Assembly: GCA_944368925.1 (NCBI GenBank)
Contig: CALVXG010000004.1
Span: 169,650-233,649, forward strand
Direction of reading: 5' to 3'
Source of the DNA: an uncultured Clostridia bacterium
GTDB taxonomy: Bacteria > Bacillota > Clostridia > Christensenellales > Borkfalkiaceae
Length of the DNA stretch: 64,000 nt
In this document: positions 1-64,000 of the stretch, one piece after another
Numbering within the stretch: the stretch's first letter is position 1
How the letters are laid out: each line of letters opens with the position of its first letter
The notes under the pieces: model-generated
Told to the model about the DNA's origin: nothing
What the model saw: the letters and a program-made list of their open reading frames with translations, nothing else
Databases searched by the model: none
Made by a program: the position numbers and the translations under genes

Positions 1-2
1 AA

Positions 3-1034
3 ACGGGTTACGAAGTAACTGAAGTAAAGGTAAACGACAGCGTGATAGAAGCCGTCGAAGGCACATACAGCTATACCGTTCTTCCCGAAGATACGCAGAT
101 AAGCATCACGGTAACCACGCAGCTCATAGCGCTCACTCCCGAGCTTGACGAAGGTGACGGCGCAACTGTGAACGGGCTTGAAGAAAGTTACAATATCGGC
201 AATACCGTGACCTTTACCATAACGACCGAAGAATATGTAGCGGTTGATTCTGTAACGGTAAACGGCGATGTTGTCGCCGAACAGGACGGAACATATTCCT
301 ATGTCATCAAAGAAAGCGACAGAAAGTTGACCATTGCGGTTGCCACAACGCGGCACGCAACCGTTTACGACGGCAAGGGCGAACTTATCAAAAACTTTAC
401 CGATATAACGGCAAGCCCCGATGACAACAAAGGGAAGAATAATGTAGTCGGTGCGCTGTATTCGTTCGGCGACCACGGCAATGCAATGCCTTCGCCCTCG
501 GCAATAGAAGCCGTTCTTTACGGCGAAAACATCAGTGCGATTACCGAAAACGGAACCCGCTTCGGCCTCCGTTTATACAACAGGGCAAACGCCTCAGAAA
601 GCAATAACTATTTCGCCGACGTTGTTATAGCAAGACAGGGTGGCAATTGGGTGCTTGACATAGGTGCAGGCGTTTCGGTCGATACAACTTCACCCAGCAC
701 CGCATACGTGCTTAATGCCGGACAGATAGCCGCCGTCGAGGCAGGAACTTTCAGAATATTCATTATTCAGAAAGGCAATATCTATACGCTCTATGCTCAG
801 AACGGTGATACGTATGATAAGGTAGAGGCATTTACGGGAACGGAAGGAAAAATATCCGTAACGGCAATAGACCTTGTAGTAAACAGTGGTTCAGTGGCAT
901 TGCAGCGCAGCGGCGACAGGGATTTCGGCGTGAAGGAACTTACAGTATACGGCGGATTTGACGACGGCCTTTCCGACGAGGAGCTTATACAGCTCCTCGT
1001 CGGCGGACAGGTTGCCGCAACAGAACAGCAGTGA
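3..1034 (+). CDS. Surface protein with InlB-type repeats, 5' end outside window
   Basis: The reading frame is open from the first bases, so the N-terminus and any signal peptide lie upstream of the window. The visible part starts with at least two to three divergent InlB B-type repeats of about 70 residues, marked by recurring V-x-V-N-G/D and GTYSY-x-hydrophobic motifs. A second domain of about 200 residues follows, rich in beta strands, resembling a jelly-roll ligand-binding module; that reading is inference. The C-terminus has no LPxTG signal. The gene ends 17 bases before the ABC ATPase gene, which has its own GGAGG site, so it probably belongs to the same operon. It is likely a cell-surface glycan-binding or adhesion protein. 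The specific ligand cannot be read from the sequence. Confidence 0.7.
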   Translation, partial: TGYEVTEVKVNDSVIEAVEGTYSYTVLPEDTQISITVTTQLIALTPELDEGDGATVNGLEESYNIGNTVTFTITTEEYVAVDSVTVNGDVVAEQDGTYSYVIKESDRKLTIAVATTRHATVYDGKGELIKNFTDITASPDDNKGKNNVVGALYSFGDHGNAMPSPSAIEAVLYGENISAITENGTRFGLRLYNRANASESNNYFADVVIARQGGNWVLDIGAGVSVDTTSPSTAYVLNAGQIAAVEAGTFRIFIIQKGNIYTLYAQNGDTYDKVEAFTGTEGKISVTAIDLVVNSGSVALQRSGDRDFGVKELTVYGGFDDGLSDEELIQLLVGGQVAATEQQ

Positions 1035-1051
1035 TGACGGAGGAAAATTAA

Positions 1052-2899
1052 GTGTCTGACGTAAGGTTAAACAACATCTGCAAAGTTTACGACAGCAGGG
1101 AAAGAGGGCGCGGCGGAGTGCTTGCCGTTAAAAACTTTTCAATGGACATACGCGACGGCGAGTTCATCGTGTTCGTAGGCCCTTCCGGGTGCGGCAAATC
1201 TACTACCCTGCGCATGATTGCGGGGCTTGAAGATATTTCGAGCGGAGATTTGTACATCGACGGAACGTATGTAAACGATGTCCCCGCAAAGGACAGGAAC
1301 ATCGCGATGGTGTTCCAGAACTATGCGCTTTACCCTCATATGACGGCGTACCAGAACATTTCTTTTGGGCTTACTTTGCAAAAAATTCAGGAACCCGTCT
1401 ATGAGGAAAATGAAGAAGTAAAAGCGGTACTCGCCGAAATCGACGCCTTAAAAAATGAGTTTGCCCTTATCGGCAAAAAGAACGCAGCCGGGGAAAAGAA
1501 GATCGATTCTATCGAAAAGAGCAACGCCGCTTATTCAAAATCGCTCGATGCGCTCACCAAAAAGATTGCGCATCTGAAAAACAGAGGCATGCACCAAAGC
1601 TCTGTCCGTGCCGCGGTTTCAAAGACTGAAGAAAGGGTCAAATCGCTCAATAAAGCAATTTCAGAAGGCTTGAAGCAGATCGAAGGCATAATTTCCGATA
1701 TAAACGGAAGCAAGACGCGTATGTCTGAAATCAAAAAGGCAATTCTTGAAAAACAGCAGTCGATTGCCGGCTATCAGTTAAAGCGAATAGATCAAAAAAA
1801 GATTGCCGAACTCAACAAATCGCTTGCCTATTACCGCAGGCTTGCCGTTTCTGATGAGGCAATCCGTAAAAAGGATGAGGCCGAACTTCAAAGATTGGAA
1901 AGCGAGCTCAATTTAATAAACAAGAACGGCAGCCTTTCGGAGGAACAGCAGTTCAGAGCGGAGGGGCTTCAAGACCTTATCCGGCGTTATCGCGAAGAGC
2001 TGGATATTCTGGCGCAGAGGAAAATTTCCATCGAGCAGAATATAAGCCGCAATCAGGGCGAGATAGAACATTATTCTCAAACCCCCGTGCCTGTATTCAA
2101 AACCAGACATTATACAAAGGCTGAGATCGACGAAAAGGTCATGCGCGCGGCGGAGATACTTGACATTAAGAAGTTGTTGCGCCGCAAACCGAGAGAAATG
2201 TCCGGCGGTCAGCGTCAGCGAATAGCTCTTGGAAGGGCGATAGTGCGCGAGCCTAAGGTGTTCCTTTTGGACGAGCCGCTCTCTAATCTCGATGCAAAGC
2301 TGCGCACTTCCATGCGCTCGGAGATTGTAAAGTTGCATAAGCAACTCAACACCACTTTCATCTATGTTACTCACGACCAGGTAGAGGCGATGACGATGGG
2401 TACGCGCATAGTCGTAATGAAGGACGGCGAGGTGCAGCAGATAGACACTCCTGTAAACTTGTTTGATAACCCCGTCAACACCTTTGTAGCGGGATTTATA
2501 GGTACTCCGCAGATGAATATGTTCGGCGTTGATATGCAGGCTTGCGGCGACAAAATCAACTTTACATTTGAAGACGGTTTGGTGCTATGCTTTGAAAAAG
2601 CAAAAGTGCGCGAGATAAAAGACGAATATCTTGACGGACAAACACATCGTGTGGTTATGGGAGTGCGTTGCGAAAATCTGTTCCTTACTGAAAAAGGGAA
2701 AGGATTCACTTGCAAAGCTTCCGGTATAGAGCTTCTGGGCAGCGAGACAAATATTTATACTTCGGTAGAGGGCGTAAATGTAACGCTTAAACTCAACTAT
2801 CGCCCCGATGTTTCCGTCGGCGATGAAATTTATGTGGGTATGGATGAGAGCAAGTTGTATCTTTTTGACTCCGTTACCACAAAAACAATATTAAAATAA
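1052..2899 (+). CDS. Sugar ABC transporter ATPase (MsmX/UgpC type) with a ~240-residue coiled-coil insert
   Basis: This is the nucleotide-binding subunit of a CUT1 carbohydrate importer. The start is GTG with GGAGG about 10 bases upstream. Visible motifs are Walker A GPSGCGKST (residues 43-51), the Q-loop Gln89, the signature SGGQ (384-387), Walker B FLLDEP, a D-loop and the switch His in VTHDQ, followed by a C-terminal TOBE/MalK-type regulatory domain. In MalK-family proteins the Q-loop and signature are about 53 residues apart; here they are 295 apart. The extra ~240 residues (about 114-354) are Lys/Glu/Gln/Leu-rich heptad-like sequence, a predicted antiparallel coiled coil. It sits in the helical subdomain that faces the permease coupling helices. 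All catalytic motifs are intact, so the protein should be active. The ATPase is encoded beside its own binding protein and permeases, unlike the shared MsmX of many Bacillota. Confidence 0.93.
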   Translation: MSDVRLNNICKVYDSRERGRGGVLAVKNFSMDIRDGEFIVFVGPSGCGKSTTLRMIAGLEDISSGDLYIDGTYVNDVPAKDRNIAMVFQNYALYPHMTAYQNISFGLTLQKIQEPVYEENEEVKAVLAEIDALKNEFALIGKKNAAGEKKIDSIEKSNAAYSKSLDALTKKIAHLKNRGMHQSSVRAAVSKTEERVKSLNKAISEGLKQIEGIISDINGSKTRMSEIKKAILEKQQSIAGYQLKRIDQKKIAELNKSLAYYRRLAVSDEAIRKKDEAELQRLESELNLINKNGSLSEEQQFRAEGLQDLIRRYREELDILAQRKISIEQNISRNQGEIEHYSQTPVPVFKTRHYTKAEIDEKVMRAAEILDIKKLLRRKPREMSGGQRQRIALGRAIVREPKVFLLDEPLSNLDAKLRTSMRSEIVKLHKQLNTTFIYVTHDQVEAMTMGTRIVVMKDGEVQQIDTPVNLFDNPVNTFVAGFIGTPQMNMFGVDMQACGDKINFTFEDGLVLCFEKAKVREIKDEYLDGQTHRVVMGVRCENLFLTEKGKGFTCKASGIELLGSETNIYTSVEGVNVTLKLNYRPDVSVGDEIYVGMDESKLYLFDSVTTKTILK

Positions 2900-2910
2900 T
2901 GAGGTGTAAA

Positions 2911-4743
2911 ATGAAAAAGAAGTTAATTGCGCTTGCTATATCCTCTGTACTTGCAGCAACATGTCTTGCCGGTTGCGGTGGCGGCGGTGATGACGGAGCC
3001 GGCAATGGAGAAAGAATAACTTTTTGGGGTATAACCGACCAATATACTTCAAGCAGTTACAGTCAGCTGGTCGATGCCTACAATGCAGGTCAAGGCAAAA
3101 TTGACGGGGTTTATGTAAAGTATTCGCCTAAAACCGACTCTTCGGCGAACCATATGTCATATTGTGCTTCGGCAAGGGGTACGGTTGACATAATCGGGGT
3201 GAGCGACCGTTATGTATTCAATAATATCGCACAGGGGTTCTATACAAACCTGCAGGATTATATCGATGATTCTTCCACGTATACAAAGAATGCCGACGGG
3301 GAAACTTATTTCAGCGTCGATAATTATGCGGCGGGAAACATAGACAGATTCCGTTTCAATAAGGAAACAAGCGAAGCGGGCGAAGGCGAAGACTTATATG
3401 CGCTGCCTCTCGTTGCCAACGCCAGCGTTATCTATTACAACGAAGATTATTTTACTCAAAAAAACATCAACATTATTTCCGTAACGGAAGAGGAACTCGA
3501 AGCTTACAACAAGGCGAACGGAACTTCGTATGCGCCGAGGGGATATGCCGAATATACGGTAGACGCAATGCCCGCCGCAGGACTTAAAACTTCTGAAAAT
3601 CTTGAGGATGAGGAAGTTGTAAAGGTATTCAACAATCTCATTCCCATGAGCTTTCTCGAAGTGAATACGCTTAGTAAATATTTCACGAGAGAATACAATA
3701 AACAATCTCCTTCGCTTTACGGCGTGCTCAACGAGTGGTGGTTCTCGCACGGCTGGGCAGTAGGCGGCGACTGCGTAAAGTGGGATGAGGATATGGGACA
3801 GTATAAGTTCACGCTCGGCGACGAGCAGCCCAATTATCTGGTAACTGAAGCCGTCACCGTAAACGGTACCCCCTATGACGCAGGCGACATATTGAGTTAT
3901 GCCGACAGGAACTGGGTTCTCGATAATTCGTCCTCGGCGGTAGTATCAAGCTTGTACGAACTGCCTTCCCAGTACGAACAGTTCAGGGAGTTCTGCGCCT
4001 GGTCGCAGGTAACGGGCAAAAAAGTTGACAATGAAGTTGACGGTTATGGCATTTCACCTTCGCCCGCAACGCTCAACAACAGTTCCAAAGTGCAGTACTT
4101 TACGTCGGGCGAAGTGGCAATGCTTGTTGACGGCACTACCGAACTCGACCCCGTGTATAATGCGCTCGTCGGCAAAACGGAGTGGAATATTGCGCCGATA
4201 TATACTTATCGTGAATTTGAAGGCGAAGATCCCGCAGGAAGCGGTACGTTAAAGGTCATCGGAAAGGAATATGACGGCGTAGAGTTCACCGGCGAAGTGA
4301 AGGAAGTGAACGGCACTCCGATCGTGGGCAAGCTGTCCGGTTCGTCACAGAATTTCGGCTGGGCTATTCCCGCAAATTCCTCACATAAAGATGCTGCATG
4401 GAAGTTCCTGCAATATCTTACTTCCGCCGAAGGTCAGAGCTATTTCGTGGCAAACGATGCGGGCGCTCCTTCCGTAAGTTCGTACATCAACAGTCCCGAA
4501 TATTACGATAAAGACAATAAAAAATGCGATAATTACAGGGCGATATCCATAATGGCCGAGGCCTGTACTATAGGCGACTGGTCTTACTTTGAAAACGGCG
4601 AATGGATATCCGATTGGTCCCTTGAACTCAACGGCCCTGTAAGAAACGGCGAAACGTCGTTGACTGAATTCTTTGATCATCAACAGGGACCTACGGATAC
4701 GATACTTGCGGGATATAAGTTCAAATTGCACGGTAAAGAATAA
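2911..4743 (+). CDS. Sugar ABC transporter solute-binding lipoprotein
   Basis: Extracellular binding protein of the CUT1 importer. The start at 2911 is chosen because GAGGTG lies 5-10 bases upstream; an earlier in-frame ATG at 2899 overlaps the ATPase stop but has no good site. A short Lys-rich n-region, a hydrophobic core and an LAGC lipobox are followed by a Gly-rich linker, so it is a lipoprotein anchored to the membrane. At 610 residues it is larger than typical UgpB/MalE proteins (400-450). The C-terminal part has the FGWAIPANSSHKDAAWKFL segment typical of the SBP_bac_1/SBP_bac_8 family. The ligand is probably an oligosaccharide freed from arabinose- or rhamnose-containing glycans, inferred only from the enzymes downstream. 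Confidence 0.9.
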   Translation: MKKKLIALAISSVLAATCLAGCGGGGDDGAGNGERITFWGITDQYTSSSYSQLVDAYNAGQGKIDGVYVKYSPKTDSSANHMSYCASARGTVDIIGVSDRYVFNNIAQGFYTNLQDYIDDSSTYTKNADGETYFSVDNYAAGNIDRFRFNKETSEAGEGEDLYALPLVANASVIYYNEDYFTQKNINIISVTEEELEAYNKANGTSYAPRGYAEYTVDAMPAAGLKTSENLEDEEVVKVFNNLIPMSFLEVNTLSKYFTREYNKQSPSLYGVLNEWWFSHGWAVGGDCVKWDEDMGQYKFTLGDEQPNYLVTEAVTVNGTPYDAGDILSYADRNWVLDNSSSAVVSSLYELPSQYEQFREFCAWSQVTGKKVDNEVDGYGISPSPATLNNSSKVQYFTSGEVAMLVDGTTELDPVYNALVGKTEWNIAPIYTYREFEGEDPAGSGTLKVIGKEYDGVEFTGEVKEVNGTPIVGKLSGSSQNFGWAIPANSSHKDAAWKFLQYLTSAEGQSYFVANDAGAPSVSSYINSPEYYDKDNKKCDNYRAISIMAEACTIGDWSYFENGEWISDWSLELNGPVRNGETSLTEFFDHQQGPTDTILAGYKFKLHGKE

Positions 4744-4751
4744 GGGGGTGC

Positions 4752-5711
4752 ATGATGGAAAGAGTAGCGACGGGGCGTATATCGCTTGATTTGCATAAAA
4801 AGAAGAAGCTTTCGGGCGAAAAGATATTCGCCTATGTATGTGTGTGCATTCCTATTATCGGCTTTATTCTTTTCAGTTTAGTGCCTCTTGCGATTTCGTT
4901 CATTTCAATGTTCACCACTATGGAATATTATGACCTTTCCACAATGACATGGAATAAGTTTGAAACATTCAAGGTGGTTTTTTCGGATAAAGATTTGTAC
5001 AAGTCGCTCCTTGTAACGGTCATGCTTGCATCAAGCCAGTTCATAAGCCTTACCATAGCGTTGTTTATATCTTTTCTGCTTTCAAAAAAGCCGAAAGGGA
5101 GAAAGATATTCCAAATAATTTATTTTATTCCGTATATATGCAGCAGCGTTGCTACGGCGTATATGTGGATGACTATGTTCGATCCGAATTATGGTATCAT
5201 AAATACGATTCTTACAGGTATATTCGGTGAAGGCGCAAGGGTTAATTGGAGTTCCGATGCGGCAGCCTATGTGTTTGCAATTATAATAACCATTGTTTGG
5301 CAGGCTCCCGGTTATGGCATCGTTATGTATAAGGCTGCATTTGATGCTGTAAATCCGTCGCTGTATGAAGCGAGTGAGATAGACGGCGCATCTGCCTGGA
5401 AAAAATTCTGGCGTATAACGTTTCCGAGCATTGCCCCGACGACATTTTTCCTTTTGATGACAGGCATTATCGCGGGTATGCAGACTTTCGACATTGCGCG
5501 GCTGTTTGCGGTATCGTTCTTCCCCGATGCCTGGACGGGCACGGCAGGACCGAACAATATCGGACTTACGACGGTAATTTATATCTACAATAAGGGCACG
5601 TTATATTTCAATATACCGGAAGCTTCCGTTGCTTCGTGGATGCTGTTTATTATAATTCTTGTGTTGTCTCTTGTGAACTATAAACTCAGGAAAAGGTGGG
5701 TGAATGTATGA
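4752..5711 (+). CDS. Sugar ABC transporter permease 1 (MalF/UgpA type)
   Basis: Membrane subunit of the importer with about six hydrophobic segments, the first near residues 26-50. A cytoplasmic EAA loop, YEASEIDGASAWKKFWRI, sits around residues 204-222 and docks onto the ATPase. The cytoplasmic N-terminal tail is Lys-rich. It starts at ATG 4752 (a second ATG follows directly) eight bases after the binding-protein stop, with a GGGGG-rich ribosome binding site. The stop overlaps the start of the second permease in an ATGA arrangement, which indicates translational coupling and a heterodimeric permease. Confidence 0.93.
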   Translation: MMERVATGRISLDLHKKKKLSGEKIFAYVCVCIPIIGFILFSLVPLAISFISMFTTMEYYDLSTMTWNKFETFKVVFSDKDLYKSLLVTVMLASSQFISLTIALFISFLLSKKPKGRKIFQIIYFIPYICSSVATAYMWMTMFDPNYGIINTILTGIFGEGARVNWSSDAAAYVFAIIITIVWQAPGYGIVMYKAAFDAVNPSLYEASEIDGASAWKKFWRITFPSIAPTTFFLLMTGIIAGMQTFDIARLFAVSFFPDAWTGTAGPNNIGLTTVIYIYNKGTLYFNIPEASVASWMLFIIILVLSLVNYKLRKRWVNV

Positions 5712-6664
5712 AGGCTTTCAAAAGTATCGTCGGCTCATCGGAATCCATACACGACCTTTCTCCGCGCGTAGCTTCATATAAAGAAGTGAAGGAGCGCAGA
5801 AGCAGAAAGACTACGGGAATTATAGGCAAAATGGTAATGTTTACTTTATTGCTTATATATGCTGTTTGTCTCATGTTGCCGTTTTACGTGTTGTTTGTAA
5901 CAAGTATAACGCCATATCAAGAGCTTATGGGTTCGATGAGCTTTATATGGTGGCCGGAAGAAGTTACTTGGGATGCATTCATTCCGTTTATCTCTACCGA
6001 TAATATTCTCGCGGACGACATCGGCATTCCCATATTGCACGGATTTTTCAATACGTTATGGTCGACATTGCTTACGACGATCGTTTCGTTGTTTGTGAGC
6101 GGTCTGGCGGCGTACAGCTATTCAAAGATCAGGTTCAGGGGAAAAGAAGCTCTATTCATGTTCCAACTCGCTACAATGATGATTCCCATGGCAACGATGA
6201 CCGTGCCGTCTCTCATTTGGTATGAGACGCTTGGATGGACGCATAGTTGGTTTCCAATCATCATTCCGGGGCTTTTCGGCGGCGCAACTACAATATTCTT
6301 TTTGCGCAGTTATATGGCGTCCGTTCCAAACGAAACTCTGGAAGCCGCTAAAATCGACGGACTCGGTTCCTTCCGCATATTTTTAAAAATAGTTCTTCCG
6401 CAAACAATTCCCGCATTTATAGCTCAATTTATATTTGCATTTGTAGGCGGATACAACAATTATATGGGGCCGCTGTTGTATTTAAGCGATAATCCGCAGA
6501 ATTATACTTTGCAGTTGGTGGTCACGGAACTCAGAACTTTTTATAATCAACCGGGACAAGTGTGCGCAAGCTGCCTTATAGCGCTTATTCCGTTGATAAT
6601 AGTTTATATTATCTTCCAGCGCTTCTTCATAGAGGGCATATCAGTAGGTGGCGGCAGGGAATAA
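5708..6664 (+). CDS. Sugar ABC transporter permease 2 (MalG/UgpE type)
   Basis: Second membrane subunit of the CUT1 importer. I choose ATG 5708 over the upstream in-frame GTG 5696 because an AAGGTGG site lies at 5693-5699 and the ATG overlaps the previous stop as ATGA. The protein has an unusually long charged N-terminal tail of about 45 residues before the first membrane segment, six predicted TM helices and an EAA loop (ETLEAAKIDGLGSFRIF) near residues 210-228. The tail could touch the coiled-coil insert of the partner ATPase; that idea is inference. A family-typical short cytoplasmic C-terminus ends the protein. Confidence 0.93.
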   Translation: MKAFKSIVGSSESIHDLSPRVASYKEVKERRSRKTTGIIGKMVMFTLLLIYAVCLMLPFYVLFVTSITPYQELMGSMSFIWWPEEVTWDAFIPFISTDNILADDIGIPILHGFFNTLWSTLLTTIVSLFVSGLAAYSYSKIRFRGKEALFMFQLATMMIPMATMTVPSLIWYETLGWTHSWFPIIIPGLFGGATTIFFLRSYMASVPNETLEAAKIDGLGSFRIFLKIVLPQTIPAFIAQFIFAFVGGYNNYMGPLLYLSDNPQNYTLQLVVTELRTFYNQPGQVCASCLIALIPLIIVYIIFQRFFIEGISVGGGRE

Positions 6665-6702
6665 TGACAGTATAATATAAAGTGTTAAAGGAGAATTAAG
6701 CT

Positions 6703-7872
6703 ATGAGCAAAGTATCTGACAGCGAATATCAATTTAATTCTCCTTTTTTGCTGTCAAAAAGAATAGTCGCATATCTCATTGACAGTCTGTTGCTTATACT
6801 TGCGGTAATACTCTGTTTTCAGCTTGTAGATATGATGTATGTTAATTTCAATACAAGGCTGAAAGAGATAAATTCGCAAATGACATCGGAGCAGAACGAT
6901 ATTATAAGGTGCCTTGCAGATTCTGGGCTGATGCAATACGATGAACAAGCAGGTATTGCTGTTGAAGATGAATTGCAGGGGCAAAATTTTATTTATTCGA
7001 TGGTTTTGTCTACCCTCGGCGGCAATGTCTCAGACAAGGCGGCATATAAAGGCGAATATATCTTTTCGGATATGGGACAAACAGATCGCTCTTTCATCTA
7101 TTATTACGCGCAGTTCAAGCCTGCCCACAGCGACGGATTCGTCGGCTATGATGAAAGCAAAACAGGCAGGGCGTATGCAGAAAGCTTGTTTTTGTCGGCG
7201 TGCAATAATTCGGAAAACGGTTATTTCGGGCAGTCTTTCCCTCTGCTTGAAAGGAACGTAGCCGTCGCGCTCGATCGTCTGATAGTCAATCGTGAAAACA
7301 GTTGCGAAATTGACGGAGTGACCTATTACGGACGCGATATATTTATAGAGCTGTACAATGCGTTCAACTCAGTCCTTGAAGGCGCGCGGGCAGAATTTAC
7401 TCAGTCATACCGTCCGTTTACTGAACTTAACGAAACTTTTTCTTCATCGAGGGAACAGCTCATTAAAATCAAGACGGGTGAACTGTGTATCGCTTATTTT
7501 GCGGGCGCGTTTATCTGTTTTATGATAGTCCCGGCTATTTCCGGCGGCAATTCCGCAGCGCTGCTTTTGCTTCGCGGAAGATGTATAGGGCGTTCAGGTC
7601 TTAAAATGCGTTGGTATAACTATGTTCTCAGATGGATATGCCACAGCCTGTTTTATTTCAGCAACATAATGTTTGTTTTATTGCTCACATATGGCAGATA
7701 CGCTTCTTTTTTCCTGACATGCAACATTGCCGGCGGCTTAAAATTTTATATGCTTTGTCTTATCCCGATAATCGTGATGCTTATATCGTTTGTAATTTTT
7801 GTATTCGACAAATCGGAAAGAAGGACTCTTACGGACAGATTGTCTTTGACTGTTGTCAAGGAGAAGGAATAA
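6703..7872 (+). CDS. RDD-family membrane protein
   Basis: Integral membrane protein of 389 residues with a good AAAGGAGAA site. The N-terminus carries an RDD-like first helix (KRIVAYLIDSLLL, about residues 19-31) and the C-terminus ends with the DRLSLTVV element typical of RDD proteins. Between the first helix and the remaining three to four helices lies an unusually long polar loop (about residues 45-260), probably exposed on one side of the membrane. RDD proteins are poorly defined; some act in ion or solute exchange. Its place between transporter and enzyme genes suggests a membrane role connected with the glycan system, but no function can be given. Confidence 0.65.
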   Translation: MSKVSDSEYQFNSPFLLSKRIVAYLIDSLLLILAVILCFQLVDMMYVNFNTRLKEINSQMTSEQNDIIRCLADSGLMQYDEQAGIAVEDELQGQNFIYSMVLSTLGGNVSDKAAYKGEYIFSDMGQTDRSFIYYYAQFKPAHSDGFVGYDESKTGRAYAESLFLSACNNSENGYFGQSFPLLERNVAVALDRLIVNRENSCEIDGVTYYGRDIFIELYNAFNSVLEGARAEFTQSYRPFTELNETFSSSREQLIKIKTGELCIAYFAGAFICFMIVPAISGGNSAALLLLRGRCIGRSGLKMRWYNYVLRWICHSLFYFSNIMFVLLLTYGRYASFFLTCNIAGGLKFYMLCLIPIIVMLISFVIFVFDKSERRTLTDRLSLTVVKEKE

Positions 7873-7883
7873 TTTAACTGTTT

Positions 7884-8522
7884 ATGAAATATAAGGGAAT
7901 AATTTTTGACCTTGACGGAGTGCTCGTGCATACGGATAAATATCATTATCTGGCATGGAAACAGACGGCCGACCGGCTCGGTATATATTTTGATGAAAAA
8001 ATAAACAATAAGCTACGCGGCGTTTCGCGCATGGCCAGCCTTGAAATCATTCTTGAAGGAAGCACGAAAAAATTTTCTGACGGACAAAAACAAAAACTTG
8101 CCGAAGAAAAAAACTCCGTTTACAGGCGGTATCTTGAAGGTCTTACGCAAAAAGACCTCGGAGAAGGCGTGTTGCAGACACTTGAAAAGTTAAAGGCCAT
8201 GGGTTTTAAACTCGCGGTGGGCAGCAGTTCCCGCAATGCCGTACTTATATTAAAGAAGACGGGAATCTACGGTTTTTTTGACGCCGTATCAGATGGCAAT
8301 AATATTTCAAAGCCAAAGCCTGACCCGGAGGTATTTATAAAAGCGGCGGGAATGCTCGGCCTTATGTGCGGGCAATGCCTTGTCGTGGAGGACGCCGTTT
8401 CCGGGGTGCTTGCCGCAACAGCGGCAAATATGGATTGTGCCGCCATAGGCGATGCCGCAAAACATAAAATAGCAACTTATAATCTTGAAAGTATCAACCA
8501 ATTGACGGATATAGTTTCCTGA
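7884..8522 (+). CDS. pgmB: Beta-phosphoglucomutase (HAD family)
   Basis: Cytoplasmic enzyme converting beta-glucose 1-phosphate to glucose 6-phosphate. HAD motif I is FDLDGVL near residues 8-14, with the nucleophile and acid/base Asp pair. The cap contains LRGVSRMASLEIIL, a hallmark of beta-phosphoglucomutases, followed by the KPKPDPEVF motif and the acidic EDA motif (VVEDAVSGVLAA). Length (212) is normal. The ribosome binding site is distant (AAGGAG inside the RDD gene end), so translation may be coupled. Beta-glucose 1-phosphate normally comes from GH65 phosphorylases; no GH65 gene is visible here, and GH94 yields alpha-glucose 1-phosphate, so its supplier must be elsewhere. Confidence 0.9.
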   Translation: MKYKGIIFDLDGVLVHTDKYHYLAWKQTADRLGIYFDEKINNKLRGVSRMASLEIILEGSTKKFSDGQKQKLAEEKNSVYRRYLEGLTQKDLGEGVLQTLEKLKAMGFKLAVGSSSRNAVLILKKTGIYGFFDAVSDGNNISKPKPDPEVFIKAAGMLGLMCGQCLVVEDAVSGVLAATAANMDCAAIGDAAKHKIATYNLESINQLTDIVS

Positions 8523-8551
8523 AAAAAGATGCGGGGAGAAAAGGAGTTATT

Positions 8552-10420
8552 ATGAAAGTAAGTGAAAAAGTCCGTGTAGGCAGCGTATTGGACGATAATA
8601 TTCTTTATGCCGTAAATAATCGCTTAAAGGGACGCAGGATCGCAAAAAATTCAGAAGGCATCAAGTATGCCGAAAAAATAAAAATAAACGGCGTGATGGA
8701 CGATTATGTATCGTTCGTACTCGAACATCAGCTTAAAAACAGGGAAATCTGGCATAAAATATGCGAAGTTTTTTCAACCCGTGAAGATATTGCCGATGAA
8801 GGCTGGCGCGGAGAGTATTTCGGAAAACTCATGCGCGGAGCGGTGTATGTGTATCGCTATACAGGAGATAAAGAGCTGTACGATATTCTTACGGCGGCCG
8901 CGGAAGATCTGTTGTCCCGTCAGGATGAATACGGCAGATTTTCCACATATACCGTTGAAAAGGAATTCTGCGGTTGGGATATGTGGTCAAGGAAGTATGT
9001 ACTCACAGGGCTTCTGCACTACCGCTCGATCTGCAGTGACGAGGTTCTTAAAGAAAAAATACTTTCGGCCCTTGAAAAGCACCTGGATTATATAGTTGAA
9101 AAAATAGGTGGAGGCGAGGGGCAAGTTCAGATTACGGATACATCTTCCTGGTGGGGCGGAGTAAATTCCTGTTCGATTCTTGAACCTGTTGTGGAAATGT
9201 ATAAGCTCACCCGCAAGGAAAGCTATCTTGATTTTGCAGAATATATTATCTCAACGGGCGGCTGCAAAGACGGTAATCTTATTGAACTTGCCATATCCGA
9301 AAAGGCATTGCCGTATAAATATCCCTCGGTAAAGGCATATGAAACCATGTCTTTCTTTGAAGGTGTGTTGGCATATTATGAGGTCACGGGGGCAGAAAAG
9401 TATTATATTGCCGTATGCAATTTTGTTGAAGCCGTCAACGAGAGCGATATAACGCTTATCGGCTGTGCCGGCTGTACCCATGAACTTTTCGATAACGCCG
9501 CGCTTAAACAGACGGAATATAGCGAAACGATAATGCAGGAAACGTGTGTTACCGTCACATGGATGCGGCTGCTTTCAAGATTGTATCTTTTAAGCGGCAA
9601 CGTAAAATACATAGACAGGATAGAGTGTTCGGGGTTCAATGCTCTCTATGGCAGCCTGAATACGCAGGGGAACGAACAATACAGCTTTGAAAGGAAAAAG
9701 TATGTTCCGGCGATGCCGTTCGATAGTTATAGCCCGTTGTATATGAATAAGAGAGGACGCGGTATAGGCGGGTATAAGGAATTTAAAAGCGGGGGTTACT
9801 TCGGCTGCTGTATAGCCATTGCTGCCTGCGGCATAGCTCTTATGCCTCTTACTGCAGTAATGGAGAGTAATAATGGATTTATTATTAACATTTTGTGTAA
9901 TGCCACAGTACAAGGCAAAAATTGTACGCTTAATATAAAAAGTGATTATCCTCGCGATGGTCATAGCATCATAAAAATTAAATGTTCCAAACCAATTTAC
10001 CTTAATTTGCGTATACGCTGCCCGTCATGGTGTAAATCAGTCCGCGTAAAGGCAAACGGCAAGCTTAAACTTACGCAAGGGTATTATACCGTAAGCGGTA
10101 CGTTTAACGATGGGGATATTGTGGAAGTAAAATGGCGCGAAGATGTCCAGGCTGTTCATCTGAATGGTAAGATTGCCTTTACATATGGCCCTCTCGTTCT
10201 TGCGGCGGATGCGCTTAAATCGCATAATAATATCTCTGCGCCAGTTCGTATGCCGGAAGACGGAACGGAATACAAGGTGCTGCCATGCGAAAAAGGCGAA
10301 CTTGTACGTATTGAAGTGGAAACGGAAAACGATATAATTCTCCTTACCGACTATCAGTCGTGCGGCAAGCAATGGTTGAAAAAAAATGCTATAATGTCCG
10401 TGTGGCTAAACGAGGAATAA
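8552..10420 (+). CDS. GH127-type beta-L-arabinofuranosidase (DUF1680)
   Basis: Predicted cytoplasmic glycosidase removing beta-L-arabinofuranosyl units. The fold is an (alpha/alpha)6 barrel followed by beta domains. The key GH127 zinc site is visible: Glu330 and Cys332 in the QETCVTVTWMR segment, and the Cys419-Cys420 pair in YFGCC. This matches the Glu/Cys/Cys/Cys arrangement of HypBA1 (Glu338, Cys340, Cys417, Cys418), where one Cys is the nucleophile. Length (622) fits the family. There is no signal peptide. It starts 29 bases after pgmB with AAAGGAG upstream. Related families GH142/GH146 are possible, but the spacing favours GH127. Confidence 0.85.
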   Translation: MKVSEKVRVGSVLDDNILYAVNNRLKGRRIAKNSEGIKYAEKIKINGVMDDYVSFVLEHQLKNREIWHKICEVFSTREDIADEGWRGEYFGKLMRGAVYVYRYTGDKELYDILTAAAEDLLSRQDEYGRFSTYTVEKEFCGWDMWSRKYVLTGLLHYRSICSDEVLKEKILSALEKHLDYIVEKIGGGEGQVQITDTSSWWGGVNSCSILEPVVEMYKLTRKESYLDFAEYIISTGGCKDGNLIELAISEKALPYKYPSVKAYETMSFFEGVLAYYEVTGAEKYYIAVCNFVEAVNESDITLIGCAGCTHELFDNAALKQTEYSETIMQETCVTVTWMRLLSRLYLLSGNVKYIDRIECSGFNALYGSLNTQGNEQYSFERKKYVPAMPFDSYSPLYMNKRGRGIGGYKEFKSGGYFGCCIAIAACGIALMPLTAVMESNNGFIINILCNATVQGKNCTLNIKSDYPRDGHSIIKIKCSKPIYLNLRIRCPSWCKSVRVKANGKLKLTQGYYTVSGTFNDGDIVEVKWREDVQAVHLNGKIAFTYGPLVLAADALKSHNNISAPVRMPEDGTEYKVLPCEKGELVRIEVETENDIILLTDYQSCGKQWLKKNAIMSVWLNEE

Positions 10421-10421
10421 A

Positions 10422-12383
10422 ATGAATTCCGATGTAAAAAAACTTACTTATGCCGAAAAAGTCAGGCTTTTGATGGCGGAAAATTACTGGGGCAACAACA
10501 GCCTCGGCGGAAAGATATATTCTTTTGTAGTGGCGGACGGCCCTCTCGGCTTACGCCGCGCCAAAGATTTGAAGGACGGGGGAGGCAAAGGCTGTTATCC
10601 GTCTGTCGCATATCCTTCCGCGCAGACGGTAGCCCAGACATGGAATAAACGGCTCGCGCGCGAATTGGGTAACTGCCTTGCTTATGACTGTATAGATTTG
10701 GGCGTGGACATACTTCTCGGCCCAGGCATAAATATCAAGCGTACCCCCGTTGCGGGAAGGAATTTTGAATATTTTTCTGAAGACCCCATTCTATCGGGAA
10801 TTATGGCTGAAGAGTATGTTCGCGGCGTACAGGAAAAGCATGTCGGCGCAACGGTAAAACACTACTGTGCAAATAATCTTGAATACTGCCGACACTATGT
10901 TTCTTCGGAAGTGGCCGAAGCCGTTCTGCGCGAAATTTATCTCAAACCCTTTGAGCTTGCCGTAAAGGCGAAACCCTATATGGTCATGACGTCGTACAAC
11001 CTTGTAAACGGCGTGCGTATGTCGGAAAATGCCGACCTTATCAGGGTGTTGCGCAAGGAGCTTGGTTTTGAAGGGGTGATAGTGACCGATTGGGAGGCCT
11101 GCAAAGACGCCGAAGCGGGTATAAAAGCGGGAACTACAATGATTTTTCCCTTCAACGAGGACAGACAGAGGGAACTTGAAAAAATCATTGAATCCCATTC
11201 CGTTCCCGATGAAACGGTTGACGAGGCTGCGCAAAAAGTACTTGAACTTGCACAGAAATGCGAGCGGGATAAACCTCTCCGCAAGGCGGAAAAAACCGTT
11301 GCAGAGCGTATGGAAACGGCAAAAGGCATTGCGGAAGAAGGTGTTGTTCTTCTTAAAAACAACGGCGTTTTACCGCTCGGCAAACAGCAGAACATACTCA
11401 TGACGGGCGCGCCGTGTAAAGTTTATTACGCCGGAGAAGGTTCAAGCAAGGTTGTGCCGTGCGAAGAGTATGATGGGCTCGATGTTGAATATGAAAGGCT
11501 TGGCGGAAAAGTAAAATATTGTCGTTCCACTTACTTTGAGTTGATGACTCCGTGGATGAACAGACTGTGCGGCGCAGATATTCCCGTCTGCTGTAAAATG
11601 GCAGAGCTGGCCGATGTGACCGTAATATGTGTCGGCGATGAGCCTGGCGTTGAATCTGAATTTTATGACAGGGAAAAAATTACCCTTTCCAAAGTGGAGG
11701 AGCAGGCTATATCAGATATTTCGTCGCACGCAAAAAAGACGGTCGTAGTCGTTTATGCGGGCGCACCCATAGATATGACCGCCTGGATAGATAAAGTGGA
11801 TGCCGTAGTATGGGGCGGCTTCGGCGGACAATGTTCGGCAAAGGCGATAGCCGCCGTGCTTGCGGGCAACGTAAATCCTAGCGGCCGTCTTGCCGAAACT
11901 TTTCCGCTGCATTTATCTGACGTTCCCTCCGAACAGAGCTACCGCGATTCGTTTGTAATAAAATACAGCGAAGGACTGAACGTGGGCTATCGTTATTTCA
12001 ATACTTATGGTAAGCCTGTTTTGTTCCCGTTCGGGTACGGACTTTCGTATTCGGAGTTTGTTTATTCCGATCTTTCGGCGCGGTACGAAGATGGAGTAAT
12101 GCGCGTATGCCTCTGCGTTGAAAATATATCGGAGGTAAGCGGAAAAGAGGTCGTTCAGGTGTATATCGGAAGCGGTCATGAGGGTTACCCTTTAAAGGAG
12201 TTGAAAGCTTTTGAAAAGGTTACGCTGAACGCGCGTGAAAAAAAGAAGATCTGCATAAATATCGCATTGAGTGAACTTCGCCATTTTGTGGACGGGGAGT
12301 GGAGGCGACCCGCCGGAGAATACACCGTTTATATAGGCAAGAACGTCAGTGATATTCAACTCTCGGCAAAAATAAATATATAA
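10422..12383 (+). CDS. GH3 beta-glycosidase
   Basis: Cytoplasmic exo-glycosidase, probably a beta-glucosidase or beta-xylosidase. The N-terminal TIM barrel includes the substrate-binding KH motif (GATVKHYCANN) and the nucleophile Asp223 in GVIVTDWEA. The alpha/beta sandwich starts near residue 300 (GVVLLKNNGVLPL), and a C-terminal fibronectin-III-like domain follows (FPFGYGLSYSEF onwards). There is no PA14 insert and no signal peptide. It follows GH127 by one base, so the two are translationally coupled. Substrate specificity cannot be assigned from motifs alone. Confidence 0.9.
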   Translation: MNSDVKKLTYAEKVRLLMAENYWGNNSLGGKIYSFVVADGPLGLRRAKDLKDGGGKGCYPSVAYPSAQTVAQTWNKRLARELGNCLAYDCIDLGVDILLGPGINIKRTPVAGRNFEYFSEDPILSGIMAEEYVRGVQEKHVGATVKHYCANNLEYCRHYVSSEVAEAVLREIYLKPFELAVKAKPYMVMTSYNLVNGVRMSENADLIRVLRKELGFEGVIVTDWEACKDAEAGIKAGTTMIFPFNEDRQRELEKIIESHSVPDETVDEAAQKVLELAQKCERDKPLRKAEKTVAERMETAKGIAEEGVVLLKNNGVLPLGKQQNILMTGAPCKVYYAGEGSSKVVPCEEYDGLDVEYERLGGKVKYCRSTYFELMTPWMNRLCGADIPVCCKMAELADVTVICVGDEPGVESEFYDREKITLSKVEEQAISDISSHAKKTVVVVYAGAPIDMTAWIDKVDAVVWGGFGGQCSAKAIAAVLAGNVNPSGRLAETFPLHLSDVPSEQSYRDSFVIKYSEGLNVGYRYFNTYGKPVLFPFGYGLSYSEFVYSDLSARYEDGVMRVCLCVENISEVSGKEVVQVYIGSGHEGYPLKELKAFEKVTLNAREKKKICINIALSELRHFVDGEWRRPAGEYTVYIGKNVSDIQLSAKINI

Positions 12384-12392
12384 AATACTGCT

Positions 12393-14648
12393 ATGATAAT
12401 TTCAGATAAGTTTTTCAGCGGGGACGGCCGCATATGTACTTTGCACAGGCATGTCCCCGCGCCGCTTTTCAGGCATTCTTTCAATATCGGCAAAGCGCCG
12501 TCGCTGTTTGAGGTCACCATTTGCGGGCTGGGCGTCTACGAGTTGTTTGTAAACGGCAGGCGGGTAACAAAGGGGTATCTCGCTCCTTACCGCAGCAATC
12601 CCGAACACATTGTGTATTACGATAATTACAATATCACGCCGCATATCCGCACGGGTGAAAATGTTGTGGCAATCGCACTTGGCAACGGCATAATGTCGTC
12701 CGAAATGCCTGTATGGGGTGCTGATAAATATCCGTGGCGCAGCGCGCCTCGCTTTGCGTTTGCGGCTGAAGCGGACGGGAAGTTTCTTTTCGATGGTTCT
12801 GCGTTTGTGACGCGCGGCGGCGAAGTTACGTTCAACGATTGGCACTGCACCGAGAGCATAGATGCCCGTCTTGCAATAGAGGGCTGGAACGATACGGGGT
12901 TTGATGATTCTTCCTGGGAAAATGTATCGCCCGCGCGGGAGCCGTCGGGTGAAAAAAAGATTTGCACCGCAGAGCCTGTAAAGGCATACGATTACAGAAA
13001 ACCCGTAAAAATGTGGCAGGGCGAACGCGGATTTATATTTGACTTCGGTATAAGCGGCGCAGGCACTTATAATCTTAAAATAAAGGGCGAATGCGGACAG
13101 CAGATAGAAGTTTATACATCAGATTGCGTCATCGAAGGTAAAAAAATCACCAACAGAAATCTTTATTGCTGGTCGCTTACCGATGAAATGGCCGATAAAG
13201 TACAGCACGATTTTTTAACTCTTTCGGGAAAGGCCGACGAGTTTGAGCCGCGCTTTACCTTCCGCGGTTTCAGATTCGCTGAAATCACGGGCATCACACC
13301 CGAACAGGCCCGGTCATTAGATATAACGTTCATTCTGTTTTCAAACGGCTTTGCGTCGGCAGGCTCATTTCTGTGTGACGACGATCGGATCAATAATTTG
13401 CAACAATATGTTCTCAATTCCGACAGATCTAACTTCATACATTTTCCGCTCGATTGCCCGCAGAGGGAAAAGAACGGTTGGACGGGCGACGCCGCACTTT
13501 CATGCGAACAGATGCTGCTCAATTTCGATTGCGCAAATTCGCTCTTTGTATGGCTGCAGAATATCTGCAAATCGCAGAGGGGAAACGGTTCTTTGCCGGG
13601 CATAATTCCAACTTATACCTGGGGATACGACTGGGGTTCCGGCCCTGCGTGGGACAATGTTCTGTTCGAGTTGCCGTGGAGGATATATGTTTATACGGGC
13701 AGCGACGAAGCTATAAAACTATGTGCGCCGCATATGCTCAGATACCTTGAATATATGTGGTCGAAGCGCGACGGGGCGGGGTTGTTTGCCTACGGGCTTG
13801 AAGACTGGCTTCCCGTAAACGTGCATACGCCGCTGTGCGTTACGGATACAATAATGTGCAAGTCCATTGCCGATACAGCCGCAAAGTGCTTTTCGGTAAT
13901 CGGTATGGAGGAAGAGGCACGGTACGCGTCTTCGCTGTCGTATAAAATCAAAAAAGCGTTCCGTAAGGAAATTCTCCGACCTCATGAACTTGACGGCCCC
14001 CTCGGCGCAAACGATACAACGGCGACGCACGCAATGTCTGTTTATTACGGAATGTATGAGGAAGATGAGCTTGACTCGGCAATATATAAGCTGAAATGCC
14101 GCATAAAGCAGTCGGGCGGGCATATCGATTTCGGCGCACTGTGCAACAGAGTTTTCTGGCGCGTAGTCGGTGAACATATGGGCGTGGATGAAGCGCTCGA
14201 TATAATGCTCAATAAAACTTATCCGTCGTTTGCTGCACTGCTTGGAAACGGAATTACAACGCTTTGGGAAGGTTTTGAATACTTTGAAGGCGACATGGCG
14301 CATGTCCCCGCCAAAATTCCTCAGGGCTTCTGGTCATTCAATCACCATTTCTGGGGCGATATTTCGGCGTTTTTTTACAGGTATCTTGCAGGAATAAGGA
14401 TAGATAAGCCGGGAAAGGTAAATTTTGCGCCGCTCTTTTCCGAAAGATTGAAATATGTATGCGCAGAACACACTTTCAAACAGGGCAAACTGCGCGTTGA
14501 AATTTGCCGCAACGGTGATGTCGCCCATTGCAAAATATACGTTCCCAATGGCATATGTGTACGCGTAACTCCTCTGCAAGGCTGGACTTCCGATATTGCC
14601 GAACTTGATTGCGGTGAGAATGAAGTGTTTTTTTCAAAACTAGGCTAA
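12393..14648 (+). CDS. GH78 alpha-L-rhamnosidase (first copy)
   Basis: Predicted to release terminal alpha-L-rhamnose. N-terminal beta-sandwich domains (VYELFVNGRRVTKGYLAPYR, about residues 50-70) precede the (alpha/alpha)6 barrel. The family signature DCPQREKNGWTGDA, with the catalytic acidic residue, lies around residues 353-366, and a C-terminal beta domain follows. There is no signal peptide. Length 751 is typical. A second GH78 gene at 49443-51602 is only distantly similar, so the two loci each carry their own rhamnosidase. It starts nine bases after GH3 within the operon. Confidence 0.9.
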   Translation: MIISDKFFSGDGRICTLHRHVPAPLFRHSFNIGKAPSLFEVTICGLGVYELFVNGRRVTKGYLAPYRSNPEHIVYYDNYNITPHIRTGENVVAIALGNGIMSSEMPVWGADKYPWRSAPRFAFAAEADGKFLFDGSAFVTRGGEVTFNDWHCTESIDARLAIEGWNDTGFDDSSWENVSPAREPSGEKKICTAEPVKAYDYRKPVKMWQGERGFIFDFGISGAGTYNLKIKGECGQQIEVYTSDCVIEGKKITNRNLYCWSLTDEMADKVQHDFLTLSGKADEFEPRFTFRGFRFAEITGITPEQARSLDITFILFSNGFASAGSFLCDDDRINNLQQYVLNSDRSNFIHFPLDCPQREKNGWTGDAALSCEQMLLNFDCANSLFVWLQNICKSQRGNGSLPGIIPTYTWGYDWGSGPAWDNVLFELPWRIYVYTGSDEAIKLCAPHMLRYLEYMWSKRDGAGLFAYGLEDWLPVNVHTPLCVTDTIMCKSIADTAAKCFSVIGMEEEARYASSLSYKIKKAFRKEILRPHELDGPLGANDTTATHAMSVYYGMYEEDELDSAIYKLKCRIKQSGGHIDFGALCNRVFWRVVGEHMGVDEALDIMLNKTYPSFAALLGNGITTLWEGFEYFEGDMAHVPAKIPQGFWSFNHHFWGDISAFFYRYLAGIRIDKPGKVNFAPLFSERLKYVCAEHTFKQGKLRVEICRNGDVAHCKIYVPNGICVRVTPLQGWTSDIAELDCGENEVFFSKLG

Positions 14649-14667
14649 AAGGGAGACTGATTTATTC

Positions 14668-15909
14668 GTGAAAACAGAGCTTATAACAAAGTACCTGCTC
14701 GGTAAAGCAAAAAATATATTTAAACCCGCCTGCAACAATTTAAGGCATCCTTTCATCGTTCCCGGTGAGGGTTATATGAACGAACTCTGGGGCTGGGACA
14801 GTTATTGGGTTGCACATTCGCTGCGATATATGTTCGGGCGTTTCGGCGATTCGTTTATGGAGAAACACGGAATTGAACGCGGTGACGCCCTCTTGCATAT
14901 GAAGGGCAGCGTGCTCGATTTTCTCGATTCGCAGTCGGCCGACGGGTTCATCCCATCTATGCTTGCCGAGGACGGGATATTCAAAGATTTTTTTGCCGGC
15001 GAACTCAAAAAGAGGCATAAACACAATCAACATGCTCCGTTTCTGTGTCAGTCGGCATTGGGTGCGGCTCAGTTTGCAGACGACTACAGTTGGCTGAACG
15101 AAGAAAAACTTATCACCTATCTTGAATATTATAAGAATAATCAATACGATGTAAAATCCGGTCTGTTTTTCTGGCAGAACGATATTATGATAGGCATAGA
15201 TAATAATCCCACCGTATTTTGCCGACCGCCGCGCAGCAGTGCCGATATATTTTTAAATTGTTTTATATATCTTGAATATGTTGCTCTCGCAAAAATACTC
15301 GCGGCAAAGGGCGACGGCCGTTCGGATAATATAATGTCGCAGGCGGAAAGATTGAAGCGTGCAATAAACGACGAAATGTGGGATGAGCGCGACGGAATAT
15401 ATTATTCGCAGGACATATCTTTCAGCATTTCTGACTTTTTGGCGTGCGGAGTAAAGCTCCATTCGGGCATGCCTCCGCATTGGAATAGTATGCCGCTCAA
15501 AATACGCATATGGGCATGTTTTTTACCTATGTATGCGGGAATTTGCAGTGCCGAACGCGCAGATAGAATGTGCGCCCACCTTATGTCGGACGATGCCATT
15601 CTGGCAAAATGCGGCATAAGAACGCTCGCCTCGAATGAAAAAATGTATTGCCTTGAAAACAGCAAGGGCAATCCGTCAAACTGGCTCGGTCCCGTGTGGA
15701 CGGTGGCAAACTATTGCGTGTATAAGGGGCTTAAAAATTACGGCAAGACAGAACTTTGTGAGGAAGTTGCCCGTCGGACGGTTGAACTTATGTGTAATTC
15801 CCTTGAAAAGTACGGCGATCTGTTTGAAAGCTATAATCCGGACAGCGGCAAGCCGTATATGCATCCGGGATTTCTCAGTTTCAATATGCTTGTTTCGGAG
15901 ATGATGTAA
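14668..15909 (+). CDS. GH63/GH37-like (alpha/alpha)6-barrel glycosidase
   Basis: Cytoplasmic protein of 413 residues without a signal peptide. Two clan GH-G landmarks are visible: ELWGWDSYWVAHSL near residues 39-52, and NPSNWLGPVWTVANY near 336-350, matching the aromatic and Gly-Pro-x-Trp parts of the GH63/GH37 active site. It is only a catalytic domain, shorter than eukaryotic glucosidase I but in the range of bacterial GH63 and mannosylglycerate hydrolase-like enzymes. The substrate may be an alpha-glucoside or alpha-mannoside. The start is GTG with AGGGAG about 13 bases upstream. It could instead belong to a neighbouring family with the same fold. Confidence 0.7.
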   Translation: MKTELITKYLLGKAKNIFKPACNNLRHPFIVPGEGYMNELWGWDSYWVAHSLRYMFGRFGDSFMEKHGIERGDALLHMKGSVLDFLDSQSADGFIPSMLAEDGIFKDFFAGELKKRHKHNQHAPFLCQSALGAAQFADDYSWLNEEKLITYLEYYKNNQYDVKSGLFFWQNDIMIGIDNNPTVFCRPPRSSADIFLNCFIYLEYVALAKILAAKGDGRSDNIMSQAERLKRAINDEMWDERDGIYYSQDISFSISDFLACGVKLHSGMPPHWNSMPLKIRIWACFLPMYAGICSAERADRMCAHLMSDDAILAKCGIRTLASNEKMYCLENSKGNPSNWLGPVWTVANYCVYKGLKNYGKTELCEEVARRTVELMCNSLEKYGDLFESYNPDSGKPYMHPGFLSFNMLVSEMM

Positions 15910-15911
15910 AA

Positions 15912-16634
15912 ATGGGCGTTTCAAAAGATTATTCTTTGAATTCGGTCCCTGCAACGGGACAAATCAGCGATGCCGAAAGCGTTACAATCTGTGAAGATGG
16001 CAATGCCGGATTGAAGATTTTGTTTTTAGGCAATTCAATAACGCGGCACGCGCCCGCCCCCGAACTTGGTTGGCATGGCGATTGGGGCATGGCGGCTTCG
16101 GCACGACATAACGACTATGTACACAGGCTTATTGATATGTTGAACAGCATAGGTGTAAGGTGTGGATACTGCATAGCAAATTTAAGCGAATGGGAGCGTT
16201 CCTGTGATATGTCGCTTCTGCAATCAAAATATAAAAGCGCGTTTGACTATCACGCTGATATAGTCGTGATAAGGCTGGGTGAAAACGCGCGGCTTTCCGA
16301 AGAAATAGAACAATTTGAAGAAAGTTATGCGCATCTTGCGGGCAATCTCGCAGCAAAAGGGAGGGTGGTAATCTGCACCGATCTATTTTGGGAGAACACT
16401 GTTTTTGACAGGTTTGTAAGAAAACTCGCCGAAGAAAACAATTACGGTTTCGTTGAAATACACGATCTCGGAAATGACGAGGCGATGAAGGCAGTCGGCA
16501 GGTTTGAAAACGTCGGCGTTGCCGTTCATCCCGGTGACAGGGGTATGGAACAGATTGCCCGCAGGCTTTTTGAATCTATAATGCAAAACCGCTGTATTGA
16601 AGCGGGCAATAAAGGTAAATGGAGAAATGCTTGA
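15912..16634 (+). CDS. SGNH/GDSL-type hydrolase, probable carbohydrate esterase
   Basis: A 240-residue protein with SGNH-fold blocks: the nucleophile Ser in FLGNSIT (about residues 38-44), a conserved R-L-G-E-N segment (block III-like) and the catalytic Asp/His region in VAVHPGDRG near the C-terminus. Such enzymes remove acetyl or other acyl groups from sugars. It lies inside the glycosidase operon, two bases after the GH63-like gene, so deacetylation of an imported oligosaccharide is a reasonable role. There is no signal peptide. The substrate is unknown. Confidence 0.7.
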   Translation: MGVSKDYSLNSVPATGQISDAESVTICEDGNAGLKILFLGNSITRHAPAPELGWHGDWGMAASARHNDYVHRLIDMLNSIGVRCGYCIANLSEWERSCDMSLLQSKYKSAFDYHADIVVIRLGENARLSEEIEQFEESYAHLAGNLAAKGRVVICTDLFWENTVFDRFVRKLAEENNYGFVEIHDLGNDEAMKAVGRFENVGVAVHPGDRGMEQIARRLFESIMQNRCIEAGNKGKWRNA

Positions 16635-17277
16635 AGAATTAAAATATTTAATAAGCATACTCGTTTCTGTAATACTCGGATTTGCGATAGGTTATGAGCG
16701 CAAACTCAGGTTCAAAGAGGCGGGTATACGAACGCACACCATCGTCTGCGTCGGCTCCGCATTGATTATGGTGGTATCAAAATATGGTTTCGGAGACAGC
16801 GTTGAGGCGGATGCCTCGCGTGTGGCGGCGCAGATAGTTTCCGGCATAGGTTTTCTCGGTGCGGGAATCATAATATACCGCAAACATGAAATACACGGTC
16901 TTACCACTGCCGCAGGTGTATGGGCGACTTCTGGCGTGGGAATGGCGGCAGGCGCAGGATTATACATAGTCGCCTTGGGTGCGACGATTATTATTATAGC
17001 CGTACAATGTCTGTTCCATCTCAACTGCCGCATATTCCGTACTAAGAAGTATTTCCAGATAAAAATATGCTTTATCAATGGGGGAGAGGAGTGCGGAAAA
17101 GTAAAAGAACTTTTTCAGACAGACCGATTTAATCGATTGGTAATTGAGCGAAAAGGTGCCGAAACTTTATACCATGCCACATTGAATACTGACGAGGAAT
17201 ACTCTTCCTCACAGCTCCAGGAAATTATGAAGGAAAATCCCTTTATTAAGTCAATCGAACGATGTGATGAAGGATAA
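16627..17277 (+). CDS. MgtC/SapB-family membrane protein
   Basis: Inner membrane protein with four to five hydrophobic helices and the family signature: a GYERK segment near residue 21, RTHTIVCVGSALIMVVS, and IGFLGAGIIIYRK with GLTTAAGVWATSGVGMAAG. A cytoplasmic C-terminal domain of about 80 residues follows. The start at ATG 16627 is preferred because AAAGG lies about 10 bases upstream; a TTG at 16597 would overlap more of the esterase. MgtC proteins are linked to magnesium stress and acid tolerance; its place in a sugar operon gives no clear role. Confidence 0.85.
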   Translation: MLEELKYLISILVSVILGFAIGYERKLRFKEAGIRTHTIVCVGSALIMVVSKYGFGDSVEADASRVAAQIVSGIGFLGAGIIIYRKHEIHGLTTAAGVWATSGVGMAAGAGLYIVALGATIIIIAVQCLFHLNCRIFRTKKYFQIKICFINGGEECGKVKELFQTDRFNRLVIERKGAETLYHATLNTDEEYSSSQLQEIMKENPFIKSIERCDEG

Positions 17278-17329
17278 ATTTATATTAAAATTTAGTTGAT
17301 TTAATCAGGGACGATGCAAAGGAGATGCA

Positions 17330-18313
17330 ATGCCGAGGAATGCGGAACAAAAGATAAAACTGTTGGTTTTATATAATATATTGTTACGCGAAACGGATGA
17401 AGAACATCCGCTTTCAACGGATGAGATCGTAGAAAAATTGCGGGAGCGCGGTATAGATATTGCCCGTAAAGTTTTGCCGAGTGATATAGCGCTGCTGAAC
17501 AAATACGGCTTTGAGGTTCTTTCATATAAAAAACGCAGCTATTATTACTATGTGGCTTACAGGAAGTTTGACGTGGCGGAGCTGCGCGTTCTTATAGATG
17601 CGATACAGGCAGCTAATTTTATACCTGAGGCACATACCATAGACTTGGCAAAACGACTCGCGGGTCTTGCCAGCGCTCATTCCGCAGAAGAAATGGGGCG
17701 TAGGTTCGTGTGCTATGACACCGTAAAGAAAAACAACGGCAATATTTTCTATTATACAGATAAAATAGAACGCGCTATAGAAGACAGAAAAAAGGTTTCG
17801 TTTCGCTACTTTTCCTTAAATTATAAAGGAGAAAAGGTGTTTCGGCGCGAAGGCAGACGGTATATTGTCAATCCCGTTGTGCTTGTTTGCGACAATGACA
17901 ATTATTATCTCGTCTGTTATGACGACAAGCATGAAGGAACAGCAGATTACCGTTTAGACAGAATGGACGAGCTTGCCGAGGAAGATACGCCCATAACGGA
18001 GTGCGAGAAAAGCCGGGATTTCAATCAACATATATATCGCAGGCAGTCTTTTTCAATGTACGCAGGTGAACCGACAGACGTTTATCTTATTGTAGAAGAG
18101 CCGTTGGTAGAAGAGATGTTTGACAAATTCGGCATGAATATCAAACTAATTCCTCTTGGAGACGGTAAATATCGGCTTGCCGTTTGTGTGCAGGTAAGCC
18201 TTGCCTTTTTCAGATGGGTGGCAGGCTCGCTTGGAAAGATACGAATAGACGGCCCTACGCAGGTTTCGGAAGAATTTGCCCGATTTATTGAACAACTGAA
18301 AAGCAGTTATTGA
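17330..18313 (+). CDS. WYL-domain transcriptional regulator
   Basis: A 327-residue regulator with an N-terminal winged HTH (about residues 5-70, including LSTDEIVEKLRERGI), a central WYL domain (about 125-215, with KVSFRYFSLNY and the YYLVCYDD strand) and a C-terminal WCX-like extension ending near residue 325. WYL proteins bind small ligands or nucleic acids and control operons in response. AAGGAG precedes the ATG by seven bases. It sits last in the operon just before a terminator, with a 52-base AT-rich gap upstream that may hold its own promoter. It is a candidate regulator of the operon. Confidence 0.85.
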   Translation: MPRNAEQKIKLLVLYNILLRETDEEHPLSTDEIVEKLRERGIDIARKVLPSDIALLNKYGFEVLSYKKRSYYYYVAYRKFDVAELRVLIDAIQAANFIPEAHTIDLAKRLAGLASAHSAEEMGRRFVCYDTVKKNNGNIFYYTDKIERAIEDRKKVSFRYFSLNYKGEKVFRREGRRYIVNPVVLVCDNDNYYLVCYDDKHEGTADYRLDRMDELAEEDTPITECEKSRDFNQHIYRRQSFSMYAGEPTDVYLIVEEPLVEEMFDKFGMNIKLIPLGDGKYRLAVCVQVSLAFFRWVAGSLGKIRIDGPTQVSEEFARFIEQLKSSY

Positions 18314-18317
18314 AGAG

Positions 18318-18345
18318 TGCGGAAAATTTTCCGCATTTTTCTTTT
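18318..18345 (+). terminator. Rho-independent terminator of operon A
   Basis: A perfect 9-bp palindromic stem (TGCGGAAAA paired with TTTTCCGCA) is followed by T5-C-T5. It begins five bases after the WYL stop codon, so it probably ends the whole operon. Confidence 0.85.
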
Positions 18346-18373
18346 TCAATGCCCGTTTATGGGAAGTGAAAAT

Positions 18374-18403
18374 TTGCAAACAAACGTTCGTATATGATAT
18401 GAT
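18374..18403 (+). promoter_or_regulatory. Putative LexA-controlled promoter
   Basis: A -35-like TTGCAA (18374-18379) and a -10-like TATGAT (18398-18403) are 18 bases apart. Overlapping the -35 region is CAAACAAACGTTCG (18377-18390), which matches the Gram-positive LexA box CGAAC-N4-GTTCG at nine of ten fixed positions. It lies directly upstream of the decayed mobile block, so the block was probably induced by DNA damage. LexA binding is inferred from the motif only. Confidence 0.6.
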
Positions 18404-18441
18404 AAGCGGGCAGTCGAGAGAAAGGGGAGGCGATATGGCAG

Positions 18442-19266
18442 GTGAAAGAGAAATGGAACACAAAGCCGTCCAAGCGGATATGCCGAAGCTGCGGGAAATT
18501 GCTTATAGGCTTCCGCAATGAGGTCGGCATTTTGAAACTTAAATGTCCCGTGTGCGGGCTTGAAGAGGTCGGCAGGATAGTGGGCAGACGGCACGAGCGG
18601 TGCGATTTTTATGTGCCGACTGGCAACAATATAGATAATTGGATAAATTGGGGATTGTTTGAAACCATCTTCGGCAATATCCCCGACGAAGAGAGCCGCA
18701 CCGTCGCGCCCATCTATACTGTCAAGGCGGAAGATCTGAGCGGCAGCGACGCGGAAGTATCCGAACGGCTGCTTATAAACAGCAACGACGTGTCGGCGCT
18801 CAAGGCCTTTTATACCGACGCGGTGACGGTTGACAGTACATCGGACGAGGAAAAAGTCGTCGTTCTGTTCCGCTTTGCAACGAGCGACTACTATTCCGCG
18901 CCCGTTGACATCATCGAGCTTGGCGCGGGCTTTCTGTGGCAGGACAAGCATACGAGCGGACAGGCGTACAGGGCTCGGGAGAGCGTGTTCTTCGACTTCG
19001 ATATTATTCAACTCTCTTTCCAGAAGGACGGCAAATATACAGTCATACCGGCGGTGGCTAGTCCCATCGACATTGTGAACGACATCACGCCGCCTGTACA
19101 GATGCCCGACGATACGCCGTGGTGGGTAAAGCTGTTGAGCGTAATCCTTATCATCGTGCTGGTCGTGCTTATCGTCAAGCTGATTGCGGTCATCGTCAAA
19201 AAGGTCAGGCAAAACAGACAGGTAAAAAAGGCGGTCGAAAAATACAGCGACAGGAGGAATGAATGA
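18442..19266 (+). CDS. Zinc-ribbon protein with C-terminal membrane anchor, mobile-element type
   Basis: A 274-residue protein of mixed character. Residues about 12-50 form a zinc ribbon with two CxxC pairs (CRSC and CPVC), like the Com family of phage Mu. The middle region has no recognised domain. Near the C-terminus a strong hydrophobic helix (about residues 225-250) is followed by a Lys/Arg-rich tail, giving an anchor like filamentous-phage pIII-type proteins. The start is GTG 18442, with GGGGAGG 11 bases upstream. An ATG at 18435 in another frame lies closer but gives only a 28-codon ORF, so an early frameshift or fusion of two genes is possible. The stop overlaps the next small ORF as ATGA. 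Function unknown. Confidence 0.5.
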   Translation: MKEKWNTKPSKRICRSCGKLLIGFRNEVGILKLKCPVCGLEEVGRIVGRRHERCDFYVPTGNNIDNWINWGLFETIFGNIPDEESRTVAPIYTVKAEDLSGSDAEVSERLLINSNDVSALKAFYTDAVTVDSTSDEEKVVVLFRFATSDYYSAPVDIIELGAGFLWQDKHTSGQAYRARESVFFDFDIIQLSFQKDGKYTVIPAVASPIDIVNDITPPVQMPDDTPWWVKLLSVILIIVLVVLIVKLIAVIVKKVRQNRQVKKAVEKYSDRRNE

Positions 19267-19372
19267 GCAAACAATCCAAATTTAAGTCATGCGGGAAGAT
19301 TTCCCGAAGGACTTTATCAGCGACGACGAATGGGACTACATTGAGGCGATGGCGAGCTGGCCTAAAAAATAG
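19263..19372 (+). pseudogene. Tiny acidic ORF, apparently frame-disrupted
   Basis: An AGGAGG site precedes ATG 19263, which overlaps the previous stop, but this frame soon turns into unlikely sequence. From ATG 19289 another frame gives an acidic 27-residue peptide beginning MREDFPKDFISDDEW and ending at 19372, which looks like natural protein. The simplest reading is one small protein (MSKQSKFK joined to the acidic part) broken by a frameshift near 19287. No function is known. Confidence 0.35.
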
Positions 19373-19381
19373 GAGGAATGA

Positions 19382-19519
19382 ATGAAAACCATCAAGAGGA
19401 TCCTCGCAGTTCTTCTCTTGATAGCATTGGGACTTGGCGTCGGCTACTTGTGCTACACTTGTAGCCGATTGCCTTCCGATGCGGAAACTGCGGAGGTGTA
19501 TTATGAGCAAACGCTTTAA
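19382..19519 (+). CDS. Small single-helix membrane peptide (45 residues)
   Basis: ATG 19382 has AGGAGG about six bases upstream. The peptide begins MKTIKRILAVLLLIALGLG, so it has one hydrophobic helix after a basic N-terminus, then a short polar tail with three Cys residues (two around the helix end). It overlaps the start of the following P-loop gene by 17 bases in another frame, typical of compact phage or plasmid modules. It could be a small coat-like or lipoprotein-like component; this is inference from size and place. Confidence 0.45.
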   Translation: MKTIKRILAVLLLIALGLGVGYLCYTCSRLPSDAETAEVYYEQTL

Positions 19520-21611
19520 TATTGCCGTTACCGTCATCATCTCCCTTGCATTCTTGGCATTGGGCATGATGTTCTGGCAATCGTATGTGCGCTTTGCGGA
19601 AAGCTGTCGCGACGTCTGGCTGTCCGTCGCGTACTACTTCTGCGAACTTATCGGCATAGACTATTCCTTTACGCCTACAGTCACGGAGTATTCGGAAGTG
19701 CTGCAATGGGAGAACCTGTTACCAGCCGATTTGGAGGGCTTTACCGCCTCGGCGGGGAACTTCTTTTCCATGCTCATAGACAGCGAGAACTTCGCAAGCT
19801 ATTGGTCTGCGGTCGGCAACGTGATGCTCGTGGTCGCAAAGGTTATTGCCGTTTTGCTGCCCTGTGTACTCGTGCTTTGGCTCGTACTCTGGCGTATGTA
19901 CAGGCACGGGAATACAGACCATAACCGCGATACCGTGCCGCTAAAAGTCTTTAAGTGGCTGGCTCGTTGGACGTATCAACCGCTCAAACGTGCCGTGCTA
20001 TCCTATCGCGAATGCCTGTCGGAACATAGGGCGATATGGGTATGCTGGATCGTTCTATGGGTGTTTCATCTCAACTTAGCAAGCATCGTCATGGGCTTTC
20101 TTGCGTACTACTTCTATTTCGTGTTAAGTTTCGACGTCGGCAATCTGTATGTACAGGTCTGCAAGCTGCTGATAGACTTGCAGGTCATCTTCCGCAACTT
20201 CCCGTGGTGGAGCATCGTTACGGTCTGCTGGCTGCTGTTCAATCGCTGGCGCAAACGTATTGCCCTGAACAGGCTGCGCCACTTCGAGGCTCGCAACTGC
20301 GGGTTTATCAACGAACTGCCCATTGTGTCTATGTCTTGCGGCTCTATGGGCAAGCGCAAAACCACGCTCATCACGGACATGGTACTGTCGCAAGAGGTCA
20401 TGTTCCGCCAAAAGACACTCTCCATCTTGCAGCAGAACGATATGAAATTCCCGTACTTCCCGTGGATAAAGTTCGAGGACGAATTGTGGGCGTGTATGGA
20501 ACACGGCACGGTGTATAACCTCGCTTCGGTCAAGACATGGGTGGCATTAAAACGGTCAAGATTCATCAGGCACCGAAACACCGAGTGGCAGCTCTATGGC
20601 TATGACTACCGCAGATACGGTAACGTTTTTGACGACGCGCTCAAAATCAGCCGACTGTTTGACGTGCTGGAAACGTATGCGCAGGCGTACTTTATCTACG
20701 CCATTCAAAGCAGCCTTATCGTGGCAAATTATTCGATACGAACTGATAACGCGATATTGGATAACGGCAACTTCCCGCTGTGGCTGACGGACTTCTTCCC
20801 AAAACATAGAAGGCTTGAAAGCCGCCACGCGCATATCCTTGACTTTGACGTGCTAAGGCTCGGCAAAAAGGTTTTGGAGAACAACCCCCAAGCAGGGAGC
20901 TTTGAGTTCGGCGTCATCGCCATCACGGAGATCGGGAAGGAGCGCGGGAACAATCTGGAGCTGAAAGAGGTCAAGAAAGGCACGGACGAGGCGAACCAAA
21001 AGAATGACTTATTCAATTCGTGGCTGAAAATGTGCCGCCACTCCGCCACGGTAGATAACTACCCGTTCATCAAAGTCTTTACGGACGAGCAGCGGCCCGA
21101 AAGTTGGGGCGCGGATGCACGCGACCTTGCGGACATTCTCTACATCAATTCGTGCGGGGATATGCGCCTTGCATTGCCGCTCTATACCATTGAGGAGATG
21201 ATTTCCAAATGGGCGTTTAACCGCTTTATGCGGCTGTACGAGGATTTCCGTTTCAGGCGCGGCGACAACACGCTTTTGGTATATATCCTCAAAAGCATTA
21301 CGGCATGGCTGTGGAGGAGAAACCTGCGCATTTATAACCGCTTCGGCTACTCGATCATCAAAATTGAGAAAGAGTGCGGCACGATGGACGGCAAGACGGA
21401 GAATAAAAAATACTATCTCATGAACGCTAAAATTTACGCAAAACGATTCAGTACAGACTGTTTCAGCGATTTTTTCAACGACCTTGCGCGCCGCAGTCGT
21501 ATGGGGCTTTCCGATTATCCGGAATATGCGACCGAGAAGGCGAATGTCGAGGAGCTGAAAGCTCAGAACAGTTATTTTATCAATGCTTTATACGGGAACG
21601 ATAACCCGTAA
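19503..21611 (+). CDS. Multi-TM P-loop protein, Zot/pI-like, with damaged Walker A
   Basis: A 702-residue protein from ATG 19503 (GGAGGTG four bases upstream). The first 270 residues contain about four membrane segments (near 8-28, 118-142, 185-220 and 235-250). A P-loop ATPase domain begins around residue 272. The Walker A-like loop reads CGSMGKRKTTLITDM; the Gly normally before Lys (GKT) is Arg285, a change that needs only one base (CGC for GGC) and would impair nucleotide binding. The layout, membrane anchor plus Zot-like ATPase next to a rolling-circle Rep, recalls filamentous-phage assembly proteins. A conjugation-type or FtsK-like ATPase is an alternative. The frame is otherwise intact over its whole length. 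Confidence 0.5.
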   Translation: MSKRFNIAVTVIISLAFLALGMMFWQSYVRFAESCRDVWLSVAYYFCELIGIDYSFTPTVTEYSEVLQWENLLPADLEGFTASAGNFFSMLIDSENFASYWSAVGNVMLVVAKVIAVLLPCVLVLWLVLWRMYRHGNTDHNRDTVPLKVFKWLARWTYQPLKRAVLSYRECLSEHRAIWVCWIVLWVFHLNLASIVMGFLAYYFYFVLSFDVGNLYVQVCKLLIDLQVIFRNFPWWSIVTVCWLLFNRWRKRIALNRLRHFEARNCGFINELPIVSMSCGSMGKRKTTLITDMVLSQEVMFRQKTLSILQQNDMKFPYFPWIKFEDELWACMEHGTVYNLASVKTWVALKRSRFIRHRNTEWQLYGYDYRRYGNVFDDALKISRLFDVLETYAQAYFIYAIQSSLIVANYSIRTDNAILDNGNFPLWLTDFFPKHRRLESRHAHILDFDVLRLGKKVLENNPQAGSFEFGVIAITEIGKERGNNLELKEVKKGTDEANQKNDLFNSWLKMCRHSATVDNYPFIKVFTDEQRPESWGADARDLADILYINSCGDMRLALPLYTIEEMISKWAFNRFMRLYEDFRFRRGDNTLLVYILKSITAWLWRRNLRIYNRFGYSIIKIEKECGTMDGKTENKKYYLMNAKIYAKRFSTDCFSDFFNDLARRSRMGLSDYPEYATEKANVEELKAQNSYFINALYGNDNP

Positions 21612-21681
21612 CGTGCCGTAAAGCCGGGAGGTTTTCTTTCGGCGTTATAGGCGTATGAAAAATTCAGAAGGAGGTGGAGTT

Positions 21682-22230
21682 ATGCCGTATCCGAAATGTA
21701 AGGTCTATTCGGACGGGAGCCATTACATAGCGATTCCGTATATCCCGCAAAAGCCGCGGTATAAAAAGAGAAAGAAGCTACCGCCGCCGCAGCCGGAGAT
21801 GGAGGTGGTGGAGGACGAAGAGCCTACGCCTTTCGATAAATTCGAGCAGATGAGCTTGTTTGACGAAAGCTCTGCGGACGACGCGGCATCTGAACAAAAA
21901 GGAGAATTACAGGATCTGTCGGTGCCGTGTGCTGAAAACAATGTCAGCGAAGCAAAGAAGCCTCCGTCGCGCAGGGAGATATTCGAGCGGTTGTATTCGG
22001 AGCATATAAACGAGCCGAAAAAGCGGCGCAAAAAGCTGCTTATAGAGGGGATGCTGCCGTACTGTGTTGATTATGAAGAGGCAAAGTTATATGTTGAGGG
22101 CAACCTTCGCCGCAAGCGTAACAATCTTATCGCCCGCCGTGTACGCATGACGAGGAAAGCAAATTTGCAGAGCATACAGGCGGATTTTAATTTTTTCGTC
22201 ACTGTAACATATTTTTATGGACAGTTTTAA
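21682..22230 (+). pseudogene. Rolling-circle replication initiator, C-terminally truncated
   Basis: A 182-residue reading frame starting at ATG 21682, with AAGGAGGTGG upstream. The N-terminal half is basic and Pro/Glu-rich and low in structure. The end reads RVRMTRKANLQ and then FNFFVTVTY, which matches the start of the HUH Rep domain (motif I, FVTLTY type). The next codons (FYGQF) leave the family pattern and the frame stops within six codons. The catalytic HUH and Tyr motifs and roughly 150-200 residues are absent, so replication by this protein is impossible. The break probably marks the edge of a deletion of the element. Confidence 0.6.
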
Positions 22231-22390
22231 AAATTGTTATAAAATGACATTAATTTGCGAAAAAGAAGGTTGGAATATTAAAATTACCATCAAATGTAAG
22301 AAAACGTAAATTCGAGAATGATCTAATACATAATCATAGAAAATATGGTTCTTTCCATAATAAAAAATTGCGTATAAAGTGATTTTTTGA

Positions 22391-23254
22391 TATAATAATT
22401 ATCCGTTCGATGATGAAGATTATATTTATGAGCTGAAATTAGACGGAATACGTTGTGTAGCGTATATCGAGCCTAAGTCCGTAGTTCTACAAAATAAGCG
22501 GCACAAGGATGTTACGGCGATATATCCCGAACTTCAAGATATAAAGAAGTGCGTAAAAAAGCGGGTAATACTCGATGGCGAGCTTGTGGCATTGACAGAC
22601 GGCAAGCCCGATTTTTACGCGCTCCAAAAACGCGCGCTCATGAGCGACGAGTTCAAAATTAAACTCGCGGCAAATAAAACGCCCGTACAGTTCGTCGCAT
22701 ACGATATACTCTATATCGACGGCAAGGATTTGACCGCCGCGCCGCTAATGAAAAGAAAGGAAATACTGAATAAAGCCGTAACCGAAGGTCACGGATTGAG
22801 TATATCTTGGTATATAGAAAGGAACGGCAAAGCGTTTTTCGAGCTTGCAAAGCAGGAACAACTCGAAGGCATAGTCGCAAAGAAAAAGGACGGACTGTAT
22901 TATATAGGCAAGCGCACGCACGAATGGGTGAAGATAAAGGTCATGCAAGACGAGGACCTATTCGTGTGCGGCTATCAGCCCGACGAGAACGGAAAAGTCA
23001 AGGACTTGATACTCGGTTATTACGACGGCGGCGAGCTAAAAAGCCGTGGCAAGGTGTACCTCGGCGTGTCCGAAAGCGATCGAAAGATAATTGCCGAGTT
23101 CGCTAAGAAGAATGCCGTAAAAACCCCACATTTCGATAAATACGAAAACGCTGTGTGGATAAAACCGCAGCTTATAGGAACGGCGCATTTTATGCACAAA
23201 ACGGCTTCGGACGGTATGCGTCAGCCGGTGTGGAAAGGATTAAGGTCGGATTGA
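22391..23254 (+). pseudogene. LigD-type ATP-dependent DNA ligase, 5'-truncated
   Basis: The frame encodes the ligase adenylation domain and OB fold of bacterial NHEJ-type ligases. Motif I, ELKLDGIRC with the AMP-accepting Lys, lies at about 22432-22458; VILDGELVA (motif III) and EGIVAKKKDG (motif IV) follow, then EWVKIK (motif V) and a C-terminal segment ending PVWKGLRSD, as in LigD ligases. An in-frame TGA (22388-22390) lies 14 codons before motif I and there is no good start codon after it, so the usual N-terminal residues and ribosome binding site are missing. A restart at GTG 22586 would lack the catalytic Lys. No Ku gene is visible. It is probably a remnant cut by the same rearrangement that truncated the Rep gene. 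Confidence 0.75.
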
Positions 23255-23371
23255 GATTATTCATATTTCGTATAGCCACATATATCGCTCGCGTTTTTGT
23301 GAAAATACAGACACTCGAAAGCTGTACAAATACTGTCGGTGATGGACAAATACGACACCGTAAAGGAAGCA

Positions 23372-23413
23372 GCGACAAAATATTGTATAGGAATTAACAC
23401 AATATTTTGTCGC
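23372..23413. repeat. Perfect 15-bp inverted repeat
   Basis: GCGACAAAATATTGT (23372-23386) and its exact complement (23399-23413) flank a 12-base loop. No T-tract follows on either strand, so a regulator-binding site or a mobile-element end is as likely as a terminator. The rest of 23255-23528 shows no convincing gene. Confidence 0.6.
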
Positions 23414-23528
23414 CCTTGACGGCAAAGACTTTTTCGGCTGCCGCCACCATGGAGAAAGATAAAGAAGTAATTATTTTGCTATCGGTAATGATATTTTGAT
23501 CGAATCTAATTTGTTTAGCTTTATTTAA

Positions 23529-24386
23529 TTATGGTTTTATATACGCGAAAGGGGGGGATTGTTTTTTAATAAAATGCGTAGGGGATAGCCCCATATGTTT
23601 TTTGAAAACATTGGAAAAGTAGCTTGGGTCTTCGTACCCGAGCGTGTATGCTGTTTGTTTTACGCTTTGCCCTTCTTTTAAGAGGTAGAGCGCTTTTTGC
23701 ATTTTCATCAAAGTAAAATATTCCATTGCGCCGTGTCCCGTATAACGCGATATCACTTTCCCCATATGCGAAACGCTTATGTTTGCTTGTTTGGCAAGCT
23801 CTGATTTTGATGGCATTTTATAAAGATAGTTGCGCATAACGTTGATTATTTGTTCAAACATGTTTGCGCCCGCGCATTTACAGAGCTTTTCTTCGCGCCG
23901 CGATGGCGTAAATACTGTAGTCAGCAATATTTCCAGTCTCTTTATCAGTATAGATAAGGCAAAATCATGTTGCGAACATTTATCGGCACTTCCCGATACC
24001 ATTTCGTCGAGCAAGGACATCGTCGAATCGTAAATATCTGAAAGCTCCGAAAGTTCGAGCGTCGTCATATTGAATGTGCCGTCGGTCATGGGCGGCAAGC
24101 CGTCCGAAGAAAAGGTTATGACGGTAACCTCGGGCGCGCGACTTATCGCCCAAATGTTATGGAACTCATTGGGCACGTGGAAAACGCATTGACCTTTGGA
24201 TAACGAATAAAGCGAAGTATCTGCCATGATACCGATATCGCCGCTACATGAGCAAATGAACTCGGAGAAGTTATGAGATTCGCCGTTAAAGTTTTCGTTA
24301 TCGCGCAGAGATCTTTTCCAAATAGTGTGTATTTGGTTGATTCGAAACGTATTTTTTATTGGCAAGCGATTAAAATATCCGTCCAT
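23529..24386 (-). CDS. AraC-family transcriptional regulator
   Basis: A 285-residue regulator read on the minus strand. The start at 24386 is chosen because AAGGA lies upstream and the longer frame has no family-like sequence before it. The N-terminal part is a cupin-like sensing domain with a fitting strand pattern; the C-terminal ~100 residues contain two HTH motifs, SKSELAKQANISVSHMGKV and SVKQTAYTLGYEDPSYFSNV, with the classical AraC signature ending in GLSPTHFI. It is divergent from the GH20 gene, with 160 bases between, so it is the likely activator of region C, sensing an imported sugar. Confidence 0.9.
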   Translation of the reverse strand: MDGYFNRLPIKNTFRINQIHTIWKRSLRDNENFNGESHNFSEFICSCSGDIGIMADTSLYSLSKGQCVFHVPNEFHNIWAISRAPEVTVITFSSDGLPPMTDGTFNMTTLELSELSDIYDSTMSLLDEMVSGSADKCSQHDFALSILIKRLEILLTTVFTPSRREEKLCKCAGANMFEQIINVMRNYLYKMPSKSELAKQANISVSHMGKVISRYTGHGAMEYFTLMKMQKALYLLKEGQSVKQTAYTLGYEDPSYFSNVFKKHMGLSPTHFIKKQSPPFAYIKP

Positions 24387-24546
24387 AGCCAAACGATCCT
24401 TATTTGTGCTCAATATTACATATAAAAAAGCTAATTTTATATTTACATGTAACTTTGAGTGATATATGCTAATTATAGCATTCATAGTGCGTCTTGTCAA
24501 ACGTATTGGGCAAAATGAATGCGTCATTACATAATTTGGAGGAAAT
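24387..24546. promoter_or_regulatory. Divergent promoter region between the AraC gene and GH20
   Basis: This 160-base AT-rich gap is the only space for promoters of both the regulator and the large plus-strand locus. A GGAGG site for GH20 lies at its right end. I see several AT-rich hexamers but no convincing -35/-10 pair or operator, so exact sites are not assigned. Confidence 0.4.
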
Positions 24547-26145
24547 ATGGCAAAACGTCTCGGTGCGCTCATCGACTGTTCGCGTAATTGCGTTTATACG
24601 GTCGATGCTCTTAAAAAATTCATAGATATACTCGCGGATATCGGATACGACTATTTGCAGCTTTACACGGAGGATACATTCGATATCGGCGATCCGCGTT
24701 TTGGGTACTTGCGCGGGCGTTATAACGTTGCCGAGATCAAAGAGTTGGATGGATATGCGTCGGCGCGCGGTATCGAATTGATCCCGTTTATTCAGACGTT
24801 GGGGCATCTCAAAGGCGTTACGCGCTGGTGGGCGTATTCCGATATTTGCGATACAGGCAATATCCTGCTCGCGGGCGAAGAAAAGACATATGCGCTTATA
24901 GACAAAATGTTCGCCGCTTGCGCCGAGATGTATACGAGCCGCAATATAAATATCGGAATGGATGAAGCCGATATGGTCGGGTTGGGTAAATATCTGAGCA
25001 AGCACGGTTATCGTAACCGCTATGACGTGCTCTTGGAGCATTTGCGGAATGTTTGCGACATCGCAAAAAAATATGGTTTTAAGCCTATGATGTGGTCGGA
25101 TATGTTTTTCCGCCTCGCAAACGACGGGTCATATAAGGTAAGCGACGGCTTTGTCGTGCCAAAGGAGATAATAGATAAAGTTCCGCCCGAAGTAAGACTT
25201 ATATATTGGGATTACTATTCTAAAGATAAGGCTACTTATGATGCTCAGTTCAAGGCGCATAAGCAGTTTCGTAACGAGATCCTATTTGCCGGCGGGGCGT
25301 GGTGCTGGAACGGTTTTGCACCGCACAATAATTGGAGCGTGCGTATAAACAAAGAAGCTTTTATTTCGTGTAACGATAACGGTATAAACGATATTTGCAT
25401 AACCGAGTGGAAGGACGACGGCGGTGAAAGCTCGCTGTTCGGCGTGTTGCCTGCACTTTTCGCGTCCGCGCAGTTCTTCCGTGGTAATTACGATATGATG
25501 GATATCAAGTGCAAGTTTGGTAAGAAGTTCGGTATCGATTACGACGATTTTACGGCACTCGATCTGCCCGACATGTTAGACGGCGACGGCATGGAAAACC
25601 CGAGCAAATATATGCTGTATTCAGACCCTTTTTTGGGCTACATGGACAGCACCGTCGACGAGGGCAAAGCGCGGTTTTTTGCGGAAGCAAAAACAAAGAT
25701 AGATAAGTCTGTCAGCAATAAAGAATACGGATATATTTTCCAAACGATCTCGGCACTTTGCGACGTTTTGGATATAAAATACGATTTGGGAGTGCGCACT
25801 CGCGGGGCTTACCGCAATAAAAATATCGATGAGCTTCGTGCGATAGTTTCCGATTATAGAGAGCTCGACGGAAGGATAAAAACACTGTACGACGCGGTAA
25901 AGACTCAGCGCAATAAGGAATGTAAACCGCAGGGTTTCGAGAGTCAAGATTTGCGTTTCGGCGGGCTAATAATGCGTGTAAAGCATTGCGTCGAGCGGAT
26001 TGAAGAATATCTTTGCGGTGAAGTGTACGGCATACCCGAGCTGGAAGAAGATATATTGCCGTGCATGCCCGAAGTGCCGCAAGGCAAATCGGTCAACCAC
26101 AATCACTGGCTTGCGACTGCGCTTATTAAATTCGCGGAGGATTAA
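24547..26145 (+). CDS. GH20 beta-N-acetylhexosaminidase, cytoplasmic
   Basis: A 532-residue protein whose TIM-barrel start (about residues 1-330) has GH20 features: the barrel strand YDYLQLYTEDTF, the ELIPFIQTLGHL segment and the catalytic Asp139-Glu140 pair in NIGMDEADMVGLGKY. The Asp positions the substrate N-acetyl group and the Glu is the acid/base. A helical C-terminal half of about 150 residues follows. There is no signal peptide, so it acts on imported oligosaccharides carrying terminal GlcNAc or GalNAc. GGAGG precedes the ATG. The locus also encodes an N-acetylhexosamine kinase, a deacetylase and NagB, which supports an amino-sugar substrate. Confidence 0.82.
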   Translation: MAKRLGALIDCSRNCVYTVDALKKFIDILADIGYDYLQLYTEDTFDIGDPRFGYLRGRYNVAEIKELDGYASARGIELIPFIQTLGHLKGVTRWWAYSDICDTGNILLAGEEKTYALIDKMFAACAEMYTSRNINIGMDEADMVGLGKYLSKHGYRNRYDVLLEHLRNVCDIAKKYGFKPMMWSDMFFRLANDGSYKVSDGFVVPKEIIDKVPPEVRLIYWDYYSKDKATYDAQFKAHKQFRNEILFAGGAWCWNGFAPHNNWSVRINKEAFISCNDNGINDICITEWKDDGGESSLFGVLPALFASAQFFRGNYDMMDIKCKFGKKFGIDYDDFTALDLPDMLDGDGMENPSKYMLYSDPFLGYMDSTVDEGKARFFAEAKTKIDKSVSNKEYGYIFQTISALCDVLDIKYDLGVRTRGAYRNKNIDELRAIVSDYRELDGRIKTLYDAVKTQRNKECKPQGFESQDLRFGGLIMRVKHCVERIEEYLCGEVYGIPELEEDILPCMPEVPQGKSVNHNHWLATALIKFAED

Positions 26146-26196
26146 TCGGTAGGTCAACGACAAAAGTCGTTAAAAAATCCTTTTGGAGGGATGATG

Positions 26197-29100
26197 ATGA
26201 AAACAAAGATCAAAAGAGGAGTTATGCTTATCGCGTTAGCGATAATGTCGTGTCTTGTGTTTGGGCTTGTAGCCTGCACGAAACCCGAGCCGAGCGAACC
26301 TGTACTCTCGGGCATAAGCATAACAAACAAGACCGAGCTCACAGCCGAATGGCATGCGGGTGACGCGGATAGGACGATCGTTGTCGCCCTTTCTCCCGAG
26401 TCGTTTACGTCGGACAATACCGAGATTACGGTGACCTCGAGCGGAGAGGCGGTGATCGTCGATACCGACGATAGATTCAAGCTACACGCCGTAGCGGATG
26501 GCAAAGCCACCGTGACGGTCGCTGCGGGCGATTTTACCGACAGCGTGGAAATAACTGTGAGTAGAGCCGTGCCGCCGCTCGGCGGCATAGCGATAAATGC
26601 GACGCAGCTCGCCGCCGAGTGGTACATAGGCGAGGCGGACAGGACGGTGACTGTTACGTACGACCCCGCGAGCGACTACAACGCAAGCAATACCCCCGCT
26701 ACCGTTACGAGCAGCAAGCCCGAAATAGTCAAGGTCGACGGAATGAAGCTCAAAGCCGTAGGCGCGGGCACGGCAAAGGTGACCGTTACTGCGGGCGATA
26801 AGACGGATACCGTCACGGTCACCGTAAAGCCCGTTCTGACCGGAGTGGAAATAGCGGGCGTAGACGAAGCTACATACTATAAGGGCGACGAGATAATAAT
26901 AAGCGACTTAAAAGCAACGCTGTCGCCTAACGGGATAACGGAAGAATACGGCGAGAGCTTGACGTTTGAAATAACGTCAAGCGACGAAACGGTAGCCGAG
27001 ATAGTCAAGAACGAAACAACGCAGCAGCCCGAAAAGATAGCTTTTGTCGGCACGGGTGACGTGACGGTAACGTTGCGGTTCTTCGTAACGGATAACGAAC
27101 GCGCGGGCGAAGCGGTCAAAACCGTTACAAAAACGGTGACGGCTGTCGGCGTAAGCTTTGCCGATTCGAGTAAAGTCACGCTTGCGATAGGCGAAAAGTC
27201 TACGAGAAAGGCGAGCGTAACGCCCGATACATACAACGCTGTTTATTCCGTAAAAGACGGCTCGACCGACGTTATAACAGTAAACGCGGCGACGGGCGAG
27301 GTCACGGCAAATGCCGTCGGCGCGGCGGTCGTCGTTGCGACTGTTCAAGGCGGCGCGACTGCGGAGTACGAGGTGGAAGTAATTGCCGCGCTGTCAAGCA
27401 TAATGGTAACTAATGCAACGACGTTTGATAACGATATAAATTACGGCGCGGAAAATATCGAGCTCGATATAATGCTCGACAACGGTTACACTTTTAACAG
27501 TGCCGAGATATCGGTCATTGCTTCCGATACCGATTATGTGAGCGTAATAAATACCGACGGCAAGTATTATGCCGTAATAAACAAGATAACGTACGGCACG
27601 GAAAAATCGAACGGCGTAACGATAGAAATCAAATCCGATCGCTTTAAAAACGTTCAAACCGTTACGCTTAATGTAAAAGTCGCGGCGACCGCGCCCGTTA
27701 TAGAGCTTGCAAGCGAAACGGACATACAGGCGTTTGCCGGCGATATCGTGGCATTGCCCGTTATAAACAAATCGGAAAAATGCGACGGTGACGTTGCGCC
27801 TACCGTAACTATCAAAAAAGGCGAAACCGAAGTAGCGGACGCATACAACGCTCAAAATAACACGTTGACGATAGCCGATCAAGGCGAGGACTATACAGTG
27901 ACTTATTCGCTCACCGACGATCGCGCCGCTTCGCCGCTTACAACAAGCAAGACGATAAACGTCAAGCTTTACCGCAAGGTGTTCAAAGCGGTGACGGGCA
28001 AAAAGGTCTACGATTATCCCGAAGCCGTGTTGGATTTCGATTACGGCATCGATGCCAAATTTGTCGCAGATGCAAATCAAACTGTATCGATACAAGAATC
28101 AGATACCGTACTCGGACAGTTCAATATGACGGCGAGCAAATATTACTATGCCGAAGCCATGTTTACGCTTAAAAATCCGAGCGGCAATTCGTTTGTCGGG
28201 TTAAGTCATTCTTTGCCCGTCGACAGCGGTACGCCCACTCGTTGGCTTGCCGCAATGGTCGATCGCGGCGACCGCAACTTCAAGATAAAAGATATAGATA
28301 TGACGGATGAAACGGGTAAAGAAAGCGGCAATCCCGATTGCTTCAATTACAACCTAAAAGATGTTTTGTATCGCAATCAGTTGGTTGGTTACGGCGGTTT
28401 GACGGACAGCAAAGCAGAAACAGTAAAATTTGCCGTTGCGAGAGTGGGCAAATATTTCTATACCTTTTTAAACGATCAACTCGTAATGGTAAATACCGAT
28501 AAGGACTATTCCGAGCCGACAGTACCCGGTATATTTGGCATAAAGCTCAGCGATACCGAGGCGGGAGTTACGATAGGCGGTATATTGTGGATAGTGGGGC
28601 AGGACGCGACAAATACAAAGCTGAATGAGCTTTATACCGATAAATACTTCGGTTATCATAAATGGGATAAAGGTCCGTCATTCGATAAAACCGACAATGG
28701 TTTTACAACATCTAATGACGTCGGCACTTCGGAAGAAGGCGTAAATGGATGTTATATGTTAAGCGGCATAACCCCCTATGTCGTATTCGACGGCGATTTT
28801 AAGGTCGAGTACGATTATACGAACACGAAAGCGGAATATGAGGCAGTTAGATGGACGCGCGGCGCTTTGCTTAACATAGTATCGGCGCTAAGTCATACGG
28901 ATGGCGGGCAACAACAAGTTATGGCGTCGGTGGGCGTACGTATCACGGGAAACAACGCAACTTCGGGCAACAACGTCGTATATCACGGAAGTCCCGCCAT
29001 GCAGGAGAGCGGCGTGCCGTTTAATGCCGACGATGTAGATCTGTCGGGAAGCGGAGCGAATCAAGCAAGCTTTATCGACAATAACTACACCTCTGAAAAA

Positions 29101-29334
29101 CCGTACACCACGCTTGCCGTGCATAACAATGAAAGCATACATTTCTCGGTGGAGCGCAGGCTCAAATCCGATCATGCCGAGTATACGATGAAGATCACGA
29201 TAGGCGGCAATACGGTTACTCGAGTGATGGACGTAAATTGCGCCGGGTGGAGCGATCCCGTGATGTTTATTTGGGGCAACCAGAGCAATCACGGCACTGT
29301 TTCCAACATCGTTTATCAGACGATTTCGGCGTAA
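26197..29334 (+). CDS. Large surface lipoprotein with bacterial Ig-like repeats
   Basis: About 1045 residues. Of three consecutive ATGs (26191, 26194, 26197) the last has the best distance from GGAGGG. A lipoprotein signal ends in a LVAC lipobox near residue 27. At least three BIG_2-like Ig modules follow (about residues 35-115, 118-205 and 290-380, with repeated G-x-A-x-V-T-V strands), then further beta domains and two jelly-roll-like C-terminal domains (about 600-800 and 820-1045). The last domain is nearly identical to that of the next gene, including a 52-base stretch without difference. It is probably a glycan-binding surface protein that feeds the importer. No catalytic motif was seen. 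Confidence 0.75.
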   Translation: MKTKIKRGVMLIALAIMSCLVFGLVACTKPEPSEPVLSGISITNKTELTAEWHAGDADRTIVVALSPESFTSDNTEITVTSSGEAVIVDTDDRFKLHAVADGKATVTVAAGDFTDSVEITVSRAVPPLGGIAINATQLAAEWYIGEADRTVTVTYDPASDYNASNTPATVTSSKPEIVKVDGMKLKAVGAGTAKVTVTAGDKTDTVTVTVKPVLTGVEIAGVDEATYYKGDEIIISDLKATLSPNGITEEYGESLTFEITSSDETVAEIVKNETTQQPEKIAFVGTGDVTVTLRFFVTDNERAGEAVKTVTKTVTAVGVSFADSSKVTLAIGEKSTRKASVTPDTYNAVYSVKDGSTDVITVNAATGEVTANAVGAAVVVATVQGGATAEYEVEVIAALSSIMVTNATTFDNDINYGAENIELDIMLDNGYTFNSAEISVIASDTDYVSVINTDGKYYAVINKITYGTEKSNGVTIEIKSDRFKNVQTVTLNVKVAATAPVIELASETDIQAFAGDIVALPVINKSEKCDGDVAPTVTIKKGETEVADAYNAQNNTLTIADQGEDYTVTYSLTDDRAASPLTTSKTINVKLYRKVFKAVTGKKVYDYPEAVLDFDYGIDAKFVADANQTVSIQESDTVLGQFNMTASKYYYAEAMFTLKNPSGNSFVGLSHSLPVDSGTPTRWLAAMVDRGDRNFKIKDIDMTDETGKESGNPDCFNYNLKDVLYRNQLVGYGGLTDSKAETVKFAVARVGKYFYTFLNDQLVMVNTDKDYSEPTVPGIFGIKLSDTEAGVTIGGILWIVGQDATNTKLNELYTDKYFGYHKWDKGPSFDKTDNGFTTSNDVGTSEEGVNGCYMLSGITPYVVFDGDFKVEYDYTNTKAEYEAVRWTRGALLNIVSALSHTDGGQQQVMASVGVRITGNNATSGNNVVYHGSPAMQESGVPFNADDVDLSGSGANQASFIDNNYTSEKPYTTLAVHNNESIHFSVERRLKSDHAEYTMKITIGGNTVTRVMDVNCAGWSDPVMFIWGNQSNHGTVSNIVYQTISA

Positions 29335-29371
29335 ATTACCGCCGCATGCGCAAAATAAATATAGAGACGTT

Positions 29372-31852
29372 ATGAAAAAAAGAATATTTGCTATTATTAT
29401 ATTATGTCTGTCGCTATGCCTTTCGGCTTGCTTTATCGCGGCGTGCGGGAACGGCGGCAATAAAGACGCGGCGGCGTTGAGTGTTGAAATCACCAACAAA
29501 ACCGCGCTTACAGCCGATTGGTACGTTTACGGCGAGGAACGCACGGTGGAATATTCCGCGCCCGACGGCGCGCCGGTTACGATAATTTCGGACGACGAGG
29601 GCGTGATAAAGGCGGAAGGCGCAACGCTGTCGCCGGTGCGCGGCGGCAAAGCCACCGTTACCGTAAAGGCGGGCAGACACAGCGACAGCGTGGATATAAC
29701 CGTTTTGCCCGCGCTGTCCGCTCTGAATATTTCCAACAAATCGGAGCTGCTCGCCGCATGGGTGATAGGCGACGGCACACGCACGGTAAACGTCGATTCG
29801 GTACTCGGCGGCCCGTACGTCGTTTCGTCGAGCGACGAGAGCGTGATCGAGGTGAGCGACAACACGCTGACGGCAAAGGCGGTGGGCGAGGCGACCGTTA
29901 CGGTAAAAGCGGGGAGCTATTCGGACTCCGTCACGCTTACCGTGCGACCCGTTTTGAGCGAGCTCGTCATAGAGAACAAAAGCGAACTCGTCGGCGCGCC
30001 TATGCTCGTAGACGACAGCTTCCGTTTGAAGGTAGATTTGGCCCCGTCGGCGTATTACGACAGGCGCAATACAAAGGTAGAGATCGTTTCTTCCGATCCG
30101 ACGGTCGCCGAGATCGACGGCTACGATATAAAAGCGCTGTCGAGCGGCAACGCGACCGTCACGGTAAAGTATGCGGATAAGTCCGATTCGGTATCCGTAA
30201 AAGTCGTGTCGGCGCGCCCGACGATCACCGTTGATGGAAATCCGGATGAGATATCAAGCGGCGTTAAATCGTTCCTTATCCCGACCGTTACCGCAAAATC
30301 GGTCGATAACTCGGCAATAAGCAATATAGATATTACTCTGTCCGATACCGAAAAAATGCAATACGACGCCGCAACGAGAACGCTCACCGTAACGGAATAC
30401 GGTGAATATTCGATAACATTTGCGGTTGCCGACCGCGCCGACGCAAACAACACTGCGAGCGTGACGTTGCCCGTAAAAGTTTACCGAAACGTGTTCAAAG
30501 CCGTTACGAGCCCGAGCGATCTCGACGCGACGTTCGATTATGCGGACAACAGCATGTATGCCGAGAATAAAGATCAAAAGCTTACGACTACCGCTAATCC
30601 GCTTGTGCTCGGACAGTTCGACATGGCGGCAAGCAAATACTATTACGCCGAAGCTAAGTTTTCGGTCGTCGATCCGCAAAGCTGGGTCCAAGTGGGTATG
30701 AGCCATTCGCCAGACGGCGAGAACGGCAAGTCGCCGCTCGATTGGCTCGTAGGCTACGTCGATAGGGCGGGTACGGACAGCAAGCCGGAAACGCGCTTTA
30801 TGCTCAAAGACATAGACATATATAACGATCCGAGCTGGGCTAACACGGTGCAAGATTATCAACAGTTCGATATACAAAATTATCGCGGGATAACGGACGG
30901 CAACCGTCACGAAATCACGCTCGCGACCATGCGAATGGGAGAGAACTTCTATTGGTTCGTAAACGGCAGTTATGCGGGCGGCTGGTGCGATATGGGCTAT
31001 GCGAATGTAGAGACCGCGCCCGGTATTTACGGATATTGCATGCACTATCCGAGCAGCGGCAGAGTCACGATATCCGAAATAGATTGGATCTCGGGCGAGC
31101 AGGCGACGAGGCAAAAGCATGACGCGCTTATGACGAAAAAGCTTTTCGACTATCACGTTTGGAACGAAAAGCATCTGAATTTTACGCCGCTGGGAAGCGG
31201 GCTCGGCTTTACCGTCAACGAAAATTGCGATACGGCTTACGACGACGGCAATGCGAACAATTGCTTTATGAAGTCGGGCATAACTACGTATACGGTGATA
31301 GACGGCGATTTTAAGGTCGAGTACGATTATACGAACACGAAAGCGGAATATGAGGCTGTTAGATGGACGCGCGGCGCGCTGCTCAACATCTTATCGGCGC
31401 CGAAACACAACGACGGATATCAAAAAGCGGTTATGGCGTCGGTCGGCGTGCGTATTACGGGAAACAACGCAAATTCGGGCAACAACGTCGTATATCACGG
31501 CAGCCCCGCCATGCAAGAGCAAGGCGTGCCGTTTAGCACCGAAGACGTCGATCTATCCGGAAACGGAACGAATCAAGCGAGCTTTACCGATAGTAACTAC
31601 ACGTCGACTAACCCGTATACCACGCTTGCCGTGCATAACGGCGATAAAGTACATTTCTCGGTGGAACGCAGGCTTAGACCCGATCATGCCGAGTATACGA
31701 TGAAGATCACGGTAAACGGCAATACAGTCACTCGCGTGATGAAAGTAAGTTGCGACGGGTGGAGCGATCCCGTGATGCTTGTATGGTCGAATCAGAGCAA
31801 TTTCGGCACGGTGTCAGATATAAGCCTGCAACAGGTCGGAAACGAGGTGTGA
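29372..31852 (+). CDS. Second Ig-like surface lipoprotein, paralogue of the previous gene
   Basis: 826 residues with a lipoprotein signal (lipobox FIAAC near residue 25), three BIG_2-like repeats in the first 300 residues and the same two C-terminal beta domains as the upstream paralogue. The N-terminal repeats are only moderately similar between the two, while the final ~170 residues are almost identical at the DNA level. That points to tandem duplication followed by gene conversion or constraint at the C-terminus. The ribosome binding site is weak. It lies directly upstream of a binding-protein gene and likely works with it on the cell surface. Confidence 0.75.
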   Translation: MKKRIFAIIILCLSLCLSACFIAACGNGGNKDAAALSVEITNKTALTADWYVYGEERTVEYSAPDGAPVTIISDDEGVIKAEGATLSPVRGGKATVTVKAGRHSDSVDITVLPALSALNISNKSELLAAWVIGDGTRTVNVDSVLGGPYVVSSSDESVIEVSDNTLTAKAVGEATVTVKAGSYSDSVTLTVRPVLSELVIENKSELVGAPMLVDDSFRLKVDLAPSAYYDRRNTKVEIVSSDPTVAEIDGYDIKALSSGNATVTVKYADKSDSVSVKVVSARPTITVDGNPDEISSGVKSFLIPTVTAKSVDNSAISNIDITLSDTEKMQYDAATRTLTVTEYGEYSITFAVADRADANNTASVTLPVKVYRNVFKAVTSPSDLDATFDYADNSMYAENKDQKLTTTANPLVLGQFDMAASKYYYAEAKFSVVDPQSWVQVGMSHSPDGENGKSPLDWLVGYVDRAGTDSKPETRFMLKDIDIYNDPSWANTVQDYQQFDIQNYRGITDGNRHEITLATMRMGENFYWFVNGSYAGGWCDMGYANVETAPGIYGYCMHYPSSGRVTISEIDWISGEQATRQKHDALMTKKLFDYHVWNEKHLNFTPLGSGLGFTVNENCDTAYDDGNANNCFMKSGITTYTVIDGDFKVEYDYTNTKAEYEAVRWTRGALLNILSAPKHNDGYQKAVMASVGVRITGNNANSGNNVVYHGSPAMQEQGVPFSTEDVDLSGNGTNQASFTDSNYTSTNPYTTLAVHNGDKVHFSVERRLRPDHAEYTMKITVNGNTVTRVMKVSCDGWSDPVMLVWSNQSNFGTVSDISLQQVGNEV

Positions 31853-31854
31853 CG

Positions 31855-33669
31855 ATGAAGAGCAAAATAAAAAAGACGATAGCGGCAATGTGTTGTGCGG
31901 CGATATGTATAGCGACTGTTCCGTGCATGACTGCATGCGGTAACGGCGGGAAAACGCTAAAAGACGAATATACGGTCAAATATGACCTAAATTACGACGG
32001 CGCTTCGTCGCGCACCGTTTCGTATCAGGCGGGATTGTTGCCCGTAGATTGGAACGCGACGCGCGACGGTTACGAGCTCACGGGCTGGTTTACCGACAAG
32101 GCGTGCACTTCCGAATATAATTTCTACAAGCGCATACAAAGCGACGTCACTCTGTATGCGTCGTGGAAAAAGCAATCGGATAAAGTTACCGTTACCTTCG
32201 ACGGCAATTGTTACGGCAAGGAAAAAGATACGGCGGTTCAGGTAGATAAGGGCGGCAAGATAAAAGAAAAGCTCGCGCCCGATGTAGACAAGGTTGGGTT
32301 CGATTTCGTCGGCTGGTACAAGGATGAAGCAGGCACGCAAAAATTCGACTTCGAAAACGATACGGTAAACGACGATCTGCGGCTGTATGCCAAATACGTC
32401 TATGATGATTCGGTGGAGCGCGAAAAGGACGGAACGCCCGTTTACGAAAACACGCGAATCAATCTTTGGATGGCGGGCGACGTTGTCGGCGATCGCATTA
32501 AGTATATAAGCGAGATAGTCGACAGGTTCAACGCCGAATATGCGGGAAAGATAAACGTCAACGCCACGTCGAGTTTGCTTAATCAAAACACATATAGCAT
32601 GCGTTTTTACGAATCGTCGTCCAAATCGGGTATACCGTCGTCATATTATCCCGTAGCAGATATTTACGATCTTGCGGGGATCACTTACGATCCCGCCGCT
32701 TGGTACGAGGGCATGAGCGCGGAAACATACTTCGAGGACCGCATGTACAACGTACCGATCGTCGCGGGCATACCGCATTTGGTGTATAATAAAGAGCTGA
32801 TGCGAGAGTATAACGAAAACGGCGCTATGCCTAATAGTTATACGCAGTTCGCGGCGCTGCTCAAAACGGCTTACAGCGTCGAAAAAGAAAATAACCCCGC
32901 ATTCCGCGCGATTGTCATGGGAAATTCATGGGGCAATCAGATCATAACAAGCCACGCGTCGTTTTTACAAAACGACGCCGAATACTATCGCTACGAAAAC
33001 GGCAATTACGTCAATAAATGGAGCGAAACTGTCGGCGGACAAAACGCGCTCACGGCGTTTGACAATCTGTATTCGCTGTTCGGAAAGGACGGCGAGTGCG
33101 GCGGCGAATTCCTTACGAGCGGGCACAACGATGCCGACATCGTTTCCAAGGTCGGCAGCGGCGACGCCTTTATGGGCGTGTGCAGCTTCCCCGGTCAAGC
33201 CGCAAAGATCGTGCGCAACGGCAAGATCGGCGTACTGCCGCTTTCGGGACTGTTCTCGAACGGAGAAAACAAGGAACTGATACCCGCATATACGATGGGA
33301 CTCGGGTTTTACAAGGCAAAGAATCTGACCAACACCGAGCTTGCGGCTTGCGCCGTGTTTGCCGATTATTTTACAAAACATTCTTATTTGTTGGCGCGCG
33401 GCGGTTGGTATCCCGTTTATAAAGCGGCGCTGACCGATAAAGGTTTTACCGAGACAGAATTTCAATCGCTTAAATTCATGGCAGATTTCTTCGAGGACAT
33501 AGGCGACCCCGAAAACTTTATCGCTATGTACGGTCATCCCAACAGGCGCACTATCGCCGAAAGTACGGCAAATGATTTTCTTGTGCCTTTCTTACAGGGT
33601 AACGGCGAGAATTCAAGCGATTTGCTCGACGCTTTGGCTAAGAGTTTGCCCGGCAATCTGGCTTATTAA
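31855..33669 (+). CDS. ABC solute-binding lipoprotein with two N-terminal Flg_new repeats
   Basis: 604 residues from ATG 31855; upstream sequence in the same frame belongs to the previous gene. A lipobox (MTAC) is near residue 24. Two Listeria-Bacteroides (Flg_new) repeats of about 70 residues follow (about 35-105 and 108-180), recognised by GYELTGWFTDKACT and GFDFVGWYKDEAGT plus the LYASW/LYAKY endings. The rest (about 195-604) is a CUT1-type solute-binding domain with INLWMAGDVVGDRIKY and NVPIVAGIPHLVYNK. Repeats of this kind usually sit on surface adhesins, so fusion to a transport receptor is unusual. It has no permease genes directly beside it and may share the permeases at 37202-39176. 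Confidence 0.82.
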   Translation: MKSKIKKTIAAMCCAAICIATVPCMTACGNGGKTLKDEYTVKYDLNYDGASSRTVSYQAGLLPVDWNATRDGYELTGWFTDKACTSEYNFYKRIQSDVTLYASWKKQSDKVTVTFDGNCYGKEKDTAVQVDKGGKIKEKLAPDVDKVGFDFVGWYKDEAGTQKFDFENDTVNDDLRLYAKYVYDDSVEREKDGTPVYENTRINLWMAGDVVGDRIKYISEIVDRFNAEYAGKINVNATSSLLNQNTYSMRFYESSSKSGIPSSYYPVADIYDLAGITYDPAAWYEGMSAETYFEDRMYNVPIVAGIPHLVYNKELMREYNENGAMPNSYTQFAALLKTAYSVEKENNPAFRAIVMGNSWGNQIITSHASFLQNDAEYYRYENGNYVNKWSETVGGQNALTAFDNLYSLFGKDGECGGEFLTSGHNDADIVSKVGSGDAFMGVCSFPGQAAKIVRNGKIGVLPLSGLFSNGENKELIPAYTMGLGFYKAKNLTNTELAACAVFADYFTKHSYLLARGGWYPVYKAALTDKGFTETEFQSLKFMADFFEDIGDPENFIAMYGHPNRRTIAESTANDFLVPFLQGNGENSSDLLDALAKSLPGNLAY

Positions 33670-33678
33670 GGAGCGGCT

Positions 33679-35733
33679 ATGAAAAAATACGTTAAACATA
33701 TAATTTGCGCAATTTTGGCGCTTGCCGTAGTTCCGTTATTTGCGGCGTGCGGAAATAAAAACGATAATGCGGAGCGAACGGATTTTCCCGAACCGACCGA
33801 TAAGTCGTCGTGGCAAGTAGCGTCGCCCGACGGAAGCATAAAGTCGGACATCGTTATGAATGCGGAAGGAAAGCTTTTGTATTCGGTCAAAAAAGGAAAC
33901 ACAACGGTGGTCGACAGCTCGTCGCTCGGCATGTCTATTTTGGAGGACGATTTCAGGCTGCTCGACGTCGAAAGTTCGGATATGAAGCGGATAACCGGTT
34001 CTTACGAAAACAAATCGGGCAAGCATGCTTCCGTGAATTACGACTGCAACGAACTTACGCTCACGTTTAAAGGTTGGTCGTTTTATTTTGACGTAGTTAT
34101 GCGTTGTTATGACGACGGATATGCGTTTAGGTACAACATTCGCGCGATAGACGGATCGAGCGGCGTCATGACGGTGGAGAGTGAAAACAGCGAGTTCGCT
34201 TTGCCCGAAAATTCGGTCATGTGGACGCAGGTGTACAAGCCGATATTTAATTGGGTGACGTCGTTCGCATACGAAGAACCGTATGTGCGTCGGCGGTCGG
34301 ACGGCGTATCGGTAGGCGAATATCTGTCGTTCCCCACGCTTTACCGCGCAGGCAACAGCGACGTGTATTCGCTTTTGACCGAGAGCGAGCTAATAGGCAG
34401 CGGATATTACGGATCGTATCTAACCGCGCCCGACGGCATGAGTAACAGCGGCGTATTGCAAACGGTGATGACGCCGGCGGGCGTTCAGACCGATAACGAC
34501 AGGATAGAATATCCGTTCTCGTCGCCGTGGCGCGTCGGCATAACGGGCGATCTCAAAACGGTGGTGGAGAGCGAACTGACCGAAAAACTGTACGACGACA
34601 GCGCGTCCGCGCTTTGGACGCCCGACGGTTACGAGGGCGATGCGGAAGATTATTGGGACTGGGTCGATCCCGGCGTTACGTCGTGGAGCTGGCTGTATCA
34701 ACAAAAGTGCGCGGGCAGCGACTATACCACGGTCGCCGGCACGGTCAGCGGAAAATGGCATCAGGAAAATAACGCCATACACCGCGATTATGTGGATCTT
34801 GCAGCCGAAATGGGGTGGAAGTACGTGTTACTCGACGGCGGCTGGAACCAAGACCAAACCCAAGCTACCGAGTTTATGAAATATGCCCACGACAAAGGCA
34901 TAGGCGTGTTCGTGTGGTGCGACGCGCTCAACAGCTTTTCAAACGGCAATGCGGACGTTTTAAAAACCAAATTGGATAAATGGAAAGCGCTCGGTGTGGA
35001 CGGGATCAAGATAGACTTTTTCGACGGGCAGGAAGCCGTAGGGAATAAGCACCAAGGCGAGGACGTCGACACTATCAAGTGGTACGAAACGGTCTATCAA
35101 GAGTGTGCCAAGCGTCAAATGTTGGTAAATCCTCACGGCTGTAACAAGCCGACGGGCGAGCGCAGAAAATATCCAAACGTCATTAACCGAGAAGCGGTGT
35201 ACGGCGGAGAAAAACAGAATATACCGTCGTCGTATACCGTTATGTCCATGTACACGCGAGGCGTGGTAGGTCCTACCGATTTTACGCCCATGGTCAAGAA
35301 CATGGCGAGCAGCGGCGCGTCCATGATCCACAATATGGCGCTTGCGACACTGTACGAGAGCGGCGCGCCCAGCTTTGGCGATTGGGTGGCGGAATATCGC
35401 GACGAAAATGTAAAAAGCTACTATGCCGCGCTTAAAGCTTTGCACGACGACACTGTGTTCCTTTGCGGTACGCCCGACAGATTTTACTGCGCGGCGATCA
35501 AAATGGGCGACGATTGGTTTGTGGCGTGTATAAACGGCATTATCGAATCGGACGTATCATTCGACTTCGGGTTCTTGGAGGGCGGCACGTATTCCGCGGA
35601 TATATATACGGAAAGCGCAAAGGGCGCGACCGAAGTAACAAAGACGACGGAGTCCGTAACAAGTTCGTCGAATAAAACGATAAAAGTTTTTGAAGACGGC
35701 GGGTTCGTTATACATCTCAAAAAACAGGCGTAA
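33679..35733 (+). CDS. Secreted GH97 lipoprotein, probably retaining alpha-galactosidase type
   Basis: 684 residues, with an AGGAG site and a lipoprotein signal ending FAAC near residue 22, so it acts outside the membrane. The N-terminal beta-sandwich domain contains WQVASPDGSIK near the start, typical of GH97. The TIM barrel holds KYVLLDGGWN and VDGIKIDFFDGQ, with Asp446 at the position of the nucleophile in retaining GH97 enzymes (alpha-galactosidases such as BtGH97b). Inverting SusB-type enzymes use Glu bases instead, so the retaining subgroup is favoured. A C-terminal beta domain ends the protein. Most characterised members come from Bacteroidota. It is the only clearly exported glycosidase in the locus. 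Confidence 0.85.
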   Translation: MKKYVKHIICAILALAVVPLFAACGNKNDNAERTDFPEPTDKSSWQVASPDGSIKSDIVMNAEGKLLYSVKKGNTTVVDSSSLGMSILEDDFRLLDVESSDMKRITGSYENKSGKHASVNYDCNELTLTFKGWSFYFDVVMRCYDDGYAFRYNIRAIDGSSGVMTVESENSEFALPENSVMWTQVYKPIFNWVTSFAYEEPYVRRRSDGVSVGEYLSFPTLYRAGNSDVYSLLTESELIGSGYYGSYLTAPDGMSNSGVLQTVMTPAGVQTDNDRIEYPFSSPWRVGITGDLKTVVESELTEKLYDDSASALWTPDGYEGDAEDYWDWVDPGVTSWSWLYQQKCAGSDYTTVAGTVSGKWHQENNAIHRDYVDLAAEMGWKYVLLDGGWNQDQTQATEFMKYAHDKGIGVFVWCDALNSFSNGNADVLKTKLDKWKALGVDGIKIDFFDGQEAVGNKHQGEDVDTIKWYETVYQECAKRQMLVNPHGCNKPTGERRKYPNVINREAVYGGEKQNIPSSYTVMSMYTRGVVGPTDFTPMVKNMASSGASMIHNMALATLYESGAPSFGDWVAEYRDENVKSYYAALKALHDDTVFLCGTPDRFYCAAIKMGDDWFVACINGIIESDVSFDFGFLEGGTYSADIYTESAKGATEVTKTTESVTSSSNKTIKVFEDGGFVIHLKKQA

Positions 35734-35757
35734 CAGCCTAAAAATAAGGAGTATATC

Positions 35758-37194
35758 ATGAAAGCAAAAAGAAAGGGTTTAATATCCATACTGTTACTGT
35801 GTGCGGCTGTTTTTGCCGTAACAATGCTCGCGGCTTGTGGCGGCGGAGGCGGCAGCGGTCCGATCGGCGTAGGCGAACACGAGATCGACAGTAAGTGGTG
35901 GTCTACTACGGGCGAGATACAAAAAGACGGGGAAGACATAGTTTTCAACAACGTAGAGATCAAATTGACTACGGTCGTCGCCGGGACGGATCTTGTAAAA
36001 TTCAACACAATAGTCAATCGGTTTAATGCCGAGTATTTAGACAAGATCAATATCGTACCGTCCAGCGTTACGGAAGAATCGTACAATTCTCAGGTCGCAA
36101 AACAGATATCAAACAATGCAAATGCGCCCGATTTACTTATGACGCATCAAAAGGAGTTCAAATCCCTTGCGGACAGCAAGCTTATTCAACCGTTTAACGA
36201 GGTAATCGAAAAATCCGAGATAGATCTCGATCTCGATAATTTCGCTGCGGGATTATCCAAATATTCGTCGCTTAACTATAAAGATCAAATGTTTACCGTG
36301 CCGGTCGACATGCACAGCGAAGTCGTTATTTACAACAAAAAGCTTCTCGGTGACAACGCTTTGCCGACGAATCACTCGGAATTGGTTGCGCTTTGTAAAA
36401 AGATAGCGACGGAAAAGAACATAACTCCTATAGCTGCGTCTACGCACAGCCCGTCGTTTTACCGTTTTGTATTCAACACGGCAATACTGCAAAACGGCGG
36501 AACGTTCTTCGATACGAGCAATTATAACGCCGATTGGGCGAGCGAGAGCAATATGCCCGCATATAAAGCGGCGATCGCTTCGATAAGAGAACTGATAACC
36601 GAAAACATAATGAAAAAACAACAGTCGACAGGCGACGCGCTTTCGGCGTTTTTAAACGATAAAGCATTGTTCTATTTTGTCGAGCCGTGGTCGGTCGAAA
36701 GCGTATTAAACGCATATTCGGGGGATAAAAACGATATCTCGGGCACAAGCATGTCCAAATGGTTCGCCGCCGATCCGAGTAAAGACTGCGCCGATCATAT
36801 TTACGGCGACGCTCACGCGTTCGGCATAAGCAAAACCGTAACGGATATTACCAAAAAAGCCGCGATCTGCGAGTTTATAAAATGGTTTTCGGAAAATACG
36901 TCGGCAGGGATTCCATGGGCGAATGCCGGTCATTACAGCGCGTCCAAGACGCTAACAGTAAATTCGTCGTATACCGCCGAAAACATGGTTGCGAACTTTC
37001 TGACAAAATTCTATGCCGATATCGACGATTTTCAAACGATGGATATTTCTCCGTATACGTATCAATATAAGTCGTATCTCGAACAGCTGTATTTGGCAAT
37101 GATATCCAACGATACCGCCGATAACGACGAATCGGATATAAGAGCTTATCAAAAGAAAGTCAACGATGAAATAGCCACTATAAATATGATGTAG
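35758..37194 (+). CDS. Sugar ABC transporter solute-binding lipoprotein (second locus)
   Basis: 478 residues with AAGGAG before ATG 35758, a signal peptide and an LAAC lipobox near residue 23, then a Gly-rich linker. The mature part has the SBP_bac_1 pattern (FNTIVNRFNAEYLDKINI, PVDMHSEVVIYNKKLL, and FSENTSAGIPWANAGHY near the C-terminus). It is immediately upstream of the two permease genes, so it is the main receptor of this importer. The ligand is probably a galactose-, rhamnose- or amino-sugar-containing oligosaccharide, judged from the following enzymes. Confidence 0.9.
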   Translation: MKAKRKGLISILLLCAAVFAVTMLAACGGGGGSGPIGVGEHEIDSKWWSTTGEIQKDGEDIVFNNVEIKLTTVVAGTDLVKFNTIVNRFNAEYLDKINIVPSSVTEESYNSQVAKQISNNANAPDLLMTHQKEFKSLADSKLIQPFNEVIEKSEIDLDLDNFAAGLSKYSSLNYKDQMFTVPVDMHSEVVIYNKKLLGDNALPTNHSELVALCKKIATEKNITPIAASTHSPSFYRFVFNTAILQNGGTFFDTSNYNADWASESNMPAYKAAIASIRELITENIMKKQQSTGDALSAFLNDKALFYFVEPWSVESVLNAYSGDKNDISGTSMSKWFAADPSKDCADHIYGDAHAFGISKTVTDITKKAAICEFIKWFSENTSAGIPWANAGHYSASKTLTVNSSYTAENMVANFLTKFYADIDDFQTMDISPYTYQYKSYLEQLYLAMISNDTADNDESDIRAYQKKVNDEIATINMM

Positions 37195-37201
37195 GTTTAT
37201 T

Positions 37202-38260
37202 ATGGCGAACAACAGTATTTTGGAAGAGTACGTCGAAACTTTGGAAGAAGCCGAGATAGCCGAAAAAAAGAAGGCGCAAAAAAAGAGCCTTCGAAAAGAA
37301 TCGGCATTCGGTATGGCTCTCATTGCGCCGTACATCTTGATCTTCATTATTTTTTCGATCATTCCCACCGTAATGGGCGTAGTGTTTTCGTTCATGTCGT
37401 ACAATCCGTACAACACTGCGGATATAAGATTTGTCGGATTCCAAAACTATATCAACATATTTAATTTCGATCTTCCGATATCTAAGTCGTTTTGGAGCTC
37501 GTTCGGAACGATGTTCATATATGTTGCGATAGGTACGCCGCTTGCCGTTATCATACCGTTTTTCCTGGCTTATTACATCAATATGAAGCCGCCGGGATAT
37601 AAGTTTTTTCGCGCACTGATATACTTCCCCAATATCGTATCTATAACCATAATGGGTATTATTTTCGGCAATATGTTTGCGGGCGACAGCTCCGGTCTTA
37701 TCAATTCGTGGCTGGGGACGGAGATCCATTGGTTGTCGGGCGAGCCGTGGAAGGACGATATCCTGCGCTGGGTCGTTATTTTCATCGCTACAGAATGGTG
37801 GTGTACCGGGTCGAATTTCATTATTTTTGCAGCGGCGTTCAGAGACGTACCCAAAAACCTTTACGAAGCGTGCGAAATGGACGGCGGCGGCAAGTGGCAG
37901 AAAATTTTGCACGTCACCATTCCTAACATTAAATCCACCGTCACGGTATGTTTGTTCAATATCTTGATCGGATATTTGGGATTGTACGGACAGGTTATTG
38001 TTTTGAACGACTTTACAAACGCAAATATCATGGTTTCGCCGACTATGTTTATCCAACATTATTTGAGCGATTTCAGTTATGCGCGTATCACGGGTTATGT
38101 ATGCGCATGCGCTCTTATGTTCGGTATAGTGGTCATGTTTTTCAGCACGATACAGCGAAAAGCGATGGGCGAGCATAGAAAAAAATCTAAGCGTACCGAG
38201 GATTGCATCGCTTATTTTGCGGATAGAGATCGATTTACGACGGAGGTGGGTAATGATTAA
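37202..38260 (+). CDS. Sugar ABC transporter permease 1 (second locus)
   Basis: 352-residue MalF/UgpA-type permease with six membrane helices and an EAA loop (NLYEACEMDGGGKWQKIL) at about residues 219-236. It begins with a highly charged N-terminal tail of about 35 residues rich in Glu, Lys and Ala (ETLEEAEIAEKKKAQKK), probably helical and cytoplasmic, and has a long polar C-terminus. The gene starts seven bases after the binding protein and overlaps the second permease by eight bases. Confidence 0.93.
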   Translation: MANNSILEEYVETLEEAEIAEKKKAQKKSLRKESAFGMALIAPYILIFIIFSIIPTVMGVVFSFMSYNPYNTADIRFVGFQNYINIFNFDLPISKSFWSSFGTMFIYVAIGTPLAVIIPFFLAYYINMKPPGYKFFRALIYFPNIVSITIMGIIFGNMFAGDSSGLINSWLGTEIHWLSGEPWKDDILRWVVIFIATEWWCTGSNFIIFAAAFRDVPKNLYEACEMDGGGKWQKILHVTIPNIKSTVTVCLFNILIGYLGLYGQVIVLNDFTNANIMVSPTMFIQHYLSDFSYARITGYVCACALMFGIVVMFFSTIQRKAMGEHRKKSKRTEDCIAYFADRDRFTTEVGND

Positions 38261-39176
38261 AAAACAAAAACGAGTTTTATCAAAATCGGAGCGCGAGCGC
38301 CGTAAAAACAAGATAGTCGCTTTTTGCGTAATGGCGGTTGCCGCCGTATTTTTCGGTTTTCCGTTTTTGTATATGCTCGGTTCTTCGGTAAAATCCGATC
38401 TCGATCTACAGCTTCACCCGGAACTAATTTTCCCGTCGAGTTTCAGTGAATGGACTTTCGAGCGTTATACGGGCTTTTTTATGTACGCAGGCAAGATCGC
38501 AACGCTGCCGTTGGCTTTTTTGAACTCGCTGTGGTCTACCGCGGCTAACGTTTTGCTGACGGTAGCTTTGGACTTATTGGTCGCTTATGCGGTTATATTT
38601 GTGCGATTTAAGTTCAAGAAAGTCTTTATGAAGTTCTTATACTTATGGATGGCGATCCCGGGAGTAATTGCGACTGCCCCGATGTTCGCTATGTATGCAA
38701 CGATTAAAAACGCTTTGGGGTTGCATGAGGGCGTAGGCGCGTATCTGTATATCTATTTATGGTTGATCGTTCCGGGAACCACGGGGATATTCAACGTGCT
38801 TTTGATGCGCAATATGTTCGCTTCGATCCCTATGGAGATCGTGGAAAGCGCAAGGAGCGACGGCGCGAGCAATATGCAGATCTTTCGCCGAGTAGTTTTG
38901 CCGCTTGCGAGATCGACGATATTACTTATAGTGCTTTTCACGTTCAATGGCAGTTGGAACAGTCTTGCGTGGCCGTTGCTCGTGTTAAGCGGAGAAAGCA
39001 AGACTTGGGAAACCCTGACTCTTGCGCTGACGGGATATACCGGCAGCTCGAATTGGGGACAGGTCGGATATTCTATGGCGTCGAGCGTTTTCGCGCTTAT
39101 TCCCACGCTTATCGTGTTCCTGTTTACTCAAAGCAAAATGATAGACGGTTTATCCTCTACGGGCGTAAAGAAATAA
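38253..39176 (+). CDS. Sugar ABC transporter permease 2 (second locus)
   Basis: 307-residue MalG/UgpE-type permease. ATG 38253 is chosen because GGAGGTGG lies 4-11 bases upstream and because the longer frame only reads through the preceding gene. It has a basic N-terminal tail, six membrane helices and an EAA loop (IVESARSDGASNMQIFRRV) near residues 195-213. It is coupled to the first permease by an eight-base overlap and followed by the ATPase gene ten bases later. Confidence 0.93.
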   Translation: MIKKQKRVLSKSERERRKNKIVAFCVMAVAAVFFGFPFLYMLGSSVKSDLDLQLHPELIFPSSFSEWTFERYTGFFMYAGKIATLPLAFLNSLWSTAANVLLTVALDLLVAYAVIFVRFKFKKVFMKFLYLWMAIPGVIATAPMFAMYATIKNALGLHEGVGAYLYIYLWLIVPGTTGIFNVLLMRNMFASIPMEIVESARSDGASNMQIFRRVVLPLARSTILLIVLFTFNGSWNSLAWPLLVLSGESKTWETLTLALTGYTGSSNWGQVGYSMASSVFALIPTLIVFLFTQSKMIDGLSSTGVKK

Positions 39177-39185
39177 GGTGATAAT

Positions 39186-40949
39186 ATGGGTAATGTATTA
39201 AAAGAAAGAAAACAAAACTCGTTTATGTCGCTTCAAAACCTCGTCAAGGTTTACCCCAACGGCGAGAAAGCGGTGTACAACTTCGATTTGGATATAGCAA
39301 AAAACGAGTTTATCGTAATAGTCGGACCGTCGGGCTGCGGTAAGTCCACCACACTCCGAATGATCGCGGGACTCGAAGATATAAGCGGCGGAGATATATA
39401 TCTCGAAAGCGAGCTGCTCAACTACAAGCCCAGCAGCGAGCGCAAAATGGCGATAGTGTTCCAAAGCTATGCGCTGTATCCGCAAATGACGGTGTACAAC
39501 AACATCGCATTCCCGCTCACCATAAACAAGTACCCCATGCCCAAAGAAAACGCCGTGCTTAAAGCGAATGCCGAGATAGAAAAACTGTTGTCGACGGTTG
39601 CGTGGAATAAGTTTATCGGCGTGCTGTTCAATGTGTATAACGGCAACGGCAAGGCTAAGGACGAGCAGATAGCGACGATTTTCGGTATAACGCTGTATGC
39701 GGCAAAGCTGCTGTATAAGGCGTTCGGCGCGTACTGTCGGGAAACGCTCGAAAGTTTGGACGGCAAAGCCGAAGAAATTTCCGTCGCGATACGCGCCGAG
39801 CTGAAGCCGCTCGTCGAAGCGGAAAACGCAAAGGTACAAGAAAGCGGCGTAAAGCTCGACGAGGACTTCTGCGAAGTCGACGGGGACGGAAACAAGATAA
39901 TAGAGCCGAGAAAGTATACGCCGTACGAGATAAAAACGCGCGTGTACGAAACGGCGGAAAAGCTCGACCTTATCCCGTACCTGGATAAACTGCCCAAAGA
40001 GCTGTCGGGCGGACAAATGCAGCGCGTCGCGCTCGGACGGGCGATAATCAAAAACGTGCCCGTGTTTATGATGGACGAGCCGCTTTCTAACCTCGATGCA
40101 AAGCTTAGGCTTTCCATGCGCAGCGAGATAGTCAAGCTCCATAACCGCATCGGCGCTACGACGATATATGTTACGCACGATCAGACGGAAGCTATGACAA
40201 TGGCGAGCCGAATAGTGGTAATGAGCCGCGGCTTTATACAGCAGATCGGCACGCCCGAAGAGGTTTATCAAGACCCCGCAAATATATTCGTGGCAAAGTT
40301 TATAGGCAGTCCGTCAATGAACGTGTTTAATATATACTACGACCCCGAAAGCGGATGCTTGGAGCGCAACGACGTAAAAATCCCGTTAAAAGCGGAGTTC
40401 AAAAAAAGACACGACGAGTTTTACGCTACGGCGGTCAATAAGTTCGAGGGTTTGCAATCGAATTTCGACGAAAAGGCGCGAGAGGAAATACTTAAAATAC
40501 TTTCGTCTACGGGCGAGTACAAAGACGAAAAGAAACAGCAGAAAAAGAAAGGATTGATCGCGCTCATAAAGCGACTCATCGAAAAGCAAAAGAACAAAAA
40601 GATCGTCGTTGACGAGTATGCTTACGAAAAAGAGGTGCTCGGCGAAAAGCTGGCGCAATTGAAAACGAACGCGACGGCAAAACACGGACTTCTTGTCGGC
40701 ATACGTCCGGAGCGGATCAAGATAGAAAAAGTCGTTGCGGGCAAAAAGTATAAGGGCGTTGTAAAGGTAAAGTCGACGGTGGTCGAACTTCTCGGCGGCG
40801 AGTACAATATACACTTCGATCTATTCGATAAAGACATGGTATGCAAGCTCGACGCGACCGAAAAAGTCACGACGGACGACGAGCTTGCCGTGAGCTTTTC
40901 TCCCGACGATCTGTATATTTTCGATTTCGTTACGGGCGACAGAATATAA
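39186..40949 (+). CDS. Sugar ABC transporter ATPase with two insertions
   Basis: 587-residue MsmX/UgpC-type ATPase with AAGGTG upstream. Walker A is GPSGCGKST (residues 47-55), the Q-loop Gln is 93, the signature is SGGQ (274-277), and Walker B FMMDEP and VTHDQ are intact. The Q-loop to signature distance is 181 residues against about 53 in MalK, so about 125 extra residues (about 117-243) lie in the helical subdomain. This insert looks partly helical with a hydrophobic stretch (ATIFGITLYAAKLLYKAFGA) and has no visible similarity to the coiled coil of the ATPase at 1052. A second insert of about 85 Lys-rich residues (about 410-498) interrupts the C-terminal TOBE domain before VGIRPERI. Both insertions keep the frame and all motifs. 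Confidence 0.92.
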   Translation: MGNVLKERKQNSFMSLQNLVKVYPNGEKAVYNFDLDIAKNEFIVIVGPSGCGKSTTLRMIAGLEDISGGDIYLESELLNYKPSSERKMAIVFQSYALYPQMTVYNNIAFPLTINKYPMPKENAVLKANAEIEKLLSTVAWNKFIGVLFNVYNGNGKAKDEQIATIFGITLYAAKLLYKAFGAYCRETLESLDGKAEEISVAIRAELKPLVEAENAKVQESGVKLDEDFCEVDGDGNKIIEPRKYTPYEIKTRVYETAEKLDLIPYLDKLPKELSGGQMQRVALGRAIIKNVPVFMMDEPLSNLDAKLRLSMRSEIVKLHNRIGATTIYVTHDQTEAMTMASRIVVMSRGFIQQIGTPEEVYQDPANIFVAKFIGSPSMNVFNIYYDPESGCLERNDVKIPLKAEFKKRHDEFYATAVNKFEGLQSNFDEKAREEILKILSSTGEYKDEKKQQKKKGLIALIKRLIEKQKNKKIVVDEYAYEKEVLGEKLAQLKTNATAKHGLLVGIRPERIKIEKVVAGKKYKGVVKVKSTVVELLGGEYNIHFDLFDKDMVCKLDATEKVTTDDELAVSFSPDDLYIFDFVTGDRI

Positions 40950-40987
40950 ATCGCGTATGCGCGATTTAAGGACACTATTAACTATAT

Positions 40988-42943
40988 ATGCTAAAATTTA
41001 ATAGTACAACTTTGCAAATTACGGACACGCGCGACCCTGCGGACAAGGTTTTTTCCCGCGGAGGTTTGCGCGTATGCTATACGCTCGATAGCGATAACAT
41101 AACTAAAGGCGAAAAACTTAAATTCACTCCGTACAATGATAGGATCGGTGAGTTTGACGACGAGCTTAAAAACGAGCATACGCGAGCCGCGCTCGACGTT
41201 AAAGCATACGCCGACGGGCTTGAATTTTCGCTTGCAAGCGCCGCGAACGATCTTTCCGAATTCGGTATAGACCTGCCCTTTAACTTTATGGGTAAAAAGG
41301 GCGGCGGCGGTTGGCGCAGGCAGTTTATGCTCAATTCGCCGTATATTTCTCCGAATAGGGATATACTGTATTTTTACCTCGCAAGACCGAACGGAAATAA
41401 TATCGTCATAGCGGCTAAGAACGCGGCGGGTTTTAAGATAGACTATTCGCCGTACTGCTATGCGCATTTTTTAACGGGCATCAAGATATTCGCCAATTTG
41501 GATAAAGCATATAATATGCCGCACAAAGAAAACGCCGTTACCTTTGCCATACTGCCCGTTAATGGCTTCGACGATTGCTTGAATAAACTTTCGCGTTATT
41601 ACGGGTTGCCTTTCGTCGAGTGCGATCTTAACGGCGGCGAAGTCGGGAGCAAAATAAACGTCAAAGTCTACGGCAAGTGCGACAATATTAAAAACGGCGA
41701 TTACGTTATAGGGCGCGAGGGCGACAACGAGATAACGCCGAAATATAACGGAAAATCGGGCGCGACGGCTACGGTGTACGGATATAGATCGCTTAAAGAC
41801 TTATACTTCAAATCTATGTCCGCCGTGGATATGAAAGACATAGAAGTCACCGACAAAAATCTTTGCGAACATCAATGTTGGGCGACGGCTATGTTACGAT
41901 TTCTTTTGCGGTACAAGTCGGAGCTCGATGTCGAAACGGTAATCAAGTATGAAACGCTTCTGAAAGATCTGCTCGACGAGATAACCGAAACGGACGAGAG
42001 CAAAGCCGTGCCGAGACTGACTATATTAAAGCAACCGCATGACAATTTGCCGGCGTACAACGTGTACAAGTCGACGCGCGTGCAGGAGGGCTTTTTCGGC
42101 GTTACGCTTCTTTTTGACGCGTATAAATATTTCGGGGATAAAAAATATCTTGACTACGCAGTCGGCGCGCTCGACTGCCTTTTGGACAACTACCAAAACG
42201 AAAGCGGCGCGATAATGCGGTACGAGTGGGGGAAGTACAGCGATTATACTACGGTGTGCTGCCCCATGATAACGACAGTCGACGCGGCTTTGTTTATGCG
42301 CGATATCGATAAAGCCAAGTCGGATAAGTACTACGACAGCGCAAAAAGAATGGCAGAGTATTTATATGAGCGCGGTCTTGTATTTCCGACTGAGGGCGCG
42401 GTCAGCGATGAAACGGAAACGGAAATGGAGGACGGATCGATATCTTGTACCGCACTCGGATTGCTGTATTATTGCAAGAACGTCGAGCGCGTCGAAAAAT
42501 ATATACGAAAAGCCAAAGAGATATTGGACATACACGACTGTTGGGTCATGCAAACGCCCGTCGCGCAGATGCGCAGAAGCACGCTTCGGTGGTGGGAAAC
42601 GCTGTGGGAGGGCGACGCGGACGGTCCCGCGCTTTGTTGCGGACACTCTTGGAGTATTTGGCGCGCCGAAGCGGATTTTTTGTATTATATGCTTACGGGC
42701 GACGAAGATTATCTCATTAGGGCGAAAAACGGATTTAATTGCAATCTCGCAAAAATACACGGCGACGGCAAGAGTTACAGCATATACGGCTTCGATGAGA
42801 TAACGGGCGGCGGATTTGCGAGCAAAAGCGACGACGTAAAAATAGAACTCGCGCCGCATTATGCTCGTCGACCCGACAGTGGTCTGACGCGGTACGTGTG
42901 GGTCAGACTTTGCGATACGTTCTTGAACGGAGGAACAGATTGA
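40988..42943 (+). CDS. Uncharacterised alpha-toroid protein, possible glycosidase
   Basis: 651 residues without a signal peptide. The first ~260 residues are beta-rich; the rest is helical with a repeat spacing typical of (alpha/alpha)6 toroids, including VQEGFFGVTLLFDAYKYFG, GALDCLLDNYQNESG and CCGHSWSIWRAEADFLYYML. Several conserved-looking Trp, His and Asp residues could form an active site, but I cannot match it to a defined GH family. It starts 38 bases after the ATPase gene with no clear ribosome binding site and overlaps the following FAD gene. The context suggests a sugar-cleaving or sugar-modifying role in the cytoplasm. Confidence 0.6.
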   Translation: MLKFNSTTLQITDTRDPADKVFSRGGLRVCYTLDSDNITKGEKLKFTPYNDRIGEFDDELKNEHTRAALDVKAYADGLEFSLASAANDLSEFGIDLPFNFMGKKGGGGWRRQFMLNSPYISPNRDILYFYLARPNGNNIVIAAKNAAGFKIDYSPYCYAHFLTGIKIFANLDKAYNMPHKENAVTFAILPVNGFDDCLNKLSRYYGLPFVECDLNGGEVGSKINVKVYGKCDNIKNGDYVIGREGDNEITPKYNGKSGATATVYGYRSLKDLYFKSMSAVDMKDIEVTDKNLCEHQCWATAMLRFLLRYKSELDVETVIKYETLLKDLLDEITETDESKAVPRLTILKQPHDNLPAYNVYKSTRVQEGFFGVTLLFDAYKYFGDKKYLDYAVGALDCLLDNYQNESGAIMRYEWGKYSDYTTVCCPMITTVDAALFMRDIDKAKSDKYYDSAKRMAEYLYERGLVFPTEGAVSDETETEMEDGSISCTALGLLYYCKNVERVEKYIRKAKEILDIHDCWVMQTPVAQMRRSTLRWWETLWEGDADGPALCCGHSWSIWRAEADFLYYMLTGDEDYLIRAKNGFNCNLAKIHGDGKSYSIYGFDEITGGGFASKSDDVKIELAPHYARRPDSGLTRYVWVRLCDTFLNGGTD

Positions 42944-44688
42944 TTATAGAACAACATTACGATCTCGTTGTCGTCGGCGGCGGAATATCGGGGATTTGCG
43001 CGGCGATCTCCGCGGCGCGGCACGGCGCAAAAACCGCGCTCGTGCAAGATCGTCCCGTACTCGGCGGCAATGCGTCGAGCGAAATAAGAATGCATATTTG
43101 CGGCGCGGATATACATGCAAACAAGCCGAATGCGCGCGAAACGGGAATAATAGAAGAGTTACAACTGTCTAACAGATACGTAAATCCGCAACATTCCTTC
43201 AGCGTGCAGGACTATGTTTTCGAGAGCACAGTAAGAGCCGAGAAAAATATCGACATGTATTTGAATACGCGCGTGCTCGAATCGAAAACCGTATCGGATA
43301 GAATCGTATATGTCGACGCTGTACAGACAACGACCGAAAAAAAGTTCAGGCTGTACGGAAAGTTTTTTGCCGACGATACGGGCGACGGCTTTTTAGGTTA
43401 TATTTCGGGTGCGGAATTTATGTACGGCAGAGAGAGCAAAGCCGAGTTCGGCGAGCCGCACGCGCCCGACGCTTGCGACAATAAACTTATGGGCAATTCG
43501 CTCATGTTTACCGCAAAGGATATGGGCGTGCCTACGCCGTTTGTAAAGCCGCAGTGGGCGTACTCTTATACCGAAAGCGACTTGGCGCACCGAGATCACA
43601 GCGATTTTACTTCCGGGTATTGGTGGATAGAAGCGGCTTCGCCAGATACGATCGCCGATGGCGAGAATATACGCGAAGAACTCGTAAAAATGCTGTTCGG
43701 AGTGTGGGATCATATCAAAAACGGCGGCGATCACGGTGCGGAAAACTATGCGCTCGATTGGATAGGCGCGTTGCCGGGAAAGCGAGAGAGCAGACGGCTA
43801 AAAGGCGATTATGTTCTTACCGAAAACGATTTGACGGGCGGCAGACGGTTCGATGACGCGGTAGCCTACGGCGGTTGGGATATAGACATACACGAAAACG
43901 GCTGTATGGTCATGCTCGACAACGCGCCCAATATGTCCTTTTCTACCGACTATGTTTATCAGATACCGTACCGCTGTTTATACTCGGTAAATATAGATAA
44001 TCTTTTTCTTGCGGGGCGTGCCATTAGCGCGTCGCACTTGGCGTTCGGGTCTACCCGCGTCATGGCTACGTGCGGCGTTATCGGGCAAGCCGTCGGCACT
44101 GCGGCGGCGCTGTGCGTAAAACACGGCTTTTCGCCTCGCGGATTGCTTTCGCATATCGAGAAATTGCGCGAGATCCTTGCCGTCGACGATTGCTATATCC
44201 CGGGGTACGGGCTGCTTTTGAATAACGATCTTGCGTTATCGGCAAAGCTGTCGGCTTCGAGCGAGAAACATCCCGTTTGCAATCTCGTCAACGGCGAACT
44301 CAGGAATATGGGCGACACGGTAAATTTGTGGCAGTCCGACGGGTTATCGAAAAACGGCGAGTATGTTACGTTAAAGTGGGACGAACCTAAAAAAATCAAA
44401 ACCGTTATTTTGAGGTTCGATTCGGACCTGTCGAGCGAGCTTACGATAACGCTGTCGGACGGGATAAGAAAAGGTCAAAAAAGATTCCCGCAAACGCTTA
44501 TCAAGGACTACGATTTGATCTTTTACGATAAAGGCAATATAGTCGGTGAATTACGGCAGACCGACAATATTTTAAGGCTGAATAGGCTGAAAGTCGATTT
44601 CGTTGCGGACGAGGTGAAGATCGTTCTCAAAACAACGCACGGCGCAGTCGACGCCTCTATGTTTGCCGTAAACATTTTCGAGTTTTGA
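42940..44688 (+). CDS. FAD-dependent oxidoreductase (FAD_oxidored type) with C-terminal beta domain
   Basis: 582 residues. The start is probably TTG 42940, seven bases after GGAGGA and overlapping the previous stop; a GTG at 42898 would lie inside the upstream gene. The Rossmann FAD motif VVGGGISGICAAISAARHG is at the very N-terminus, followed by LGGNASSEIRMHICG, typical of PF12831-type proteins, and a second nucleotide-contact segment (NLFLAGRAISASHLAFGSTR). About 130 C-terminal residues look like a discoidin/galactose-binding sandwich (VTLKWDEPKKIKTVILRFD). There is no signal peptide. Such proteins often sit in glycan loci and may oxidise a sugar hydroxyl, but the reaction here is unknown. 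Confidence 0.75.
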   Translation: MIIEQHYDLVVVGGGISGICAAISAARHGAKTALVQDRPVLGGNASSEIRMHICGADIHANKPNARETGIIEELQLSNRYVNPQHSFSVQDYVFESTVRAEKNIDMYLNTRVLESKTVSDRIVYVDAVQTTTEKKFRLYGKFFADDTGDGFLGYISGAEFMYGRESKAEFGEPHAPDACDNKLMGNSLMFTAKDMGVPTPFVKPQWAYSYTESDLAHRDHSDFTSGYWWIEAASPDTIADGENIREELVKMLFGVWDHIKNGGDHGAENYALDWIGALPGKRESRRLKGDYVLTENDLTGGRRFDDAVAYGGWDIDIHENGCMVMLDNAPNMSFSTDYVYQIPYRCLYSVNIDNLFLAGRAISASHLAFGSTRVMATCGVIGQAVGTAAALCVKHGFSPRGLLSHIEKLREILAVDDCYIPGYGLLLNNDLALSAKLSASSEKHPVCNLVNGELRNMGDTVNLWQSDGLSKNGEYVTLKWDEPKKIKTVILRFDSDLSSELTITLSDGIRKGQKRFPQTLIKDYDLIFYDKGNIVGELRQTDNILRLNRLKVDFVADEVKIVLKTTHGAVDASMFAVNIFEF

Positions 44689-44708
44689 ACCGATAGGAGA
44701 TTTAATAT

Positions 44709-46016
44709 ATGAAAGACATTTATATAGAAAAAGAACGGGAAATTTCCGTTATTGCGGACGTGGACGTATTGGTATGCGGCGGCGGACCTGCGGGCGTCGG
44801 CGCGGCGATACGGGCTGCACGGCTGGGCGTTTCCGTTATGGTTGTGGAAATGCTCGATTGCTTGGGCGGTATGGCAACGTCGGGAATGATGTCGCATTAT
44901 ACCGGAGACAGCTCGAGCTCTGTCATGCGCGAAATTTTTATTCGCACGAGAGAAAAATGCGACGTCCTCGGTTATGACGACGGCAATATGCACGGCGATC
45001 TTGCGGCTATCCACCACGAAGCGCAAAAAATAGCGCTCGACGAATTGACCGACGAATCGGGCGTTAAAAAGCTTTATTATACGAAAGTTTGCGACGTTAT
45101 ACGCGATGGCAATAAGGTCGCAGGCGTTATCGTGGAGAATAAAAGCGGCAGAGGCTTGATTAAAGCAAAAACCGTAATAGACTCGACAGGCGACGGCGAT
45201 GTGGCATTTCTTGCGGGAGTTCCGTATTGCAAGGGAAGAGAAAGCGACGGCAAAATGCAACCAGCGACGCTTATGTTTAAGGTGGGCGGCGTGGATTATT
45301 CTCGCGCGGTTTTTCCTCCGACTTTCGAAACGGAAGTGCCTACCGAAAAGGGCGAACTTCAAGCGCTCGGAAAAAGCATTCTGCCGTTTCCCGCAGGGCA
45401 TGTTTTATTATATCGACAGCCCACGCCGGGTACGGTTTGCTGTAACATGACAAACGCGCTCGACGTGGACGCGACCGACGCGTTTTCCGTATCGAAAGCG
45501 ACGGAGCAGTGCCGCGCGCAGATCCCGTACATCATCGACTTTTTGCATAAATACGCGCCCGGCTATGAAAATTGCTGGTTGATGTCGGCGGGTTCGTTGA
45601 TAGGCATACGCGAAACGCGGCATTTCGAGGGCGAAGCTCGGCTCGAAAAGGAAGATATTTTGTCGGCGCGTTATTATGAAGATTGGGTAGTGAGAAAAGC
45701 GTATTTCAATCTCGACGTGCACAATATGACGGGTAACGGTTTGGACGTGACGGGCGTGCAGCACAAATTCACCCAACAAAAACCGTATACGATACCGTAC
45801 GGTTGTTTGATCCCTAAAAATGTAGACAATTTGTTCCTGTCCGGCAGAAATATTTCGGGCAGTCATATAGCTCATTCCAGTTTCAGAGCCATGCCGATAT
45901 GCATGGCTGTCGGCGAAGCGGCGGGCGTAGCGGCGGCGCTGTTCGTAAAGAACGATCTTTCGTCGTCGAAAGTCGTAAATGTTAAAGACATTCAAAAAAT
46001 CGTAGGAGATGACTAA
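44709..46016 (+). CDS. FAD-dependent oxidoreductase, second copy
   Basis: 435 residues with TAGGAG upstream. The FAD-binding motif VCGGGPAGVGAAIRAARLG is near residue 22, followed by LGGMATSGMMSHYTGD, then STGDGDVAFLAGV and the C-terminal NLFLSGRNISGSHIAHSSFR segment shared with the preceding gene. It is the same family but only distantly similar and lacks the C-terminal sandwich. Two such enzymes in tandem could form a heteromer or carry out successive steps. The substrate is not known. Confidence 0.75.
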   Translation: MKDIYIEKEREISVIADVDVLVCGGGPAGVGAAIRAARLGVSVMVVEMLDCLGGMATSGMMSHYTGDSSSSVMREIFIRTREKCDVLGYDDGNMHGDLAAIHHEAQKIALDELTDESGVKKLYYTKVCDVIRDGNKVAGVIVENKSGRGLIKAKTVIDSTGDGDVAFLAGVPYCKGRESDGKMQPATLMFKVGGVDYSRAVFPPTFETEVPTEKGELQALGKSILPFPAGHVLLYRQPTPGTVCCNMTNALDVDATDAFSVSKATEQCRAQIPYIIDFLHKYAPGYENCWLMSAGSLIGIRETRHFEGEARLEKEDILSARYYEDWVVRKAYFNLDVHNMTGNGLDVTGVQHKFTQQKPYTIPYGCLIPKNVDNLFLSGRNISGSHIAHSSFRAMPICMAVGEAAGVAAALFVKNDLSSSKVVNVKDIQKIVGDD

Positions 46017-46032
46017 GGGACGGGAGAAAACC

Positions 46033-48431
46033 ATGACAGACGAAATCAACGAGATATTAAGGCTTAAATCCGCGCTCGCGCAGGACGGGGAACTCCCGAG
46101 CGGGTGCGCATTTCTATCGGACGATATTTTGCTCGCGTATCCGCAAGCGGACGGCGACGCGCGCTATCCTTATGCGTGCGACGGGCTCACGCTGTGGACG
46201 CACTCGTCGGGCAATATAATAATGAACGAAAGCAAGTTCAATATATTCCCGGATACCACTCGTGGCAAAGAGCCCGCCGTCGCGTTTTTCGTCGGAGAAA
46301 AGAGCGGTAACGTGTTTCGGCCCATTTCCGTGACGGGCGTTGCGAGCGGCGTAGACCTCGACGTCGAGCGGTTTACCGTGTTTACGAAAAAAGCGGCGTA
46401 TTATTTTGCGGAAACGAAGAAAACTCTTTCCGTCTTGCGCGTGTTTATGGATGTTAAGAAGCGCGCGCATTTTTCTGTATGCGTCAAGAACAAAGCGAAG
46501 CAAAAAGCCGACGCGTATGTCGCGGCGTACTTCGATCCGTTGCTCACGCATGGCGGTGCGGAAGGGTTTTGGGACAAGTGCTATCGCAACGGCGAAACGA
46601 CAGCAGACGGTTTTACTCTGAAAATGACCGAGTACATCTCGGGCGAGCGCATAGAGCACTGCGCATATATATCGAGCACGGCGAATAACTCGCAAAAAAC
46701 CACTTCGCACGCAGTGTTCAACGGCGGAATAAACAGACAACTTGCTTCGTCCGTTCCGCTTGTCACGGGCGCGTTTGACAAAGAAAAACATATCACGGCT
46801 TTTGCCGAAACGGCGATAGCGGGCGAGATTATCCCCGTATCGTTAAACGGCGGCGGGGACTATACCGTGCACTATGTTCTTACGCTCTCGGACGGATATG
46901 CAAAAACCGAGCATTGCGACAGCGACGCTGAGTTTGAGCATAACGCATGCGCTACGGGTGCAGAACATGCGCGCGTGTTCGAGTTCGACGGGCTTAAAGA
47001 TGTGTTTGCGCCGCACGAAAAGACTTTATCGTGCTTTATAAACAGCGTGGTAAGACAGGTCGAGTTTTGCACGACTTCCAAGAACTACGCGGGTGATATG
47101 ATAGGCATTCGTGATATATTTCAGCAGATTGAGGGGGCGTTGCCTACAATGCCCGACTATTGCCGAAAAAAGATAATCGAGGCTATTTCGTTCATAGGCG
47201 AGGACGGCAGAGCTCCGCGGCAGTATTCCTATCCGCAAAAAGAGGGTATTCCGCCCGTAATGGATTTGCGCGAATATATTGATCAGGGCTGTTGGATAAT
47301 TTCGACGGTACATGCATATTTGCGTTACACGGGCGACTTTACCATACTCGATGAAATATGCGGATATTATAAGTTCGATGACGGTAAAGTCAACATGTCG
47401 AATAGGCGTGACGGCGTGTTAGAGCACTTACTCTCTATAACCGATTATCTTTTGAGCAATATCGACGAAAATACAAATTGCTTAAAAGCGTTGTACGGGG
47501 ATTGGAACGACGCGCTCGACGGATTGGGAAAAACGGCTAAACAAGGGCAAAAGTTCGGTAACGGCGTATCCGTAATGGCGACATTGCAGTTATACAAAAA
47601 CCTCGGCGAACTTGTAGAGATACTCGACAAAACGGGAACGCACAAAAACAAAATAGAAAAATACAAAGCAATGCGACAAAGCATTAAGCGCGGGCTCGAA
47701 CAAAACGCCGTAAATAACGGCAAGGTGATGCACGGCTGGGGTGACAACAAAAAGTGGTATATCGGAAGCGATAACGATTGCGACGGAAAGAACCGCGACG
47801 GGTTGACGAGCAATGCGTTTTGGGTGCTGTCGGGAATGATTGACGACAGCGACGTTATCAATAAGAATGATATACTTAAAGCATACGATAGGCTCGACGG
47901 CAAGTACGGGCTAAAAACTTTTGCGCCTCACTTCGAATCGGACTGCACGGATGTTGGACGGCTGTCGCGCTTGCCTAAGGGCACGGCGGAAAACGGCGCG
48001 ACGTATATCCACGCTACGCTTTTCGGTATTATTTCGCTGTTTGATATGGGCGAGAGCGAACGGGCGTGGGAACAGCTTTACAAGATATTGCCCATAACGC
48101 ATAAGTTTACGTCCACTTCGCCGTTCGTGATGTCCAACTCGTATGCGGAAAACGCCGAGCTCGACCTCGACGGCGAGAGCATAAGCGACTGGTTCACGGG
48201 AAGCGGGTGCGTATTGCTTAAAACGCTGTACAGAAAGGTCTTCGGGATAAATCCGACGTTCGACGGCGTGGAAATTACGCCCGCCGAAAACCCGCCGTTC
48301 GCTCGCGGCGAATGCACCGTTATTATAAAAGGCAAACACATTACGGTAAGGCTTTTGAAAGGCGAAGGAACAAGGAAAATATTTATTCCGACCGAGCATT
48401 TGCGCGACGGACAAATAGTAGAGGTGTACGT

Positions 48432-48435
<4 letters not shown>
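46033..48435 (+). CDS. GH94-type inverting glycoside phosphorylase
   Basis: 800 residues from ATG 46033, with GGGAG six bases upstream; an ATG at 46009 overlaps the previous gene and has poor spacing. The N-terminal beta-sandwich (GH94 lid domain) leads into an (alpha/alpha)6 barrel with MIGIRDIFQQ and the catalytic acid region YGDWNDALDGLG; Asp493 is the likely general acid. The C-terminal FVMSNSYAEN and ISDWFTGSGCVLLKTLY segments are also GH94-like. It phosphorolyses a beta-linked disaccharide to an alpha-sugar 1-phosphate. The following N-acetylhexosamine kinase suggests a GlcNAc-containing substrate such as chitobiose; cellobiose- or mannobiose-type activity is also possible. Confidence 0.82.
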
Positions 48436-54448
<6,013 letters not shown>

Positions 54449-54475
54449 ATTTTTAAGTATAAATGGAGAATAGAA

Positions 54476-55768
54476 ATGTCATTCAATAAAGACTTTATAT
54501 GGTGCGTGGGCGGCGCTGCGACGCAGCAGGATGGCGGTTATTTAGACGGTGGAAAGGGATTAAACATTTGGGATGCGTTATCAAACGGTCACGTTAAAAA
54601 TAACGATACTTCTCACGTTGCCTGCGATCATTTTCATAAATGGAAAGAGGATTTGCACTTGTTAAAGGAATTGGGGGTAAATAGTTATCGTTTTTCGATT
54701 TCACTCGCAAGAATTTATCCCAAAGATGAGATTAACGTCAACGAAGAAGGAATTAAGTTTTATAATGATTTGGTTGCCGAGCTTGAAAAGTTGGGAATCG
54801 AACCAATTTGTACTTTATATCATTGGGATTTGCCGCTTTGGTTGCATAAAAAGGGCGGATGGAAAACTTCACTTGCCGTGGAATGGTTTGAACGGTTTAC
54901 AAAAACAATTGTTGATTCCATTTCTGACAAGGTGAAATATTGGCTAACATTTAATGAACCGCAGATATTCGTTGGACACGGTTACCAGATCGGTGTTCAT
55001 GCACCGTTTGAACAATTACCCAAAACGGAAATACAAAATATTTCCCGTAACGTCATGCTAGCACACGGAAAAGCGGTCAAGATCATTCGGAAGTTCGCAA
55101 AGCAGCAACCGAAAATAGGTTTTGCTTCCACCTGCGATATGTTGCTTCCCGTAGATGGCGATGAAGAAAGGGCATATCGCGCTACATTTGATTGCATCCG
55201 CAATGGGGTTTATAATCCCGCATGGTGGTGTGATCCCATGCTCGCGGGCAAAGCGCCCAAGGGCTGCGATTGGCTTACCGAAAGCGACTTAAATGAAATA
55301 TACGAGCCGCTCGATTACTGCGCGTATAACATATACCGCGCGGATATAACGGAAGGCTACGACTACACATATACGGGTATGCCGCATACGGCTATAGGCT
55401 GGACGGTAACGAAAGACTGTCTGTATGTTTCGGCAAAGTATATGTACAAAAGATACGGCTTGCCCATATTCATAACCGAAAACGGAATGGCTAATATGGA
55501 TTTCGTGTACGAGGACGGTAAGGTGCACGATCCGCAGAGATCGGAGTATTTGAGAACGCATATACGCGGACTTAAAAGAGCGAGCGACGAGGGCGTGCCG
55601 GTTATCGGTTATTCGTGTTGGAGCTTTATGGATAACTTCGAGTGGGCGGAAGGATACGACAAGCGGTTCGGTCTTGTGTACGTCGATTATCGAACGCAAG
55701 AGCGCATACTCAAAGACTCGGCGTATACTTACCGAGATATAATCGATACTAACGGCGAGAACTTGTAA
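54476..55768 (+). CDS. GH1 beta-glycosidase, compositionally mosaic
   Basis: 430-residue family-1 enzyme, cytoplasmic, with the acid/base Glu161 in WLTFNEPQ and the nucleophile Glu335 in FITENGMAN; the start MSFNKDFIWCVGGAATQQDGG is typical. It likely hydrolyses beta-glucosides or beta-galactosides. The first ~760 bases use AT-ending codons and look AT-rich, while from about 55240 the sequence switches to the GC-richer, TAC/GCG/ATA style of neighbouring genes. The reading frame and family pattern continue across the switch, so it looks like an in-frame recombination between a foreign and a native GH1 gene. GGAG precedes the ATG. Confidence 0.88.
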   Translation: MSFNKDFIWCVGGAATQQDGGYLDGGKGLNIWDALSNGHVKNNDTSHVACDHFHKWKEDLHLLKELGVNSYRFSISLARIYPKDEINVNEEGIKFYNDLVAELEKLGIEPICTLYHWDLPLWLHKKGGWKTSLAVEWFERFTKTIVDSISDKVKYWLTFNEPQIFVGHGYQIGVHAPFEQLPKTEIQNISRNVMLAHGKAVKIIRKFAKQQPKIGFASTCDMLLPVDGDEERAYRATFDCIRNGVYNPAWWCDPMLAGKAPKGCDWLTESDLNEIYEPLDYCAYNIYRADITEGYDYTYTGMPHTAIGWTVTKDCLYVSAKYMYKRYGLPIFITENGMANMDFVYEDGKVHDPQRSEYLRTHIRGLKRASDEGVPVIGYSCWSFMDNFEWAEGYDKRFGLVYVDYRTQERILKDSAYTYRDIIDTNGENL

Positions 55769-55781
55769 AGGCATAAAAATA

Positions 55782-56504
55782 ATGAACATCATAATAACAG
55801 AAGACTACGACGAACTGAGCGATAAAGCGTCGGAAATAATAATAGAACTCGTAAGGAACAAGCCCGACGCGGTGCTTGGCTTGGCGACGGGCAGCACTAC
55901 GCTCGGACTGTACAAAAGACTTGTAATAGACCATAAAGAGAATGGGACAAGCTATAAGCAAATCCGTGCCGTAAATCTCGACGAATATGTTGGCTTGGAT
56001 AAAACGCATTCTCAAAGCTATGCGTACTTTATGCGCAAAAACTTGTTCGATCGGATCGACATAGACTTGAACAACACATACATAGAAAACGGCACGGCAG
56101 AGAACTAACAATCCGAGTGCAAAAGGTACGATAGTATTCTCGAACGATTCCCGAGAGATATACAGCTACTCGGTTTGGGCGGTAACGGACATATAGCGTT
56201 TAACGAGCCGAACACGCCGTTCGACAGTACTACTCATTTCGTCACTCTTGCCGACAGCACGGTAAAAGACAATGCAAGACTTTTCTCGGATATATCCGAA
56301 GTGCCGAGAAAGGCGTACACCATGGGCTTAAAGAGCATAATGCAATCAAAGAAAATACTGCTCCTTGCAAGCGGACTGAATAAAGCGGAGGCCGTTGCAA
56401 AACTCATGTACGGTAAACCTACGGAAGAATTGCCCGCGAGCATACTGTATAACCATAAGGATTGTACTGTAATATTAGATCAAGAGGCGGCGAGTAGACT
56501 ATGA
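55782..56504 (+). pseudogene. nagB: Glucosamine-6-phosphate deaminase with an in-frame stop
   Basis: NagB converts glucosamine 6-phosphate to fructose 6-phosphate and ammonia. The N-terminal part has LGLATGSTTLGLYKRL and VNLDEYVGL (catalytic Asp); after a TAA at 56106-56108 the same frame continues with QSECKRYD and LLGLGGNGHIAFNEP to the C-terminus. No shift is needed, so a single substitution created the stop after 108 codons and splits the enzyme before the catalytic His/Glu region. The usual family spacing is kept across the stop. The gene is short (about 240 codons), normal for NagB. The last codons overlap the deacetylase start as ATGA. Confidence 0.88.
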
Positions 56505-57343
56505 AACTCAACGACAAAGCAATAGTATATATTCCCGACGGAACTGAACAAGTAAAGGCATTATCCCGCACCACGCATTTGTGTATTGCCGCGCATCAGG
56601 ACGACATAGAGCTTATGGCGTTCAGTCCCATAGCGGAATGTTTCGGCAGTAAAGATAAATGGTTCTGCGGCGTGGTAACTACCGACGGCGCGGGAAGCCC
56701 GAGAAACGGATTGTACGCAAACTACACCGACGAGGATATGAAAGCCATACGCATAACCGAGCAAAAGAAAGCGGCGACGGTAGGTGAATATACGGCGCAA
56801 ATACTTCTCGGCTATTCTTCCGCGCAAGTTAAAGATCGGAACAACGAACAAGTAATAACCGACTATGTTCAAATTCTCAAAGCGACAAAGCCCGAGTATG
56901 TGTATATCCATAACCTTGCGGATAAGCACGAAACGCACGTCGCAACAGCGGTAAAGGCTATTAAAGCACTAAGACAGCTTAAACCAAATGAACAGCCTAA
57001 ACACGTGTACGGCTGCGAGGTGTGGCGTGATCTCGATTGGATGAACGACGACGAAAAAGTATTGTTGGAATGCAGTAAACATAAAAACATAACTTGGGCA
57101 TTGTCGAGCGTGTTCGACAGCCAAATAATCGGCGGCAAGCGTTACGACCTTGCGGTGGAAGGGCGACGAGCGGCGAATGCGACATTCGGACGGAACGTAT
57201 GCGACGTGTATACGGGTTTGAACTACGCGATGGACTTAACGCCGTTAATAAAAGAACAAAGCATAGACATAGCCGAGTATGTGGCGGGATATATACAAAG
57301 GTTTTACGACAGCGCCAATCAGACGTTAAAGGATCTTATATGA
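56501..57343 (+). CDS. PIG-L family N-acetylglucosamine-type deacetylase
   Basis: 280 residues, cytoplasmic. The zinc-binding motif AHQDDIE (residues about 31-37, with the catalytic Asp) and the second zinc His in HETHVATAV mark the PIG-L/LmbE family. These enzymes remove acetyl groups from GlcNAc-containing small molecules. It is coupled by an ATGA overlap to nagB upstream and to the GH13 gene downstream, so deacetylation of an amino sugar before deamination is the likely role. Whether it acts on free sugar, sugar phosphate or a disaccharide cannot be told. Confidence 0.85.
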   Translation: MKLNDKAIVYIPDGTEQVKALSRTTHLCIAAHQDDIELMAFSPIAECFGSKDKWFCGVVTTDGAGSPRNGLYANYTDEDMKAIRITEQKKAATVGEYTAQILLGYSSAQVKDRNNEQVITDYVQILKATKPEYVYIHNLADKHETHVATAVKAIKALRQLKPNEQPKHVYGCEVWRDLDWMNDDEKVLLECSKHKNITWALSSVFDSQIIGGKRYDLAVEGRRAANATFGRNVCDVYTGLNYAMDLTPLIKEQSIDIAEYVAGYIQRFYDSANQTLKDLI

Positions 57344-58917
57344 ACAAGCAATTTCTTTCTTGGAATATATATCAAATTTATCCGCGCAGTTTTATGGACG
57401 GCAACGGCGACGGCATAGGCGACATAAAGGGCATAACGAGCAAGCTCGATTATCTTAAAGAGCTGGGCATAAACGCCGTGTGGCTCGGTCCGTGCTATAA
57501 AAGCCCCAACTGCGACAACGGCTACGACATATCCGACTACCGCGATATAATGGACGAGTTCGGCACGCTCGATGATTGGAAAAAGATGATCGCGGGCTTG
57601 CATGCACGCGATACAAAACTAATAATGGACTTCGTCGGAAATCACACATCGACCGAACACGAGTGGTTCAAGCAGGCGCGCTCGAGCCGGGATAACAAGT
57701 ACCACGATTATTATATTTGGCGCGACGAGATCCCCAACGATTGGCGATCGGTATTCGGCGGCAGCGCGTGGGAATATAACGAACCGACGAAAGAATATTA
57801 CTTGCACAGCTTTGCGATAGGTCAGCCCGATCTTAATTGGGAAAACGAAAGGGTTCGCAAGGAGATGGCGGAAATAATCGACTATTGGGTGGATCTCGGC
57901 GTGGACGGGTTCAGGTGCGACGTGCTCGACTACATTTCCAAGGACTTCGCGCTCGGGAAAATGAACAACGGACCAAAGTTGCACGAATATATAAAAGAGC
58001 TGTTCGGGCGGGAAAAGGTAAAGCATATATTCACTGTCGGCGAGTGTTCGATGGGCGAGGATAAGATAATAGACATTTGCGGCGAGGATAGGTACGAGCT
58101 TAAATGTATATTTCAGTTCGACCATTTTAATATAGGCAAGAACGATAAATTCACACGTAAACCTTATAGGACGGACGAGATCCGTAACGTCCTTGTAAAA
58201 TGGCAATATTTTACGGAAAAGAACGGGTTGTTATATACCTTGTTTACGGACAATCACGATAATGCGCATTATATATCGCGGCTCGGAAATGACAATGAAT
58301 ATCGTTATGAATGCGCTACTATGTACGCGGCAATGTTCTATTTGCTTAAAGGTATTCCGTTTATCTATCAAGGACAGGAGTTCGGTGCTCCCGATCCGTA
58401 TTACGATGGGATACGCGATTTTGACGATGTTGAAACGTTCAATTATTATAAAGCGCATAAATCCGAAAGCGATATCATGGATAGAATAAATTTCGGAAGT
58501 CGCGACAATATGCGCCGCCCGATGTGCTGGGACAATACGAAAAATTACGGGTTTTCAACTTCCGACAAAACTTGGATAAAGCTTCACAGTCGAGGCGATG
58601 ATATAAATCTCGAAAACGATAAAAACAGCAAAAGATCTGTGTTTCGGTTCTATAAAAAATTGCTCGCTTTGCGCAATGAAAGCGACGCAGTAAAATTCGG
58701 AAGGTTCGAGGATATTACAAATGACGACGGGTATTTTGCCTACACTCGTACGCTCGGCGACGAGAGCATACTCGTAGTGTGCAACTTCGATGTGGCAAAA
58801 GAGATAACGGGCTTGCCCGACGGAAAGTATCTACTCGGCAACGGCGGAAAAACGAGAAGACCCGACGGCAAATATGCTCCGTATGAAACAGCAGTGTATT
58901 ATAAGGATAAATTATGA
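57340..58917 (+). CDS. GH13 alpha-glucosidase (oligo-1,6-glucosidase type)
   Basis: 525 residues from ATG 57340, which overlaps the deacetylase stop. The four GH13 regions are visible: DFVGNHTS, GFRCDVLD with the nucleophile Asp194, VGECS with the acid/base Glu235, and FTDNHDN with the transition-state stabiliser. The start SWNIYQIYPRSFMDGNGDG is typical of subfamily-31-like exo-alpha-glucosidases. There is no signal peptide. It would cleave alpha-glucosides in the cytoplasm, extending the substrate range of the locus. The stop overlaps the galM start as ATGA. Confidence 0.92.
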   Translation: MNKQFLSWNIYQIYPRSFMDGNGDGIGDIKGITSKLDYLKELGINAVWLGPCYKSPNCDNGYDISDYRDIMDEFGTLDDWKKMIAGLHARDTKLIMDFVGNHTSTEHEWFKQARSSRDNKYHDYYIWRDEIPNDWRSVFGGSAWEYNEPTKEYYLHSFAIGQPDLNWENERVRKEMAEIIDYWVDLGVDGFRCDVLDYISKDFALGKMNNGPKLHEYIKELFGREKVKHIFTVGECSMGEDKIIDICGEDRYELKCIFQFDHFNIGKNDKFTRKPYRTDEIRNVLVKWQYFTEKNGLLYTLFTDNHDNAHYISRLGNDNEYRYECATMYAAMFYLLKGIPFIYQGQEFGAPDPYYDGIRDFDDVETFNYYKAHKSESDIMDRINFGSRDNMRRPMCWDNTKNYGFSTSDKTWIKLHSRGDDINLENDKNSKRSVFRFYKKLLALRNESDAVKFGRFEDITNDDGYFAYTRTLGDESILVVCNFDVAKEITGLPDGKYLLGNGGKTRRPDGKYAPYETAVYYKDKL

Positions 58918-59590
58918 TAACTCTCAAAAACAAAACCGTAACAATAGAACTGATTGAAATAGGCGCGAGGATAAACGCCATAGTCGTAAACGGCGTGGAT
59001 ATTGCGCTGGGGTTTAACTCGCAAGCCGATTACGAGCAAAGCGAAACATACTGCGCGCGACTATAGGCAGAGTATGCAACCGTATAGCGAGAGACAGAAT
59101 CACGCTCGACGGTAAGGAATACTACGTAACAAAGAACGTCGGGAACGACCATCTTCACGGCGGCAAATGCGGTTTCGACAAAAAGCCCTTTGAGATAGTC
59201 GAACAAACAAAGAACTCGATAACGTTCAAGTATGTAAGCAAGGACGGGGAAGAAGGATATCCCGGCGAACTCGCATTGACCGTAAAGTACACGCTCAAAG
59301 AAAGCGAGCTGCTCATAGAGTACACCGCGACTACGGATAAAACTACTTTGTGGTGTCCGACAAACCATACGTATTTCAATCTCGACGGCGAAAGTAGTGG
59401 TGACTGTTTGGATAATGTCTTGCAAATAAACTCCGAACGAATAACGCTGATGAACGACGAGCTTATTACTACGGGCGAAGTCAAGTATGTGCATAACACG
59501 CCGTACGACTTTACGATGTCCAAGCGCATCGGACGGGACATATACAGCGCAGAGCTCGACGTAACAAAGGGATATGACAGTAAAATTTAA
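58914..59590 (+). pseudogene. Aldose 1-epimerase (GalM), frameshifted and truncated
   Basis: The frame from ATG 58914 follows GalM for about 47 codons (to SETYC near 59054), then hits TAG at 59064. The family sequence resumes one frame over as ATIGRVCNRIARDRI, with the substrate-binding HLHGG and the catalytic His in NHTYFNL, until 59590. The protein then stops with KGYDSKI, about 100 residues early, so the catalytic Glu region is lost. Two independent lesions mean it is dead. The end of homology lies about 180 bases before the HipBA genes, and their insertion may have cut it. Confidence 0.85.
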
Positions 59591-59710
59591 CAATGGCGGT
59601 TTGTCGAAGAAAATCGACGAATCGCTTTTTATATGCGCTTTTTGTATCGTGTTATTCGACAAAATTTCGCCGTTATGGACAAATCTTTAAAATTATAACG
59701 TCAATTATTA

Positions 59711-59739
59711 TTGACAAATCAAAAGCAATTGTATATAAT
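59711..59739 (+). promoter_or_regulatory. Sigma-A promoter of the hipBA operon
   Basis: TTGACA (59711-59716) and TATAAT (59734-59739) are exact consensus hexamers with a 17-base spacer, 30 bases before the HipB start. The remaining part of 59591-59769 contains short inverted repeats (GTCGA/TCGAC at 59603-59618) but no gene. Confidence 0.85.
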
Positions 59740-59769
59740 AGTGAATATTAAAACGACGGGAGATTTGCT

Positions 59770-60093
59770 ATGAAGAAAAGGACAATACTTTTATTTCCGG
59801 ATACGATTAAAATATTAGAGCAAATGGGCGAGCAGATAAAGTTGGCGAGACTCAGAAGAAATTTGTCCGTCGAACTCGTTTCGGAGCGCGCAAATATAAG
59901 CAGAGCAACGCTATGGGCGATTGAAAAGGGCAGCCCTTCCGTCGCGGTAGGATATTATGCGGCTGTTTTGCATGCGCTGAACGATATGGATAAAGATTTA
60001 TTGCTGGTGGCTAAAGACGATAAACTCGGGCGGACGATTCAGGACCTGAATTTAACGACGCGCCGCCGAGCAACAAAAAAGAAAGGGGACTAA
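59770..60093 (+). CDS. hipB: HipB-like HTH antitoxin
   Basis: 107 residues. A XRE-type HTH is visible at about residues 19-75 (QIKLARLRRNLSVELVSERA and ISRATLWAIEKGSPSVAVGY), followed by a basic C-terminus. It should bind and neutralise HipA and repress its own promoter, which lies directly upstream. GGGAG precedes the ATG. Three bases separate it from hipA. Confidence 0.88.
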   Translation: MKKRTILLFPDTIKILEQMGEQIKLARLRRNLSVELVSERANISRATLWAIEKGSPSVAVGYYAAVLHALNDMDKDLLLVAKDDKLGRTIQDLNLTTRRRATKKKGD

Positions 60094-60096
60094 AAT

Positions 60097-61359
60097 ATGT
60101 TACAGGAAAAAAAGATATACGTCTATTTTGACAACAACGTAGATAAAAGAATAAAGGTCGGGTGTCTTTTTGCGGATTTTCAAAGAGGAAAAGAAAAGTT
60201 TTCTTTCGAATACGACGACGAGTTTTTTACGAGTTTTCTTTTCCGAAATTTCTTCGATTACGATTTGCAGCCGTATAGGGCAAGGCAATATTTGCCGACG
60301 GATAAAACCTTGTTCGGCGTTTTTTCGGATACCGCGCCGGACAGGTGGGGCAGGCTTTTGATGAAGCGCAGAGAGCGCATCAAAGCCGAAGAACAAAAAT
60401 TGCCAAAAGTAAATACTTTGTATGAAACGGATTATCTGCTCGGCGTTTTCGACGAGGCGCGTATGGGCGCGTTACGTTTTTGTTTGGAGGAAAACGGCGA
60501 ATATCTTTCGGCGGAAAGAGAATTGTCAACGCCGCCGTTTGAAAGTTTAAGAACGCTCGAAGAGGCGTCTCGTCAGTTTGAAAAAGACGAAAACCTATTA
60601 AATGGCAAGTGGCTGAAACTGTTGCTTGCGCCCGGTTCTTCTTTGGGCGGGGCAAGACCGAAAGCTACTGTAAAAGACGTTGACGGAAGTTTATGGATAG
60701 CGAAATTTCCTTCAAAAAACGACGAATACGATATGGGCGCATGGGAGAAAACCGTTCTCGATCTTGCAAAACTTTGCAATCTGAACGTTCCCGAGACAAA
60801 ACTAATGAAATTTTCCAAACTCGGCAGTACGTTTTTGGTAAAGCGTTTTGACAGAGCCTTGGGAAAGAGAATCCATTTTATGTCTGCAATGACGGCCCTC
60901 GGCAAAAAAGACGGGGACAACTCGTCGGGCGGAATAAGTTATCTGGATATTGCGGCGTTTATAAGCGCAAACGGGGCTAATCCGAAAGCGGACTTAACGG
61001 AACTTTGGAAACGTATCGTGTTTAATATCGCGGTTTCCAATACCGACGACCATTTAAGAAACCACGGCTTTATTTTAACCGAAGAAGGCTGGCGATTGTC
61101 TCCGCTATATGACGTAAATCCGAATATAGACAAGGATTCGCTTTCATTGAATATTACGGAAAACGACAATGCGTTATCCGTCGATTTGGCGATAGAAGTT
61201 GCGGAGCATTTCGGAATAGATAAAAAAGATGCGGAAAATATTGCAAACGAAATACTCTCGGCGGTGCGTGATAATTGGCGTAACGTTGCGGAGAAAAACG
61301 GCTTGAGCAAGAACGCGATAGAGTATATGCGCCCCGCGTTTTCTGTGGCAGAAATTTAA
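60097..61359 (+). CDS. hipA: HipA-like serine/threonine kinase toxin
   Basis: 420 residues with the HipA N-terminal beta domain and kinase core. Visible elements: the Gly/Ser loop GSSLGGARPKA (phosphorylatable Ser), the ATP-Lys in SLWIAKFPS, the catalytic loop NTDDHLRNHGF with Asp317, and the metal-binding LSPLYDVNP. HipA kinases phosphorylate glutamyl-tRNA synthetase or similar targets and induce dormancy. GGGGAC-type spacing follows hipB. The gene ends with a terminator, so hipBA is a self-contained module, probably horizontally acquired, next to a truncated galM. Confidence 0.92.
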   Translation: MLQEKKIYVYFDNNVDKRIKVGCLFADFQRGKEKFSFEYDDEFFTSFLFRNFFDYDLQPYRARQYLPTDKTLFGVFSDTAPDRWGRLLMKRRERIKAEEQKLPKVNTLYETDYLLGVFDEARMGALRFCLEENGEYLSAERELSTPPFESLRTLEEASRQFEKDENLLNGKWLKLLLAPGSSLGGARPKATVKDVDGSLWIAKFPSKNDEYDMGAWEKTVLDLAKLCNLNVPETKLMKFSKLGSTFLVKRFDRALGKRIHFMSAMTALGKKDGDNSSGGISYLDIAAFISANGANPKADLTELWKRIVFNIAVSNTDDHLRNHGFILTEEGWRLSPLYDVNPNIDKDSLSLNITENDNALSVDLAIEVAEHFGIDKKDAENIANEILSAVRDNWRNVAEKNGLSKNAIEYMRPAFSVAEI

Positions 61360-61415
61360 GAAATGAAGAGTGCTTTTAAGTAAAATTCAGGTAGAGGCAA
61401 TAATATGTATGAATA

Positions 61416-61455
61416 TCGGGAACGGCAATGAATTTTCCCGAATTTTTATTTTTTG
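61416..61455 (+). terminator. Rho-independent terminator after hipBA
   Basis: A 7-bp stem (TCGGGAA with TTCCCGA) with a 12-base loop is followed by a T-rich run (ATTTTTATTTTTT). It begins 57 bases after the hipA stop. Confidence 0.75.
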
Positions 61456-61854
61456 TCAATTTTGGCGGTTTTATGCAGAAAAAGTTATAAATTCCGCACT
61501 TATACAATAGATATTCATAAAATTATACACAAAAACGAAATTAATGATTATAGCTCTGCGTTTCGCACTCAATCATACACGCTGATGCTTTTAAAAACTG
61601 CAATAATCATACAGTTTATTGCCGTGCTTCTTCTAGACCTGCTGGTTGGGAGTCGGGATGGGACAGTGACTGTGCTAACATCATTTGGGGATATAAAGGC
61701 TAGTTTTTATACGAATGAATAATGACCTGTGCTTGTAAATTTAATTTGAGTTGAGTTAAAAAAGAAGCACATAAGAATCGACTAAAGCTTCAAATACTGT
61801 AAGAGCATTTTAAGTCTGATTATTCCGAAAAGCGTGACTGTTTTTGAAGATAAT
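61456..61854. other. Intergenic stretch without a supported gene
   Basis: About 400 AT-rich bases. A plus-strand open frame (to 61722) contains one hydrophobic segment but has no ribosome binding site and starts inside the terminator, so it is not accepted as a gene. No RNA structure or repeat was recognised. Confidence 0.5.
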
Positions 61855-61890
61855 ACAAGAAAACAAAGGGCACGGAAATTTTCGTGCCCT
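61855..61890 (-). terminator. Rho-independent terminator, minus strand
   Basis: An 8-bp perfect stem (AGGGCACG/CGTGCCCT, 61867-61890) is followed on the minus strand by a T-rich run (TTTGTTTTCTT). It lies directly after the minus-strand gene remnant at 61895, which supports that this was once an expressed gene. Confidence 0.65.
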
Positions 61891-61894
61891 AAAA

Positions 61895-62057
61895 TTATAA
61901 ATTACTAATGACTCTGTTTTTATTGGGTTTAATAGTAAAGGGAATTTTGTGGCTTTTACAGAATTCGATTTCAGCCTGACAACCTTTACTGGAACGATAA
62001 TCACCGCATACCCACATTTCATCTGCTTTTTCCAACAACCAAAGCGTTGTGGATAGA
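61895..62057 (-). pseudogene. 3' remnant of a DUF4406/nucleotide-sugar-sensor-like gene
   Basis: About 54 residues on the minus strand, with LLEKADEMWVCGDYRSSKGC then AEIEFCKSHKIPF, match the C-terminal end of a widespread small mobile-element protein with a Rossmann-like (D-E-x-W-V-x-G-D, S-K-G-x-x-x-E-I) pattern. Upstream the frame stops resembling it at about 62057, where plus-strand coding-like sequence begins. The 5' part is therefore missing. The family name is a tentative match. Confidence 0.45.
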
Positions 62058-62357
62058 ATGCCTGAAAGAGAACGTGCTGAAAATCGTTGTAGGATAGAAG
62101 TTATACCTAAGATAACAGAATCCTCCTTTGTCTTTACCGATTGTAACATGGCGAATTTTGTGTTCAATATGGGACGTTTGGAAAAAGCAATTGACATTGA
62201 GCGTCCGTTATGGGGTGATCCATTGTTTCTGAACGGAATGATCAAAAGTCGTAATCCATATATGTACGCTTTTATGAATCAAGAGGAGAATTCGGACATT
62301 GTTGACTTGTACGCGCAGTTATACCCATATATTTTTAATGCTACCGGTAAAGTATAA
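62049..62357 (+). CDS. Fragment of unknown coding sequence
   Basis: About 100 codons; from near 62085 the sequence looks like natural protein (RIEVIPKITESSFVF, then LWGDPLFLNGMIKSRNPYMY and a C-terminus ending FNATGKV). The initial codons are arginine-rich and lie where the opposing remnant begins, so the real start is probably lost and this is a 3' fragment. No family is recognised. No ribosome binding site was found. Confidence 0.3.
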   Translation: MDRMPERERAENRCRIEVIPKITESSFVFTDCNMANFVFNMGRLEKAIDIERPLWGDPLFLNGMIKSRNPYMYAFMNQEENSDIVDLYAQLYPYIFNATGKV

Positions 62358-62364
62358 TTAAACG

Positions 62365-62506
62365 CACGGGCGATACTTGATTTTTTAGAAAGTATTTTTA
62401 CTTTGGCACCGTAGCGTGTACTTGGCTTAGGCGAGACGGCGGTATCGTATATTTTGTTGTATCGGAAATGCATTTCAATAGTCTGTCTCTTCTTGTTTAC
62501 TTTCAT
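62365..62506 (-). pseudogene. 5' fragment of an unknown minus-strand gene
   Basis: A GGAGAG site on the minus strand precedes ATG 62506, and about 45 codons follow (MKVNKKRQTIEMHFRYNK at the start, then KPSTRYGAKVKILSKK). After about 62365 the frame runs antisense to the better plus-strand frame and is probably no longer coding. It seems to be the start of a basic protein whose remainder was lost. Unknown function; weak support. Confidence 0.25.
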
Positions 62507-62801
62507 CAACTCTCCGAATTTTGCTTTTTCGGTCGGCTATGGTAGCATAGTTCCTCGCGGACGTCAACGTTCGCAAAATCGTTGCTTAAAACACCTATAG
62601 AAACGAATTGATAGCCGAGTAAAGATTGCTCTTTGCTAGGCTCTTTTGCTATTTATGAGGCATTCCCAGACCTGTACGCAACGATTTTGGCTTTGTCCCG
62701 TTGACTTCCGCAGGCTTGCTATTCAGAGTGCCAACATTCACCGTCCTATGCACCTCCGCCTGTTGCCCGAAAAAGGCAAATACAAATTCAGAGGTGTTAA
62801 A
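62507..62801. other. Intergenic stretch before the sigma-like gene
   Basis: About 295 bases. An open frame leads into the following gene from 62646, but the GAGGTG site at 62791-62796 places the real start at 62802. No convincing promoter hexamers or RNA gene were seen. Confidence 0.4.
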
Positions 62802-63470
62802 ATGGAAATGTTGGTAACAAAGTTCTCAAACGGAAAGTATCGTAACGAAGGCGAATTGTTCGATGAACCTATTTCTGCCGAGAACGTCAAACTTATGGGC
62901 GAAATGATTGCTTTGCAGGCTTTACGTACCGTTAAAAAGTTCGATATGAAAGTTGCAGACAGGCTGTATATCGGTCTTATCAAAGACCTGCACCACATGG
63001 GAGAAATAGACTATATCGTGTCAGACGGATATGATTGCGCACAGACGGCTATGTGCTTCCTTTATCAGTTTATAGGCAGAAACGTGTATGATATCTATGG
63101 GAAAGATAAAAAGGGGAAAGACATTACCATTAAACTTGCGTGCTACCGTGAAGTAGACCGCTTCATCGACAGTCTGCGCAACAGGTCTGACAGGCGCGGC
63201 CCTGTCGAATACATAGACTTTACGGACTATAAGGCTCTGCCAATGGATCCCGTAAACTGCTTTGAGAAAGAACAGACCGATTACGGCAAATACGACGAAC
63301 TTGTTGCGGCTTTACAGTTATCCGCACTGGAACTTGCCATCCTGAATTGCTATATGAACGGAATGAGGCAAGCAGAAGTGTGTGCCGAACTCGGAATCGG
63401 CAGGGGAACGATAAACCACAGGAAAGCGAGCATTAGGCAAAGGTACTATTCTTTGTACGGCTCGCTTTGA
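62802..63470 (+). CDS. Mobile-element-type regulator with sigma-70 region 4-like HTH
   Basis: 222 residues from ATG 62802 (GAGGTG five bases upstream). The N-terminal ~150 residues have no recognised domain but look well ordered. The C-terminus has a sigma region 4-like HTH at about residues 168-215: LSALELAILNCYMNGMRQAE, then LGIGRGTINHRKASI. Proteins of this sort are common in integrative elements and prophages of Clostridia, where they control conjugation or replication genes. It stands alone here, so it is probably part of a mobile element continuing past the window or a leftover of one. Confidence 0.6.
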   Translation: MEMLVTKFSNGKYRNEGELFDEPISAENVKLMGEMIALQALRTVKKFDMKVADRLYIGLIKDLHHMGEIDYIVSDGYDCAQTAMCFLYQFIGRNVYDIYGKDKKGKDITIKLACYREVDRFIDSLRNRSDRRGPVEYIDFTDYKALPMDPVNCFEKEQTDYGKYDELVAALQLSALELAILNCYMNGMRQAEVCAELGIGRGTINHRKASIRQRYYSLYGSL

Positions 63471-63498
63471 TATTCCATTAAATTTAATACAACCATAG

Positions 63499-63530
63499 AG
63501 GCAGGCACCATAATTGATGTCTGCCTATTT
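63499..63530 (+). terminator. Possible terminator after the sigma-like gene
   Basis: AGGCAG (63499-63504) pairs with CTGCCT (63521-63526), with additional partial pairing inside, followed by ATTTTCAT. The T-run is short, so termination would be weak. Confidence 0.4.
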
Positions 63531-63561
63531 TCATATAACAATAAAAAAGGGGTGGCAGTTA

Positions 63562-63614
63562 GGCGTGAGCTTGTCTGCGGCGGCGCTACGCGCCGCCGCA
63601 GACAAGCTCACGCC
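63562..63614. repeat. Perfect 24-bp GC-rich hairpin
   Basis: The arm 63562-63585 (starting GGCGTGAGCTTG) is exactly complementary to 63591-63614, with a 5-base loop CTACG; one more A-T pair can form outside. No T-tract follows, so it is not a normal terminator. It could be a mobile-element end, a RNA processing site or a REP/BIME-like repeat. Confidence 0.85.
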
Positions 63615-63650
63615 TGAAATCAACCGAAACGCAACCGCTCAAACGGGCGG

Positions 63651-63777
63651 AACAAAAAACACGCAGCGACAGAAAGGCCCGCCGCGAAAAGGCGTCCGCG
63701 CTGACCCGCTTGCGGATCGCCTTTTTTCCTCGCGGCGGGCGGGCTTTCGTTGTAAAGCTGCGGCATGTTTTTTGTTT
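63651..63777 (+). terminator. Nested inverted repeats with a terminator core
   Basis: An inner hairpin (AAAAGGCG-TCCGC, 63687-63699, pairing with GCGGA-T-CGCCTTTT, 63712-63725) is followed by a T-run and looks like a rho-independent terminator on either strand. It is enclosed by outer imperfect arms: GGCCCGCCGCGA (63676-63687) with TCGCGGCGGGCGGGC (about 63730-63744), and AACAAAAAACACGC (63651-63664) with GCATGTTTTTTGTT (about 63763-63777). The whole can fold into one long stem. No gene is seen in this stretch. Confidence 0.6.
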
Positions 63778-63848
63778 GTTATTCCGCACCTTCCCCTTCG
63801 GCATTATGTATAACTCCGAAAAATTTTTTAATTTTTCTTGAAAATATG

Positions 63849-63888
63849 TGAACATATGTTTGACTTTTTGGGAAAAAGGTTGTATAAT
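63849..63888 (+). promoter_or_regulatory. Strong promoter with overlapping LexA box
   Basis: TTGACT (63860-63865) and TATAAT (63883-63888) with a 17-base spacer form a near-consensus sigma-A promoter. TGAACATATGTTTG (63849-63862) overlaps the -35 and matches eight of ten fixed positions of CGAAC-N4-GTTCG. Transcription would run out of the window; the 112 bases after it contain no good ORF. An SOS-regulated gene, possibly of a mobile element, should follow. Confidence 0.7.
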
Positions 63889-64000
63889 ACCCGCATGCAC
63901 CTGAAAAGGGGCAGGTACAACTGAATAAGAGAGCTGATTTATGAATTGATTGAGTAAGTAAGATAAGAATAGAGAAGCCGTGAAGCGATACCATTGAGAT

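Follow-up and report, generated by a model that had tools for sequence, protein, structure and literature searches.

A predicted helical arm in the MalK-type ATPase of an operon-encoded sugar importer from a gut Clostridia bacterium

Main finding

The ATPase encoded at 1052-2899 of the window (the whole stretch of 64,000 nucleotides analysed here, from contig CALVXG010000004.1 of assembly GCA_944368925.1) is the probable energy source of a gut bacterium's sugar importer (CUT1, MalK/UgpC-type), and carries an arm of about 230 extra residues in its helical subdomain. The arm is a real, rare and selected addition to a standard CUT1 ATPase; its existence, conservation and position, like the pattern of operons described below, are direct observations. 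We propose, tentatively and with a probability of about 0.4, that this is a dedicated ATPase whose arm would act as a partner-selection element, making the energy supply private to one operon.

The ATPase and its operon

The genes concerned, with the two ATPase motifs used as reference points, are as follows.

1052..2899, + strand: MalK/UgpC-type ABC ATPase with helical arm, 615 aa (motifs, sequence and structure matches)
1316..1318, + strand: Q-loop Gln89 (motif reading)
2201..2212, + strand: ABC signature SGGQ, residues 384-387 (motif reading)
2911..4743, + strand: cognate substrate-binding protein (SBP), about 610 aa (Pfam SBP_bac_8/1)
4752..5711, + strand: cognate permease A (MalF/UgpA-like)
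5708..6664, + strand: cognate permease B (MalG/UgpE-like)
6703..7872, + strand: RDD-family membrane protein (found in the relative L042; no match in 14 related operon loci)
7884..8522, + strand: HAD hydrolase
8552..10420, + strand: GH127 beta-L-arabinofuranosidase-like enzyme
10422..12383, + strand: GH3 glycosidase
12393..14648, + strand: alpha-L-rhamnosidase

The ATPase, which starts with a GTG codon, belongs to the MalK/UgpC-type ATPases. It has the complete set of motifs, namely Walker A (residue 43), the Q-loop (Gln89), LSGGQ (SGGQ at 384-387), Walker B (LDEP, 406) and the H-loop (THD, 440), and by gene context it is encoded, as is typical of CUT1 ATPases, with an SBP and two permeases. 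The best PDB sequence matches were Clo1313_2554 (7x0q) and MsmX (6yir), and the score against NCBIfam NF008653 (UgpC) was 432.6 bits, barely over the cut-off of 432. The alignment to 7x0q reaches residue 614 and so includes the C-terminal MalK-type regulatory domain, and in a Foldseek search the core of the model fitted 7x0q_A with a TM of 0.93 by target length.

What sets the protein apart is the distance of 295 residues from Q89 to S384, in place of the compact helical subdomain (about 53 residues) that is usual, if not strictly defining, for this class. In E. coli MalK about 53 residues separate the glutamine from SGGQ, and the MalK chains among the Foldseek matches listed, at 299-374 residues, are too short to hold such an arm. 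Distinct insert-free MalK-like proteins from the fetched loci, many of them close kin of one another, had a spacing of 53 in 57/58 cases and of 64 in the other one; ATPases that were cut or lacked the pattern (including L013, L028, L047, L049, L057, L063 and L091) and other ABC proteins were left out of the residue counts given below.

The SBP is oversized, its start, judging from the sequence, is likelier to be the ATG at 2911 than the listed ORF start at 2899, and it has relatives with paired permeases across several families of the order. About 220 residues lie between predicted membrane segments 1 and 2 of the RDD protein, a long loop that is probably extracellular, judging from hydropathy and positive-inside reasoning. 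The same operon also encodes a GH63/trehalase-like enzyme, and its intergenic gaps are 38 bases or less. Upstream are a GH43 gene and one for an 1881-residue protein with an InlB-type repeat; ORF 42-1034 is the tail of this InlB B-repeat protein, which begins upstream of the window (L142:7039-12684). What the importer takes up is probably an oligosaccharide of plant type that contains arabinose and rhamnose.

Bounds and predicted fold of the arm

Alignments with 7x0q and 6yir are split, running up to residues 113-115 and resuming from 351-356, so about 230 residues are additional. The insert site is the alpha3-alpha4 loop of the helical subdomain, which in MsmX numbering means after R104 to about P107 and before E110 (alignment to 6yir). 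In E. coli MalK this loop includes K106, a residue that can be cross-linked to the EAA loops of the permeases. The elements of the arm are given below.

1397..2095, + strand: inserted arm, residues about 116-348, about 230 residues (alignment to MsmX/Clo1313_2554 and model; no indels in L042)
1382..1396, + strand: base strand 1, residues 111-115 (AlphaFold2 model)
1412..1582, + strand: arm helix 1, residues 121-177 (AlphaFold2 model)
1598..1762, + strand: arm helix 2, residues 183-237 (AlphaFold2 model)
1793..1924, + strand: arm helix 3, residues 248-291 (AlphaFold2 model)
1940..2080, + strand: arm helix 4, residues 297-343 (AlphaFold2 model; 46/47 residues identical in L042)
2096..2110, + strand: base strand 2, residues 349-353 (AlphaFold2 model)

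The AlphaFold2 model of the ATPase (mean pLDDT 86, pTM 0.65) was built from an alignment of 25 rows, two of which, nearly identical to each other, are the only ones with the arm. It predicts four long helices on a beta-strand base, with block pLDDT values of 78-93, and leaves the MalK core intact. In our reading, taken from the order of the elements and not from coordinates, the four helices would pair as two antiparallel hairpins. An internal duplication of these hairpins was rejected, BLASTP giving no hit. The heptad contrast of residues 114-354 lay above that of all 1000 composition shuffles (z 4.2). The arm of the window copy has neither Cys nor Trp and is near-balanced in charge (42 K+R versus 37 D+E); since Cys is absent from it and occurs once in the arm of L042, there is no conserved zinc-hook motif. 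Searches with the arm alone returned generic coiled-coil families from Pfam, all below their cut-offs, and generic coiled coils from the PDB with no convincing match, and neither recognised a regulator or ligand fold.

Much of this had been anticipated by the sequence-only reading. Its distance of 295 residues against about 53, its intact catalytic motifs and its heptad-like coiled-coil insert in the helical subdomain all hold, the last by the shuffles and by the alignment. The insert limits that it gave, 114-354, are slightly tighter by alignment and model, at about 116-348. Prediction of the ATPase alone yielded an arm of four helices in place of a single hairpin, and searches with the insert alone brought up generic coiled coils.

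The same reading had likened the layout to that of Rad50 and SMC proteins with no implied relationship, and this comparison stands. Rad50, SMC and RecN have a coiled coil of hundreds of residues between the Q-loop and the signature, with a hook or hinge. The layout of the armed ATPase is alike, but its head is an ordinary MalK head with about 230 residues added, and the Pfam SMC_N score is 26.4 bits, under the cut-off of 40, so that it lacks an SMC-type head. In ABCF proteins the arm is sited in the helical subdomain. According to the available part of PMC6723617, such an arm (that of EttA) is charged, coiled-coil-prone and variable in length, lies within the ABC ATPase domain and contacts a partner. 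ABCF proteins are translation factors with two nucleotide-binding domains (NBDs) and a linker in one chain, whereas the armed ATPase has a single NBD. By analogy, the arm may act as an in-built lever of the ABC ATPase, as ABCF and Rad50 arms do.

Conservation and selection

Another MAG (L042), 89% identical in nucleotide sequence along 9,975 aligned bases, encodes a 615-residue orthologue with the same insert and zero indels. A further contig (L041) is 100% identical across 10,896 bases and may come from the same strain as the window. Between the window and L042 the frame and length of the arm are kept at a dS of about 0.4, changes in the core of the ATPase are mostly synonymous, and dN/dS (NG86) comes to 0.12 in the arm, against 0.01 in the N part of the protein and 0.045 in the C part, which indicates purifying selection on the arm. 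In this the sequence-only reading is supported: the insert is kept by selection. The arm is also the fastest-changing part of the protein, at 90% identity versus 98-99% for the core. Helix 4 shows 1 change in 47 residues and helices 1-3 show 23 in 156 (133/156 identical), a difference with a Fisher p of 0.019, uncorrected and for a helix chosen post hoc.

Distribution of the arm

With the arm as query, only its own gene was matched at E 1e-5 among the 396 genomes searched in the order. The full ATPase found no match in 60 relatives (36 of the genus) at E 1e-80, and in 39 other genomes of the genus no match that spans the arm; three P0002-type matches (see below) cover the arm in part, as far as residues 147, 171 and 215. 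A contig scan reaching close relatives only gave six loci, L041-L046, and the first five, which were read, have the arm in L041 and L042, no arm in L043 and other ABC proteins in L044 and L045. No arm was found in viral contigs or in plasmids. The carriers seen here are accordingly the window's genome, the identical contig and the close relative. In a survey of the phylum, all 150 among the matches listed (hand count) run through the loop, and since these are ranked by E-value they are biased against inserts. A search of the open-access full-text literature, outside which most subscription papers fall, found no description of an arm in a MalK-type ATPase.

A widespread armed family, represented by open frames of 580-870 residues, was considered and dropped: in the 30 loci inspected, the spacing of these long frames is the usual 53, or 64 in L089, and what makes them longer is found outside the loop, mainly at the C-terminus. 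MalK-like proteins whose helical subdomain is normal but whose length is about 610-870 residues occur at L065, L070, L079, L081, L082, L084, L085, L087, L088, L089, L090 and L092. That of L089 (genome G141) has 11 extra residues at the same loop, joins the armed ATPase in the tree without P0002 types, and may be a small intermediate. A PotA-like protein of the window's own genome has a Q-to-SGGQ spacing of 71.

A second dedicated ATPase in the window

Beyond what the sequence-only reading had noted, the window encodes a second ATPase, P0002, with a different insert at the same loop.

39186..40949, + strand: P0002, second dedicated MalK-type ATPase, 587 aa, Q-to-SGGQ spacing 181, beside its own SBP and permeases
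39528..39914, + strand: P0002 insert in the same loop, residues about 115-243 (about 125 residues), dissimilar to the arm (alignment, model)

The insert is predicted to form five helices of 9-26 residues and short elements on strands 115-119 and 239-243, in a model with pLDDT values of 78-93 at the insert and base strands and with much of the NBD poorly modelled. Twelve distinct P0002-type proteins (P0002 and 11 relatives) have spacings of 169-194. Like the armed ATPase they are operon-owned and have a large insert at the same loop, with similar predicted base strands; they differ in that the insert is shorter (113-138 residues) and that the C-terminal regulatory domain holds a second one, of about 100 residues in P0002. 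All seven with long flanks adjoin both permeases and have an SBP match upstream, and in the four with short flanks (L059-L062) permease B is beside the ATPase; the tally leaves out L057, where the P0002-type frame is cut, and L063, where the match is weak. At L050 the upstream SBP match is about 1.6 kb off and cut by the stretch end.

The arm and the 12 P0002-type inserts shared only a 17-residue hit (E 0.67), and their profile comparison gave a probability of 0.5%. When both insert types are in the tree, the armed ATPase branches next to the P0002 clade with values of 21/27, too low to count as support; with P0002 removed, it falls with L081 and L089 (97/87), and grouping with the shared ATPases of the genus is not rejected (p 0.37).

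Putative shared and dedicated ATPases

The window's own genome (93.7% complete) has about 35 places with MalG-like permeases (39 rows, the last four weak and partial) and, by our reading of scores and sequences, three CUT1-type ATPases: an orphan at C3, the armed ATPase and P0002. The C3 protein has no insert, and within about 7 kb on each side of it there is no match to the window's SBPs or permeases. From gene context and spacings, the candidate for a shared ATPase is the one at C3, which lacks an insert, whereas both operon-owned ATPases carry one. Fourteen related SBP-permease loci were fetched, one of them at C16 of the own genome and 13 from other genomes, and in none of the 14 did the fetched flanks contain an ORF combining Walker A with SGGQ. 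These loci are 7/13 and 7/34 rows of two match lists, picked among the better matches, with L127 and L138 truncated where their contigs end. Such ATPase-less operons presumably use an orphan MsmX-like ATPase.

Aligned with their relatives from ATPase-less operons, whose start codons were untrimmed, the permeases of the armed ATPase show no added cytoplasmic loop, and their N-terminal tails and EAA loops are like those of the others, so the earlier suggestion that the arm binds long permease tails found no support. Permease A of the window and of L042 has four extra residues before a conserved W-T-G stretch, an addition that is probably outside the cytoplasm.

The core fold, motifs and C-terminal regulatory domain of the armed ATPase are those of MsmX/Clo1313_2554-type CUT1 ATPases (6yir, 7x0q). 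These have no insert, and MsmX is an orphan gene, whereas the armed ATPase adjoins, directly upstream, its SBP and permeases and lacks both D77 and R104. E. coli MalK in MalFGK2 is likewise a CUT1 importer ATPase encoded with its transporter, and E. coli MalK and UgpC, both operon-owned, are mutually replaceable (available part of PMC7658222).

Residues near the insert site

In MsmX the alpha3-alpha4 loop contains R104, and alpha4 itself contains E110; the accessible text of PMC7658222 treats D77, R104, E110 and K154 as conserved among NBDs able to replace MsmX. By that account all four play a part in NBD-TMD contact or in the conformation of the complex, and of the single mutants D77A fared worst; ABC_Syn, which has Q at the R104 position, nevertheless replaces MsmX (same part of PMC7658222). 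At D77, R104, E110 and K154 (and N84) the armed ATPase has N, Q, E and K (and N), so that three of the five are kept, and both changes, D77 to N and R104 to Q, are present in it and in its orthologue (2/2). Among the insert-free proteins D is found in 53/58 and R in 56/58, while N at D77 occurs in five. As E is at the E110 position in only 26/58 of them, the MsmX signature is only partial in this order. The P0002 type has kept E110, with D77, R104 and K154 each at 0/12 and N84 at 1/12.

Discussion

In the mechanism that we propose, the armed ATPase would serve only the importer encoded beside it (SBP 2911-4743, permeases 4752-6664), and most other sugar importers of the species would probably be served by one orphan MsmX-like ATPase. 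Growing from the alpha3-alpha4 loop of the helical subdomain, which docks on the permease EAA loops, the arm could stabilise docking on the cognate permeases or block docking on many other permease pairs. We infer both its contact with permeases and its setting of specificity, and its fold is a prediction. For partner selection speak the insert's place next to R104 and E110, the loss of D77 and R104, the operon-owned ATPases with inserts, the 14 related operons with no ATPase, the residue losses of P0002 and the purifying selection on the arm. Against it count the permeases, which have no added cytoplasmic loop or tail to receive an arm; the retention of N84, K154 and E110; the scarcity of E110 and the occasional N at D77 in insert-free proteins, with the Q of ABC_Syn at R104; the interchangeable MalK and UgpC of E. 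coli, which are operon-owned and to our knowledge arm-less; the faster change of the arm than of the core; and a model that for the arm derives from two near-identical sequences, covers the ATPase alone and gives the arm no orientation.

Foremost among the alternatives, and unlikely in our estimation, is that the arm is a scaffold, tethering a cytoplasmic partner (the GH127, GH3, rhamnosidase or HAD enzymes of the operon) or clustering transporters, like Rad50 and ABCF arms. Several enzymes are indeed encoded in this closely spaced operon, the permeases have no matching feature, and a near-invariant helix 4 next to drifting helices 1-3 is as one binding face would leave it, but no partner was identified and the enzymes are known by Pfam matches. 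Ranked after it, and improbable, is a lineage-specific accretion, nearly neutral and without specific function, at a loop that is a natural soft spot. The length of the loop does vary elsewhere (L089 and the PotA-like protein), and the arm changes fastest; its frame and length have nonetheless been held free of indels under a low dN/dS, helix 4 hardly varies and the heptad pattern exceeds chance. Less probable still, we consider, is a regulatory arm on which a partner or ligand would control NBD closure in the manner of EIIA-Glc on MalK, though via the helical subdomain. Its site between the Q-loop and signature would suit this, and the RDD membrane protein, which has no match in any of the 14 related loci, could be its partner; against this, the arm has no recognised regulator or ligand fold in Pfam or the PDB, and the long RDD loop probably faces outward. 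An assembly chimera or sequencing artefact, which had been named beforehand as the outcome that would undo the finding, would fit the few carriers of the arm but is contradicted by L042, with its 89% nucleotide identity, equal length, indel-free insert, mostly synonymous core changes and selection against change in the arm, and is highly improbable.

Partner selection may extend beyond this one protein. In bacteria with dozens of importers on one shared ATPase, operons with a private ATPase could have equipped its alpha3-alpha4 loop, the same in each case, with helical domains of unrelated kinds, four-helix in the present arm and small in the P0002 family, that select the partner and insulate one importer from the shared pool, a generalisation that we hold to be doubtful. 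The arm bears on how shared and dedicated CUT1 ATPases pick among many permease pairs, a choice for which work on MsmX indicates charged residues in and around the helical subdomain, together with overall electrostatics (PMC7658222, in the part available). With an insert in both operon-owned ATPases and none in the shared one, the arm can be deleted, grafted and tested.
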